From Chrysoperla carnea (lineage: Eukaryota; Arthropoda; Insecta; Neuroptera; Chrysopidae): 64,000 bases of DNA. Position numbers and translations under genes: made by a program. Position 1 is the stretch's first letter, and each line of letters opens with the position of its first letter. The stretch spans positions 931,001 through 995,000 of the forward strand of contig NC_058338.1 in the NCBI RefSeq assembly GCF_905475395.1, given 5' to 3'. Shown piece after piece: positions 1 to 64,000 of the stretch. The notes under the pieces were generated by a model. The model saw nothing but the letters and a program-made list of their open reading frames with translations. It was not told the origin of the DNA and ran no database searches.

Positions 1-371
1 GGTGGATTTTTTAAAGTTTCACTTTTCGGTGTAACCACTGCAAAACTATCGTTTTGTGTTGTTTCGATCGGCACAACTTGTACGTCACTTAAATTCAATT
101 TAATTTCGGTTGGATCAAGTGTGGGTATGGCACAAAATGTTAAACGATCGTGACGTTCATTCGTAAAACATTTTGGCTCGAAATGAAACTGGCAGACGAC
201 TTTGTTGCGTAGCTTTTCGATTGGTAACGTATGGAAATGTGCTTTTTGTGCGTTTATTATCCATTGTTCGCATCGTTTTCGATCTTTGATCGGAAAATGA
301 AAGTAACGTATTTTCTCATCGGTCGATGCACTCAAATTACAATTTCTGTATGAACAACGGAAACCACCCAT
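1..371 (-). CDS. THAP-domain zinc-finger protein, N-terminal part (runs off the left edge)
   Basis: The reverse strand from an ATG at 371 is open for 123 codons to the window edge. The first 85 residues carry a complete THAP zinc finger: Cys6-x4-Cys11, Cys60-x2-His63, the invariant Trp37, Phe69 and the closing box AIPT at 81-84 (AVPT-like, Pro83). A FHFP motif at 24-27 is typical of the family. THAP domains bind DNA sequence-specifically; members are transcription regulators or derive from P-element-type transposases. Residues 86-123 are a Thr/Val-rich linker with no recognisable fold. The C-terminus lies outside the window, so neither the partner domain (coiled coil, transposase-like) nor the length can be judged. 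The gene is antisense to AP-3 beta, whose 5' exons must also lie further left, so it may be nested in an AP-3 beta intron. The domain call is strong; the specific family member is unknown. Confidence 0.85.
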   Translation of the reverse strand, partial: MGGFRCSYRNCNLSASTDEKIRYFHFPIKDRKRCEQWIINAQKAHFHTLPIEKLRNKVVCQFHFEPKCFTNERHDRLTFCAIPTLDPTEIKLNLSDVQVVPIETTQNDSFAVVTPKSETLKNP

Positions 372-908
372 CTCATTTAATTGTTTTTACTTTTTAAATT
401 AATATTTTTTGGTATTTTTACTTGTGTTCCAGTTTTGGATATCGGTAATCGGTTTACTTGTCAAAAATATTTACTATTCGATTAGTTAGTTACAAACGTC
501 AAATTCTAGGGAGTTATTTTTAGTTTTTTTGTGGTACCAACCTTCATGTTAGTTAATATAGTTTGTCTGATATAAATATTTCCTTACTGACTGTTTATGT
601 ATTGTAAAAAAATATTTAATATTTAATCCAATCAATCTGCGAAAAGGATGACAAAATTGTTATCAGAAAACAAGAAATACGTTGTTATAGAAGAAAACAA
701 GCCAAGAAACAAAAAACTGTGCATCAGCAAACCGCTTTTTTGAAATTTGAGAAAAAAAATTTTAAGATTTCCAATCATTTAAATTTTCCCCGGATTTACT
801 CGAAAATGTAAGCGTTAGGTTTGATTTAAAATTAGGGTAGAAAACTTACTTTTTTAATTGAGAGGAAAATGGCAAGACAACGCTTAAATTTTTTTTATTT
901 ATTTTCAG
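372..908. other. Non-coding stretch between the THAP start and the first visible AP-3 beta exon
   Basis: No coding exon was found on either strand. It should contain the THAP promoter and 5'UTR and is probably also AP-3 beta intron sequence, because the exon at 909 begins after a good polypyrimidine-AG acceptor. A stretch near 650-715 resembles one near 39140-39205, suggesting an old dispersed repeat. Confidence 0.5.
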
Positions 909-3455
909 CATGACATTGTCAAATTACAAGTATTAAATTTAGCCGTAAAATTATGGCTTACAAATCGTGAACAAACTGCATTACTATGTCAGTATGTGTT
1001 TAGTTTAGCACGATACGACCAAAGTTATGATATTCGTGATCGAGCACGATTTTTACGACATTTCACTGTGCTGGCCGAAGGGAAAATACTGCCCACACAT
1101 GCACCAGAAATATTTTTACAAACAAAAGCAGCACCTCAATTGAATTCTACATTTAAAGGTCAGTTATTGAGATTTTGGAATTATATTATAATAAAATTTT
1201 TAAGGACTTAGGCAACTTGTACACACCAGAGAAAAGCACCAAATTCGTTTTAGTAGCTAGTTAGCTTTCAATTTTTTGATAGGAATTAACTTCTTCATCA
1301 GCCATCTTGAATTTTAGAGCGGCCATTTTAAGTTTATTAGTGTAAATGTCCCAAATGTGCAATTCCTACTTTTATAATGGCCGACATTAAACTCAAAAAG
1401 AGAATTGGTTCTTGTCAAAAATTGAAAGACTATAAAAATTTGGAGCTTTTGTCCGGTATGTTCTCATTAAGCTACGATCACTTAACCATTTTCTTTTTCT
1501 AAACAGATCGGGAACAATTTCAATTGGGCTCTTTATCACATTATATAAATGCACCAGCTGCTGGATATCGTGAATTGCCACCATTTGCGACGACACCTAC
1601 GTCTAGTGCACTACGAGAAGTTGATACATCATCCACGGAAAATACTTCAACGCATACAAAACAAGTAAATTTATTTGTTATTCCGATTTGTTCTATTGGA
1701 TTGAATCGGAATTCAATCGGAAAATTTTATCCAAATAAACCCAATTCATTTCAATTAAATTTCAAAGTTATAATTGGTTTATATTGGAATCAATCGAAAC
1801 TTTTTTTACAATTGAAGCTTATTCATTCCGATTGATTGAATTGGAAATTTCCGATTCATGAATCGGATTTTTTATCAGAGTTTACAATATTTAATTTCTT
1901 TTTGATTTATAGAAAAAAATATTTTATTCTGACACTGAAGAAGCAAGTTCGGCAGCCGAATATAATAGCAGCAAAGATTCGGACAGTGACGAGGAAGAAG
2001 ATGAAGAGGGAAGTAATTCTGGAGAGAGTGATAGTGATGACAGTGAAAACAAAGGATCAAATAGCGGCGAAGAAAAGTCTGGGTATGAAAAAGATGAAAT
2101 AAAATATGTTTTGGAAAATGTTAATTTTTATTTTGCAATTCTAGATCGAATTCATCGGAAGAAGGCAGTTCAGATGAATCAGATAACGACAGTGAATCAG
2201 ACAGCGATGCAACATCAAGCGAAGAAAAATATTCAGCTCCATCCACAGACGAAGAACCCAACAACACAACCATTCCACCAGCATCCAAAAAAACGACCCG
2301 AAAAAAATCCAAAAGTCCAGAACCGAAAAACAATTTAGATTTATTACTTGATCTCGATTTTAATTCAGAAGTAGCTCCCGTAATGACGCCGTCGATTGGT
2401 GGATTTCTATCACCGATACAATCAACCATTATGCCGAATAAAACAGCGACGGCTGACGTACAAAATATTATACAAACAGTAGCGCCCAAATGTGTGCCAC
2501 AAACCACGCATGAATTATTAAATCGTATCAAAGGGAATGGATTGAGTGTAACGTATCGATTTACAAGATCACCACATTTATTTTCACCACAAATGGCTTC
2601 GGTTGAATTGATCTTTACGAATGGATCAAATCAGGAAATTACTGATATTCATGTGGGTCAAAAGGTACGTCGAAACTTTTGTTTACAGCAAAATTTACCT
2701 TTTAATTTAGCTTTTTGCTCCAAAAAGCTCATTTATAATTGTAAAGTAATGGATTGTGATTTGAAATTTTCAGCATCTGCCAGTTGGAACATTTATTCAT
2801 GATTTTGCAACAATTGGAGTTTTACATCCCGATAGCAGTTTGCCAGGAACGTTAGGAGTTAATTTTAATGATTCCACACAACCGATTAGTTTTGAAATTG
2901 TTTCTTCCGCAGGTAACAAACAAGTACATCCCTAAAACGTCTCCCCCAGGACGTAAATAATTTAAATTGCAGTATAAATGTTTGTAAAAATAATTTGCAG
3001 GTAGCTCCTTAGTAAATTTACGATGTCCCGTTGGTGAACTAATTCAAGCGGTAACGATGTCCGAAAGTAATTTTGCAATTGAATTAAATCGTTTACGTGG
3101 AATGTACGAACATACAGCCAAGATTCATTTAACTCCAACAAATGAGTTTAATTTGGATGAGCTCATTTATAAAGCTGCCAATGTCTCAGCAATCGAGAGC
3201 ACCGATCAAATTTTAAGGTTGGTTATATTTACTTTTAGGGAGCATTAGGTATCATTTGTTATCTCAAGTAACGCGTTTTCTTGTATTTTCCTTTACAGAT
3301 ACACAGGAAGGACATTATCGTCTGCGTCGTTGCTCCTGTTGAATATAAGTAAAACACAGGATCAAATGAATTTAACGGTGAATTGTGAGAAGATCATGAT
3401 TGCTTCCATGTTGTTGGACGAAATCGTTACCAATATTAAACAGTACAAGAAATAA
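909..3455 (+). CDS. AP3B1: AP-3 complex subunit beta, C-terminal seven exons (5' part outside the window)
   Basis: Exons 909-1158, 1507-1664, 1913-2082, 2145-2664, 2774-2912, 3001-3217 and 3299-3455 join in phase at every GT-AG junction and give 536 residues ending in TAA. The first exon is the end of the adaptin trunk ([10 protein letters not shown] is diagnostic). Then come the [12 protein letters not shown] segment, a Ser/Asp/Glu-rich hinge opening with [10 protein letters not shown] (exons 3-4), and the beta-3 C-terminal ear, ending NIKQYKK. AP-3 beta is a large subunit of the heterotetrameric coat that sorts cargo from endosomes to lysosomes and lysosome-related organelles such as pigment granules (Drosophila ruby, human AP3B1/AP3B2). 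The family has about 1,100 residues, so roughly the first half is missing on the left. A poly(A) signal AATAAA lies at 3698-3703. The gene converges on PYROXD1. The family call is near certain. Confidence 0.95.
1665..1912 (+). other. AP-3 beta intron with degenerate inverted motifs
   Basis: This intron carries repeated ATTCCGATT/AATCGGAAT-like words in both orientations, including a dyad with 7-base arms (GATTGAA / TTCAATC) near 1693-1712 and another around 1828-1868. They look like decayed palindromic repeat sequence. No coding potential is needed to explain them. Confidence 0.4.
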
Positions 3456-4028
3456 GTATCCATTCCATTTAGACCACCACCGCCCGTGTGAGATCTGGGT
3501 GTTCGAATTTTCTCGCTTTTATCTCGAAGACACCTTTAGCCAAAAATGTTTGTAGTTTTCAAGTTCCTCGGAGATAAAAGTCGGAAAATGAGATACCTCA
3601 CGATCTGTCTGGGTCTGACCTGGATCTTGGAGTGATTGGAAGTGAAGGTTGAGGTATTTATTGATCTGATCTGATCTGATTTCTACTTATTTTTTAAAAT
3701 AAATATTTAATTTTTTTATTTTATAACTTTCAAATAAATATATTTTTTGTTAGTCCAATCAAAATCATTCTTTCATGGATTTTAATTTCAAATCATTCCA
3801 CACAAAATACTATTAATTTCCCTTTTTTTTTTCAAAAGAATGGGAAATGCAAATTAAAAGAGTCCTTATTCCTCATTAAAAGGTATCCTGTATAAAAAAT
3901 TTGTGTTCAAGATCGATAAAACCCAGAAAATAGGGGAATTATTGGTACTGAAAATTATCTGGAAATTGGCAGGAAATTTAAAATTAAAAAAAACCCTTTT
4001 TAATAATTCACTATTTATTATAAATTTT
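3456..4028. other. 3' intergenic region between convergent AP-3 beta and PYROXD1
   Basis: It contains the AP-3 beta 3'UTR with AATAAA at 3698-3703 and a short GATCT microsatellite at about 3661-3681. On the reverse strand the PYROXD1 poly(A) signal AATAAA lies at 4018-4013, about 10 bases after its stop codon. The two transcripts therefore end within roughly 300 bases of each other. No other gene is seen. Confidence 0.6.
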
Positions 4029-5863
4029 TTAATCAAAATAGTCCTCGATATCAATATCAGGATTCAATAAATCCTCCCCATAAACACTCACATCTAATTG
4101 ATTTAAAATTAAATTTTCCATGGTTTCTTCCAAATCGGTATCACCAATTAAAATCGCTCCTTGAATTTTACCATCTTGTATAACCAATTTAATATATTCC
4201 ATGTTTGGGGTAATTCGAACCAGACATTCATATTGATTATGTAACTTTTGACCATTAAATAGACCCAACAGAATTACTTTGAACCCGAATAAAGTTGTCG
4301 AATGCGAGAATAATTCAAAACAGAAATCTTGTAACACTTGTTCATCCTGTATGCGGGATATTATCGATTTAGCTGCATATGAAGCCATTTGTCGTGCTTG
4401 AGACCATAAACGCATTTGAAACCAATGTTTAGCGTGTTCCCAATTAGCGGTGCAAACATCTCCAGCTGCATATACACCTACAAAATTTAAGAAACTCTCG
4501 GTTAGTACAGGAAATTCATTTAAAATCAGGGTCGGCTAACTAATGTTTTAACTCCCGAACCAAAAAAAAAGTTGTGTTATAAGTTTGACCGCTATGTGTG
4601 TGTGTGTCTGTACACCTACAAAATTTAAGAAACTCTCGGTTAGTACAGGAAATTCATTTAAAATCAGAGTCGGCTAACTAATGTTTTAACTCCCGAACAA
4701 AAAAAAAAAGTTGTGTTATAAGTTTGACCGCTGTGTGTGTGTGTGTGTCTGTCTGCCTGTGGCATCGTAACACCTAAACAGATGAACCGATGTAGATTTT
4801 TTTATTTCATTTGAGAGGTAATTCAATTTAACTCAAAAAAAATGTCGGTCATCCAGGTACTTTATCCAGGTGCGCCAATTTTTTGGCGAGTGTAATATAT
4901 TTAGGGGATCGTTTAAATACCTGAAATAGATGTTTCCATTTGACCATTAACTTCAATACCTCCATCCGCAGCTAATTTTAACTCCTGATCCGTTTTAATA
5001 TTCGAACAAGGTAAAACACCCGTCGCCGAAACAATTAAATCGCATTCAACACACGTCCCATTTGTTAATCGAACCGATAAAGGCCATTCTTCATTTTCGA
5101 GATGCGTAACTTGTTCAATTTCCGAATTATAAATTATCGAAACACTTTTCGAACATGTTCCCGAAATATCAAATTTCGTATGCCAATCAGGTCCTAAAGC
5201 AACCCCCCCACTACGAGATCCATTCCCAATTTCAGAGTATCGTAAACGTTTCACGATAGTTTTAGCTTGCCCGGACGCATCCGCATCTTTCATTTTAAAT
5301 TGGAAAAATTCCGCAGCACCGGGATCTAGAAATGTCGATGATATAAAATTATCTTTAACTGCCCAAATAATTTCGATATTTTTTAATTCGTAAACTAATT
5401 CGGTTGCAATTCCACCATTTCCCACAATTAAAATTTTTCTCGACGATTTAATTCGATCTTGTAAAATCGATACCGAATCTGTATCGCGAATTCCTAACAC
5501 GAATTTATTGTTAAAATCGATTAATTTCGGTTGTCCTCCCATACAAAGACATACAAATTTGTATTTAATACAACGATTCGATTCAGTTCGAATTGTTTTT
5601 TCGTGGGAAATAATTTCGAGGAGTGTATCAAAAATGATTGTAACATTCGAATATTTTTCGTGTAAAGTTTCGGCATTTTTTTCTTCGACATCGAAATTAA
5701 CGATTGTTTTCGTGATTGCAACGAGATTTGTAACCGTTTTAATTAATTGTGATTTTGTTATTAAAATTATTTTTAAATTTGGACCAAGAAAAGCCAAAGT
5801 TTCGCAACATGTCACACCCGCAATACCCCCACCCACTACAACTATATCCGCTTCCGTTTCCAT
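4029..5863 (-). CDS. PYROXD1: Pyridine nucleotide-disulphide oxidoreductase domain-containing protein 1
   Basis: Two exons, 5863-4921 and 4477-4029, join in phase (G plus GT) and encode 463 residues; the human protein is about 500. The N-terminal FAD dinucleotide-binding motif GGGIAG is at residues 11-16. The second, NAD(P)H-binding motif GNGGIA is at 148-153. The conserved DLIVSATGVLPC segment ends exon 1, and the diagnostic AAGDVCTANWEHAKHWFQMR opens exon 2. PYROXD1 is a class I flavoprotein oxidoreductase of nucleus and cytosol; human mutations cause myopathy, and a role protecting the tRNA ligase complex from oxidation has been reported. The start is fixed by ATG followed at once by the FAD motif, as in orthologues. 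The MRPS18B stop lies one codon upstream in the same frame, so the gene has almost no 5'UTR of its own. The 443-base intron carries a transposon piece and a 138-bp tandem duplication. Confidence 0.95.
4473..4750 (-). repeat. 138-bp tandem duplication at the PYROXD1 intron/exon 2 border
   Basis: Two near-identical units start at 4473 and 4611 (period 138), both beginning TACACCTACAAAATTTAAG. On the coding strand this copies the intron 3' end, including the acceptor AG and the first few bases of exon 2, so a decoy acceptor lies upstream of the real one at 4477. Each unit ends in a (GT)n run followed by GTCTG. Confidence 0.85.
4555..4850 (+). mobile_element. Dispersed repeat family B inside the PYROXD1 intron
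   Basis: The hallmark is GTGTGTCTGTCTG followed by GGCATCGTA, CCTAAACRGATGAA and a T-run with TTTCATTTGARAGGTA. The same series occurs at 18015-18140, 30537-30800, 51170-51425, 52430-52600, 52965-53070 and weakly at 56880-56930. It has no coding capacity, so it is a non-autonomous element. The class is not determined. Confidence 0.6.
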
Positions 5864-5866
5864 TGT

Positions 5867-6415
5867 TTACTTGTAATATAAACTGTAATCGTAATTTCGG
5901 AATGGAACATCAAATGTTAGAATTCCTCGATCGCGTGCTCTTTGAACGCTCACCAACAGTTCGAAATGTTTTTTCTGGCATAAACCGGTTTTTTGATAGC
6001 TTAAAATCGTTCCCGTATGTGGGCAAATAAATTGTTGTAACAATTCGGGATTATTTTCACTTAAAACTAAATATTCATCTCGACATATCGGACATGGATT
6101 TCCCGTGGAAATTACTTTGTTTCGAATACACGTTTTACGTGTTTTTTTCGGTGCAAATGCACCTTTAAAGTTTCGTCGGTATTGTGTCCAAACCGGTTGT
6201 TCGCCGTATGTTTCTTTGTATGCGTTACTTTTTAAATATTTGATACTCGTTTCGACGGGAATCACTTGACTACGATCTTTTGATATTCCCACAGGTTCGT
6301 TAGTATTTGTGGTTGATTTTTTTTCTGTAGATTTTTCCGTACAAAGTTTTGTTGTGGAAATTGTACGAATTGAAAAACTACTTTGTAAAAATGGTTTTAA
6401 ACGTATCAAAGACAT
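5867..6415 (-). CDS. MRPS18B: Mitochondrial small ribosomal subunit protein bS18 family, MRPS18B
   Basis: A single exon of 182 residues. The first ATG at 6415 gives an N-terminus rich in Arg, Ser, Leu and Phe and lacking acidic residues (SLIRLKPFLQSSFSIRTIS), a good mitochondrial import signal. An upstream GTG reading is not needed. The core shows KTRKTCIRNKV, NPCPICRDEY, QQFICPHTG and TGLCQKKH, the spaced cysteines of metazoan S18 paralogues, and ends with ARDRGILTFDVP and a YDYSLYY tail typical of MRPS18B. The protein is part of the mitochondrial 28S subunit. Its TAA stop is separated from the PYROXD1 ATG by one codon (ACA), in frame, so both probably share one transcript. It is divergent from NFATC2IP. 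The family call is strong; paralogue B rather than A or C is supported by the C-terminus. Confidence 0.92.
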   Translation of the reverse strand: MSLIRLKPFLQSSFSIRTISTTKLCTEKSTEKKSTTNTNEPVGISKDRSQVIPVETSIKYLKSNAYKETYGEQPVWTQYRRNFKGAFAPKKTRKTCIRNKVISTGNPCPICRDEYLVLSENNPELLQQFICPHTGTILSYQKTGLCQKKHFELLVSVQRARDRGILTFDVPFRNYDYSLYYK

Positions 6416-7219
6416 TACAAATGAAAACAAATTTTCACACACTTTTCTGCTTAAATTTTACGATTTTATTGGTTATGAAATGAAATAAAAAAATAGCATG
6501 TATAAAATTGACGGTCTATTTAACTAAATAAGTCTTTGGCCCTTTTGATATTTTTCAATGATTATTACTCTAATCAAATTAGATTTTTAAACTCAAATTT
6601 CGACTTTTGTATTTAATTAATATTACAATTTATTTGAAAAATACAATACTTTTTGTTACTGTCAATTTTTGAGCTCTAACAGCCTTGATTCCATTACCAT
6701 TACAATAAAATTCTAAACATTTTGAATAAACCGCGGTAAATGTACTTGAAATGAACGCCATCTTATGTTTGCGAGTTGAGTTTTAATTGACAGACAAGTT
6801 GAGTTTATATAAATAAAAATATTTACGGTTTTTGAATTTGAATTTTTTTATTTAATTAATATTACAATTTATTCGAAGCATTCTACGTTTTGTGTTAGTT
6901 TCATAGTTTTTATGATCGCTAAATATATAAGGTTAGTTATCTTTTTAATTTAATTAATTTATGAAAAGGAATTATTTATATTTTGTTATTCATTTTTCAA
7001 ACTAGCGGGAAGTTTTTATAAAAATTCATTTTGTATTTTTTTACAAACAAATTTAATTTTAAAACATATTCGTGTTAAAATTTTGCGATTTGAATACAAA
7101 TACAGTAAAAATGACGCTAGGCTGCCTTGAAAAATTTCCCCCCTAGGTTTCCTCTACGAAGTTTTTTGGGTTATTTTTGATTTTGAACAATTTTGCCAGA
7201 AGACAAAATTTCAATATTT
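6416..7219. promoter_or_regulatory. Divergent upstream region of MRPS18B and NFATC2IP
   Basis: This 0.8-kb stretch, together with the transposon that follows, separates two divergently transcribed genes and should hold the MRPS18B promoter. It is AT-rich with no ORF. A block of about 30 bases reading ATTTAATTAATATTACAATT occurs twice (near 6610 and 6848), each followed by a TTTTGTTA-like word, so part of it is a short direct duplication. No clear TATA box could be chosen. Confidence 0.4.
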
Positions 7220-7766
7220 TTATACCATGCATATATGTAATATGCAAGGTATACTAAGTTTAGTCCCAAGTTTGTAACGCTTAAAAATATTGATGTTACG
7301 AAAAAAATTTTGGTTTAGGTATTCATAAAATCCCCTAATTAGTCCATTTCCGGTTGTCTGTCCGTCTGTGGACACGATAACTCAAAAACGAAAAAAGATA
7401 TCGAGCTGAAATTTTTACAGCGTACTCAGGACGTAAAAAGTGAGATCAAGTTCGTAAATGAGCAACATAGGTCAATTGGATCTTGGGTCCATATGACGCA
7501 TCTTGTAAACCGTTAGAGATAGAACAAATGTTTAAATGTAAAAAATGTTCCTTATAAAAAAATAAACAACTTTTGTTTGAAACATTTTCTTGTAAACATC
7601 ACTGTTTACCCACGAGGGCGCTAATTAGGTGCAAATTTTGTAGTATGTATTGGAAATCTTTCTTTATTTACGTGACGTCAAAAAACAAACGATTGCGTCA
7701 TCAAAACTGTCTATACATGGTATTTCAACAATTAACTCAATCAATTGTTTGTTTTTACTTGTTTTT
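7220..7766 (+). mobile_element. Full-length copy of dispersed repeat family A (copy A1), upstream of NFATC2IP
   Basis: This is one of two near-full-length copies; the other is A2 at 50451-51090 in the opposite orientation. One end reads TATACCATGCATAT. The other reads ATACATGGTATTTCAACAAT and continues through a CTCAATCAATTGTTTG palindromic stretch to TTTTTACTTGTT. Internal landmarks shared with A2 are GTCCATTTCCGGTTGTC, ATCGAGCTGAAATTTTTACA, GACGTAAAAAGTGAG, GGTCAATTGG, AACATCACTGTTTACCC and TACGTGACGTCA. There is no ORF, so it is non-autonomous. It ends about 20 bases before the NFATC2IP start codon. Confidence 0.8.
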
Positions 7767-7784
7767 TTAGATAAAACATTGAAA

Positions 7785-8840
7785 ATGTCTTCGAGTGAAG
7801 ACGAAGATTTTTATTCGGATCCAGTAAAACAATTAGCAAAGTTTAACGATGTCGAATCAAATGACGAAGATGATTTTGAAATCAAAGAAAATGTACCTGT
7901 ATCACCGTCTCCAGTTAAAATTGCTCCAAAACAAAGAGGACGAAGATCAAAACAGATTAAAAATGACGATTTAGAAATTCTAAAGACTGAAGTTATAAAA
8001 AAAGGAGTCAGATCGAAATCCCGAAGCAAAAAATCAAAGGTAAAAGAAGAGACTTTAGAAGTTGTAAAAAGTCAAAGACCACGAAGATCTCGAGCAAAAA
8101 AAACATATGTAGACGAAGATGACGAAGATTTGGATATATTAGAAGTGATTTCGTTGAGTAACCGACGAAGATCAACGAAAAGAACTCGAACAGCTCAATC
8201 AAAATCACCAAAACCACGTAGAGGACGTAAAAAAAGGACCCGACAACAAAATTCCTCGATAATAATTTTATCCGACAACGAGGATTCCGTACAAACGAAC
8301 GCCACACAAACCGAACAAATCGTTTCGGATGTAAATTTCGAACATAAAATCAAGGTTTGGTGGCAATGTAACGAATTGACCGAATTTAAAATTCGTAAAT
8401 ATCAAAAATTACAAACAATCTTCGATTTTTATGCGAATCGAGAGAAAATCCCGTTAAATCGTTTAATTTTTTTATTAAATAATAAGACAATTTATCCAAC
8501 GGATACACCGGATATGCTGAAATTGGAACGGATTCATATTATCGAAGGGGGTTGTATAAATGAGGATGTGGTAGACATGGTGGGGGGCGCACGAGAATCG
8601 AATAATGCTGCGTCGATGATTCAATTAAAAGTTCAATTACGTGATCGAAAAAAACCATTACATGTGTTTATCAAGAAAACGGAACCGTTAAGTGTGCTGA
8701 TGGCGAAATGTACCGAAGAATTAGAATGTGATATTAAGAAGTTACGTTTTGAATTCGATGGGGATTTATTAAATCCAAACGATACGCCAGAATCCTTGGA
8801 CTTTGATGGTGGCGAGTGTATTGATGTATTTGTTAAATAA
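7785..8840 (+). CDS. NFATC2IP: NFATC2-interacting protein homologue (Rad60/Esc2-type, two SUMO-like domains)
   Basis: A single open exon of 351 residues from the ATG at 7785. The 45 open codons before it read through the family A transposon and are discarded. Residues 1-75 are acidic. Residues 75-165 are Arg/Lys/Ser-rich with RGRR and KKRTR clusters, likely nuclear signals. A SIIILSD segment near 160 looks like a SUMO-interacting motif. Two ubiquitin-like beta-grasp domains follow, at about 186-260 (HKIKVWWQC to HIIEGG) and 277-351 (IQLKVQLRD to CIDVFVK). This layout matches the RENi family (Rad60, Esc2, NFATC2IP; Drosophila CG4449), which works with the SUMO E2 Ubc9 and SMC5/6 in genome stability. 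The protein ends at the second domain with no diglycine, as in the family. An acceptor-like TTTTTTTAG at 7762-7770 may join an upstream non-coding exon. AATAAA overlaps the stop codon. Confidence 0.87.
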   Translation: MSSSEDEDFYSDPVKQLAKFNDVESNDEDDFEIKENVPVSPSPVKIAPKQRGRRSKQIKNDDLEILKTEVIKKGVRSKSRSKKSKVKEETLEVVKSQRPRRSRAKKTYVDEDDEDLDILEVISLSNRRRSTKRTRTAQSKSPKPRRGRKKRTRQQNSSIIILSDNEDSVQTNATQTEQIVSDVNFEHKIKVWWQCNELTEFKIRKYQKLQTIFDFYANREKIPLNRLIFLLNNKTIYPTDTPDMLKLERIHIIEGGCINEDVVDMVGGARESNNAASMIQLKVQLRDRKKPLHVFIKKTEPLSVLMAKCTEELECDIKKLRFEFDGDLLNPNDTPESLDFDGGECIDVFVK

Positions 8841-9159
8841 ATTTATATTTTTAAGGAATTTTTGTTCAAAAAATAAGGATAGTGGGGTAGTAAATCTGCC
8901 TGGATTATGATAATCAATTCGGGAAATTTTGAGAGAAGACAAAAAAATATCATATATCTCACGGTATCGCGCCAAGCGCAAAGAGCTCCCTTCCAAACTT
9001 ATTCCTTTTCCCTTCCATTTTCCCAACGACTTTAATTATTAGATTTAATTAATATTAAATATTATTTTGATTGAAAAAATTTCATTATAAATTGTACATT
9101 CCTAAATTGCCTCCAAAAATTTGGGCACTAATTAATATATTGTTATTATTAGACGAATA
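8841..9159. other. 3' flank of NFATC2IP
   Basis: AT-rich sequence between the NFATC2IP stop and a TIR element. No gene or structured repeat is seen. Confidence 0.5.
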
Positions 9160-9535
9160 AACGAAGGACTAAACATGATCAAAGTTCGAAAAATTTGAGC
9201 AGTAAGTCGAATTTGATTCCAAATTATTAAGAATTAGTCTTAGACGCTGAAGTTCTCCTCTTCTATGCATTCAGATTCAATGAAAGTTATCTCTTTCTCT
9301 TTGAAACTCTCTACGACGAAATAGTTGGAGCCAACATCCAGTCTATAACGAATTTCTCGAAAACACCACTAGACGACGAGGAATCGTTTACCCTGAGCAC
9401 CAGGTACCTCTGAGACCAATTTTTCCACGATAGTCGTGTTTAGCAACCCCGAAAACCCCTGAGTAACAATTTTGGACTTTGGACGCGTTCAATTACTTAC
9501 TGCTCAAATTTTTCGAACTTTAATCCCTCGTTTCT
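9160..9535. mobile_element. Terminal-inverted-repeat element (MITE-like), about 375 bp
   Basis: The left end near 9160-9211 contains GTTCGAAAAATTTGAGCAGT, preceded by CGAAGGACTAAA. The right end at 9493-9533 is its inverse, ending in TTTAATCCCTCGTTT. The inverted match is about 37 bases with a small insertion in the left arm. Inside are about 280 bases without a full ORF. The two-base TA at each edge (AATAAACG on the left, GTTTCTA on the right) hints at a TA target, but this is not clean. Confidence 0.7.
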
Positions 9536-10040
9536 ATGTCTATATTATTATTATTATTACAATATCATTGTTGAGTTTTTCTAGAAATAAACAATTTTAT
9601 TTTTTTGTGTTTTTATTTTTACCTTTTACAGAGAATATATAGCCCTAGTTTTACTGCACATAAATGGATTTCGAAATTTCGCATACAAATCAATACTATT
9701 TAACGGTAAGTACAGTATGGACTAGGTGTCCTACGATTTATTATTCTGGCAGAAATATTTTTTGCAAAATTTTTTGGTACTTATTCAACCAGTAAACACG
9801 ATAAAATGAAACAAAATCATGCAATATTGAAAAAACATTTTTAATTTTCTTGAATTTCCCGAAAATTTTTCATCGATAATATTTGGAAAAGTATTCTAAG
9901 AAAATTAGTCAGGAGGGCCTCAAAAGTTTCGTCCTTTTTGCCCTAAAACCAACCGTTCGAGATTTAGCCAAGAATCCTTTTATATAAATGTGAAATGAAT
10001 GAAGGAATATTTTATAAGTACCAAGAAATGAATATGAATT
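9536..10040. other. No gene seen
   Basis: AT-rich filler with a short ATT microsatellite at about 9544-9560. No ORF or repeat boundary could be supported. Confidence 0.4.
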
Positions 10041-10475
10041 AAGTAAAGCTAATAATAATTTAAAAATAATGTTTTAGTACATAGAGCGACATCTGTGAAT
10101 AGAAAATGAAACTTGATAATTTAAAATAATGTTTAGTACATAGAGTGACATCTATGAATAGAAAATGAAACTTGATAATTTAAAAATAATGTTTAGTACA
10201 TAGAGTGACATCTTTGACTAGCAAATAAAACTTGATAACATAAAATTAATGTTTAGTACATGGAGTGACATCTATGAATATCAAATAAAACTTTTAATTA
10301 TTCCATAGTTCACTTGGTTGTTCATAGATGGAACTCTACGTACTAAAATATTTTTAAATTTCTTATAGTTTAACTTGCCGTTAGATGGCACTCTATGTAC
10401 TAAAATATTATTTTTGAATTATTATGTTTTACTTGGTAACATATAGATGGCGTTATATGTACCAACACAGTAGTA
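10041..10475. repeat. 60-bp satellite array in head-to-head (inverted) arrangement
   Basis: Four forward units start at AGTACATAGAG-type words at 10076, 10135, 10195 and 10255. Each contains GACATCTNTGA(A/C)TAG and AAATRAAACTTGATAA. Three reversed units follow with the inverse word (AGATGGNACTCTAYGTACT) near 10325, 10383 and 10445. The array therefore switches orientation around 10295-10310. Confidence 0.85.
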
Positions 10476-11215
10476 ATTCCTGATAGGTAAAATAAAAAGT
10501 AAGTATTTTCACCCCGAAAACGGCAAATTAGAAATTTGTAAACAGAAAGTTAATGGTCTGCAAATTTTTTGGTGAGTATGACCCTTCGTGAGCAGACCAC
10601 TAACTTTCTGATAGAAAATTTGTGAATTTCTAATTTCTGACTTTCGGGATGAAACCACTTACTATTTTCTTTACCTATCAGGTATTACTAGTAGTTCCTG
10701 ATACGTAAAATAAAAAGTAAGTGGTTTCACCCCGAAAATCAGAAATTAGAAATCAGCTATCAGAAAGTCAGTGGTCTGCAAATTTTTGGTGGTGAGTATT
10801 ACCCATCGTGAGCAGACCACTAACTTTCTGATTTTCTAATTTCAGATTTTCGGGGTGAAACCACTTACTATTTTCTTTACCTATCAGGTATTACTAGTAG
10901 TTCCTGATACGTAAAATAAAAAGTAAGTGGTTTCACCCCGAAAATCAGAAATTAGAAATCAGCTATCAGAAAGTTAATGGTCTGCAAATTTTTGGTGGTG
11001 AGTATGACCCATCGTGAGCAGACCACTAACTTTCTGATTTTCTAATTTCAGATTTTCGGGGTGAAACCACTTACTATTTTCTTTACCTATCAGGAATTAC
11101 TAGTAGTTCCTGATAAGTAAAATCAAAAGTAAGTGGTTTCACCCTAAAAATCTGAAATTAGAAAATCAGAAAGTTAGTGGTCTGCAAATTTTTTGGTAAG
11201 AATGACCAAATTTTT
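10476..11215. repeat. Tandem array of self-complementary units of about 206 bp
   Basis: Units run 10479-10682, 10697-10888 and 10903-11094, with a broken fourth from 11109. Each unit is itself an inverted repeat. The left arm (CCTGATANGTAAAATAAAAA, then GTAAGTGGTTTCACCCCGAA, TCAGAAA and GTGGTCTGC) is mirrored in the right arm (GCAGACCACTAACTTTCTGA to ACTTACTATTTTCTTTACCT and ATCAGG). The spacer is 30-40 bases with GGTGAGTATGACCC. Units are joined by a 14-base linker containing TTACTAGTAGTT. Confidence 0.9.
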
Positions 11216-11284
11216 AGGAAAATCAGAAATTTTTTCTTAAAGACCAATTTCTGATTTTCTAAAATATTGGTCTGTATTGAGCAG

Positions 11285-11755
11285 ATAAAGTTCTGGTTTT
11301 CGGGATTCCTATCATGTAATAGTAATGTTATTTTAAACTAACTTTCTGATAACACATTGATAAAAAAACAGACCAACAACAAAGTTCTGGTTTTCGTGAC
11401 ACCTATCATGTAATAGCAATTCCTTTTTAAATCGGATAACAAATTGATAAACAAGCAGACCAATAACAAAGTTCTGGTTTTCGCGACACCTATCATGTAA
11501 TAGCAATTCCTTTTTAAACTTACTTTCTGATAACAAATTGATAAACAAGCAGACCAATAACAAAGTTCTGGTTTTCGCGACACCTATCATGTAATAGCAA
11601 TTCCTTTTTAAACAAACTTTCTGATAACACATTGATAAACAAGCAGATCAATAACAAAGTTTTAGTTTTCGGGACACCTATCATGTAATAGCAATTCCTT
11701 TTTAAACTAACTTTCTGATAACAAATTGATAAAGAAGCAGACCAATAACAATAAA
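11285..11755. repeat. 94-bp tandem repeat, five units, apparently derived from the palindromic array
   Basis: The landmark TTCTGGTTTTCG recurs at 11291, 11385, 11472 and 11566, and in altered form near 11661 (periods 87-95). Each unit has CCTATCATGTAATAG, ACTTTCTGATAAC and AAGCAGACCAATAAC. The words GCAGACCA, ACTTTCTGAT and CCTATCA also occur, in order, in the preceding 206-bp palindrome, so this looks like a collapsed, non-palindromic descendant. Long reverse-strand ORFs here are artefacts of the repeat. Confidence 0.85.
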
Positions 11756-11939
11756 TAATTAAATACACGTCTATGATGTGAGAGAATAATAAAATTTTAA
11801 AAAACATATTATGCGTGTATAGTCATCTAACGGTGAATATAATAACCCAATGCATTTCTAGTCGTATGTAACGCTTAAACCCTATGGAGGAGTAGTTTAC
11901 TCCACCAAATGGTGAGATTGTACGGCGCATATAGAAATA

Positions 11940-12345
11940 ACCTTCTAATATGGATCTGTATTCATTGGCAACGGCTAAGTTTGTACATAAACCATAACTT
12001 TATTCTAATTCACCAGATTGCAGCACCAGGCTAATCGATAGTCGTATAGTTCATCAGCAACAGCTTAGTTTGTACTCAATCCATAACTATATTCTTATTC
12101 ACCAGATAGCAACACCAAGCTAATCAATAATCTCAATCAAGCTTTGTACAGCATGGTTTGTGGAACCATACCTTTATTCTAATTCCCCAGACAGCAGCAC
12201 CAGGCTAATCGATAGTCGTACAGTTCATCAGCAACAGCTTAGTTTGTACTCAATCTATAACTATATATTATTCACCAGATAGCAACACCAAACTAATCAA
12301 TAATCTCAATCAAGCTTTGCATAGCATGGTTTGTGGAACTGATTT
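11940..12345. repeat. 172-bp tandem duplication built of two related monomers of about 86 bp
   Basis: AGCACCAGGCTAATCGATAG occurs at about 12022 and 12194, giving a 172-bp period. Between them a diverged half-unit reads AGCAACACCAAGCTAATCAA. Each half has CCATAACTNTATTCT and TTCACCAGAT. This is a higher-order (dimeric) arrangement in about 2.3 copies. A short perfect hairpin GGAGTAGTTTACTCC lies just upstream near 11889. Confidence 0.8.
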
Positions 12346-12349
12346 AACG

Positions 12350-12974
12350 ACAAACTAGTTTAATTTTTAACCATAAGATGTCAGTCATTTGATTGCTACT
12401 GGTATTTTTTAATAAAGTATTTATTTCTAGACCTGTTTCTAGCTTTAAAATTGGTCTTGAATTTGATCTGGACGATATTCACATCATTTGTTAGAGAATT
12501 CCTCCAAAAATATTTCTAATCTACCCTGATAAAATTCAGTCATGTTTCGCAAAATAACGAATTTCAAGTGATGAGTCTGACCGGCTGAATTCATGTATAC
12601 ACATGTATAATCCTTCTTTGTTTTATACATAAGAACGTCCGTAAGAACTCTTCTTACAACATATAATCGTTATTTTTGGTGAAGTATATATCGATCGGTT
12701 TACAAGAGGGATACTTTTTCATGTGATTGAATGAGCAGAAAAATAGTTGTTTTTGTAATTTGTAAAAAACTCATTAAAATCTCCAATTACCTCCCAAAAT
12801 AGGGGTTAGGTACGCCCCTGAGAGTTCGACTTTTTTTTTTAAAAGTGTTTACAACCAAACAGGCAACTGTGGAAACTTTCAAAGATGTATAAATTTTTGC
12901 TTTTTAGATATTTAATTTAATTGTTCTATATCTATAATAAATAATTTGATGAATACAATCTAATTAAGTTTCAG
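12350..12974. other. No gene seen; 3' flank of the membrane-protein gene
   Basis: AT-rich sequence downstream (minus-strand sense) of the stop codon at 12975. It should hold that gene's 3'UTR, but no convincing AATAAA could be chosen. No repeat boundary is clear. Confidence 0.4.
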
Positions 12975-14472
12975 TTATCGTTGACCAGAATTTGGACAAT
13001 GTTGATCACAGCGTTCATTTAAAATTGAAAACTTGTTGCTCGGATGATTCTAAACAAAATGAAAAAAAAAAATTAATAATAAAATTTGCAATAAATAATG
13101 CATTTTTGACTAATTTTCAATTGTTTACATGAAAATGTTATAGTAAAAGACCCTGGTATGCCGATAAGCCTTGAAACATGCCGATACCCAAGATACATAC
13201 ATTTAACGTCAATTTGCTTTTGCTTAATTCATTTAAAACATATTTCGTATCCTCATTTTCTTGATCGTTGTGCGTCTCATCGTAGGATGTTGGTTCATCA
13301 CTTTCAGCGGTTACATCATTATCCTGCGTTCTACCCTTTCTTACACCATTTTTTGATTTCGAAGCTAAATTAGTTTCGAAATTATTACTGATTTTTGATT
13401 TTTTTCGACGTAGAAGATGTCTCTGGAAAAGAATTTCCATGGTGAGGAAAAATATAAATTTGAGAGAAAATCATGACCAAAAATACTCACTGTTTCAGCG
13501 TTACAGTCACAACAATTGGTATTAACCCATTCACAATAACAGTCTTGTGGTTCTTGTTTTTTACAACAGTGTCCGATTAACCAGAAAACTTTTGCTACAT
13601 GTATTAATGGAAATGCTATGAAGAAAATGATATTCATCAAGAATTCAACTGGCCTGAAATAATAAAAAATGGTCTAAAAATATCGAAAAAGCGTCAAAAA
13701 CCTCAAACTCACAGTGATAAAACTCGAACAGTTTTCTCGAACGTATCAGGATGTATAGGCCAGCCGCTATCGTCATGCATTACACATCGACCATTCAAAC
13801 TTTTCTCTCGATATTCGCATAACACATGTGGATGTGGAGTAATTTTATCCATTCCCCAGATGCCAATACGTGGAATTAATAATCCTAAAATACCTTTTAA
13901 AAGACCTGTAAAATATCAGACAATATTTTGGTTATCACATGAAAGCTCACAACATATCTGACGGTTTATTTTAAGATGACTGAATTTTGGATATTTCTTT
14001 CCTTATTGAACTGTCGCAGGGATGAAGTAAGTCTGTCGTTTTAGATCTGATAGCTGTTGCGTTAACTAGCGTTGGATGTGCGCCAGTAAAGCAAACGAAT
14101 TTCTATCTCGCAATTTAAAACTACATTCTCCAAATATAAAACTAAATAAAATTACAGCCAAAATAAAAAGATTTTAAATAACATAATAACATTATTGTTA
14201 TGTATTTTTCTGGATACCTAAACAAAGTACGGCACCCATAAACCAACCAAACCATGTTAGCCAAAAAATATACGATTTGATATTAACAATATCACTATCC
14301 TCATCTTTTCTTCCCGATCCTAAATTACTATTTGGATCCAAGGATGTTACTGCTCCAATAATATTTTTTGGATCACAATTCCAATCGTCCAATTTTTTTT
14401 GATATTCGTAGCCGTTCACGAAGTGAACCCAATTACATAAACAAAAAATTAGCCATGAAAATCGAATGAAGC
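12975..14472 (-). CDS. Unrecognised multi-pass membrane protein, five 3' exons (5' end not found)
   Basis: Exons 14472-14218, 13905-13713, 13653-13491, 13422-13201 and 13049-12975 join in frame at every boundary (phases 1, 2, 0, 0) and give about 301 residues. The first exon begins mid-codon after a CAG acceptor, so at least one 5' exon is missing. Hydrophobic segments are FSWLIFCLCNWVHFV, IFWLTWFGWFMGAVLCLGLL and NIIFFIAFPLIHVAKVFWLI, with a weaker one near GILGLLIP. Between them are a loop with LCEYREKSLNGRCVMHDDSG and a Cys-rich stretch (CCKKQEPQDCYCEWVNTNCC). The tail is polar with an RRKK cluster and ends in ERCDQHCPNSGQR. An alternative end reads through the GTATGT donor after 13201 to a stop at 13138. 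I prefer the spliced form because the last exon follows a strong pyrimidine tract. No family was recognised. Confidence 0.7.
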
Positions 14473-15590
14473 CTGGAAATAATAAAAATTCCTTAGGCTT
14501 AATGTTTAAATTAACGTTCCTTCAAAGTTTTGTCGTCTCAGGAATCAAATCTTATTTGTAAAAATTAAAATACTTTCTACCTTGATTTTCGAATCGTTTT
14601 TTGATTCGAAAATTAAATCCAAAAAGCCAGAAAATATTCTGTAACTCAAAATAGTACATTTTTGTAACGAATTCAAAGAGTTTTTTTACCAAGATTTCTT
14701 GTCTCCTTTTTGCGAGCGTTTTAACGAAACTTTCCCTGTTTTTTGAGTTATGTAAGTGTTTGAAAACTAAACTGGCATTTATATATTTTGTAAAAAAAAA
14801 GAGATAATATCAAATTCAATGTTGAGTCGATTAAGAAACTTTTAGAAAAATTAAATAAAAATTCATTACAAAACTTGCATAAAAAAATATAAATATTTAT
14901 AAAATACAGTTTGACACTTCACATGGAAACTCATTTGTTTGCGAGCAAATTTTGGCAATGCTTACTTTGCAGCTTATATTGGAAATAAGAAAAATTTGTA
15001 GCTAGGTCACCAGTCCTTGGCCCGAAAAATGGGTCGAGATTCGAATCATATGTTCAGTCTCTCTTATATGCAAGCACTTGTCAAATTATTTATTAAAATA
15101 GAAGGGCTTACGATAAAATAAAAGCTTAAAACGCTCTGGAACTTTATTAACGGATGTTTGAAGAATATTTAAGAACTTTGGTAACATTAAAGTTTTAAGT
15201 TTTTCAGGATTGAAAGTGGCTATTTTTGTATTTTTTCGAACTTTAAATAATTTATATCGCTGAAACAAATGGCTTTCGAGAAACTTTGTTAGAGACCTTT
15301 TTTGTTCCAAATTGTCCAAATAACTTTAAAATCTTTTTCCCGAGGCATAATAAATATTTTACGCAATTTTATTAAGAAAAATTGTTTAGAAATATTTACT
15401 AATTGTAGAATTTAATTTCACTCCCGATTATTTTATACGATAATTATTAGAATATTTTTGGCAGGAAATAATTTAAAAAATAGCTTATTTTTTTCTTGTT
15501 TCGCAGAAATAAAGTCATTATAAAGTCATCATGAAACGCGTTTAGAGTTAAATTATAGACGAAGTTAAAAAAAGTTCATGTATAATGAAC
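14473..15590. other. No exon found; probable intron or upstream region of the membrane-protein gene
   Basis: The missing 5' exon of the minus-strand gene could lie here or further right, but no candidate joins in the required phase with a start codon. A 77-codon minus-strand ORF (15319-15086) has Lys/Phe/Leu composition typical of AT-rich chance ORFs. Confidence 0.35.
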
Positions 15591-15912
15591 TATGATTTAT
15601 ATCAATAAAACCGTTTTGTGTCCGTGTGTCTATCTGTGGATGTGGGTCCACAGATACAAAGTGCCTAAACACGAAAGTGATGATTACTGTTGATGAATAT
15701 AAGAGTTACCATACAATAATTATTGTTACTTACTTTTAATGATTTATTGGACATTCACATGGTAGCGCACAAAATACCCATAATAATCAAGTAAAATTTA
15801 CAAAATTTAAAAATTGTTCACATTGCCGCTGCCTGGATTCGAACACGAAACTTATTTCGAATAGTCCTACATTCTATGACGACGCCTTAGACCGCTCGGC
15901 CATTTAAACTCT
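15590..15912 (-). mobile_element. tRNA-derived SINE-like element
   Basis: On the reverse strand, TGGCCGAGCGGTCTAAGGCG (15905-15886) is a strong box A / D-arm of Leu/Ser tRNA type, and GTGTTCGAATCCAGG follows as box B. The acceptor ends do not pair, so it is not a working tRNA. The tail CAGGCAGCGGCA is shared with a copy at 26071-26160. Further along, a hairpin ATCTGTGGA / TCCACAGAT lies at about 15632-15657. Confidence 0.6.
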
Positions 15913-17340
15913 GACCAATAATAACAACCTTAACATTTGTATTATCTGAGAAGTTGATGATAAGGACCATAAGAGTCGCATTCACATGAACAGCTTGATT
16001 CAATTTAAGAATTGAAGTTAAAAAGCCATAAGTAACCAGTTTGTTATTTTAAAAAACATCATATTGTAAAGATATACTTGTAAAAGTACCTGTTTGATGA
16101 TATTTAAAAGGCTAAGAACCAGCCGTATAGCTTCGTCTTCGTCTGCATCATTGGTCGTATCTCGTACGTACACACTTAGGTATTTATTTATTCGTGCTTA
16201 TAAATTTTAAATACAATTATAGAGTATTTATTTTTTTTTAAAGTGTATTTATGAAGTGTTTTGCCCTACGGTAAATAAATATCTTTCCGCACTTGTACAA
16301 ATGTACATAAATCCTTAAGGTCTGTTTTAACTTGTACATTGATTTAAAAAGTGGTTCGGCTGTCACGTTACTAGGCAATTTGTTTGACGTAAATGTATTA
16401 AAATGCTCTAAAAATATCGTAAAAGCGTCAAACCCCAAAGTTTTTTTATGTTTTATTTTTGGAAAGTGCCCTAAGGTAATGTTTTTTTTGCACAAATAGA
16501 ATCTGTGATAAATTTTCTTCATGATGAATACTTTTGTGAGTTCTTGATTAAAGTACTATGTTAAAAATCACAATTTTAAAATGAACGAATTCAAAATTTT
16601 GGCCCACAAAAGGCCCCAAAACTCTGTTTATTGTGATCAAGGGACTTTGAACTATCATTTACCGCAAAAAAAATGAACATTCACCGGATTTGCTCAAACA
16701 GCCGAAGTACATTAAACTAGAATTAGAACCATTATAAATGTCAATATAACTTTTCACTATCAGATTTGGAAAATGATTGGAGTTACGGTTTTTTATGATA
16801 TTCGATTTAATTCAAGACTCAGTTTGTTTTTAGCTAGGCAAAATTAAATTTTTGAGAAGATAAAACAAACCTTTTAAAAAGAATTCACATATTTCCAATA
16901 AGCATTTCATTTACAATATTTAAAAGAATATGAAAAATACACTTTAATAGATACAGGAATGTTAATTTTATATTTGAGGCCATTCTACAGGACGTCTCCC
17001 TCCCCTATTCTAAAAAGATCTGCGTAACGGTCTATCACGTGCGCTCAAAGTAGATGGAGTTAGTTACACTTAAGTCAGTATATAAAGTTAGGTTTGTTGT
17101 GGACCCTTAAGCAACGCTTAAGTTACAATTTCTTGAAGTTGGTTTCTTTATTAGTCGTGTTATGAAATAACAAAATTAATTTAAAAAAACAAACAACGAG
17201 AGGTGTCGTGAGACACCCGGTTGGAACTATGTTCCTATTGTATCTTCGTATATTATAAATGTAGCGCTTAGTTTTTTACTCAGATTTGCTTCGATTTGTT
17301 TGCTGGTTTGAATGATTGATTTTGTGCTTTTTTCTTTCGT
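15913..17340. other. No gene seen
   Basis: AT-rich intergenic or intronic sequence. Short ORFs here have no recognisable domains and no splice support. Confidence 0.35.
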
Positions 17341-17349
17341 CTATGTTTT

Positions 17350-17600
17350 TAAAATATTCAAAAAGACATACATCTGATTTAGTAGTCAACCCAATATATG
17401 CGGACACAACCTTCATTGAACAAGATATTTAATATAACATAACATATAAAATTTCCTTGTTCTTACTTTCAATTATCTCAGGTAACACATCGTCGGATTT
17501 TGGGGTCGTTTTAAATTGTTACACATTTTTTGGTTTTATCTCCCAACCAACAAACGTGCGATAAGGAACATAGTTGCAATAGATTAAAATGATCTACCCT
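17350..17600 (+). mobile_element. Dispersed repeat family C, copy 1
   Basis: The landmark AAAAAGACATACATCTGATT then TAGTAGTCAACCCAATAT is shared with copies at 23220-23580 and 58890-59240. Copies 1 and 2 also share CGTGCGATAAGGAACATAGT. No ORF spans it, so it is a non-autonomous element of unknown class. Confidence 0.65.
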
Positions 17601-17721
17601 GTATATAAAAGAATCATTCTAACAATATTGTGTACACTACCGGTTTTCGGTTGTTAGTAGTATTATTAACCGTATGTCTACAGTTATTAGCTGTTCGGAT
17701 TGGATTGGTGGAACCTTACTA

Positions 17722-17748
17722 GTTTATTTATTTATTTATTTATTTATA
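17722..17748. repeat. (TTTA)n microsatellite
   Basis: About six to seven perfect TTTA units. Confidence 0.9.
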
Positions 17749-17936
17749 AAAATAAGTTATAAATATTAAAAAAATATATAATTTATTTATTATAATTTTC
17801 AAAGAAATAAAATCTATTCAGGTATTTAGAAAAAAAAAACCATTAATTTGTTTTTATTTACGAGTACCGATTTTGTAATCGATTTTTATTTATCGGATAT
17901 TTGAATTTCATTCGATATTTTTCATTATAAATAGAA

Positions 17937-18140
17937 ACAAGTGAAAACAAGCAATTGCTTGAGTTAATTGTAGAAATACCATGCATATACAGTTAGGGTT
18001 TTGTACTCGAACTAAAAACTAAAAAATTGAGGATGATCTTCAAAATCTGTTCAATTTAGAAAAGGCTTTAAGGAAAAAGGTAACTTAATGGAGAGTGTTC
18101 TTATATATGTTTCAAGTGCGAGTTAAGGGTTGTTTACCCG
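17937..18140. mobile_element. Family A terminal fragment next to a family B fragment
   Basis: 17937-17994 matches the family A end (AACAAGTGAAAACAAGCAAT, then GAGTTAATTG and ATACCATGCATAT). It is followed at 18015-18140 by family B sequence (GATGATCTTCAAAATC, GAGTGTTCTTA, TTTCAAGTGCGAGTTAAGGG). This is a nested or composite repeat. Confidence 0.55.
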
Positions 18141-20840
18141 AACAATTTGTTACAGGTTTTTTTAATTTTGTAAATTTTACTTGAAATTTCACCATATTTA
18201 TATCACAAGTACGACTTATATTAAACTAACGAAAATACACGGACAAGCTCAAAAGTTTTCGAAGTTATATTTTTTTGCTCTGGTAATGAAAGAAATTCTC
18301 ACAATTTCTGAAGGATTTGAAATAAATACATTTAAATCGATCGTGAACAAAATGTTCATAGCGCGAGTGCTGACAGTTGTTTTAAACGTATATTCGTCGC
18401 ATCACTAATATTTAATAATAATTTTAATATCAGAAGTAATTTATGGATTTGATTATTAAAATTATAAATGTTTTTATTATATAAGTCCAAGTTAGTTATT
18501 TAAATTTTATTCTTAAGGCTATTCTTTTATAAAACTAATAATCATTTCAAATACCCAGAGTTTTTTGGTAAATCGGTCGTTACCGCATTCAAACCGCACA
18601 TCAATACACATGTATGTAAAGAGTGATGATTACTCTTTTATTTAGGCGATTAAATATAATCACTGGTGTAACCTTTTTAAATAAATCGTACCTATATAAT
18701 AATAAACACTTAATTTTAAGGAGGTGTAATCAACACATTTTGTTTAACGATTTAAAAAAATATAAATTACAACTTGTATGTAACTTTTATGGATCAGATC
18801 AATAACAACTTATTAGCTCAACCCGTTCGAAATTCGGCTCCCCGACAAACTTAGACATGATGATGATGATTCGTTTAGATGACGCAACTCCTGTGTGATG
18901 ATTTTTTAAATTATTTCAAATATGAATGACTACAAAAACGAAACAAGATAATCCATATTTTTATGAATATATTTTTATTTTATTTTTTTAGAATTTATGT
19001 ATGTCATATTTGTTCTTTGTTGAAAATTTACAGGGTGTTGCAGCATTATGAAATGTTATCCCAATAGGGGGTTCCTCTTATTGCACAATTTTCCTCTTAT
19101 TGCCACTTTTTCTATTATTTATATTTAGCTCTCGTGAAGCTACACCAGTCGGGATCAACAAAATTTTTGTATGGGAAAATAAAAAGCGCTTAGGCTGCCT
19201 AAATGGTAAGCGCGACACTTTTCAAGGTCACTTGTTCGGTCATCAAAGTTGGGAAAGTATCATTCAAAAAAAATTATATTTGTCTTATGGATTTTGCATT
19301 TAAAAAAACCATTTCAAATTTACTTCTAAAACAGTGTGAAGTGTCATGGCACCTTGAATGACATCAAACCGTGACATACAATCATATTTGTGCCTATATG
19401 CAAGTTTAAAAGTATTTGGAAGTTTACATGTTTTTGTATTTGAAAGCTTACATAGCCTCCTATATGGCGTGACGTAGTACCTTCAAAGTACATCTAATTG
19501 GTGGTTGCTCTCACGTATCCAGTTGTATAATTTGAAAGAATTTATTTAAAAAAATAATAATAATCCTTATATTTTATAAAAATTAATTTTATGTTTTGCT
19601 ATCTACATAACATGATTTAGAAACTTTTATTTATTCTTAGTGGACAAAAGCCTATTTGTTCATTTTTAGAACTAATCTTGTCTAAAGCCTTTCACAATTC
19701 CAAAAGTTTTAACGCATGCTAGTCAAATACTAAACACTTAATCTATTGCTTCAACATTATTGAACATTAGTAGTATCGTTTCGGTACTAATGTTACACTC
19801 TGTAGATATATTATTATTATGTAACAAATACAAAATAAAGTCAATCAATATAACATTTGCATGGATGATTGATGATTGATCTGTATTTAATCCTCTGGTG
19901 TAACATTAGATACACACATCCACATATAATACAGTTTTTTTTAATATTAAATGTATTTTTGTTCACACTAAATCTTTTGACTTGCTATATTTAATTTGCA
20001 TCATTCTGCTGCATGTAATACCATTTGTACAATGTCATACAGGCATGAGAATCAACAATTTTTCGATATCTGGCGTATTTTTCAAAATATCGAAAATTGA
20101 AAATTTTGTATAACGATTCAGATTTCGATATTTGGTAAACCAAGGCAAGTATCGTAAAATTTGATTCTTATTTTTCATCTACATTCATAAAGATATACTA
20201 AAATTCATCATCAAAGTTGAAAATAAGATAAAAATAATTTCAACCCTTAATCTAGCCTGCTCTTACATCCCTTATATGGACGGTGACACTTAGTTTTTTT
20301 CTTTTCTAATTCATTGCTAATATGTTTACTTTCTATTAAAAAGTTTTTTTTTAATTTGTTTTCATTCATTCCAAATGAAAATTATCAAAAACTTTCAAAA
20401 TATGTCGTTTTTTGAGATTCCTCCATAAGAGCCAATGTATTTTATATCGATTTTTAATGAAATTTTTTCTTAAAAATTTGCACGGATACCTAAGCTGAAA
20501 TTTTAACCACATATTCTTTAAGTAAAAGACTACCTACAAACAAATTTTGAGCCTTTAAATCAAACATTGTTGTCATGCTCATACATCCTTTATATGAATA
20601 ATTGAAATTTCCTAATTTGTAAATTGAAATTTTAACGTGTGTATAAAAAACTACACAGATTATTTTATTGATCGTCCAGCAACGATACCATTGATCTACT
20701 ACGCAGGTTGAATACGTTTAGTTTTCATTTCAAGTAAATTTTCAACCAAAATAGATTGAATGTGTGTTGACAATACCTGTATGACATTGTATGATAAAAA
20801 TATGAAATATATGCATCTAGTTTGAAATGTATCTATCAGA
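18141..20840. other. No gene seen (2.7 kb)
   Basis: AT-rich sequence with scattered short ORFs lacking recognisable motifs. A short segment near 18832 (CCCGTTCGAAATTCGG) resembles a decayed tRNA box B. Nothing further could be supported. Confidence 0.35.
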
Positions 20841-20844
20841 GATA

Positions 20845-20863
20845 TCAGATCAGATCAGATCAG
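20845..20863. repeat. (CAGAT)n microsatellite
   Basis: Four units of CAGAT in a GATA-rich context. Confidence 0.8.
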
Positions 20864-21144
20864 TAGATATACACATACCTACAGATACATAGATAATCTT
20901 TTAACATCACAGATATCACAATGACATGCTTTTTGCTCCAGCTATAGTGATATATAGATAAAAATATTTATCTAAATACACATACATAACATAACATAAT
21001 GATGATACGATATTATTGATATCGATATGTGTCAAATATCTGTATTCATAAAAGATATTATTTATTCTTATAAACATGTTATATGGATAAATGAGTTTAC
21101 AGTCAAATTCGGTTATAATGACATGGAAGGAATCAACAAAACAT

Positions 21145-21213
21145 TCATTAGTCGAGTGCTTATAGTATCGGACTTCGAATTGGAAGGTAGACAGTTCGAT
21201 CCCAGGTCATATC
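21145..21213 (+). mobile_element. Possible tRNA-derived SINE fragment
   Basis: TTAGTCGAGTGCTTATAGTA resembles box A and CAGTTCGATCCCAGG resembles box B, about 45 bases apart. The outer stem does not pair. The diverged type differs from the 15.8-kb element. Confidence 0.4.
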
Positions 21214-23215
21214 TCAAAAGTTTTTCTTTTACTTTCGTTTGTCCTTTAAAAATCAACTTCAGTTGACTACATAAGGAAAACTTTTTTATTATAAGGTTTA
21301 CGAGAAAAAGTAATTCTTTATAAAAGTCTCTGCTTTTATAAAATTCTTGCGGGCTACTTTTCAAGGTCAAAATAAAATTTTCCATGTTTGTTCTCTTTAA
21401 TAATGTTAATTAATTTTCGTTTCAATGATAATTGTCACTTTTTTGTTTTTTTAAATTTTAATGAATGCCAACTGAACTGATTTTTATTTTAAAATAAAAG
21501 ACAAGTAATTATTTAAAAAAATTCATTTAATTAAAAGAAAGATTTAATTTTCTCAATTACCTCTGCTTATGTAACTGAATAATTTCGGGAGCTCCGTATC
21601 TTATATAGACAAAATTTCAAGAATTGACATTATGGACCTTATTCGGGGTAATTCAGAGCTATATTAAAATAACAAGTGAAAATAAACGATTAACTGAGTT
21701 AATTGTTGAAATACCCCACCACTATTTGTTTTGTTATTCCAGAATCTTTCACAAGACGATTAGTACAAGTAACCTGCAAATTTTCAATTGCCTATCTTTT
21801 ATAGTTTCAGAGAAAATGGACATCAAAGTTTCGTACTAACGTGCGCCCTCACTGGTAATCAGTGATTTTTTTGTACCTATATTGGAAACCTTTTTCCATT
21901 TTTGTATTACTATTATCTAGAAAACGATTATTTTTATTAAACAAAGTCATATTATTTTAGTAGCCAAGCCATGAGAGCTAATAAAAAACACTTGGGGGTT
22001 TTATTGAAGTAGGTACTTGGGGTAGTTAGAGCTAGCTACAGCTATACATACATGGTTACATACTAACATTATATTTAATATAATCCCTATTAATCCTTTA
22101 ATGTATAGTATGCCTGGAGAGGTAGATGTAACCTGTAGGCTGTAGACTCCTGTTGGATAGATATTATAATTGTACCTATATTCATATGGTTTTATTATAT
22201 CCATCCAAACAATACTCAACTCAAATGTTATTAAAAGTATTTATAATTTTCGGCAATATTGAACAATTCCAATTCGATCATCCTCGTCGACTTTCATATG
22301 TTTACAATTATAAAATCCTTAAATTGATAACAACAGGGAAACAAGTCAACTGCAAGAGGGGACTGATTTTGCACTGACTACTTAGGTGTTCAAATCGCTT
22401 ACAAATTCCGCTGGGAATTAGTTCCGAAAATAATTCAAACCCGTGAACAAAATCTACGATGAAAACGACATTGAATTCCGGAAGCCATGGATCGCGTCAA
22501 AAAAGACTCAACGCTTGAGAGTACAGACTGATTAAGTTGAAGTTTATTTCCGATATCAACACTCTGTTATTTTGGGACAAGGTTTTCTAAAGAGACGGTG
22601 ATGAAAATTGAAAATCAAAGAAAATATTTAAGACAGATTAATGGGTTTTAAGTCTGTAGTATCGAAATAGATCTCACATTTTATCCTAAACTTTAGTTCC
22701 CATACACTTTCTGATGCTCTAGTTCAAAAACCTCATTTGATACAAGATGAAGGTCACACCTGACTTCCAGAACATTACATTCAACTACCCATATTTATTC
22801 ATAATAACAATAATAATAATAATAACAACAGTCCATGATGGACCAAGGTGATGTCTACGATGTTACTACCACAGTACCAAGACCAACCATATCAGAATAT
22901 TATAATACTTAACATTTATTGCATTCAAAAAGAAGTTTCTTCTTCATGTTCGGATATTAAAACCACGCTTCACATCGTTCAAGTTCGTTTCACTTCGGGC
23001 ACGCGAATAGCCACGCTTAGTAGTCAGTCCTGTCTTCGTCGACCAGAAGAATGGTATTTATACGATTCACGTTCTGGTATCAAGTTTTCTGTTTTTATTC
23101 CGAAATCAGAAATTAAATATAGTTAACGTGTGCGTCTGAAACAAATTTTGATCGTGAAAGGACTTTCACGATGCTATTTGCATATTTTGTGCATTGATAA
23201 TTCTGAAAATTTAAA
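21214..23215. other. No gene seen; contains a small family A end and an AAT-type microsatellite
   Basis: 21672-21712 matches the family A terminus (AACAAGTGAAAATAAACGAT, GAGTTAATTGTTGAAAT). An (AAC/AAT)n run lies at about 22805-22830. A 92-codon ORF at 22848-23126 has no recognisable domain and a composition consistent with chance. Confidence 0.4.
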
Positions 23216-23219
23216 GTAT

Positions 23220-23580
23220 GAATTTAAGAAGTAAAATACTTGTTTTATTGCTTAAAGAATTAAATATTAAAGTTACTTTAACTCTATATTTTATGAATTA
23301 ATTGTAATATTAGTTTAAAAAAGACATACTTCTGATTTTGTAGTCAACCCAATATGTGCACACATTACCTACATTTGGCTTGATCATGATATTTATTATG
23401 ACATAACACAAAATTTCCTTGTTCTTACTAAACTATCTCTATTATCTTTAACTTCTTCTGATAACTCATAACATATTTTTTTTGAATGAAAAACATAAAA
23501 TTTGGTCAAAAAATATAGATTGACAGATTGTAAATTATTTTCAAAACGTGCGATAAGGAACATAGTTTCAAAAAACGTGT
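23220..23580 (+). mobile_element. Dispersed repeat family C, copy 2
   Basis: It shares AAAAAGACATACTTCTGATT, GTAGTCAACCCAATAT, ATTTATTATGACATAACA and CGTGCGATAAGGAACATAGT with the other copies. It also shares the upstream block around TTGTTTTATT to TTTTATGAATTAATTG with the 58.9-kb copy, showing that the element extends left of the 17.35-kb boundary. Confidence 0.65.
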
Positions 23581-24160
23581 TTTCAGAAAATTAATGACCT
23601 GGTTCCTAAAGTCCATATCCAACAACACTTGCTAGGTTGTATGTTTGTGTTACAATAAGCAATGTCGCTTCCCTTCGCTGGTAACAAGATTGCTTTAGCT
23701 TCTAGATTGATTTTGTTATAACAACAGTGAACAGCCTAAGCTGACGGTGCTGTAACAGCCATGAATGCTGAATGCTGAAGGCGGTACAGTTCACTTCTTA
23801 TTCTCATTCTTGCTTTTTTTTTTTCTTCTTACCTCTTGGTAGATATACAATTGACCACTTTAATCTCGTACAAACAATTCTAGAATTATAATAAACTAAG
23901 TTATATAAGGGGTGTCTCAAAAATGACGGTGATGATTTTTTGCTGACTTCGAGTTGAGACATAGTGACATAAATACCACGATACTCGAAATTGTGTAAAT
24001 TAAGAAATTTTATTCAAAAAATATAATTAAAAAATATAAAACATACTTACAATTCACTAAAAATCGATATTTCGATTGCAATGCAACAATCGTCAATAGC
24101 TAAATTTATTCATATAACACATTACAAACATTTATTACAAAGTTAAAAATAAATTTACAA
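23581..24160. other. No gene seen
   Basis: Contains a transposon-end-like word TAAGGGGTGTCTCAAAAATG near 23906. The words GCTGACTTCGAGTTGAGA and GTTGACTTCGAGTTGAGA recur here and near 26190, suggesting another old repeat. Confidence 0.35.
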
Positions 24161-24378
24161 GTGAAAACAAACAGTTGACTGAGTTAATTGTTGAAATACC
24201 ATGTATGGACAGTGTTGATTCTCGCGGGTAAACAGTGATGTTTACGAAAAAATGTTTGGAACAAAATTTGTTTATTTGTACATAAGAAATATTTTTGTTG
24301 TATCTCTAACGGATTACAAGATGGGTCATACGGAGCCAAGTTCCCAATGACCTATGTTGCTTATTTACGCAAAAAGTT
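24161..24378 (-). mobile_element. Family A copy A3, internally deleted
   Basis: It begins ACAAGTGAAAACAAACAGTT like copy A2, then jumps after GACAGTGTTGATT to GGGTAAACAGTGATGTTTAC, skipping the stretch that holds TGACGTCACG in A2. It continues through CTCTAACGG and GACCTATGTTGC. The other end is missing. Confidence 0.75.
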
Positions 24379-25228
24379 AGGTATGTTTTAAATCGAGTAC
24401 GAGCAAAAAACTCATAATTCGAGGTCTGACGAGTTAAAATTCATTTAAGATCAAAATACTACGAAAAAGGTTGATAGAAACAGGACACGCCATACTAAAA
24501 TGTATCTACCTAATTTGATCACCTAAAGAATATAATTCTATGGTCTATATATATATTTTTATGATTCAAACATAAAATGCATTTATTATGATTATAACTA
24601 GCTAACATTCAAAGACGAATCGTTGCAACGAAAACAAAAAAAAAGATAAGTTATTTTTTTTAAAAACCATTCTTATTACTTCGCCGATCCGATCATCTCG
24701 ATGCGGTCATCTTTGTTACTCTTCCAAAGAAAAACCAACAAAACGAAGTAGGCATATCACAACGGCTTTATAATAATAACAATCATAAAACCGGTTCTAT
24801 CATTATGTTACCAGCGCAGACCTTCTCCTTCAGTGTTAGTCGGTTCAGTAAATTGTGTGTATAGTTACAAATTCTCCGATGATGTTTTTATTTTTTTTCT
24901 TTTATTTCTTATAATAGGTTTTGGGCCAGACAGGTTTTTCCAAACAGTAAATTTGAAAGTTTTTGTAATTTTTAAATTTTTATAGCCTAGGAAGTTTTCA
25001 GAGAGATTCATAGCCCGCCAGCACTTGCGTCAACCGTACGGTAATCTTTAGTTTTGTGATGAGCCCAATTATTTACAATTATTTACAACTAGCTGAATAC
25101 AGAGAATTACAAAATTATTCCTTTTTTGTATCCAATTATTCCATCTGGCAGTCCTGGAGCAAGCCCCTAAATCACCAACCAAACCAATGTTTATGAAAAA
25201 TAATGTGATTGGCAAATTCCATCTATGA
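24379..25228. other. No gene seen
   Basis: AT-rich sequence upstream of the LINE fragment. Contains an (AT)n run near 24548 and no supported exon. Confidence 0.35.
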
Positions 25229-25557
25229 GGTATGGGTATGGAAGTTTGCGGACCATGCTCTAGCATCGCCAAATAGACCCTTGCATTCTATCCCCGCTAC
25301 GCTTTTCAGTGGCTATTATAAACCAACTGATGTACTGAAACCCGGGATTTGCCTAGCGCTGAGTTTCTTAATTTCTTCTGGTTCGACTATAGCCGAACCA
25401 AACCATTTCCTTCGCTGCTGTATGAGCGCCGGGCAGTAACAGAGAAAGTGGATCGATGTTTCTTCTGAATTTTCTCCGCATCTGTCACACGCGGAAAATA
25501 GTCTTTTCCAATCTGATGTTGGAACTTGTTCAGGCTATCATGCTCTGTGAGTAACTA
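25229..25557 (-). pseudogene. Non-LTR retrotransposon 3' fragment, copy 1 of 3 (frameshifted)
   Basis: The reverse strand matches the LINE C-terminus at 34654-35160, including the Cys/His motif region, the stop, the 3'UTR with GCGTAGCGGGGATAGA and the CCATACCCATACC tail. It is broken by a small deletion after GGAAAA, which shifts the frame before the Cys motif, and by a deletion in the 3'UTR. It starts near the ACTCACAG word, so it is strongly 5'-truncated. Confidence 0.85.
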
Positions 25558-25579
25558 AAATCGACCTTATGGTATAATT

Positions 25580-25985
25580 TTTGCCGATATTGTTGAAACT
25601 AAGCATCGAATCGTCAAATGAACACGATTTTCGTATTTTTCAGGTTGAAATTACTCTAGAAAATGATTTTTATCCAAATCGGAGCCAATCTGTTGACTCG
25701 ACTTTTTTAATTTTCTGAGGCCGACCCCCCCCCCCCTTTGAAAAAATTCGAAAAATCGAAAGTAATTTTATGTCTCCAATTTCGCCCGAACTTTGTATAA
25801 AAGGTAATTTTGAGCCAAAAAACTCCACGATGACTCTAATATCAGCTCTGTTTAGTTTTTTTTCTAAACCATCCCTGAACTATAGCGAACAAAACGAAAA
25901 AAATTTTTGAAAATCGGTCCAGCCGTTTTTGAGTTTTAGCGAGACTAACGCACAGCAATTTATTTTTATATATACAGATTATATT
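25580..25985 (+). mobile_element. Transposon-derived sequence with a LINE-like 3' end
   Basis: The stretch TTTTGAGTTTTAGCGAGACT then AACGCACAGCAATTTATTTT ending TATATATACAGATT resembles 3' ends of insect LINEs and their SINE partners (recalled pattern, not searched). A 14-base C run at about 25723-25736 precedes it. Confidence 0.45.
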
Positions 25986-26070
25986 TATGATGAGAGTGAA
26001 GTCGTTTGCTTCGTTCTTATCCAAGCGACGACAATGTGATCAATTTACAGCCCTATTATTCATTATTGAT

Positions 26071-26160
26071 CAGGCTGCCGCTGCCTGGGTTCGAACCCGC
26101 AACCTTCGTGTAAGTAGTTACACGAAGGTAAAGGTGATGGCGGCTTTAATTGCTCGGGCA
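26071..26160 (-). mobile_element. tRNA-derived SINE-like element with an extended perfect stem
   Basis: The reverse strand has a degenerate box A (TGCCCGAGCAATTAAAGCCG), a perfect 12-bp stem with 4-base loop (ACCTTCGTGTAA / TTACACGAAGGT, 26101-26128) and a consensus box B (GCGGGTTCGAACCCAGG), then CAGCGGCA. It shares its tail with the 15.8-kb element. The ends do not form an acceptor stem, so it is not called a tRNA gene. Confidence 0.55.
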
Positions 26161-26171
26161 CTTATTAGGTT

Positions 26172-28800
26172 AATATAATAATCGATTTCTGTTGACTTCG
26201 AGTTGAGATGTCTCTATAGCCATTCTGGCTCTTGCCCTATAACATATTTATTTTATATGTATTTCTTTGGGATTTAAGATTCTAAATAATAAGAGTTGTG
26301 ACCTCAAACGACTTTAAGAATATTATTTTTCTTAAGAATAAGATCAACATTGGATGAAATCGTTTTATTTCAGTAAGTACGATCATGGTGTCTAAGTGAT
26401 TTCTTCTAAGTTTTCCTAGATCCAAGAGCAGGATGTACATGGCTGTGAAGAGTTTTTTGTTTCTGAAGAGTATCTGATAAAATTCCAAGATCTTGATGGC
26501 ACATAAAAACTTTTTTGTTCAAATTTTTCTTGAATTTTTTTTATAAATGTAACTGTTGATATAGCCCTACGTTTCCTACCTCAAAGCGTGGCTAGCCGTG
26601 GACTAGTTGTCAAAAAATTTAAACCTAAAAAATAAGTCCAAATTCGTAGAAAACTCACATGTTTTCGTATAAAATCAGGTCGTTATTCATTCATTCAATC
26701 ATTAAAGAAAGTCGATCCGCCAATAAATCATCTAATTCTGAATAGCTAGTAAAAACTAATCTATTTTTAATTTTGATACCAAGAGCCGTGATAGCTCTGC
26801 CTTAAATGCAATAAAACCAACTTTTTTTTTTAGATGAATAATATTTTATATGCTGTCATTAAATTAATGTTTTTCTAAAGAATTTTATTCGATGCAGATG
26901 ATTTGCAGATGTTATTGTGACATAAAAAAAAACCTTTACAATCTTCGTATAATTTAATTAAATCGCGCAAATTTGATTACCTAGTTCAATTAAATCGCTT
27001 TTCACTTCTAAATAAATAGCTTTGTGGATTTTTATCGCCGTATAGAATTTATAACGTAGTGTGACGACTATTTCTTGGGTGGTTTAAACAATCCTCTTAG
27101 CTTATTAGTGACAGCATTATACCTCACATTAAAGAACTAATTTTGTAAGGAAACATGGTAATTTTGTTATGTGATCAAAAAAACAGCGATCGAAAATTTT
27201 TATAGCAAGTGTATCTTGCTCCAAGAATGTATTTACCGTTGGGATTAATTCGATTTCAGTGTAATCTTGTTATTAATTTTAAATTATAATTTTTATTACC
27301 TTTGTAAAGGGTTTGTCACGATAGCAGGCAGAAAACTGTACGATTTTAAGAACCACTGCAAAATAAAAATAATGAAATAAAATTTAGACGGATCTGACGC
27401 GATTTTTTCTTGTGAGTTTACCTTTGAAATAAGAATGGTCGAATTAGGAGTGGATAACCAACCTGCTAGTTGGTTGGCCTAGTACAGTTCCCCCACCCCC
27501 TCAGGTAAACACACAAGGAAAAGTCGCAAAACATCTGAAAATGGTTTTTTTTTTACATATACCTAGTTTTGTTAGCATAGTAAGCGTTTTCTATAGCAAA
27601 AACGCGATCTAAAAATATTCAAAAATGTCTTCTAAATAGAAAAGTTTCCTATCCTTTCTAACAGTTGACAGAGACGGTCAATGGCTCTATAATATTTTTT
27701 ACAACTTTGGGTCTTTAGCTCATGCCATTTACCTTAAAATGGTAAGAAATCAATGCGAAAAAATTGATGGATTATTGTTTTACAGCACTTTTAAAATCGC
27801 ACACTGCTTTTCCTCACGTATTTAATAATTCATCAATAAATTGATATTCTATAAAAATCAATATCGAATTATTTTATTGTCGCCACGCTTTACTGATCAC
27901 ATCTCTTCTCAAGACTTCAAACTGTTTTTATACCATAAATTTTAATATAAAAAAAAAATGTTTAAAACCACAATTCAGTTAATAATCATAAATATTTTCA
28001 AATTATTTAGTTACTAATAATATTTTTATTTTATTAAACCACTAAACCAAAAAAATAAATAAATTTTATCTTGTTAAGAAATTTTGGATGTGTGATCCAG
28101 AAACAAGCAAGGAATGACATGGAATAATGGACACGCTTTAGTTATAAAACTTATCTAAAATCCACAATTTTATATAGTCTAATTTGAAGTTACTGATTCA
28201 TTGACACACTGATACACATTCTAAGGCACTTCTAGATTTGCTAGAAAGCGGTTTTCGGCAATCGACGTGAAATTGCTTGAAAACCACGAGAAAAATGATG
28301 CCTTCTCATCAAACTCTGTAACTTTCATTTAAATTATGAGACTTTTTCTCTCTGATACTATTTTAGTCGATATTTCGTTTCAAATCTTCAAAGAGAAATT
28401 ATATCTACAATATTTCTGTGACGCTCTGTAAAAATTTTTCGAAATAATAAAAATTTTTTTAAACATACAAAAAATTTATAACCAAATAAACCACAATTGT
28501 GTTTGAAAAAATCATTTATCTAGGATTGGTCAACTAATCATATTACCCAAAATTTTTTATTACAAGTGGCCTTAACTGAGTTGAAATATTGATGGCCTTA
28601 ACTGAGAATAAAATGACTCAACCTGTATTTTATATCAGAATGTAGTTCACTGTTAAACATTTTATATTTATGGAGCAATAATCATATTTTGCACAAAATT
28701 GAGTCAATTTTTTAAAAGGATTTATCTCGATATCTTGAATTGATGAGTATAGTCTAGTCTACACACTTAGCTACAGACGTAGACCGTATGATTGTGACAA
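26172..28800. other. No gene seen (2.6 kb)
   Basis: AT-rich sequence with only short, low-complexity ORFs. No repeat boundaries or splice-consistent exons could be supported. Confidence 0.35.
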
Positions 28801-28806
28801 GTTAAA

Positions 28807-29232
28807 CAATTTGGACAAATTTTATATCGGAGTTAGTTTTCCAGCTAGCGACAAAAATCGATACAAGATATCATTTTTCTCAGAAACTGCTAGCCCAACC
28901 GCCAAATGATTTCTATTTTTTAATTTTTTGGGCCAAAATCATCTTGTAACGACAGAGTTCTATCAAATTTCGAAGAAAATATTTTTGTGTGAATCGATTT
29001 TTTCAAAGGGATACATACTCAGAAGAAAATTGCAAAAAAAAAAACCTAGAAAAATATTTTGTTCCCGATTTGGATGAATAAGGTTGACGGTACTTTTGAC
29101 CCAAAATATTTAAAAATCGAAATCATTTGGCGATTGGGTGAACAGTTTCTGAGAAAAATGATATCTTCAATTGATTTTTGTCGCTAGCTAGAAAACTAAC
29201 TTATTTATCCTATAAAAAATTTATCCAAATTG
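28807..29232. mobile_element. Foldback element with arms of about 130 bp
   Basis: The left arm 28807-28938 (CAATTTGGACAAATTTTATA, then GTTAGTTTTCCAGCTAGCGA, ATATCATTTTTCTCAGAAAC, GCCAAATGATTTC, GGGCCAAAA) is inverted at 29094-29232. Divergence is about 10-15%. The 155-bp centre has no ORF. Probably a non-autonomous DNA element. Confidence 0.8.
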
Positions 29233-29242
29233 GAAACGAAAA

Positions 29243-30536
29243 GTTTAATAGACTTTTTGCAATTTTTGCCAAGTTTCACGAATTTCGAGAAACAAAAAAA
29301 AAGTGGGAAGTTAATAATTATCCAGAAACCAAGATATCTTAAAAACAACTTTTTCGTGACTTTGCCAGCGCTTTAACCATGATAATATTTAAACTAAATT
29401 CATAAAATGTAAAATAATGGGTAAAAAAAAGTGTTATAAAGTTTCGAGATCTCTTTACTTGTGTCGAATATTATGCGGTTATTTGGTTTGGTTTGGTTAC
29501 TGTGTTGAATTGTTTCTTCGACTTTTATCCATCCATTCTCTAGAATGTTGAATGACATAATAAAGTTTAGCTAGAAACTATTTCACGAACGTTTCTATCA
29601 CATATTAATTTACGACATAGATTTAGAATTTAGTTTATAGTTCTAGAATTTTTATAGCTCAATTTATCACAAAATACTTACACAATTCATTCATATTTAA
29701 CAAAATTTTAAATGTGAATATATAAAATTCCTGATAGATAATGTGTGCGCAGCTTCACACGAAAACATTTTAAAAACAATGATTTTTATACTCGGTATAC
29801 AAGGTGTTAACTAAGTTAAAGTGGTTTGTTTTTCTATCAAGACCATTTTTGTTCAAATTGAATGAAGGAAGGACACCCTATATGTGTCAATACTTTTTTG
29901 AGTGAGATTTTGGCTCAGAAAATGTAAAAATGCGGTTTAATTGATGTTTAGGCACGTTGGCATCTCATATAAAACCGTACGTTAAGTTGTAAGACTCTAA
30001 ACTTATATTTCGTAGAATAAAAAAATACAAGATAGCTACTTTTTGGTTGTAAATTTCTGGTTGTCAATCATTTGTTTCGCTCGTGTACGATGATGGATGG
30101 TTCGTAGCTTCGTTAAAAACTTTTATATCGAAAAAAAAGAAGTATTGACTTCATATCATTTTATAGAGATTGAACATTGAAAGCTATATAAAGCTACTAA
30201 ACGTCTCAAAGCTTACGGAAGCATAGAACACACATGCATCGTTATATGTTACGATTATATGTTTTAGTATATCAAGGTACAAGGTCATACAGAAATTACA
30301 TCTTTAACAACTTACAGAGTTAATTGCTTTTAATTCTTGCACCATGCGCATTTGATGCGTTACTAAAGAACGGATCAAAAATTGAAAGACTCGAATATAA
30401 CAGCTTTTTAAAAAACTAAAAAATTTCTCTCTCAGAGAGGTTTGAAAATTTTTATAAGTTATGCATATTTATTTCGAATGAAGTACAAGAAGTAAGACAT
30501 TTGATATCTTGCAATTTTACACATTAGCAAATACTA
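29243..30536. other. No gene seen
   Basis: AT-rich filler. ACACCCTATATGTG near 29871 and ACAAGGTGTTAACTAAG near 29800 resemble element termini but could not be paired. Confidence 0.35.
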
Positions 30537-30800
30537 CTCGGCTATACTACATACTCTGTGTGTCTGTCTGAGGCATCGTAGCTCCTAAACGGATGAAGCG
30601 ATTTGGTTTTTTTTTGTTTCGTTTAAATGGTATTTTAATGGGGAGTGTTTTTTGCTATGTTTCAAGTGTGAGCTTAGGGTAACGTACCCGGAACAACAAC
30701 AAAATGAGCGATGATCTTTAAAATCGGATCAGTTTGGAGAAGGCTCTAAGAAAAAGAGTAATTTGAGGGAAAAATTTATTTGGGGTTTTTTAAATTTTGT
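30537..30800 (+). mobile_element. Dispersed repeat family B copy
   Basis: Contains GTGTGTCTGTCTGAGGCATC, CTCCTAAACGGATGAAGCGA, TTTTTGTTTCGTTTAAATGG, GGGGAGTGTTTT and CAAGTGTGAGCTTAGGGTAA. These match the order seen at 4750-4850 and 18080-18140. Confidence 0.65.
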
Positions 30801-30987
30801 AACTTTCACTTGTTATGTGACTTGTTATGAAATTCTGAACAAATGGTCATTTTTCTAGTGGCTGATCACGTATTGTTAACTCCTGTTACATCCTGTAAAA
30901 AGTAATATGTTTAAAGCCATTATACATAAATAGTAACACCGTTTCGTAGCTCAAACAGTGTGTGGTGTGTTAACAATGTTAACACAT

Positions 30988-31018
30988 TGACTAGCACTAG
31001 CACTAGCACTAGCACTAG
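30988..31018. repeat. (CTAGCA)n microsatellite
   Basis: Four to five units of a hexanucleotide containing the CTAG palindrome. Confidence 0.9.
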
Positions 31019-31475
31019 GTGGTTGGCAGGTAATGTGTAATTTATCAGCTGACAATGTGTTCCCATATAATATGTTCGTTTTACTTTTATTCAAACTTAT
31101 TATTACATGCTACGAACTACGAACTACAGATTGAATGTTGTTTACCACAAAATTTCTATAAGGTGCCTCTAAAATAAATCTTGCAAGATTAAATTTTCAT
31201 CGAAAATTCGTAGAGTCAGAGATTGAAAATATAACACATTTTTCTTATAATCGAATATTATTGCATTTTTAGTTTTTCAAGAATTTTTCTTTCGAAAATT
31301 AAGCGCGTCTATAGAGATAGTAATAGTATGAGAATGTAGCACTTTTGATGTGCTATTTATGATATTTTTTTCGAAAAAAACGGGCCTATATCCCCTTGGT
31401 CGAAGCATGACTCAATGTCTACTAAATATCAGAAAATCAAATTTCTTGATTAACTTGTGTATGTTTTTTATTAAC

Positions 31476-31797
31476 TATACCATGTGTGTTTGTACCATCT
31501 AGGCATATACATATCTGTAGTATGACAGAATACATTCGTTTAGTAATGCATCTAAGCGAGAGGTATTATATACATGTGTTGTAAGACTACAGATACGATA
31601 CGATGGATCTTCTGTTGTATACATGCAGAGAGTGGGAGTTTTGTTGCATACATACTAAAAAACTCCCACTCTCCAAGCGTCTTCCAACTAATGTCCAATA
31701 CATGTATATAATACCTCTCGCTTAAATGCATTACTAAACGTATTCTGTCATACTTCAGATATGTATATGCCTAGATGGTACAAACACACATGGTATA
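31476..31797. mobile_element. Foldback element with a second hairpin nested inside
   Basis: The ends TATACCATGTGTGTTTGTAC and their inverse bound a 322-bp element. The outer arms (about 31476-31576 and 31699-31797) are inverted copies with few differences. Inside, GAGAGTGGGAGTTTT (31628-31642) and AAAACTCCCACTCTC (31659-31673) form a separate perfect 15-bp stem. There is no ORF. Confidence 0.85.
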
Positions 31798-32361
31798 TTT
31801 TTTTTAATAGAAATTTTTCATATAAATTTTTTTTTCGAGTATGTCGGTATTTTTTTCAATAACTATAAATATTTATGGTTTTAAGACCTTATTACTTTGT
31901 GATTATTTGTTGTACCTATTACAAAAGACTAACTTGTTAACTTACTTAATTATAAGTAGGCTTAAGTTGTTTAAATGGTTTTATATCAATAAATCTTAAG
32001 TAATGTTGAATACTTAAAATTCATGTTAATTTAGATTACAGATCAGATTAGACCAGATTAGATGAGATCAAATCTTATTTTTAACTGACGAAAAAAGAGG
32101 AGGATCTCAATTCCACTGTATTTATTTGGGTGATTCTTTTTTAGACCCGTAACCAAATTGTGATAAAAAATTAGATCTATTAAGACAACACAATAACTTT
32201 GGGCATAAAAAATCAAAGATTACTTTTATCAATATCTGTCTATAAAATTTAGCACCCCACGCTTTTTTTTTGAATTTACAGTTCACTTTTACTTCAGCTA
32301 GTTACAAAGGCATGGTTTTTTTTTTCATTTTTTTAAACTATTATTTATTTTATTTTCGTGT

Positions 32362-32787
32362 TTAAACTTTCTCAAAAATATTATAGTCTTGTGAGAGATC
32401 TTCTTCGTTTACTTGGCGCAATATTTGCTTTGATTCTTCTGTCGTGGAACTGGAGTTGGTCAGGTTGGTGCTATTGGAGGTACTGCTAGTGCTGCTGACG
32501 GTAACACTGCTGGGAGTAGTAGTAAGTTTCCTTTTATGATCAATATGGTTCGAGGTATCAATTTTACTTCCAGGTTCACTTTTGATGACGGTTGATTTCG
32601 GATGATATTCTGAATCACCTATCAGATTAATCATAATATGTTTGACAAAATCGATACCCAAATAAATGAAAAATATCATTGCTAATATGAAACATATCAA
32701 ATGAAATCCAATACTTAGTGATCGTTTTTTAAATAATCGTGAACTTATTGATCTTCTTCCAGTCGTTTGGGGAGATTCCGGTGGCAT
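32362..32787 (-). CDS. Unrecognised single-pass membrane protein, 141 residues
   Basis: An open frame from the ATG at 32787 (an in-frame GTG four codons earlier is not needed). The N-terminus is basic and Ser-rich (RRSISSRLFKKRSLS). It is followed by one clear transmembrane helix at about residues 26-48 (ICFILAMIFFIYLGI), then a Ser/Thr-rich region (about 75-120) with possible N-glycosylation sites NST, NLT and NSS, and an acidic tail ending NIFEKV. Several overlapping AATAAA signals occur just after the stop (RC of 32341-32356). The amino-acid bias and poly(A) signals favour a real gene over a chance ORF. It could also be the last exon of a larger gene. No known family was recognised, and an N-in or N-out orientation cannot be decided, although the positive-inside rule favours a cytosolic N-terminus. 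Confidence 0.6.
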   Translation of the reverse strand: MPPESPQTTGRRSISSRLFKKRSLSIGFHLICFILAMIFFIYLGIDFVKHIMINLIGDSEYHPKSTVIKSEPGSKIDTSNHIDHKRKLTTTPSSVTVSSTSSTSNSTNLTNSSSTTEESKQILRQVNEEDLSQDYNIFEKV

Positions 32788-32799
32788 TTTCTTTCCCAC

Positions 32800-34640
32800 G
32801 AAATTGCTTACAATTTTCTTTCAAAGATTGATTGATTTTTAATTCAAAACTGACATAATTGCAACGATTACTCAATCAATAAAAATTATTGTATTTTTAG
32901 GGTTCCGATTCAATTATTAGCGTATTTAGTTTGGAAAATTAGTCGGGATCTTGATCTGGATACCATTTGATAATCTATTATGTACTTCGATAATTTTTAT
33001 TTTATTTGGGGTCAGAATTTTTATGAATAATTTTCCAAGCAAGAAAACATTAATATTTGTTTTAAATAATTAAATTTAGTCTTTCGAACGTCAGTTACAA
33101 AGATTGAGGAAGTTGTCCCATTTATCTCCAGAATAAATGTACATTGATTTTCGTGAAGGTGTTACCTTTACAGTGTAGCCCTTGTTAGATAATCGTATAA
33201 ATAATTTACAAATAAAATATTGTCCCAATGGTTAAAGGAAGGATTTGTTTTTTTGTTTTTCGTACACGTATTTACGTGTACAATATACAAATAGGGTAAT
33301 AAATTGATAAGCATATGCTATATTTTTCAATTTGCGTGCGTGCATTTTTGTTTACAAAATGTTCCAAGATGAATGCAAATAGTATAAAGGATGTTCTATA
33401 ATTGACCGTAAAATCCTGAACTTTCTGAATGTGCTTATCAAGAGGAACGAAAAAATTCTTTACCAAATTTCAATGTGAGGTCTAATTTCTAGGATTGTTG
33501 GATAAAATATGAGCTTCCACGAACTTTTTCATTGGACCTTTTGTTTTCTTGAAGAAAAGTAGGTTATTTAGCAATTGTCTCTGATTATCGATTCTGAAAT
33601 ATCGACAGAAATTTCTCCAGGGATATCACTAGAAAAAATAAGTATTGTTGCTTTAATTATTGATCTTTGCACTTGATACACCCTGTCTTCGATATATTTT
33701 CGATTTACTTCGAAACGTATGTTTTATGTTCCGATAAAAGTAGGTGTATTTTTTTTAGATAGATAGCCAATATTTGTGTCCAAGAAGATTTTTTTGCCTC
33801 TATGTCCAAAATTTTTACTATTTCTAAAAACACAGTAAATTCGAAAAAAAATCGTAGGACTAAGACTCTAAGACATTCTTTCGGGCTAAGACTGTACTCA
33901 GGCAATTCCATTTGGGTTTTCTCCAAAAACTTTGCTGCTTCTTGTAAGTACTCCTATATTTTCATACTTGATCGATATATTATTTTTTTGACAACCTTAT
34001 TAATTTATTGTCTATGGAATATTTATTTGATACAACCCTTATTGCGCTTGCTGTATTCTATAAACTTATACTCAAAAGTTGTAAAATATTACAAAAAACA
34101 GAAACGATATATTTTTTGTACTGTTTTGCAAGACCAATTTTTTTTCGGGACATTTTGTCAGATTAAAGTTAATAATTTCGCCAAATATAGTTAATAAGCA
34201 TGGAGCCCGTGACAGTAAAACTGCACTAATATCGTGGATACAAATGCTTTAATAATATTTTTATGAATGCTGTACATACATATGTTGTAATAATTTTAAA
34301 ATAAACTACACTTTTGGTTTATTTTCTTACATTGACGGACAGATTGATGAAAGTGATGGAGCCACAAGACCTCCCAGTGTGCGCCTATCAACGATTTCTA
34401 CATCGTATAAAATAGCTTACTATTGTACTGAGAGCTATTAAATAATATAATGATAATTGTATTATTATTTAAGAAGCTGTACCTCGAAATTGGGTACCCG
34501 AATTCCTATTTTGCTTTAACTGAAATCTATGAAGGTCCCATTGAAATGGCAAAGACAATAATTTCCTTACTACCAACGACAAACTTTTTTAACGTGTAGT
34601 TACTTCTGTTACTAGAAGGTCTTAACAGATTAGGAGATAA
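32800..34640. other. No gene seen (1.8 kb)
   Basis: Upstream region of the 32.4-kb gene, with short ORFs of low-complexity composition. A 73-codon minus-strand ORF (33926-33705) and its 130-codon opposite-strand overlap show no domain and were not called. Confidence 0.35.
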
Positions 34641-34653
34641 TTTGAAAAACCAA

Positions 34654-35160
34654 CAATTAAAGGCATGGACCAGCTACGAGGGAGGGCGAATCGCCAAAAG
34701 CCTGTTGGGTGAAGGAAACTCGCTCGATAACAGAGCCGAAGAGATCTTGAAACTAAACAGAGCTGATATTAAAGTCATCGTAGAGTTACTCACAGGGCAT
34801 GATAACCTGAACAAGTTCCAACATCAGATTGGAAAAAGACATTCTCCCGCGTGTGACAGATGTGGAGAAAATTCAGAAGAAACATCGATTCACTTTCTCT
34901 GTTACTGCCCAGCGCTCATACAGCAGCGAAGGAAATGGTTTGGTTCGGCCATAGTCGAACCAGAAGAAATTAGGAAACTCAGCGCTAGGCAGATCCTGGG
35001 TTTCAGTACATCAGTTGGTTATAGTAGCCACTGAAAAGCGTAGCGGGGATAGAGTACAAGGGTGTATTTGGCTAGGTGCTCTGAACCATTGCTTCGAGGC
35101 CTGATGTTCGAGCATGGCCCGCTAACCCCCATACCCATACCCATATCCATACTTCTGTCA
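34654..35160 (+). mobile_element. Non-LTR retrotransposon ORF2 C-terminus and 3' end, copy 2 of 3
   Basis: About 125 open codons from LKAWTSYEGGRIAKSL through ELLTGHDNLNKFQHQIGK and the Cys/His motif CDRCGENSEETSIHFLCYC, ending before ARQILGFSTSVGYSS and a stop at 35032. The tGH...C..CG..EET..H.L..C pattern is the C-terminal module that follows RNase H in I/LOA/Jockey-group LINEs. The 3'UTR continues through GCGTAGCGGGGATAGA to a tail of CCATAC repeats (35127-35152). It lacks reverse transcriptase and most of RNase H, so it is a dead 5'-truncated copy. Confidence 0.85.
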
Positions 35161-35945
35161 CTAACAAAAGCTAGTGCCGGATTAACTCATTTCGATATAG
35201 CCTCTATTCAATGTAATTCTCGGGGGTCCCTCAGGAATGTAAAATCAGGATCCGTGTTTTTTTTTTTGTATGTTCGTAAATAACCTTGGTGCTCCTTTGC
35301 GTGCGGTTTTTCTCTTAAAAATTGCATCCCCCTGTGGTGTTTATCGTTATCGTAAAAAAACGTGGATGCTTTTTAAGATATGACTTTACTCTTCTATAAA
35401 ATATTAACAATAATTTAGCACCCCACACTTTTTTACGATAATATGACTTTTTTTGAATTTAAGGAAATTATTTTCTACCTTTTAGTTCAGCTAGTTACAA
35501 AAGCGTGTTTTTTAGTTTTATAAACTATTTACTTCTTTTAATTTTTTATTTAGAGCAGTCGAGTTTTTTGATTTTTCAAAGTTTTTTTTTTTATGAAAGT
35601 TCTTTTTCTTTTAAAGGTGATTTATGGATAACTGGTTTTTGTTTTTTGTTTTTGGTGAACTACAATAAACACCTTTAAGCCAATGAATTATTTTAATTTA
35701 TAATTTATGACTGTTTTAAGTTAGCTTCATGGGTAAAGTACTTACGTCTTAGAGTCAGGTCACTGGTCACTGGTCAGCTAATATTAAGTTTATATTTATA
35801 TCAGTATAAATATAAAACAAACCCACTTTAATTTATGAAAAATAATGTGCACTAAATAAAGTAATTATTATCATACTTATAGGCATTTTAATTTAATACT
35901 TCATAGCAAGTCAATATGTTTTCAACCTGAAAATCGAAAATTTAT
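35161..35945. other. No gene seen
   Basis: T-rich sequence. GCACCCCACNCTTTTTT words recur here (35421) and at 32253, suggesting an old dispersed repeat shared between the two places. Confidence 0.35.
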
Positions 35946-35954
35946 GAAGATACG

Positions 35955-36260
35955 TAGTGTAGGTTTTAATGGGTTAGTTTTTATAATAACAAAAGTAGCC
36001 AAATAGAGTTTTTTTGTAATAATTTTGCATTTAGAGACGCCTTCCACTATGATCAAACACATCCTCTCTTTAAGTAGTGTTTTATTGATTTCATTCAAAA
36101 TGTTATTGAATTGTGATTTGCTAAAGATATATTAATTTATTTTGTTAATTATCTCGCAAAGTAGGCTTCAGATCCAAAAGTGGAAAATAAATTTTTCCTT
36201 CGTCTTTATGAGCTTATTCTGCAGGATAACGATCTGCAGTTAATAACAGAACGCCCTGTA
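35955..36260. mobile_element. Dispersed repeat family D, copy 1
   Basis: About 305 bases nearly identical (roughly 95% by eye) to 56070-56384. Landmarks are ACGTAGTGTAGGTTTT, AGAGACGCCTTCCACTATGA, TTTAAGTAGTGTTTTATTG, CTGCAGGATAACGATCTGCA (a palindromic PstI-site pair) and the end AACAGAACGCCCTGTATA. No ORF. Confidence 0.85.
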
Positions 36261-36261
36261 T

Positions 36262-37035
36262 ACGTGTATGTGTTTCAAATGGCATTCACAGTTTTCGAAG
36301 CGACTATAATATTTTTCCATCTGAATGATATAAAGTTTCTTATCAGTAATTTATCAATTTCAAATTTGTTTCATTCAATAGTTTATCAATTTTGTTTGTT
36401 TGTTCGAATATATAAATAAATGAGTATTGTCACCGCTTAATTTATAAAAAAATTAATCGATTCAAAGTGTTTAATGGTTCGCTTTGGTGAGTTTTTGATA
36501 ATATTTGCTTTGATTTGGGGGAAAATAAAAAAATTATTTAACTTATCTATCAAACATACCCTTGCTTCGAATTCTGACACACGTAAAAAATAATTAAAAA
36601 AATTTACTAAAAACTTTTATATAATTTGATATGAAATATTACATACCATTTATCAATCGAAAACGTTTAAATATACCGGGTGAGCCGAAAGTGTGATCAT
36701 CGAAAACACGACCATAGGTACTGTGATAATTGTTCATCTGCACTCTCTCAGGAGGTTCATGGTGACATGTGACGAACTATAATGTCCAAATATTTGTCGA
36801 TCAAGAACACTTGGATCTAATGTGTCTCCCTATACCAATGTTACAACAAATTTTCACAATCTCTGCTAATAAAAGTTATTATAATATTTATATGATCTAG
36901 TATTATATTACTTATTTGAAACTTTAAAAAAAAGCTCTACTTATGAAGTTTTATTTATATTTAACATAGTTTTATATAAAATAATCATACAAATATATTT
37001 TTTTGTTTATTTAAATACGGGGTGTTCCACGATGA
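36262..37035. other. No gene seen
   Basis: Contains TATACCGGGTGAGCCGAAAG (36671) and TACGGGGTGTTCCACGATGA (37016), both resembling DNA-element termini but not pairing with each other. Confidence 0.35.
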
Positions 37036-37200
37036 TCGCTCATTAGAAGTTTCTGCAGAACCAGACATAGAAATCTGAAAATTCTTTATCCACCTTAACT
37101 AAATGGGATATATCCGCCTAAAGACTGTCGGTATAACTGAAAGTGGTGAAATACCATTTTTCAGATTTATGCCTGGTTCTCCAGAAACTTCTAATCGCTG
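37036..37200. mobile_element. Small hairpin element, arms of about 40 bp
   Basis: ATTAGAAGTTTCTGCAGAAC with CAGACATAGAAATCTGAAAA (37042-37082) is inverted at 37158-37195 (TTTTCAGATTTATGCCTGGT, TCTCCAGAAACTTCTAAT). The loop is about 75 bases and there is no ORF. Confidence 0.7.
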
Positions 37201-38335
37201 TGAGTAAGCAAAAAAGATAGTGTAGACGATGTTAGACTATAACTAAGAAGCAAAAAATTTGGAAAATGTCCAAAAAATACACCCAATTAAATATTGTGCA
37301 TCCATTCACGGGAACATTCTGTATTTGTGACCGTTACATATACATGGTAGTTAAAAATAAATGATTATTTAACAAGTGGAGCAAACAAGTTAGCAAGAAA
37401 GCAAGTAACCAAAAACAAATTTGTATTTGGCAACAAAAAAATATTTATAATAAAGTTCAGAAATAAATAAAAGTTTTGTGTGCATCGAGCATTGAGCATT
37501 GAGCACCACAAACCTGCCTCATAATTTATTCATAACATCTTTAATTTGTATTTTAGTTAGTTTTACTAAGTTTAAAAAATATGCTATGGAGTTCATATGA
37601 CTTCCTTGTACTTGTATTTATAGTTAATTCAGGGCTAGTCAAAATGAAAATCTATTTTGGAAACTGAAAATTAAAAATTTAGAAAGTATTCATTGAAGAT
37701 GAGATGATCTTTTAAAGTTGTTAAGTAATGTACAGTGTGTTTCAAGACAAAATCATCGTCTATTCAATTACCTTTGTATTTCAGTCGATATTGATCATTT
37801 TTAAACTTACAATAAAAAATTTTTTAGGTTCCCTGAAAGAGACGATCTTAAAAATGAAAATTTTACGACTCTTAAGCTTACAAAGAAGTAATGAACTTTT
37901 TGCAAGGTTAATTTTTTAAACCCATATGTAAATTTAAAAAATTTAAAGTTGCCATCAATTTTTTTTTATCATAATCATTTTCATTCCGAAAGGTGTGATA
38001 GTATTCAGAATACGTCGAATTTATAGGTTTTCTAAGTCAAGTGTTTTAAACGTCAATTTAATTAAATTAGTATTTAGCTATAAAAGTAAGTGAATTTTCT
38101 TGTAATTGCCTAACGCATGCCTTTCTAAAATCGAATGATCATCCTTAAAATTAAAAGTATAGTAATAGGAAATAATTTTATAATTAGGTAAAACTACTGA
38201 CTTGTTTTTTTTTCTAATTTTCATAAAAAGCACAGAATTAACAAAATTTATAAAAAAGTTTTTTAACTTCCTAAATAGAAAGGTATTGTTTTCACTTAGA
38301 AAACTAAAATAGAATATTTTTTGAAAAAGGAATAT
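37201..38335. other. No gene seen
   Basis: AT-rich sequence without a supported exon or repeat. Confidence 0.35.
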
Positions 38336-38550
38336 ACTGAGTGCGCCTTCTTTTTGATTTTAATCTGTCACCTTCCCCCGGTTGTCACACTTTCTGCGAC
38401 CCCATTATTCTCCAATTAAATTTCTTGATAAGCCGCGAACGTCACATTGTCTTGGACCCCCTGCCCCCCCTGTCACATCTTGTCACACTCAGCAGAACCC
38501 CTCGCGCCTTGAGTGCGAACGTATTTTATGAACGGCCCCTAGGGGATTTT
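38336..38550. mobile_element. GC-rich block resembling a transposon terminus
   Basis: The stretch is rich in TGTCACA/C-run words (TTCCCCCGGTTGTCACAC, CCTGCCCCCCCTGTCACATC) and ends TGAACGGCCCCTAGGGG. The contrast with the surrounding AT-rich DNA is sharp. It resembles a widespread arthropod repeat whose reverse strand starts GGGGCCGTTCATAAAATACG (recalled pattern). A 71-codon ORF through it is a by-product. Confidence 0.4.
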
Positions 38551-39744
38551 TTTTGACATCAGCTTGGACATGGTTCTTTGGGTTTCATTAATAGCCATTT
38601 TTGATCCTAAAATGTAGGTGACAGAATAACACTTACATTAGAAACATGTACCTTATACACCTTAAGCTATTGGACTGATTGCTAAGAGTCAAACCGATCA
38701 TGGTCTGTTATATTTATGGGGTCGAGTTGGTGGTTTTAGTTTTTATTCGTTTGGTAGGTACTCTGATGAATGAATGCATCTTATGGTTACTGTTGTTAAT
38801 TTTATTGCACCGTCCATGCTGGAGTGAGTGGGGGTCAGTAGTGTGGAAGGAGTGCATGGAATGCATGAGAAAACACATAATACAAATGTATATCCAATTA
38901 AAAGTTGTTGATGGTTCCTACTGGTTCAACCATTCCTACATAGAAATGAAAATGAGTAAGAGTTTATTTACTGTTCATGGTTTTTCAATTTTTAACCCTC
39001 TGTTCGAAAAATGTTTTTAATTAAAGCCAATTAAAAAAAAAAAAATCTCATATACCAAGATTCGAGCCCGGGTCTCTTGGATTCATGCCAAAAGTCTTAA
39101 TTAACTGCTCCAATTCAATTAATCTACGGAGGCCCTATGTTAAATTTGACAAAATTGCTATTAGAAAACAAAAAATACGTTGATAGAAGGGTGCAAGCTA
39201 AAAAACATAGCGTTTTTAGTTTACGGCTAATCAATGGCTTAGTTAACCGAAAAAAATCGCAAAGTCAAAAAAACGGTTTTTTGCGATTAAAAGAAGTTGA
39301 CGTTTCAGAAATATTCAAGTGGAAAGTTCTAGATCTCAAAAAATCTATTGATTGACGTATGGTAGGTCTGATTTGGATGCGTAAGTGCCGAGAAAAGTCC
39401 AAAAAGTGAGTACGGACGGGTTAAAGAGAATTGAGAAACTCATAAGTAGCAGGAGTCGAACCCAAGTCTCTTGGATTTCTGCCAAGAGATCGATTTTTAT
39501 TGATGGTTATTATGATACAGTGACGTCAACTACCATGGAATCATGTTATCCTGATGCTTTTCACTGGATCCTTGCTTCTTACTGGATCCTGAAGACCAAA
39601 CTAATTTTGTTCCTCATTAAAATAAATTTTCAATTAAAAAAGAATCGTTCCATTTGGATGCTAAATAAACGAAGGAATCGTCCTTTTTTTATATATTTTA
39701 AAATGATATTATTTATAGAAATGTTATAAAAGCTAATTATACAG
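38551..39744. other. No host gene seen; two tRNA-like SINE fragments
   Basis: Reverse strand 39115-39058 and 39490-39437 both show GAATCCAAGAGACCCGGG- or GAAATCCAAGAGACTTGGG-type sequence with box B (GGCTCGAATCTTGG; GGGTTCGACTCCT). They are related to each other and differ from the 15.8- and 26.1-kb type. No acceptor stem forms. Confidence 0.45.
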
Positions 39745-40222
39745 AGGAAAGTTGTCTAGGTGGATCCATAGGCCGAAATTTGGTGTTCTTCTGTATGGAT
39801 GTCAAACCTGGAAAGTCTCGCAAAGCATCACCAGACAACTGCAAGTCTTTATCAACAGTTGTCTCAGACACATCCTCAACATTTATTGGCCCAACACGAT
39901 TTCCAATGAAAACCTGCTGGACACCTGTCACCAAACTCCAGTAGCACACACCATCAAGCAACGCAAATATGGTTGGATTGGTCACACACTCAGGCGAAAC
40001 AACAGCATTGCCAAAGAAGCACTTGAGTGAAACCCCCAAGGAAAAAGAAGGGTGGGCCGACCTCGTCATACCTGGCGAAGAACCCTGGAGCAAGAAATTA
40101 CTGAAGAAGGCAAATCCCGGGGAGAAGTCAAGTTCATGGCACAGAATCGAGTTCGTTGGCGAGCATTTGTTGAGACCCTACGTCCCCCTCGGGGCGCTAG
40201 AGTAATAATATATAAAATATGA
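39745..40222 (+). pseudogene. LINE (RTE-like) reverse-transcriptase C-terminal fragment with one nonsense codon
   Basis: One frame from about 39752 reads FGVLLYGCQTWKVS, LQVFINSCLRHILNIYWP, KQRKYGWIGHTLRR, then TGA at 40028 where relatives have Trp, then NPQGKRRVGRPRHTWRRTLE, FMAQNRVRWRAFVE and a TGA near 40220. This is the conserved C-terminal segment of endonuclease-reverse-transcriptase LINEs often annotated as RTE-like in animals. The catalytic RT core and the endonuclease are absent. Only one substitution breaks the frame, so the fragment is fairly young. Clade assignment is from memory. Confidence 0.8.
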
Positions 40223-41335
40223 TCATTCTCAATCAAAAGTATGACCAACCTTAACAACTTTCCTGTACTAACTAGACTAGATTGTGACAAAGAAAATTGT
40301 ATTTGAACGTACCGCTTTACATGGAAAACTATCAAAAGAAAATTATATAAGAAAATAAGAAAAAACCCGACCGCAGCAGCAGCATCATCATCATATTATT
40401 AAGTGGATGCATGGATGATGGCACTGTGGAAAAACTTTTTATTTGCTAGAATGAAAACGTAAAGAAAGAAGACATTTTTTTGTAATGTAATGTCGTTATT
40501 AGAAAAGCTGATAGAGTTTTAGAGAAAACTAAAAACTTAACTAAAGAAGTCTGTTTAATGAATTCTCTTTTGAAAAATATTGTTTAATAATATTTAAAAT
40601 TTAATTCATTATATCACACTGTCAAAGCCACTTTATACACTATCGAATTATATACAGAGTGTCAAGCTAAGTTGACAACATATGAAAAACTTTATTATTA
40701 TAAGACTTACGAAAAAAATTTATTCTTTGTAAAAAGGTCTACTTTCAAAATTATTAACATTCAACTATTCACTTTTAACATCGAATTTACATTCAGAAAG
40801 TTTGATAGGAATGTTAATGGTCGTTTAGAAATATTGACCATTTTGAACAGATAATAAGGGAAATAATTCAAGAAATCACTCTCGAGATATTTAACGAATT
40901 TTGCAAAAAAAACAAGTACATTTATGGAACTAGAAGGTGGATCCGTTGAGACAAAACCGAACTATAGAAAATTTCATATACAGAAATAATAAACTTTTAT
41001 GTTCGGTAATTGATGTATCTCGTGAGAAAATAAAATTAATAACCTTCATTAAAATCGAAACAAATCGTATTATTGTTTCAAAGATCTAATAACAAATTGA
41101 ATAAAATAAACTGTGCTGGATATGAGCTTTACATGCCATATCAATTACTTTCTGATTAAGTAACAAAGTATGAGACACTTCAAATTTTGGCTAATATGGC
41201 TTATATCTTGTTTTTTAGTAAAAAATAACTTTAAGAAAAGTTTCAGAGTTTGATAATGCTCACATCAGATTGGACCAAGTTCTCCAGGTTTTATGAATAG
41301 GCAATTTAGATCCTAAGCGGTAAGAGGTAGAAGAG
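40223..41335. other. No gene seen
   Basis: AT-rich sequence with a short CAG/CAT trinucleotide run near 40373-40395. Confidence 0.35.
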
Positions 41336-41775
41336 AAGCTAGCGAAAAACTTACATCACAGCTGAAAAGAATGACCCAAAGCTAGTGGGTTTCAAAATTC
41401 CAATAAAATCGGATCAAATTTGCCTGTATTATCAAAAAAATCAAGTTTTTTAACTTTATGACGTCATGAGAAACCAAAAAATTCAAAGCTGCTCTATCAC
41501 ATCCAAATTTTATCCAATTTTGATAGCCCAAGTATTTAATCCTACTAAAGTGGGTCATACTTTTCAAATTTGTGATCAAAATTAACCTAGCTCTAATAGG
41601 TTTCAAGAATGTGGAGTCTTGATCCCGGAATTAAGCACACAAGTGAAAGCTAACGAAAAACTTAAATCACAGCTGAAAAGAATGTCTCAAAATTAGTGGG
41701 TTTCAAAAAAATTCGAACAAGGTCCGATCAAATTTGCGTGTATTATCAAAAAATTCTAATTTTTTAACTTTATGA
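41336..41775. repeat. Dispersed repeat family E, tandem dimer at 41.3 kb
   Basis: Two units about 312 bp apart share AACGAAAAACTTANATCACA / AGCTGAAAAGAATG, TTAGTGGGTTTCAAA, ATCAAATTTGC and TTTTTTAACTTTATGAC. The first carries TGACGTCA (41459). The family recurs as a similar dimer at 54340-54805. No ORF. Confidence 0.7.
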
Positions 41776-42450
41776 CACTTAGAGTTATTTTTTGATTTGT
41801 TAACCATAAATCAAGCTCGTAGCAGGGGTCACCATGTATTGCAGTTAAATAACAAAAATAGAAAATTTCAAAATAGATTTCATGGTCTATGGTTTTTTTT
41901 TTGGTTTATACCATACAGATAGATAGGTATTTCAATTTTCAGAAAAGTAACCAATAACTTGATATCAGAAATAGGTATAAATAATAAGTGTTGTAAAGTT
42001 TTTTTTTTTTTTTAAAAGACTTTTCAATTAAATTTTAATAAAAGGTGTGAATGAATTAAAATTATATTTATTTATATTTATTAATTTTATAAATCAATCG
42101 TTTAGACATTCAAACAGACACATAAAAATATACATGGACAAGAAATTAAATAAAAAAAGGCGTTGTTTCTTTTTGAAATGTTCTGACAGTTTCAACAACT
42201 TTCAACGGATATGAAAAATTAGTGTATTTGTTGTTAATAATGTTTAAAAAAAAATTATCATTCAAAGAATGAGAGGAGTCTAAGAAAAAAAAATCAACTT
42301 ATTCACAGCCAAGCAAAGCACTTAACAAAAGTAAATAACTGTTTAACTTTCATGTAGTGTAACTATTATGTGAAGCAAGTTGGTATTTAAAAACTAAATG
42401 AACTTGTATTGTTTTGGAGAAAATTGAAACACGTCGTCTAGTCTAATTTT
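41776..42450. other. No gene seen
   Basis: AT-rich sequence with long T runs near 41895 and 42000. Confidence 0.35.
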
Positions 42451-42454
42451 TACC

Positions 42455-42680
42455 TTTATGGGTAAACAAAGATGTTTACAAAAAATGTTTCAAACAAAAG
42501 TTGTCTATTTTTTGTTATAAGCTTATATTGCTCATTTACGAAAACTCATTTACGAATACCTCTTTTCTTTATTGAGTTATCATGTTTCCAGATCAAGAGA
42601 CAGACAAGCATTATCAATATTTCTAAGCGTCACAAACTTGGGACAAAATTTAAAATACCTTGATATATATTTCATACAAA
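42455..42680 (-). mobile_element. Family A copy A6, deleted and diverged
   Basis: GGGTAAACAAAGATGTTTAC, AAAATGTTTCAAACAAAAGT, GAGTTATCATGTTTCCAGA, TCTAAGCGTCACAAACTTGG and ATTTCATAC follow the order of copy A2 but with large internal gaps. Confidence 0.65.
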
Positions 42681-42689
42681 GAGGGTTTA

Positions 42690-44330
42690 TAATAAAAAGA
42701 CTGTTTTGTCTAGGAATTCCTTAGGAAAAAAAAATTTACGATAATATTCTTAAGAACTTTTCCAATTTTGAAAGCCCTTCTAGTTTGGGTAGGGCTCTTA
42801 TCTTAGAAGATAATTGCCAATTGCCAGTTGCCAATTGATGAGTAATTATTAAGAACGATATTCAAATATGAAAGTCACGCGATGCATTTCATTGAAATCC
42901 TTACTATTGTAAAATGAATTACATAAAATGCGTTCGAAAATTTCGCAAAAAGATATGCAAAAATTAAATTGAAGGAAATTAAAAAAAGTTTTTAATTTGA
43001 CTTAAATTTGGCTTACAAGCAAACTCAACTCAGAAGGCAAAGATTGTTGGACTGCTAAAAGCCATGATTGGAAATAATCTTGAATTATCTATTTTTGCTT
43101 TCATTAAAACTCTTTTGTAATTTCTTTTACGGTATTTTCATATTTTGATAAGAAATGCGAAAAAAAAATTCACGAATCTTCCTTATTTAGACAGAGGATG
43201 AAATATAATTTCTGGAATTTTTTGGTATATTAAGAAAATATGGAGATCTGATTGATTTATCATAAGGAAAAATGTGATCAAATAGAGGAAATTATTGTAC
43301 GAACATTTGAGAAACATGTGTAACATGTATTGTTAATTTTTGGTTTGATATTTGACCCAAACTTTTCGAACACCTTGTACCTTATTTTCAAAAAATATAA
43401 AAATAAATTTTACAATATCTATAATAAAATTAAATAAAAACGCAATATTATATGCGTGACCGGATATACATTATATTATTGTATTGGCGAAACCGAACTA
43501 ATTCAAGCACCTTACATAGTCTAGGACCAGTCGTTGTTATTTCAGTATAAAAGGGTATTCCACTATTTTTGAAAAAGTACTTCAAAATGTTGATTTTGCT
43601 AATAAAAAGCCACCAAAAATTTATTTTGGAAAAATACACACGCTTTCTTGCCAAAAACTTAAATTAAATTTTCAACCTTTTTTAAACTTTCAAAAACGCG
43701 GTTATCCAATTTGATGACGTAATATGGGTATCATTATATGAAATAACACAAATAAGTTTGACAGATATATTCATAGACATCTGATTATAATAAATATAAA
43801 TACTTATTATCTATGGATATATTATACCCAGCTGTCTACACTGAACTAATTGAAGGTCTGTGGCTCATACCGTTATGACATCACAGCAGGGCCTACAGTT
43901 TAAAAATTACGATTTTTAATTTTAATATTTTAAAAGAAAAATGTGCTTTTATGACTCGAAATCAGTGATTATATTTTTGACTCACGATAATAATACCCTA
44001 TTTCTACGCTTGGTTCTTGACGAACAACAACAAATTTTTATACTTTAAAAATAATAATGAACAATGAACTGTTTTTATCACTAAAAAAAAACCACTTAAT
44101 TATTGTTTTAACAGTTCAACAATGACTTATTTTTGAATGAAATACGGACGAACCACGGTCATGTCATGTCATGATTCATGTCATTGTTGAGTTATTATTC
44201 AATACGGAAAATCAAATTGATTAATTATACAGTTTTAACTTTACAATAAAACAAATTTTGATGGATATGATTTGTAAATTTAACACCAATAACCTTTTCA
44301 AGGTCTTAAAAAAACAAATTTTATCAGAGT
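42690..44330. other. No gene seen (1.6 kb)
   Basis: AT-rich sequence. Short direct repeats only (AATTGCCA near 42818; TCATG near 44160). Confidence 0.35.
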
Positions 44331-44335
44331 AACTT

Positions 44336-44800
44336 ACAATTAAAGGCATGGACCAGCTACGAGGGAGGACGAATCGTCAAAAGCCTGTTGGGTGAAGGAA
44401 ACTCGCTCGGTAACAGAGCCGAGGAGATCTTGAAACTAAACAGAGCTGATATTAGAGTCATCGTAGAGTTACTCACAGGGCATGATAACCTGAACAAGTT
44501 CCAACATCAGATTGGAAAAAGACAATCTCCCACGTGTGACAGATGCGGAGAACATTCAGAAGAAACATCGATCCACTTTCTCTGTTACTGCTCGGCGCTC
44601 ATACAGCAGCGAAAGAAATGGTTTGGTCCGGCTATAGTCGAATCAGAAGAAAATAGGAAACTCAGCGATAGGCAAATCCTGGGTTTCAGTACATCAGTTG
44701 GTTATAATAGATTATTAAATCATCCAAAATTGCTCTGGCGCTCATACATCCTTAATAAAGTACATAAATCGACTTTAAAACGTTTAAACTCTTAAACTCT
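44336..44800 (+). mobile_element. Non-LTR retrotransposon ORF2 C-terminus, copy 3 of 3
   Basis: 44336-44715 is nearly identical to 34654-35026, with the same Cys/His motif (CDRCGEHSEETSIHFLCYC), and starts at the same base (CAATTAAAGGCATGGACCAG). After GTTGGTTATAATAG it diverges from copy 2 and stays open for 29 more codons (RLLNHPKLLWRSYILNKVHK) to a stop near 44795, so the 3' part is either the original C-terminus or flanking sequence. The 3'UTR and CCATAC tail are absent. Confidence 0.8.
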
Positions 44801-45112
44801 ACCTTCCCCATCATTTTCATGTCTCTCTCATTCTGTTCGGATCATGTAAGGACCATAAATGGTCCAATATTTCACCATACAGACCAATATGTTACGAACG
44901 TTATATTGGACAGAATAAAGCAATTACTGTAGCCCATATATAACTCCTTGACTTGAAGGTAATAATGAAACACAACAATAAAACATAATGGTCAACTCGC
45001 GTCCATTGTTGTGCCAAACCTGCTGCTCGAAAGTATATTATGACAATACTCTTGTATTTTATACAGAATGTTCCGTTCATATTCGAGGTAGAATATATGG
45101 TATTTGTATATC
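44801..45112. other. No gene seen
   Basis: A short hairpin GGACCATAAATGGTCC lies near 44849. Nothing else was identified. Confidence 0.35.
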
Positions 45113-45298
45113 TTTTTTGTTTTTGAGTCATCTTGTTAACAGACAGGCAGAAAGAATTTCAGACGGACAAGCGAAAATGATTTTTATGAACACCTATGAT
45201 AAAATTTAGTTCGTGGTATCAATATTTCTAAGCGTTACAAACTTGGGACTAAACCTAGTATACTTTGATATATTTCATATATACATGGTATAAAAAAG
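45113..45298 (-). mobile_element. Family A copy A7, terminal part
   Basis: TTTTTGTTTTTGAGTCATCT, ACAGACAGGCAG, TTTTATGAACACCTATGATA, TTCTAAGCGTTACAAACTTG, GGACTAAACCTAGTATACTT and TACATGGTATAAAA follow the order of copy A2's distal third. Confidence 0.75.
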
Positions 45299-48200
45299 AG
45301 GCTGTAGCGCTAAAAAAAACGAAAAAGAATGATTTGAACTCAAATCTAGTGGAAACTTAACGAGAAAACACGGTTTTTTTTTGCGAAAAATCGCGGTGTT
45401 CGTTATTTATTTTCTTGACTTGTATTTACAGGAAATACGTTCAAAACTAAAATTGTAGTTTTTTATGGTATGGTTGAAAATGAATATAAATTTACCGCAT
45501 AATTTTAAGCTTCGTTTTCTACGACCTTTGCATAATTATTAATCTTGCAGATGCATGATGAAATCGTACGAAAGCTTCTAAAGGATGATATCTTCATCGT
45601 TAATAGATTACGAACCACCTGTATGTAACGGTATAAGACACAAAAGAATATATTTTAACTTTTTTGTTTTTTTTGAACGAGTTGGGACATAAAATGCGGT
45701 AAAAAGAAATATACAACAAATGGACACACTATTTACCAAGGTAGATTGTTGTCCCCAATAGAGTCATAATTTTTCTGGACAAAACTTTTTTTTTTGTACT
45801 TGTTCTAGTTTTCTTTTCTATTCTAGCTACGATGTATTATGGACCGGTATCTATACTTGATAAAAAATGACTTGGGATACCCTTAAAATAAATTTGTGAC
45901 CTTACTCGGAAAATTTTGAAATAAAAAGCGTTTAAATTTGTAAGACTTTACTCTCAAATTGAATGAAGGAACGCGCAAAAAGCTATATTTTTGGTATCAA
46001 TTACTGTCTAAACTATTTGTTTAGATTTAGACAGTAATTTTGCAAAAAAATGTTTCTATTAGAAAATGTTTGCGTTTTTATAGAGAACAACTTTCTAATT
46101 TAATGTGTTCGTCCAATGTTTGCCAGTTATAAATTAGAGGGGGTTTTAACTGAACCAGAATTCAATTCATGTAAAAGATGTGTGATTTTGAAATTCACAT
46201 TTTCGTTTGAAGCATTAATCTCGATTAAACTTATTGTTCGAGTTTCACGTATAAGTCAAGTTAAAATAATCGATTTGAATGTCATCAAGATTGGAGACAC
46301 GATCCGACTGGTTTTGGGCTTAGTACCGGTCTATTATTAAACTGTTTGAAGTATTACTCCTGCTTATGGAACATTTTTCAGGATATCGGACTAAAGTCAG
46401 AATTTATATTTAAATCGAGCGTGAGTAAAATGCTCATAACGAGAGTGACTTTCTTCAATTTCCAACTGACTTAGGCTCAAATACCTGCTGCATCTTTGTA
46501 AAAAATTTCCATTAAAATTTTTGTCGATACAAATTCAATCAATAGTTTGATAGGTAAGTAAGAGTGGATATATAACTACGCGTTTTTCGATGTATTCGAT
46601 GTTTTCGATGTAGGTGTAAATGATAAATTTATAAAAAAAAAAATCCATGAATGTACTTACCATATGTACAGAGAGTTTAGAAATAATCAAGACTGTTACA
46701 GTAGTAGAGTAGAAATTTAGTAGAAAGAGGGATAAATCAATGTTCATTCAATTACTCAAAAATCCTGATTTTTGTACATTTTGGATAAAAAGTAGTCTAG
46801 ATTGTACACAGACGATTGTCCTCTACTGCTGTAGACAAATTTGGCTGAAGTATTTTTCTGTAGCTAACGTGTTTTCTTTCGAAGTCTCATTCTTCATAAA
46901 ACCCCTTTTTTTGGTTCGGACATTAAAAAATATGCTCCACGTTTCTCTTTTACAACCTTCCTTCAATATTTTCTAAGCTTCCTGCTTGAAATGCTTGAAA
47001 AAATTTGTACCCTTTTACGTTAACGCATCCTACCCTCTAATAACACATATCCAGTATCCTGATCCCGGTAGGAATTCCAATTAAAACACATCTATATATT
47101 TTGTGGTTGTCATTATATTTGTAACCCTTTTTTTTTTCTAACGGGAACGCACCATATTCACAAAAAGTGTTAGCGGATCGGTTCGATGATGGTACTGCGA
47201 TGGGTTCAAATACACATTGGGAACACGATATGTACCTACACAAAAAAAAATGTACATTCTGAATACAAATATGCGGTAGACACATTTCCAATTCCATTGG
47301 CACGGCGCGGGTCTACAACAAGATACAAATTTAAATTTTTATTATCAATAATTGCACTTTTTTCGGGTGTTTTTATGTTATTTTTTTGTAAATTGTTTAT
47401 TTTCATAGGAAGTAAGTAAATTTCTCCGTCACTAAAGTCATATTTCTGTCATATTCGTTTTTGGGGTGATTCCATGAAGAAGTTTGCTATGATTGGAGAA
47501 AAAATTACTGTTTTTTATGGTAAAAATACTTTAGTATGGTGCCAACACTGTAATACTTTTACCTTTCAGTATCTTAAGTATCTAAAGAACATTTTTTCTT
47601 CGTAAATGTTAAGTTTTCATTAAAATTTTATTTTTTATGTTTATAAGAAAATTGTGCGACCTTGCCAAGAGAGTAGGAGCCACCCCTTCTCGGGGATGGA
47701 AAATGACATTCTAAGCAAAAAGTGTCATTGAAACATATTTCGAAAAGTCAATACTTTCCGTGTTATTGGCGATTGATTGAAATTCGAAGTATTTTGGATC
47801 CAATGTAGTGTCAGTCACATAAGGAAAGATCCATTCGATGTATTTTTTTTATTGAAATGAAATTTTTGTGTAGTGGATTCTAGAGATATGGATTCTGTAG
47901 ATTTTAACATTAGCCCGCTTTCTAAGGAAGTTCATTCTATACTTTTCTGTTCTATTAAAATTCGATGAATTTACCAACGATTACATTTTGACTATAATTT
48001 ATTAGGACCTCACACCATGGTAACCACATTAAAACAACCGTTCACATTTCTTTTTATTTATTAATTTCCCAATAAAGGTTTTATTTTGTTTTTAAGGATA
48101 AGGTTTGAATGTTAATGGTTACCTAGTGACCTAATTTCATTATTTTGATATACTATAGTTTTGGGGACTGCAAATTGGTTCTAATTTGTCTATGCGTAGT

Positions 48201-48617
48201 ATTTGACATAGTATTTCAGAATGACTGGAAAATAATAAAAATTTTCATAGCCATAGAGATTAATTTAGAATTGAGAACTTCCTCGTTTGTTTTGCCAGGC
48301 AGAAATTCGGTTTCTTTATTAGCGCGCATTCCGCCTTTAATTAAAGCAACTTCATCTAGGGAAAAAATAATCAAAATTGAATTTTCTTAATAAAAAAGTC
48401 TCCAAAAACGTTGTCAGCTTTCGTACCATAAAATGTAAATTGATTAGAATAAGTTTTACAAACTTAAATTTATATAAAATTTAATTCAATTTAACATATG
48501 CGGTTGAACCAATATGTTTGTTAAACAAATCTTTAAACATTTACCACAAAAATATATGGCGTGAGTTAAGTAAAAATGGTTTATTTTACAATTTCCATAA
48601 TAAACGTTAAAAACATG
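45299..48617. other. No gene seen (3.3 kb); one perfect hairpin
   Basis: A perfect 14-bp stem with 13-base loop lies at 45999-46039 (AATTACTGTCTAAA / TTTAGACAGTAATT). A weak tRNA-like pair of words occurs near 47170-47205 (CGGTTCGATGAT, GGGTTCAAAT). ORFs here have no recognisable motifs. Confidence 0.4.
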
Positions 48618-48955
48618 TACAGGGTGCCCAGGGATAACGGACGACCTTGTTGCATCGAGGTAAAAAATTCTTAGACGAAAAGTTCTCTTCAATCTTTTAA
48701 TCCGATGCACTGATATCCGACCCTTTCTACACATTCACAAACTAGTACACGTATCACGCCAGCGTTAAGTTGAAGCTCTCACTATTTCCTCGATCCTTCC
48801 ACTATTTTGTAAATCGAGTCTGATTGGCTACTTATTTTTATTCATAGTTAATTATCCCTACACCGGTCAAAAAAATGACAGAGGAGTTTTTGTTTTAGAA
48901 TTTAATTTTCTACCTGATATAAAAAGGGCGTCCGATAATCCTGGAACACCCTGTA
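48618..48955. mobile_element. MITE with TACAGGGTG termini, 338 bp
   Basis: The left end TACAGGGTGCCCAGGGATAA with CGGACGACC is inverted at the right end as GGGCGTCCGATAATCCTGGA ending ACACCCTGTA, a 28-base imperfect TIR. There is no ORF. A related right end is at about 63560-63650 (ATTTTATTTTCTATCTGATA, ACACCCTGTATA). Confidence 0.75.
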
Positions 48956-49245
48956 TATCTCTTTTTATATCACAATAATATTTCAGGTCAACCATGGAAT
49001 GCGTTAATTAGATTATTCATAGAATTTGATTAGAAAATTGAATAATTTCTTGGTTATCTTTCATAATCCTTCAAAACCATTCCGTTTTGGTTATTCACGA
49101 AAAACACCTTGTAAGCACCTTCCAAAAGCACACTATATAGGGTTTTTCCGTGGACACTTCATATATTCTCCGCATAGAGGACAGAAGAAAGTAATAAAGT
49201 GAAATTATTATGAAAGTACTAACTATTCTTCATCACATATTATTA

Positions 49246-49639
49246 AACCGGGTGTTTCACGTTGCAATTCCTGTGTCAAGTTTACCAGACCCATATCTAC
49301 AGGGGGAATTGGTGAGCGTAATCTGCGATGAATACGACATGGAATTTTTGAATCTTCAACGCTGGAATGTAATTTCTGGCACATTTACAAGATAGATTTT
49401 TGAATCATCGAAGTATTTTATCAAATTTTGTTTGTCTATTTCTCCACAAAATAAAAAATTTTCTTGTGTTCAACTTTTTGAACCTGTGATTTCTGTGATA
49501 TCTGGGGCCACGAAGTTAAACTCTGGCGAAAACGCATTGCTATGTAGGACGGAAATTCTTCGTATTTTCCTACATATTTAAAGATCAGCTAAACGGTCAG
49601 TCGACACAACAAGTTCACAGTGAGTGGGACACCCGGTAT
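49246..49639. mobile_element. Possible MITE with CCGGGTG termini
   Basis: AACCGGGTGTTTCAC (49246-49260) and its approximate inverse GTGGGACACCCGGTAT (49624-49639) bound 394 bases without a supported gene. A 61-codon ORF inside is not convincing. The TIR is only 14-15 bases with two mismatches. Confidence 0.4.
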
Positions 49640-50450
49640 ATAAAACAGTTCCAGCTAGAGAATGTACAAAAGTTTTTACACACTGGTATGGATGACATAA
49701 TAAAGTCGTCACAGCTTGCAGTGACGTCAATAATGGTTTTTCTTTTAACAAATGTAATTAATGAATTTTTTTTAACATCTAATATATAAAACAGGCTGAT
49801 TCAAAAGTACTTTAACAAACTTCGGCCTAGCCCTATATCATAAAGTTTTATGAGCACATTTTTTTATCACTAGGATGATTTAGACCGAAAATTGGTCGCT
49901 TTAGTCGATATGTTGTTATATTCGATGTTATTATAGTCGATGCTTCTCATGTTTGGTTGAGATCTACTTGTATCCCGTCGTTGTAACCGGTTTGTCGAGA
50001 TAATCGATGACGATATAATTCGTCTTTCACTTTAATTGTAAATAAAGTAATATAATATTTAGTTTGTTTGTTACTTCATGTTCATGTCAGAGGCCCTTCA
50101 AAACCATCATGTCCTTTGTATGTCCTAACATACCTACATGACAGTCACTATATACAATATTATATTATATGTGACATAATTATTATTGTCTAGAGAATGA
50201 CCATTTTATTGTGACTGACATCATGACATTGCACTCAAGTTTATCATCTACATTAAATACTGTTCAATTTTTATTAGCCTGATATGGAATCATAGGTTTC
50301 ATCTTGAAAACTGAAAATTTTACGTAGTTACTTTTATTTGGACTTGAAGTTTTTCGTTGAAAAAAACCCTGTTTTTCTTCATTTTGTGTCGAATAACTAG
50401 ATAAATTGACATCCTGGCTATGGAAGCTTCGCACAGAAAATCTACCTAAA
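49640..50450. other. No gene seen
   Basis: AT-rich sequence before the family A copy. Confidence 0.35.
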
Positions 50451-51090
50451 ACAAGTGAAAACAAACAATTGACTGAGTTAATTGTTGAAATACCATGCAT
50501 AGTCAGTGTTGATTTCTTTATCACATAACACATGTATAGACAGTATGTATAAAATGTATATGCGCAGTCATTTGTTTTTTTGACGTCACGTAAATAACAA
50601 AAGATATTCACTTTTAAATAAACACACATACAACATACAAATACTATAAAATTTACACATAATTAACGCCCTCACGGGTAAACAGTGATGTTTACAAAAA
50701 AATGTTTCAAACAAAAGTTTTTTATTTTTTTATAAGGAACATTTTTTACATTTAAACTTTTGTTCTATCTCTAACGGTTTGCAAGATGGGTCCTACGGAC
50801 CCAAGACCCAATTGACCTATGATGCTCATTTACGAACTTGACCTCTCTTTTTACGTCCTGAGTACGCTGTAAAAATTTCAGCTCGATAGCTTTTTTCGTT
50901 TTTGAGTTATCGTGTCCACAGACGGACGGACGGACGGACGGACGAACGGACGGACAACCGGAAATGGACTAATTAGGTGATTTTATGAACAGCTATGACA
51001 AAATTTTTTTCCTAGCATCATTATTTTTAAGCGTTACAAACTTGGGACTAAACTTAATATACTATGTATATTTCATATGCATGGTATAAA
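50451..51090 (-). mobile_element. Full-length copy of dispersed repeat family A (copy A2)
   Basis: It is bounded by ACAAGTGAAAACAAACAATT and CATATGCATGGTATAAA. It matches copy A1 (7220-7766) throughout in the opposite orientation, including GACGTCACGTAAATAA, GGGTAAACAGTGATGTTTAC, TCTAACGGTTTGCAAGATGG, ATTTCAGCTCGATAGC, CCGGAAATGGACTAATTAGG and GCGTTACAAACTTGGGACTA. A (GGAC)n run at 50921-50956 sits where A1 has a single GTCCGTCTGTGGAC. No ORF. Confidence 0.8.
50921..50956. repeat. (GGAC)n microsatellite inside family A
   Basis: About eight GGAC units with one GGAA, expanded relative to copy A1. Confidence 0.9.
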
Positions 51091-51169
51091 AAGAAGATAT
51101 TAGATGTACTTATTATTCGTTTTGGTAAGATATTTTTGGAGAAATAGCTGGTTGAAGAAGCTCTCTCCA

Positions 51170-51425
51170 TTTAAATATCTTTAACCTTGAAGCCTTTTAC
51201 AAACTGAGCCGATTTTGATGATCATCGCCAATTTTTTAAACATTTAAAACATAGCTAAGAACAATCGCCATTAAAAAATTAACTTTCAAATGAAACCAAA
51301 AAAAATCAAAGTCGGTTCATTCGTTTACGCGCTACAATGGCAAAGGTAGGCAAACAAACAGACACACACGCACATAACATCCAAACTTATAAGACCCCTT
51401 TTTTTTTAGTTGGGGGGTTAAAAAA
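51170..51425 (-). mobile_element. Dispersed repeat family B copy
   Basis: In reverse it shows AACCCCCCAACT, GTGTGTCTGTTTGTTTGCC, GTAGCGCGTAAACGAATGAA, TTTGATTTTTTTTGGTTTCA and GATGATCATCAAAATCGGCT, in the order of the plus-strand copies. Confidence 0.6.
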
Positions 51426-52429
51426 CAGAAAATGAAAAAAGTTTGCATGAAAATTTTCACATATCACTGTAAGTTTAGGAATTTGAGCGTATTTTATCTA
51501 TGGATCCATTAAAATAGTCCAATAATCTCATTTTTGATTAGTTTATTTTTTTAGATGTGGAATTAAACTACCATTAAAGCTTTATAATATATTTCACTTT
51601 ATATTAACATGATATTATTTATGTTTTAAGTTTCAATCATTTTAAGCTTTTAAACATCTCCACATTTGAATATTTTTACAATTATTTTAATTGGTCATTA
51701 GGGCATTAAGTATTATAATAATCGTCATAATATTTTTTTTTTTTGCTTTTTTTAATTTTAAATATATACTTATATTTTTTATAAAATATTATGATAATTT
51801 TTTATAAAAAATAATAAAAATTTATTTAATATATTTTAAAAATGCTGAAATATTATTAAAATTTATTTTAATCATGAATTTTTATATACACGTTTATTAC
51901 AACTATGTACAGGGTGTACAAGCCGTAGCCTTAGCTCATCTGAATATTATTGTGTACATTCTACAACACCAAATCCATATACAACACTTTAATCAATCAC
52001 TTAAAGTCTTAAAGCATAAAAAACACAAAAAATTCTTCCAATTTTCCAGCTTTTTCCTAAAGAAATCGGAAAAATCGAAAAAAAAGGTTTTCGATTTTAT
52101 ATATAAAAAAAAAGAAATCTACGAAAAAAAAAAGAAAGTTATGGAATAATGTATAAATATTGGAAGTACCTAGAATGCAACTGTGCTACGTTTCTATATA
52201 AAATATTATCAGTGATTTTCACTAGTTTAAATAATATGTGTAGGTAGCTATATATAGAGTGATTTTTTAATTCATTGTCTACAACTTTAGAATAATGTGG
52301 GTATAACAAGTGCAATTTACAACATTTAAATAAAAGCGGAACGCTTTATCCTTATCCGGCAAGCTTTTCGGGTAAGGGACGCTAAACTCGCATTTGAAAC
52401 ATATTTAAGATTAGTCTCCATTAAATTAT
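51426..52429. other. No gene seen; A/T-rich low-complexity region
   Basis: Very AT-rich around 51720-51870. An ORF at 51874-52149 ends in a Lys-rich run typical of poly(A) translation. TACAGGGTGTACAAGCCG near 51907 resembles an element end. Confidence 0.4.
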
Positions 52430-52600
52430 CTTTTTTCTTAAAGCCTTTTCCGAACTGAGCTGATTATGACCTAAACTCGCACTTGAAACATAACTAGGAA
52501 CACTCCCCATTAAGTAATCTTTCAAACGATACAATATAAATAAAAATCGGATCATCCATTTAGGTGCTACGATGTCACAGACAGACAGACAGAAGAAAAA
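52430..52600 (-). mobile_element. Dispersed repeat family B copy
   Basis: CTTAAAGCCTTTTCCGAACT with GAGCTGATTATGA, CTCGCACTTGAAACATAACT, ACTCCCCATTAAGTAATCTT and GTGCTACGATGTCACAGACA are the inverse of the family B landmarks. Confidence 0.6.
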
Positions 52601-52964
52601 ACTATTAAAATAAAAAAAAAGTATTTTTATTGAGTTGGGTTGCCGAAGGATTTTTTGTCTTAGAATTTTGTAAGAAGTACATAGTTTCTGTTTCGTACAA
52701 TGATTTTTCGACCTTGTACTATAAAACTAGATGTTATGTATCCAGGTAACAGAAGCCAATATCCTATAAAGCAGAAACCACCCTGTATATGTGAGAAGAA
52801 ACTATCCTCTATGTATGAGAAACGTACAGAAATGTATGAATGTGACAAATTACACCAAGTGCATTACCTTGTACCATACAAACGTACAGAGTGGCACATA
52901 CGAAAATATCAAGCAATTAAACTGATTGAAATATTTAATATAGTTAAGGTAGTTGGCTTGCTAT

Positions 52965-53070
52965 GGGCATAGTGTCAGAAAATCCGTTTAGGCGCTAACA
53001 TGTCGCAGACAGACACACACACAAACATAGCGGTCTAACTTATAATATCCCTTTTTTTGGTTCGGGGGTT
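52965..53070 (-). mobile_element. Dispersed repeat family B terminal fragment
   Basis: AAAATCCGTTTAGGCGCTAA, ACAGACACACACACAAACAT, AGCGGTCTAACTTATAATAT and TTGGTTCGGGGGTTAAAA match the terminal part of the family seen at 4545-4610 and 51340-51425. Confidence 0.6.
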
Positions 53071-53609
53071 AAAAATCAAAATTATCGACCCTTTCATTAC
53101 TGAGATATAAAAACGCTTGGCTACACCATTTAGAGTACTGTGAGTGTAACAGAAATAACTATAGTAGTAGAATTTTTAGTAGCAGAAACTGATCGTACAC
53201 ATGAGAAACAGTTGTGTGAAACAGTATGAGACAAAAATTATACCGCTTTTTGCCAGGAGGGACACTCTGTATGCGATACACATTTGTTGATTCGAATCAG
53301 GAATTTAACCATTACGTATACCATTGGTAAATATTCATTTATTTCAACTACATGTAAAGTGGAAGCACGGGGAACAGAAATGTACACAAACATACCTACA
53401 TCTGTATGTACACTGTAACACTGTACAGTATATATCATTCAAATAGAATTATGTGTGCAGTAAAAGTAGCGAAAGTACTCAAATCTACTCAAATTCGCCG
53501 TTAGTGGCGCTCAATATTATAGTAATGTAGAATCTATGTTATAATTATATGAATACATGCATCTACTACAGGTTGGCCTTATTTTTATTTCATACGGGTT
53601 GGACAAAAA
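53071..53609. other. No gene seen
   Basis: AT-rich sequence. Repeated ACTGTA/TGTACA words near 53380-53440 only. Confidence 0.35.
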
Positions 53610-53998
53610 TTACAATCATTTTCTTCGTTTACGAAAAAATGTTTCAAATAAAAGTTGTTTACAAAGTACAAAACAAGTTGACCAATGTTGTTCGTTTACG
53701 AATTAAACCTCACTTTTTATGTTCTGAGCCGGCTGTCGTAAATTTCAGCTTGATATCTTTGTTGTCAGACAGACAGACGGACAACCGAAAATGGACTAAT
53801 TAGGTGATTTTATGAACATCGCCACCAAAATTTTGTTCGTAACATCAATATTTTATACGTTACAAACTTAGGATTAAACTTGGTATATCTTGATATATTT
53901 CATATACACATGGTATAATAATGCAACCACAGACATTCAAAACTATCTATACAGGGTATTTCAACACTTAGCTCAGTCAATTGTTTGTTTTCACTTGT
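53610..53998. mobile_element. Family A copy A8 (minus) followed by a separate family A end (plus)
   Basis: 53620-53921 follows copy A2 order (AAAATGTTTCAAATAAAAGT, GACCAATGTTG, AACCGAAAATGGACTAATTA, ACACATGGTATAATAATG). At 53952-53998 the opposite terminus appears in the other orientation (GGGTATTTCAACACTTAGCT, CAATTGTTTGTTTTCACTTG). This gives two family A termini in unusual relative orientation. Confidence 0.7.
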
Positions 53999-54339
53999 GT
54001 TGAAACACTTAATCAAAAATGTTGAAGTTTTAACGCAGCCACCTCTCCAACTAAAGATGGTGTGTCATGTATTACCTAGTTATTACATGGTTATTGATAA
54101 GTTATACAAGCAACTTTAATCAAATCATTGATGACTATAAGTGCACAAGTCCATGGTCTATGATGGTCCATGGTCCATTCAAGCTTTGTCGCCATATAAT
54201 TGTATTCATAAATGGCTAACTATCAATATTATCTTTCAATTTGTACAAACAAACAAAGCGTCTATGCAAATATTTGTAATATGATTGTAAGGATGTTTTA
54301 GCAAATTGTACTGTGATATTCAAAATTGTATGAAAAAGG

Positions 54340-54805
54340 ATGTAATACCTCAAAAACGATGAAATTTGACCAAAAATATCAAAAAAATTGATTTTTTTAC
54401 CTTTATGACGTCATAAAAATAAAAAAAATATGATTTTACTCCACCACACGCAAAGTTTATACAATTTGGATCAATCAAGTATGGAATCCCATTAATTTTG
54501 GGACACACTTTTCAAATGTTTTGTCAAATTTTTGCGTATCATTAATAAATTTATGACCCGCTAAAAGTGAAATATATGACCCAAAATTAGTAGGTTTCAT
54601 AAAAACTTTACTCAAATTTGATAAAATTTGGCCAAAATATCTAAAAAAAATTCATTTTTTGGACTTTATGACGTCATAAAATCGAAAAAATTAAATTTTG
54701 CTGTACCACACGTATATTTTGTCATATTTGGATCAATCAAGTATGTAAACCCACTAATTTTGTGTCAAACTTTTCAAATATTTGGTAAAATTTAACGTAG
54801 TTTCA
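54340..54805. repeat. Dispersed repeat family E, tandem dimer at 54.3 kb
   Basis: Two units about 260 bp apart share CTTTATGACGTCATAAAA, TTTGGATCAATCAAGTATG, CCCAYTAATTTTG and CACTTTTCAAAT or AACTTTTCAAAT. Words such as ACTTTATGACGTCAT, TAGTRGGTTTCA and CCAAGTATTTAAT-like blocks link it to the 41.3-kb dimer. No ORF. Confidence 0.7.
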
Positions 54806-55162
54806 ATAAATTTTCAAAATGTTAAAAATATTCATACATTAATTAATTAAAAAAGTAACACAGTTATTCCAAAGTTTTACATTTTTACTTTTGTCGACAC
54901 TCCCCATGACTGCGAATCAATTTGCATGTCCTATTAGATATTAATTTCAATTGCCAGCGAATTTTGCAGTTATTCACACCGCATTAAATATTGGGTATAT
55001 CAAAAATTGTTTTAATAATTAGTTTGCAAATCATTTCGAAACCATAATGGTACGAATTTTGAGAAACCAACAATAAAAAACTTGTTTGTTGCCAAAAATT
55101 AGCACTTTAATTTCGAGAAAATCATTTCAATACAAAATTTATTGTTCTGGCCATAACCATTT
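54806..55162. other. 3' flank of the 55.2-kb gene
   Basis: On the reverse strand AATAAA occurs at about 55143-55138, roughly 20 bases after the stop. Otherwise nothing was identified. Confidence 0.45.
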
Positions 55163-55510
55163 TTAAATCCAAATATTATTCGATAGTAAATTATTAGATC
55201 CCATCAATAACAAATCCATTTCCATTTCTTCAATTGCATCATTCTCTGTAAATATTCCTAAAAAGTCCAATGACAGGATTGAGGATGGTTTAATCCAATT
55301 ATTATAGCTCCACCAACTATTCTTATCACACTTTTCGCCTGGTTCATATTCTTTATGAAACGTTTCATATTGTTCCCATTGTTCGATACTTTCATCTGCG
55401 TCTTCTAAATTGATAAAGGAATAATGATTTATGATGGCTAAAACTGATGTTAGAATTATGGAATTTAATATTAAAGTTAATATTTTATCATATCCCCCCA
55501 AATTATTCAT
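55163..55510 (-). CDS. Unrecognised small membrane-anchored or secreted protein, 115 residues
   Basis: An open frame from the ATG at 55510 to a stop at 55163. Residues 10-27 form one hydrophobic segment (LTLILNSIILTSVLAII) that could be a signal anchor. The rest is acidic, with five Trp (EQWEQYETFHKEYEPGEKCD, NSWWSYNNWIKPSS) and an acidic helix (NDAIEEMEMDLLLMG). An AT-rich chance ORF would be expected to be Lys/Phe/Ile/Asn-rich and poor in Trp, Asp and Glu, so the composition argues for real coding sequence. The downstream poly(A) signal supports this. A single Cys makes a disulphide-rich secreted peptide unlikely. No known family was recognised. It is on the same strand as the other two orphan membrane-protein genes of the window, but no sequence similarity to them is visible. 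Confidence 0.55.
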   Translation of the reverse strand: MNNLGGYDKILTLILNSIILTSVLAIINHYSFINLEDADESIEQWEQYETFHKEYEPGEKCDKNSWWSYNNWIKPSSILSLDFLGIFTENDAIEEMEMDLLLMGSNNLLSNNIWI

Positions 55511-56064
55511 TTTGGCAAATTTTTATTTGAAAACTTCAAATTGTAGATAATTCTGTTGGTGATGAATAAATGGTAACTATGGAAATAATAAACTCACATG
55601 AATCTTAATATTCCAGCATATAAGCGGGAATTATCTTTTCTTGTGGAAATAATTTCTGCGAAACCATATAAAATCCTTATCCTTGACGATGAATTTGCTG
55701 GCTGTTAATATATCCATGACATGACCTATAATATTATAGTTTATCCGCATTAATAACATTCATGATGCAATTTTAGAGGAGTATGGGGTAACGGTGGGGT
55801 ACCATAATATATCAGTTAGTAGGTAGCGAATCCATATGATGTTGTACTAGTTGCCTATATATATATATATATATTTGTTGCTGTATGCCATATAAAATAC
55901 TATATTACAATTTGACAGTTATATTATTCACAACCATATACAAACAGGTAACATCCCGCAAATAAAATACCTTTTATTTATTAAAACGGACTATTATCCG
56001 TCTTGCCAAATATATGCTTAACGTATGTGATACTCGCACGATTAGTTGCGTACAACACTTAATT
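55511..56064. other. Upstream region of the 55.2-kb gene; (AT)n at 55856-55874
   Basis: No exon was found. A perfect (AT)n run of about 19 bases is present. The rest is AT-rich. Confidence 0.4.
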
Positions 56065-56069
56065 TACCA

Positions 56070-56384
56070 AGAAACGTAGTGTAGGTTTTATGGGTTAGTT
56101 TTTATAATAACAAAAGTAGCCAAATAGAGTTTTGATGTAATAATTTTGCATTTAGAGACGCCTTCCACTATGATAAAACACATCCTCTCTTTAAGTAGTG
56201 TTTTATTGGTTTCATTCAAAATGTTATTGAACTGTGATTCGCTAAATATATATTAATTTATTTTGTTAATTATCTCACAAAGTAGGCCTCAGATCCAAAA
56301 GTGGAAAATAACTTTTTCCTTCGTCTTTATGAGCTTATTCTGCAGGAAAACGATCTGCAGTCAATAACAGAACGCCCTGTATAG
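56070..56384. mobile_element. Dispersed repeat family D, copy 2
   Basis: Nearly identical to 35955-36260, with the same end GAACGCCCTGTATA. It differs by scattered substitutions and one small indel, so the two copies are of similar young age. No ORF. Confidence 0.85.
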
Positions 56385-58885
56385 ACTGATAAACACATTA
56401 TCACTCGTTTGCGTTGCTCAGTCGGTTAAAAACTGGTATAAATCAATTCCATGACATGGAGGTCGTGGTTTTTTTTTGATGTTTTGTAGTAGTCAAACCG
56501 AACTACGATAAATATTTTTGTGGCATAAACGTAATTCATATGAAACTTGTGTCTCGTTTATTTTGTGCTAGGTTGGTAGCACCACTGAACTGTGGGGGGG
56601 GGGAGAAGGGTAGTGTAGAGTTAGGGTACCTGTGAGAATAATAATATTTATATACCTAGGGTACCTAAAAAATGGCTAACTGTTTGTTTGGCAATATTCA
56701 AACGAATTATTTTTGTTCAATTATTATTTGTAAACATCAAAAATTATATCGTGCTAAAGTCAAAACCTCATTAACTTCCCAAATGATGAAATTAACTTTT
56801 CACAACTGAATCAAGGACTTTCTCAACAAGTGAATTTTATAAAATTTAAAAAACCTTCGATCAATTTTTTGAAAACATATCTAAGAACGCTTTCCATTAA
56901 ATTACCTTTCAAACAACGAAACAAAAAAAGGAGTGCTTTATTTTATCACAAAACTAATTTTCTATTAATTGGGCTTAGATGTCCCATTTTCTCGTTTTCC
57001 AGTACGTCCACGCTATGAAATTCGTTTTCGTCAAGTCCAAAGCAAGAAAGTGAGGCTTCAAAATCCATTTTTTTGTCGCTGCTCTCCAAATGTTAGCCTT
57101 TATCCAAAAAATAAAAATTCCAAAACCATAACAAATTGCAGATCTGAAGACTAACAAATACGGAAATGGACTCGTTCATTAAGAATTACATAATAATATT
57201 ATCTAATTTTACAATTTATAATTTGTTCGTGTTGCTTTGCGCGCTATTCACCACACAAATAATTCGCAGCGCGGTGCGATTCACAAATTATTTCACATCA
57301 AAATGGTTCAATGAACATAAACAAAAAAAAAAAGCCCGTATATAAAACGCGGAAAATAAAATGAGAAATTTTTGGGTGTGAGGAAAAATAGAGGGCTAGT
57401 GAGTGAGTGAGTGAATATCAGCGAATTGGTGTATTTCCTTTATACAGAGTGTTAATTTTTTTTAAACTCTAGTCTGTGTAATTTAGCCGCGAAGGTAGTT
57501 TTTATAGAACCAAAGAAAACATAAAAAAATTAGGGAAATGTACGAATTTCTTCGAAGTGATTTGAGAAAAAAAAAAGTCATTTTTTGAATATATATGTCT
57601 AGAAACGAAAATTCCCGTTTGATGAAACGTAAAAGTTCGATTTCTAAACATGCACACAAAATGAAATCTCATTTTTTTTCATTTCGTTGCTCAGAACAAA
57701 AGAAACTTTTCTTTTAAAGTTTCGTTAAAAATGGTGAAGGAAAAACTAGTTTCCTATTAAATAATATTATTGGTTTTTACGTTTTTTTTTTTTGCATATC
57801 TTTGATAGGGATCCAATTGCTGATTGGCACACTGTATGCATGTGAATATGTTACAATTGTATTACATTTGGAAAATTATTTGATATGAAACTAAATTGTC
57901 GATAAAAATTACCGAAAAAAATTTATAAAAAACTGGAATCTATATTGTGTTACCAGTGTATAAAAGTTTGTACAGTGTGATTTCTCTCTGACGTTTAGTT
58001 TCTAAGTATCTTTATCTTAATCCAAAAAAATTCTCAAAAAATGAAAACGATTCTGGAAATATTCGATACATCCATAATTTTGTAATGACATATTTTAGGA
58101 GACTAACTCGATCGGTACGGAATTCAACTCTTGTAGTTACCGTTAGCCGTGGCTGCCCTGTACCCGTGGTCAAAAGTCATTAAATGATTATTAGGAGAAC
58201 ATGTATTAAAGTAATTATATGTCTAGACTAGAGTAATTATATGTCTAGAGTATTAGGAGAGCATCGGTCTAATAAACTTATTATTTAAATTTATGGATAT
58301 TTTTTCGTGCAAATGATTTGTCTTGCGTGTTTTTTCGTAAGCGGTAAATTTTTAGACCGTGAGTATATTTCTCTTCAAACCTAGACATAATTAGCTTGAA
58401 AATGAGAGGTGAATCATGGGATTTGATAAAGGAATGAGGAAGATATGGGTTGGACAGAAAAAACTTGCTAAAGTAATAATATATTTGATTTTCGGGATAA
58501 AAACAAAAATTTTATAACAAAAAATTAACAATTTATAAACACAAATCAATCAGTCTGTACGTTTACTTTTAATTAAAATTAGGTTTTTATTATTACCCAC
58601 AGTTTTTTTTTGTGTTTTTGGGGAGCTTTTGTACATGCTAGAAATATTTCCGATATGAATAAATTCACACATCTAAAAAACATAAAATTCAATTTAACAA
58701 AAATTTAAAAAAATGTATTATTACATATGAATTGAAACATTTTGTAAAATATAACCTACGGAACCTTTTAATTGTAGGCCATATTCAGATTTCATCGATT
58801 TCGGAAAAATTAGGTTACCCTATTACTTTCTTGAATCGCGAAAAAATTTCGATTTTATGGCAAGGGTTAATGTATTAATTTTGGA
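56385..58885. other. No host gene seen; tRNA-like fragment, family B scrap, GAGT microsatellite
   Basis: GTTGCTCAGTCGGTTA (56413) is a strong tRNA box A, but the expected box B is degraded (GGAGGTCGTGG), so it is a SINE fragment. A G-run (10) lies near 56595. A family B scrap is at about 56880-56930. A (GAGT)n run is at 57399-57414. A short duplication TAATTATATGTCTAGA occurs near 58215 and 58240. Confidence 0.4.
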
Positions 58886-58889
58886 AATC

Positions 58890-59240
58890 AAAAACTTGTT
58901 TTATTATTTAAAGAATTTAATTTGATAGCTACTTTTAAGTTTTATTGTACGAATTAATTGTAAAATTAGTTTAAAAAAGACATACTTCTGATTTAGTAGT
59001 CAACTTAATATTTGCGTATATTTGGTTTGATCAGGATATTTATTATGACGTAACATAAAATTTTCTGGTACTCCCTATAAATCATATCTAGTATCTTTAA
59101 CTTATGATAACTTACTTAATTTTTGCAAATTCTCAAAATTTATGGCAAGCTGAATCGATGGAAAAAGTGAGGTGTAAACAATCGGTTTTCTGTTCGGTTT
59201 TTTTTGGTTTTACCTCCCAATCCGCAAACAAATCAGAACG
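58890..59240 (+). mobile_element. Dispersed repeat family C, copy 3
   Basis: AACTTGTTTTATTATTTAAA, GTACGAATTAATTGTAAAAT, AAAAAGACATACTTCTGATT, TAGTAGTCAACTTAATAT and GGTTTTACCTCCCAA match the other two copies in order. The 3' part is related to copy 1 (GGTTTTATCTCCCAACC). Confidence 0.65.
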
Positions 59241-60485
59241 AACAAATTGTAATCCCACTTTGTGTATGGAGCCATTTTCATCTAATCGATAGTATTTACA
59301 AGGAAGTAATGTGGTGTACGTATCAAATGTTTTTTAAGTAAACTCACAGTGGGGGAAAATTCTGATGGAACAATTGTTTCACATGATATGAGAAAAACCT
59401 TTTTAAAAGGTAATTTTTCAAAAAAAATAAAAATAAAAAATTGAAAAAGAAAAACAGATTTTACCGTAGAAATATGTTATGTTATACATTTTTTATGACT
59501 TCCATGTACAACGTAACTCTTAGATAAGGCTACCTGAAACAAAATTAAAATTGAATTAAAAGCAAAATACTTTTCAATTCCGGCTCATTTGACGGTTTTA
59601 CAATTTTTTTTTTTTTGAAAATATCTCTAAAATTGCTCCGTATTGAGCAATATCTCAAGAACTACTCACCGGACCGTGAAATATACTCAATTTTTTTTTT
59701 TGGGTTTAAGTATCATTAAAATTTGGATGCAAAATTTTTTTTTGTAACTATTTTTCCCTTAAAAACAAGAGCATTTTGGTCTTGAGTTGAGTAACAAGTA
59801 AAAATAAAATACAAAAATCGAAATCTTAGGCACTTCAATTCAATTTCTATACATGGAAGTTATGTCGCATCAAAACATATTTTTTTTCCTACTAATGAAA
59901 AACTTTCTATTATTGTTGTTAGAAATATTTTTTCGAGGTAACTCTCTCTCAAAAATTAATAATATACTACTGTTTTTTTTTTTTGGTTTTTGTATTATAT
60001 GAGGAAAAAATGTACTTTTGTTCACAAAAAAAAACCATATTTATATACAGGACTCCGAAAAAATAGAAAATTATAACAAACGTCATCAGATATGATTCTG
60101 GTAAAAATAAAAAAATAAACTCCAACAGAGTTAGAAAATCAGCTAACGAATAGATATTCTCACTAGAGAACGGTTGTACAGATATTCGACATTAAAACTA
60201 CAAGATCTTCCATTGGAATTTACCAATTTAGTCTTGAGAAATTTAGCAACGTGCAGCCATTTATGAAACCCATTTCCACGGACTGTTTCGGCATTTCTGG
60301 ATATTTATTGATTTTTATGAAACCGCCCCTCAAAATGTTATTCGGATCATTCTGATCAAAAGCTCTCACGGCCACAAAATTTCTATAACGAGTAGTTTTG
60401 GAGCTACGGGAAATCAAAGCTATACATAGCAATTTTCAAAACTAATTGCGCGGGGTCCTTTGGCCAAAATGAATTCCTAGACAAC
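59241..60485. other. No gene confirmed
   Basis: AT-rich, T/A-run-rich sequence. A 70-codon minus-strand ORF (60432-60220) with a less AT-driven composition lies next to the hAT relic and could be part of a second transposon fragment, but nothing was recognised in it. Confidence 0.35.
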
Positions 60486-60499
60486 AAATCGAAGCAATC

Positions 60500-60751
60500 G
60501 ATATTTGAAATGAAGATGCGTTGCCAAATGTCTATCATATGCTTTACGATCTGACAGTTTTGCCTGTGACAACAACGACAAATGAACGCTCCTTTTCAAT
60601 TTTGCGTCGTCTTAACTCATGCCTTCGATTGACAATGTCTGAATATCGAGTTTTGGAAAGGTTTGTTTCTTTAGCTTGCAGAATTTCCTTATTGAAAAAT
60701 AGTGACAGGATATCACATTTTGGCAAAATAAAATCTCTCCTCCTTGGATGA
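60500..60751 (+). pseudogene. hAT transposase C-terminal (dimerisation domain) relic
   Basis: From 60521 the frame reads LPNVYHMLYDLTVLPVTTTT then NERSFSILRRLNSCLRLTMS and LERFVSLACRISL. The PNVY....L..LPV....NERSFS.LRRLK..LR.TM pattern is the hAT family C-terminal dimerisation region, as in THAP12/ZMYM-like transposase-derived proteins. The same frame upstream has a TGA about 15 bases before 60521 (EAID-stop-NEDA), likely a former Cys or Trp codon. The DDE core and BED/THAP DNA-binding parts are absent. Inactive remnant. Confidence 0.8.
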
Positions 60752-61265
60752 TTCCAGCACACGGGTCTGGTCCTCTGATCTATAAGTTTAGAAAATGTGG
60801 GCAATAAGATATTCACACTCAATTATCCTTTCATCTGAATACTCATCAATTTAAATTCGAAGATCTAGGATGCAATTTTAATTTTAGAAGTAGTGTTAGG
60901 CACGATTTTGAAAACCACCTTCTAAAACTTCATATTTACTTTAGAACGTGAAACGAGATCCAGAGCCGAAAGTAAGAGACTTTTCCGGAATTTACACTGC
61001 GATACCTGGATCACTTTGTAAATGTATAATATGTATAGCAACACACATATCCAACACCATAACATAAGCATGCATTATTTTTCCCTATAGATATTCCTGG
61101 ATATTATGATGCATATCATTGGACGACTACTTCATTGTAGAACGGTGGAAAAACAAGAAAAATAACAATTTTCATTTTCCTACTACGTTTCTTTATCATG
61201 TTGTTTTTTTTTCTCTTGCACATGTTTTTGTTTATATGTATGATTATTATATAATATTGCCGACA
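60752..61265. other. No gene seen
   Basis: Spacer between the hAT relic and the palindromic minisatellite. Confidence 0.4.
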
Positions 61266-61266
61266 C

Positions 61267-61515
61267 GGAGCACAAGTGCACAAGTGCTCCACTGCACAAG
61301 TCATAGTAAAATACTATGACTTGTGCACCACTGCACAAGTCATAGTAAAATACTATGACTTGTGCTCCACTGCACAAGTCATAGTAAAATACTATGACTT
61401 GTGCTCCACTGCACAAGTCATAGTAAAATACTATGACTTGTGCTCCACTCCACAAGTCATAGTAAAATACTATGACTTGTGCTCCACTGCACAAGTCATA
61501 GTAAAATACTATGAT
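61267..61515. repeat. 39-bp minisatellite in which each unit is a 33-bp hairpin
   Basis: Units start at 61294, 61333, 61372, 61411, 61450 and 61489 (exact 39-bp period); the last is truncated. Each has GCACAAGTCATAGTA, then AAA, then TACTATGACTTGTGC, a 15-bp stem with a 3-base loop, followed by a 6-base spacer (TCCACT or ACCACT). Unit 5 starts with C instead of G. A related near-palindrome GAGCACAAGTGCACAAGTGC precedes the array. Both strands are open in one frame and encode nearly the same 13-residue repeat (AQVIVKYYDLC / AQVIVFYYDLC), a consequence of the symmetry. Confidence 0.95.
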
Positions 61516-62039
61516 ACTATATGTACTCGAAAATTAATAAATAAATAAAGTATTAGGCTCAAGTTCGCTTTAAATTTGAGACAAAAAATGTATTTGAGAA
61601 AACAGGACTAGATTTTGAAATGTGTATGGTCATGTAGAATTAGTTCAAAAGATACCCAATATTTATCTCTAGCCAATTTTCCAGACATTTTGAGGCATCT
61701 TCTTACACGTTTTCTTGTATCAATAACCCATTTTTCACAAAGAGACTTCGCTTTTTCTATTACCACTTTGCAGAGCTTGTCTCGAATTTCGGTCAGCCTA
61801 GTTGCTAATGATTCAAGATTCAAGATCACATTTAACATAATATTTTATCAGACAAATCAAGAAAGTTGATAATTTATGTAACCATCAGCGTAGATGCCAT
61901 TAGTAACTGCTGACAGACAAAGGTCGAGTCAGCCCTGTCAGTAGAAAATACGTGCCTTTTCTATTATGAATAGATTAGTAAAGTTTGGCACTAAATTTTT
62001 AAATAATAAATTTTCCAGAAATCAATTCTAATAAAATGG
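61516..62039. other. No gene seen
   Basis: Two mutually overlapping ORFs at 61608-61869 lie on opposite strands. Neither has a recognisable motif. Confidence 0.35.
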
Positions 62040-62042
62040 ACT

Positions 62043-62911
62043 AAGAGCCAGCGCCTGCCAGACACACATTAAAGTATAAAAGCTGAATTTTTTTTTGCGT
62101 ATTCTCACTGGTGTAGGGACCAATCTTTGGGGGCTACAAACCTTGACTAACGGTTCCTTCGGTAGGTAGCAGGTAATCAGGGGCGCAGTACCCGAGCTCT
62201 CTCACGTTAAAGTATAAAAGCTGAAATTCACACAGAGTGTTCAAATGACCATTTTAAGTCAATATTGAAAAAGACAGATCAATCCAAAGGGGTTTACACT
62301 CCCCCAGACGTGGTAGAAGGTCAAATGCAAAAATACAGAATTCTTCCATGATTATGAACTTATTTCACTGCAAGAGTTATTTTATTATTTAAATATGTTC
62401 AGTATCACGTACTGAATGTATAAGCACAAAATCCTTACAAAAATAAGCGGGGGAAGTGCCTCCATTTTAAGGAAAACCGTTTTAGGCTATATCTCCATAA
62501 CCGTGCGCTTTAGACCAAAAATGGTAATAACTTTTATTGTAGATAATTAAATTACCTACTTTTTTGTAAACTAATTTTTTTTGTATCACTAACCGTTTAT
62601 GGCTTATACAACTATGACGATTTACTTATTGAATATTTGACCGATATGTCTTCTAATGTTAGTTGGATGGATTGATATGTCTTTTTCAATATTGACTTAA
62701 AATGGTCATTTGAACACTCTGTGTGAATTTCAGCTTTTATACTTTAACGTGAGCGAGCTCGGGTACTGCGCCCCTGATTACCTGCTACCTACCGAAGGAA
62801 CCGTTAGTCAAGGTTTGTAGCCCCCAAAGATTGGTCCCTACACCAGTGAGAATACGCAAAAAAAATTTCAGCTTTTATACTTTAATGTGTGTCTGGCAGG
62901 CGCTGGCTCTT
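62043..62911. mobile_element. Foldback element with 243-bp inverted arms
   Basis: The left arm 62043-62285 starts AAGAGCCAGCGCCTGCCAGA; the right arm 62669-62911 is its inverse with few differences and the same length. Both sides are flanked by ACT, a possible 3-bp target duplication. Within each arm TTAAAGTATAAAAGCTGAA-type sequence occurs twice, so the arms have internal repeats. The 383-bp centre (62286-62668) has no ORF. The element is GC-richer than its surroundings (GGTAGCAGGTAATCAGGGGC). Confidence 0.9.
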
Positions 62912-63555
62912 ACTCTAAAAATAAAAATTATTCAGTAATTTCTTGTTTCGCTGACCATTTGGTGCCCTTTGTGAGTAGCGCCCGGGGCCTGATTGTACCC
63001 CTTACTACGCCACTGTATGTAGGTAATAACAGTTGGGATAATACACATTTTTATATACAAAGATGAAATAATAAAAATGTAAAAAAAAAACTAAGGTGAA
63101 AAAGGTACAAAAAAAAAAGAAAACAATCACCATATATAGGTTTGAGAACCTAGTGTGTCTCTATACACCGTTAGATACGAATGTTGGCTGAAGCAACCCA
63201 TAGACGTTCATTTTTTATGCGTGAATCTTTTTTGTGTGATGAAATGATGATTCTAAGAAGGCTGGATTTTGGATATTTCTTTTCTAATTGAAAATAGGTG
63301 AGAATGAAGTACGTCTGGCGTTTTAGAACGATAGTATTTATCGAAAAAGCTGCAAAAATTGTTAATTTTCAAATCATTTTTAGACAATTTACACTTTTTC
63401 CGGTCTTGAAACCTCAATTGTGGGTACTTTTCAAAGTAAGATTACAGACCGTTGAAGTAGAGGCTACAAAAAAAAAGACAGCACCCTGATTGACACGATT
63501 CCAGCCCTTGTAGGCTGATTATTTTAATGAATAGCTACCTATCCGTGCATCAGAT
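62912..63555. other. No gene seen
   Basis: Contains a GC-richer block around 62960-63010 (GTGAGTAGCGCCCGGGGCCT) of possible transposon origin. Confidence 0.35.
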
Positions 63556-63652
63556 CAAAAAAATCGTATGAGAACTTTTCGCCTTAGAATTTTATTTTCT
63601 ATCTGATACAAGAAAAGCGTACGGTACTTACAGGACACCCTGTATAACATGG
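63556..63652. mobile_element. Right-end fragment of the TACAGGGTG MITE
   Basis: GAACTTTTCGCCTTAGAATT, TTATTTTCTATCTGATACA and GGACACCCTGTATA resemble both inner and outer parts of the 48.6-kb MITE's right end. The left end is not found nearby. Confidence 0.5.
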
Positions 63653-64000
63653 CGACTAATAAGACTAAGAAGGATTACTGAAATCATGATGATAGAAATA
63701 TGAAACGTTTATAGGCTGCTTTATCGGTTATCATATACAGGTATTCTTTTCAGGGATTTCCATCGATTCAGTCTTTGTACAAACGTATATAGTTGGTCGA
63801 ATGAGTTCTATTATATTCCCAACTTACCACTAGAGAGATCTCAGACCTCAGAGGTCAGACCCCCAGACTAACTCTCCGTTCACCGCCAACTATAATATGA
63901 GAGATAAGTGTAGTTATCTTTTATAAAGAATCTTTATTATAAATGTTTCAATTTTTTATTTCTATGCTCAATTTGTATACCCTGTGTGAATTAGAAAAAC

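Follow-up and report, generated by a model that had tools for sequence, protein, structure and literature searches.

A closely spaced MRPS18B and PYROXD1 gene pair in the green lacewing Chrysoperla carnea as a probable dicistronic transcription unit

Gene content of the locus

Two genes, MRPS18B (mS40) and PYROXD1, follow each other on the minus strand of the window, which here means the whole stretch of 64,000 nucleotides of Chrysoperla carnea DNA that was analysed. The features of the pair, in the direction of reading, are as follows.

5867..6415, minus strand: MRPS18B (mS40) coding sequence, 182 aa, intron-free inside (open reading frame; PDB mS40; Pfam)
5861..5869, minus strand: junction TAA ACA ATG, that is, MRPS18B stop, a single codon and PYROXD1 start (read directly)
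4921..5863, minus strand: PYROXD1 coding exon 1 (PDB 8orj/6zk7; Pfam; best place in own genome)
4478..4920, minus strand: PYROXD1 intron, CAG/GTATTT ... TTTTGTAG/GTG, predicted from homology on both sides rather than from cDNA
4029..4477, minus strand: PYROXD1 coding exon 2, with the conserved tail IDIEDYFD (PDB; Pfam Rubredoxin_C)

The two PYROXD1 exons (943 + 449 nt) give 464 codons including the stop, in frame, as calculated from the exon boundaries. Exon 1, used as a query from codon 2 and with one or two intron-read codons at its end, matches PDB entries 8orj/6zk7, which we take to be human PYROXD1, in two stretches (E 3.6e-67), and exon 2 matches up to the last residue, through the final IDIEDYFD (E 1e-54). 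The insect protein ends with the same eight residues as its counterpart in the PDB. Pfam domains are Pyr_redox_2 in exon 1 (5.9e-24) and Rubredoxin_C in exon 2 (1.1e-8). The PDB alignment opens four residues past the methionine, which bears out the view, taken in an earlier sequence-only reading of this DNA, that the start of PYROXD1 is not in doubt. Searches of the insect's own genome, which for both genes score the best candidates only, gave three matches for PYROXD1: a best place with E 1.2e-206 and two weak ones (26-28% identity, E 4.7e-7 and 3.3e-4). No relatives were confirmed in the viral sequence collection. PYROXD1 is an oxidoreductase, and the human protein is described as protecting the tRNA ligase RTCB, with its carboxy-terminal tail touching the RTCB catalytic centre (PMC12263435).

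A tandem duplication is present in the PYROXD1 intron (4473-4746; period 138 bp, 2.0 copies, 97% matches) and repeats the 3' splice-site region. Its inner copy at 4615 has an acceptor score of 2.42, the same as the real acceptor at 4477, and splicing there would lead into a stop; this score and those below come from generic splice weights that are not specific to this insect.

The identity of MRPS18B, a mitochondrial ribosome protein, is indicated by its match to mS40 in the PDB (E 5.2e-37, 130.6 bits, residues 42-172), where the best S18c reaches 29.5 bits and the best S18a 26.2 bits, and by a Pfam Ribosomal_S18 match (1e-9). The gene has one match in its own genome, and no relatives were confirmed in the prokaryote or viral sequence collections. 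Upstream, its frame stays open as far as 6457 but offers no ATG before the one at 6415, and the mS40 chains of mammals exceed it in length (258 aa for 3j9m_AO). Both ends of MRPS18B are less well anchored than the PYROXD1 start, as the similarity is confined to residues 42-172 out of 182. The two genes look intact, and each has a single strong place in the 559-Mb genome; for the joint stretch, no second copy or retrocopy was found in that genome, the locus itself being the sole match.

The remaining features of the window include neighbouring genes and repeats.

7788-8840, plus strand: Rad60/NFATC2IP-like gene with a SUMO-like domain, divergent from MRPS18B
2125-2802, plus strand: AP-3 beta C-terminal exon (AP3B1_C, 7e-36), convergent with PYROXD1
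3-386, minus strand: open reading frame with a THAP domain (4e-11), running off the window end
34600-35034 and 44310-44795, plus strand: two open reading frames similar to each other which, by eye, resemble the terminal part of a non-LTR retroelement
10055-12339 and 61284-61547: several tandem arrays, with periods of 60, 206, 94, 85-89 and 39 bp

Out-of-frame ATGs are scarce in the Rad60 frame, with 19 where 23.5 are expected (P 0.02). In the intergenic sequence before MRPS18B, two 69-bp copies that are 78% similar lie 239 bp apart (6596-6664 and 6835-6903); these are perhaps remains of a mobile element.

The junction and its spacing

Read directly on the minus strand, the sequence at the junction is TAT TAC AAG TAA ACA ATG GAA ACG. 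The TAA of MRPS18B occupies 5869-5867 and the ATG of PYROXD1 5863-5861, in a common frame. Two earlier statements are thereby confirmed, namely that the stop, a lone ACA codon and the start are contiguous, and that the frames coincide, with no further stop between them. Coinciding frames are expected by chance in one case out of three and carry little weight. Two conserved coding sequences, separate, consecutive and non-overlapping, thus lie on one strand, which is one of the features expected of an insect dicistronic locus.

The spacing was compared with chance by a scan for tandem open reading frames (at least 80 codons each, both on the one strand and separated, from stop to ATG, by -8 to +30 nt). 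It returned one pair within the 64-kb window, MRPS18B/PYROXD1, as against none in twenty 10-kb samples of a single contig, C2 (200,000 bases, no N), and none in 20 random 64-kb windows from an order-3 Markov model. The same scan recovers the control pair, Mocs2. Pairs of reading frames as close as MRPS18B and PYROXD1 are not due to chance, and the arrangement is real and non-random.

Candidate transcription and processing signals

The following candidate signals surround and overlap the pair.

6756..6764, minus strand: AAGATGGCG, YY1/Pho- or TISU-like, candidate promoter upstream of MRPS18B (consensus scan)
4014..4019, minus strand: AATAAA, candidate 3' end of a common transcript; its start lies 10 nt beyond the PYROXD1 stop
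5504..5509, minus strand: AATAAA within the first PYROXD1 exon, where a separate MRPS18B mRNA might end, 358 nt beyond the MRPS18B stop
5743, 5569, 5452, 5387 and 4999, minus strand: ATTAAA variants in PYROXD1 exon 1

The candidate promoter element starts 10 bp upstream of TCATTT, an initiator-like motif at 6754, and was found once against 0.00 expected, although the promoter consensuses carry no functional weight. Of the initiator-like TCAKTY motifs, three stand in the 585-base stretch that precedes MRPS18B (1.0 expected) and one in PYROXD1 exon 1 (1.2 expected). DRE-like WATCGATW motifs occur in the same exon at 5522 and 5472 on the minus strand, two against 0.4 expected, and are unexplained. 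Donor-like sites in the MRPS18B frame are located at 6162 (score 1.9) and at 5953 (3.74; inside the conserved block).

A shared messenger and the alternatives to it

Taken together, the analysis suggests that MRPS18B and PYROXD1 probably form a dicistronic transcription unit. This is the most likely reading because the Mocs2 pair of the same genome has a near-identical gap and because Drosophila has 159 dicistronic pairs (PMC4528330). The bicistronic transcript proposed in the sequence-only reading is accordingly retained as the best explanation of the junction, while a PYROXD1 start site within MRPS18B still competes with it. In the proposed mechanism, one promoter upstream of MRPS18B would drive a transcript whose unspliced length is at least 2.4 kb and whose 3' end is close to the AATAAA past PYROXD1. 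The intron within PYROXD1 would be spliced out, as the sequence supports, and MRPS18B would be translated up to its UAA. The ribosome or its 40S subunit would then restart 3 nt further on, at the PYROXD1 AUG in its strong context (AAACAAUGG), and some scanning 40S subunits may bypass the moderate MRPS18B AUG (UUUGUAAUGU) and reach the same start. The products would be two separate proteins, mainly without fusion. Against a common mRNA speak the failure to find a retrocopy of the joint stretch and an exon junction that, at 946 nt beyond the MRPS18B stop, might trigger nonsense-mediated decay, as would be expected in some animals.

The alternatives differ in where the PYROXD1 message begins and in how MRPS18B ends. 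It is plausible, if somewhat unlikely, that the two are overlapping monocistronic genes, with the promoter and 5'UTR of PYROXD1 inside the MRPS18B coding sequence and with MRPS18B ending at a poly(A) site within PYROXD1. The earlier assertion that neither a promoter nor a 5'UTR would fit was too strong, because the PYROXD1 start site could sit within the MRPS18B coding sequence. The AATAAA 358 nt past the MRPS18B stop and the ATTAAA variants in exon 1 would suit such an arrangement, although motifs resembling poly(A) signals are frequent in AT-rich DNA by a rough, uncomputed estimate. Many fly dicistronic loci also yield monocistronic mRNAs, for both genes in 45 pairs and for one gene in 69 of the 159, as given in PMC4528330. 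TCAKTY is absent from the 552 bases of coding strand that separate the start of the MRPS18B frame from that of PYROXD1, where 0.7 would be expected, and this is a weak negative for a promoter there. Alternative splicing of one precursor, in which a site just before the PYROXD1 ATG would receive an upstream exon as in Su(var)3-9/eIF2-gamma, is quite improbable. The layout of that gene pair is found in the same genome, the device is published for it (PMC1435931), and CTAAC and the AG of GATTACAG stand upstream of the PYROXD1 ATG; yet no acceptor scores above 0 in 6300-5864, as compared with 2.42 for the real PYROXD1 acceptor, by the generic weights. Splicing into the junction was rejected on these acceptor scores, which are weak grounds.

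Two further explanations concern the MRPS18B stop itself. If the end of MRPS18B were misread, and the gene continued through the splice donor CAA/GTAAAC into a further exon, its closeness to PYROXD1 would be partly accidental. The longer tail of mammalian mS40 and the end of similarity at residue 172 of 182 speak for this very improbable reading, while the donor at the junction scores -0.45 where the real PYROXD1 donor reaches 2.26 (generic weights), and five tail-like regular expressions found no match in six frames of the window. A human mS40 tail peptide gave no match in the genome, an empty answer that is uninformative in a search of this type.

The other explanation is readthrough of the TAA into a mitochondrially targeted MRPS18B-PYROXD1 fusion, which the sequence-only reading had considered and which is very improbable here. 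The frames coincide without a further stop. The stop is TAA followed by A, probably an unfavourable context for readthrough, and the would-be extension is an independent gene, PYROXD1, with its own ATG. No stable RNA structure was found at the junction (5983-5743), where 184 of 200 shuffled versions are equally stable or more so (z +1.36). Readthrough is described as common in insects, but that of UAA as confined to Dipterans in the survey summarised in PMC4528330. Readthrough accompanied reinitiation in an activated yeast strain (PMC11952965). A mouse study (PMC13059403) reports that loss of PYROXD1 disturbs mitochondrial function; it saw no evidence of the protein itself in mitochondria, while leaving a mitochondrial PYROXD1 possible. 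The proposed fusion is therefore weakly supported. Even jointly, splicing, readthrough or a misread end are unlikely, and the readings are not strictly exclusive.

How the second cistron may be reached

Within the dicistronic reading, stop-coupled reinitiation is slightly favoured over leaky scanning for PYROXD1, because a very short gap matters for reinitiation only. Reinitiation past a frame of 182 codons is normally inefficient in animals. The motif TGGGA, known from termination-reinitiation elements of the TURBS type, is absent from the last 127 nt of MRPS18B and the junction also has no stable structure, so that by these two measures no element known to promote reinitiation can be seen. 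Work on an activated yeast strain describes 80S reinitiation that operates at UAA-A-AUG and without a gap, and that drops with spacers of 10, 30 and 50 bp (PMC11952965). By analogy with this spacer effect, a stop-coupled restart would explain the short distance between MRPS18B and PYROXD1.

The out-of-frame ATGs bear on leaky scanning. MRPS18B contains five of them against 6.8 expected (P 0.19 with shuffled codons, 0.10 with pooled codons), and two of the five have a purine at -3 against 3.5 expected (P 0.21). One, at 5910, opens a reading frame extending beyond the PYROXD1 ATG. The first ATG after the MRPS18B start comes at +320 (P 0.015, a feature picked post hoc). Among three comparison frames, the depletion test gave P 0.02 for Rad60, 0.35 for PYROXD1 exon 1 and 0.47 for the AP3B part, Rad60 reaching its value though it has no second cistron to protect. 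A leaky-scanning signature in the MRPS18B ATG counts is thus not significant. The start contexts, graded by generic context rules, are moderate for MRPS18B (TTTGTAATGTC) and strong for PYROXD1 (TAAACAATGGA), and this combination would also suit leaky scanning.

Antiquity, novelty and significance

The sequence-only reading suggested that the Drosophila homologues may also be neighbours. The fly mRpS18B is CG10757 at 2L:38B6 (PMC2246290), and fly PYROXD1 is CG10721 (PMC6710884). No position of CG10721 was found in the literature among the matches listed, and passages of two fly papers (PMC2246290, PMC3464109) do not name a neighbour of mRpS18B. No paper in the literature searched has CG10721 and mRpS18B together; the names PYROXD1 and MRPS18B occur together there in one paper, a mouse uterus study. 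A description of the pair was likewise not found among the matches listed, and the fly annotation may already have it. Such tight packing of genes is unusual, but the layout and the principle are not new, as dicistronic units are well documented in insects.

It is doubtful that the pair is an old, conserved, operon-like unit of insects in which stop-coupled reinitiation couples the dose of MRPS18B to that of PYROXD1, with slight readthrough that could send some PYROXD1 to mitochondria. If the common mRNA is real, it would tie mitochondrial translation to a protein whose human relative is described as protecting RTCB (PMC12263435). The locus would then also offer a natural test of the way in which ribosomes of animals get to a second cistron when the first has 182 codons and the gap is 3 nt, with Mocs2 in this genome as a companion test case. 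The junction is also a warning for annotators, since neither the MRPS18B nor the PYROXD1 model should be merged or trimmed.

Comparison with known systems

The proposed restart resembles 80S reinitiation in yeast, where translation resumes directly past UAA, including across a one-base gap (PMC11952965). The yeast case differs in being an induced laboratory state with engineered cistrons. The Drosophila stoned and Snapin loci, described as bicistronic with features similar to leaky-scanning bicistrons (PMC11291117), share with the proposed MRPS18B/PYROXD1 message two reading frames per mRNA. Unlike them, MRPS18B has five out-of-frame ATGs and shows no significant depletion.

In the Su(var)3-9/eIF2-gamma pair, as proposed for MRPS18B and PYROXD1, two unrelated genes share one transcription unit. 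In the lacewing genome, a search for eIF2-gamma revealed an open reading frame with chromo, Pre-SET and SET domains directly upstream of the eIF2-gamma exons on the same strand, and by its domains this frame appears to be Su(var)3-9-like; the likeness concerns the layout only, the shared 5' exon not having been located here. The fusion goes back to the ancestor of dicondylic insects and yields a pair of mRNAs that have the same 5' end and encode a shared N-terminus of 79-84 residues (PMC1435931). It differs from the arrangement proposed for MRPS18B/PYROXD1 in that it does not place two reading frames on one mRNA.

A close parallel is provided by Mocs2, which was found in the same genome as follows.

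L006, 1218-1770: Mocs2A/Mocs2B pair, found through a MoaE search

Mocs2A, a frame of the ThiS family, ends with TAA, and 4 nt later Mocs2B, the MoaE frame, begins (TAA AATA ATG). The short gap is nearly identical to that of MRPS18B/PYROXD1, and in this genome the Mocs2 pair is known from DNA alone. In contrast to MRPS18B and PYROXD1, the Mocs2 products are subunits of one enzyme, and the 4-nt gap puts the two Mocs2 frames out of register; to our knowledge, MRPS18B and PYROXD1 are not partners. In Drosophila (CG42503/Mocs2, CG10238), Mocs2A and Mocs2B are described as sharing a bicistronic transcript that is well conserved across distant eukaryotes (PMC2276209). More broadly, of the 159 dicistronic pairs annotated in D. 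melanogaster, only 45 appear exclusively dicistronic (PMC4528330).
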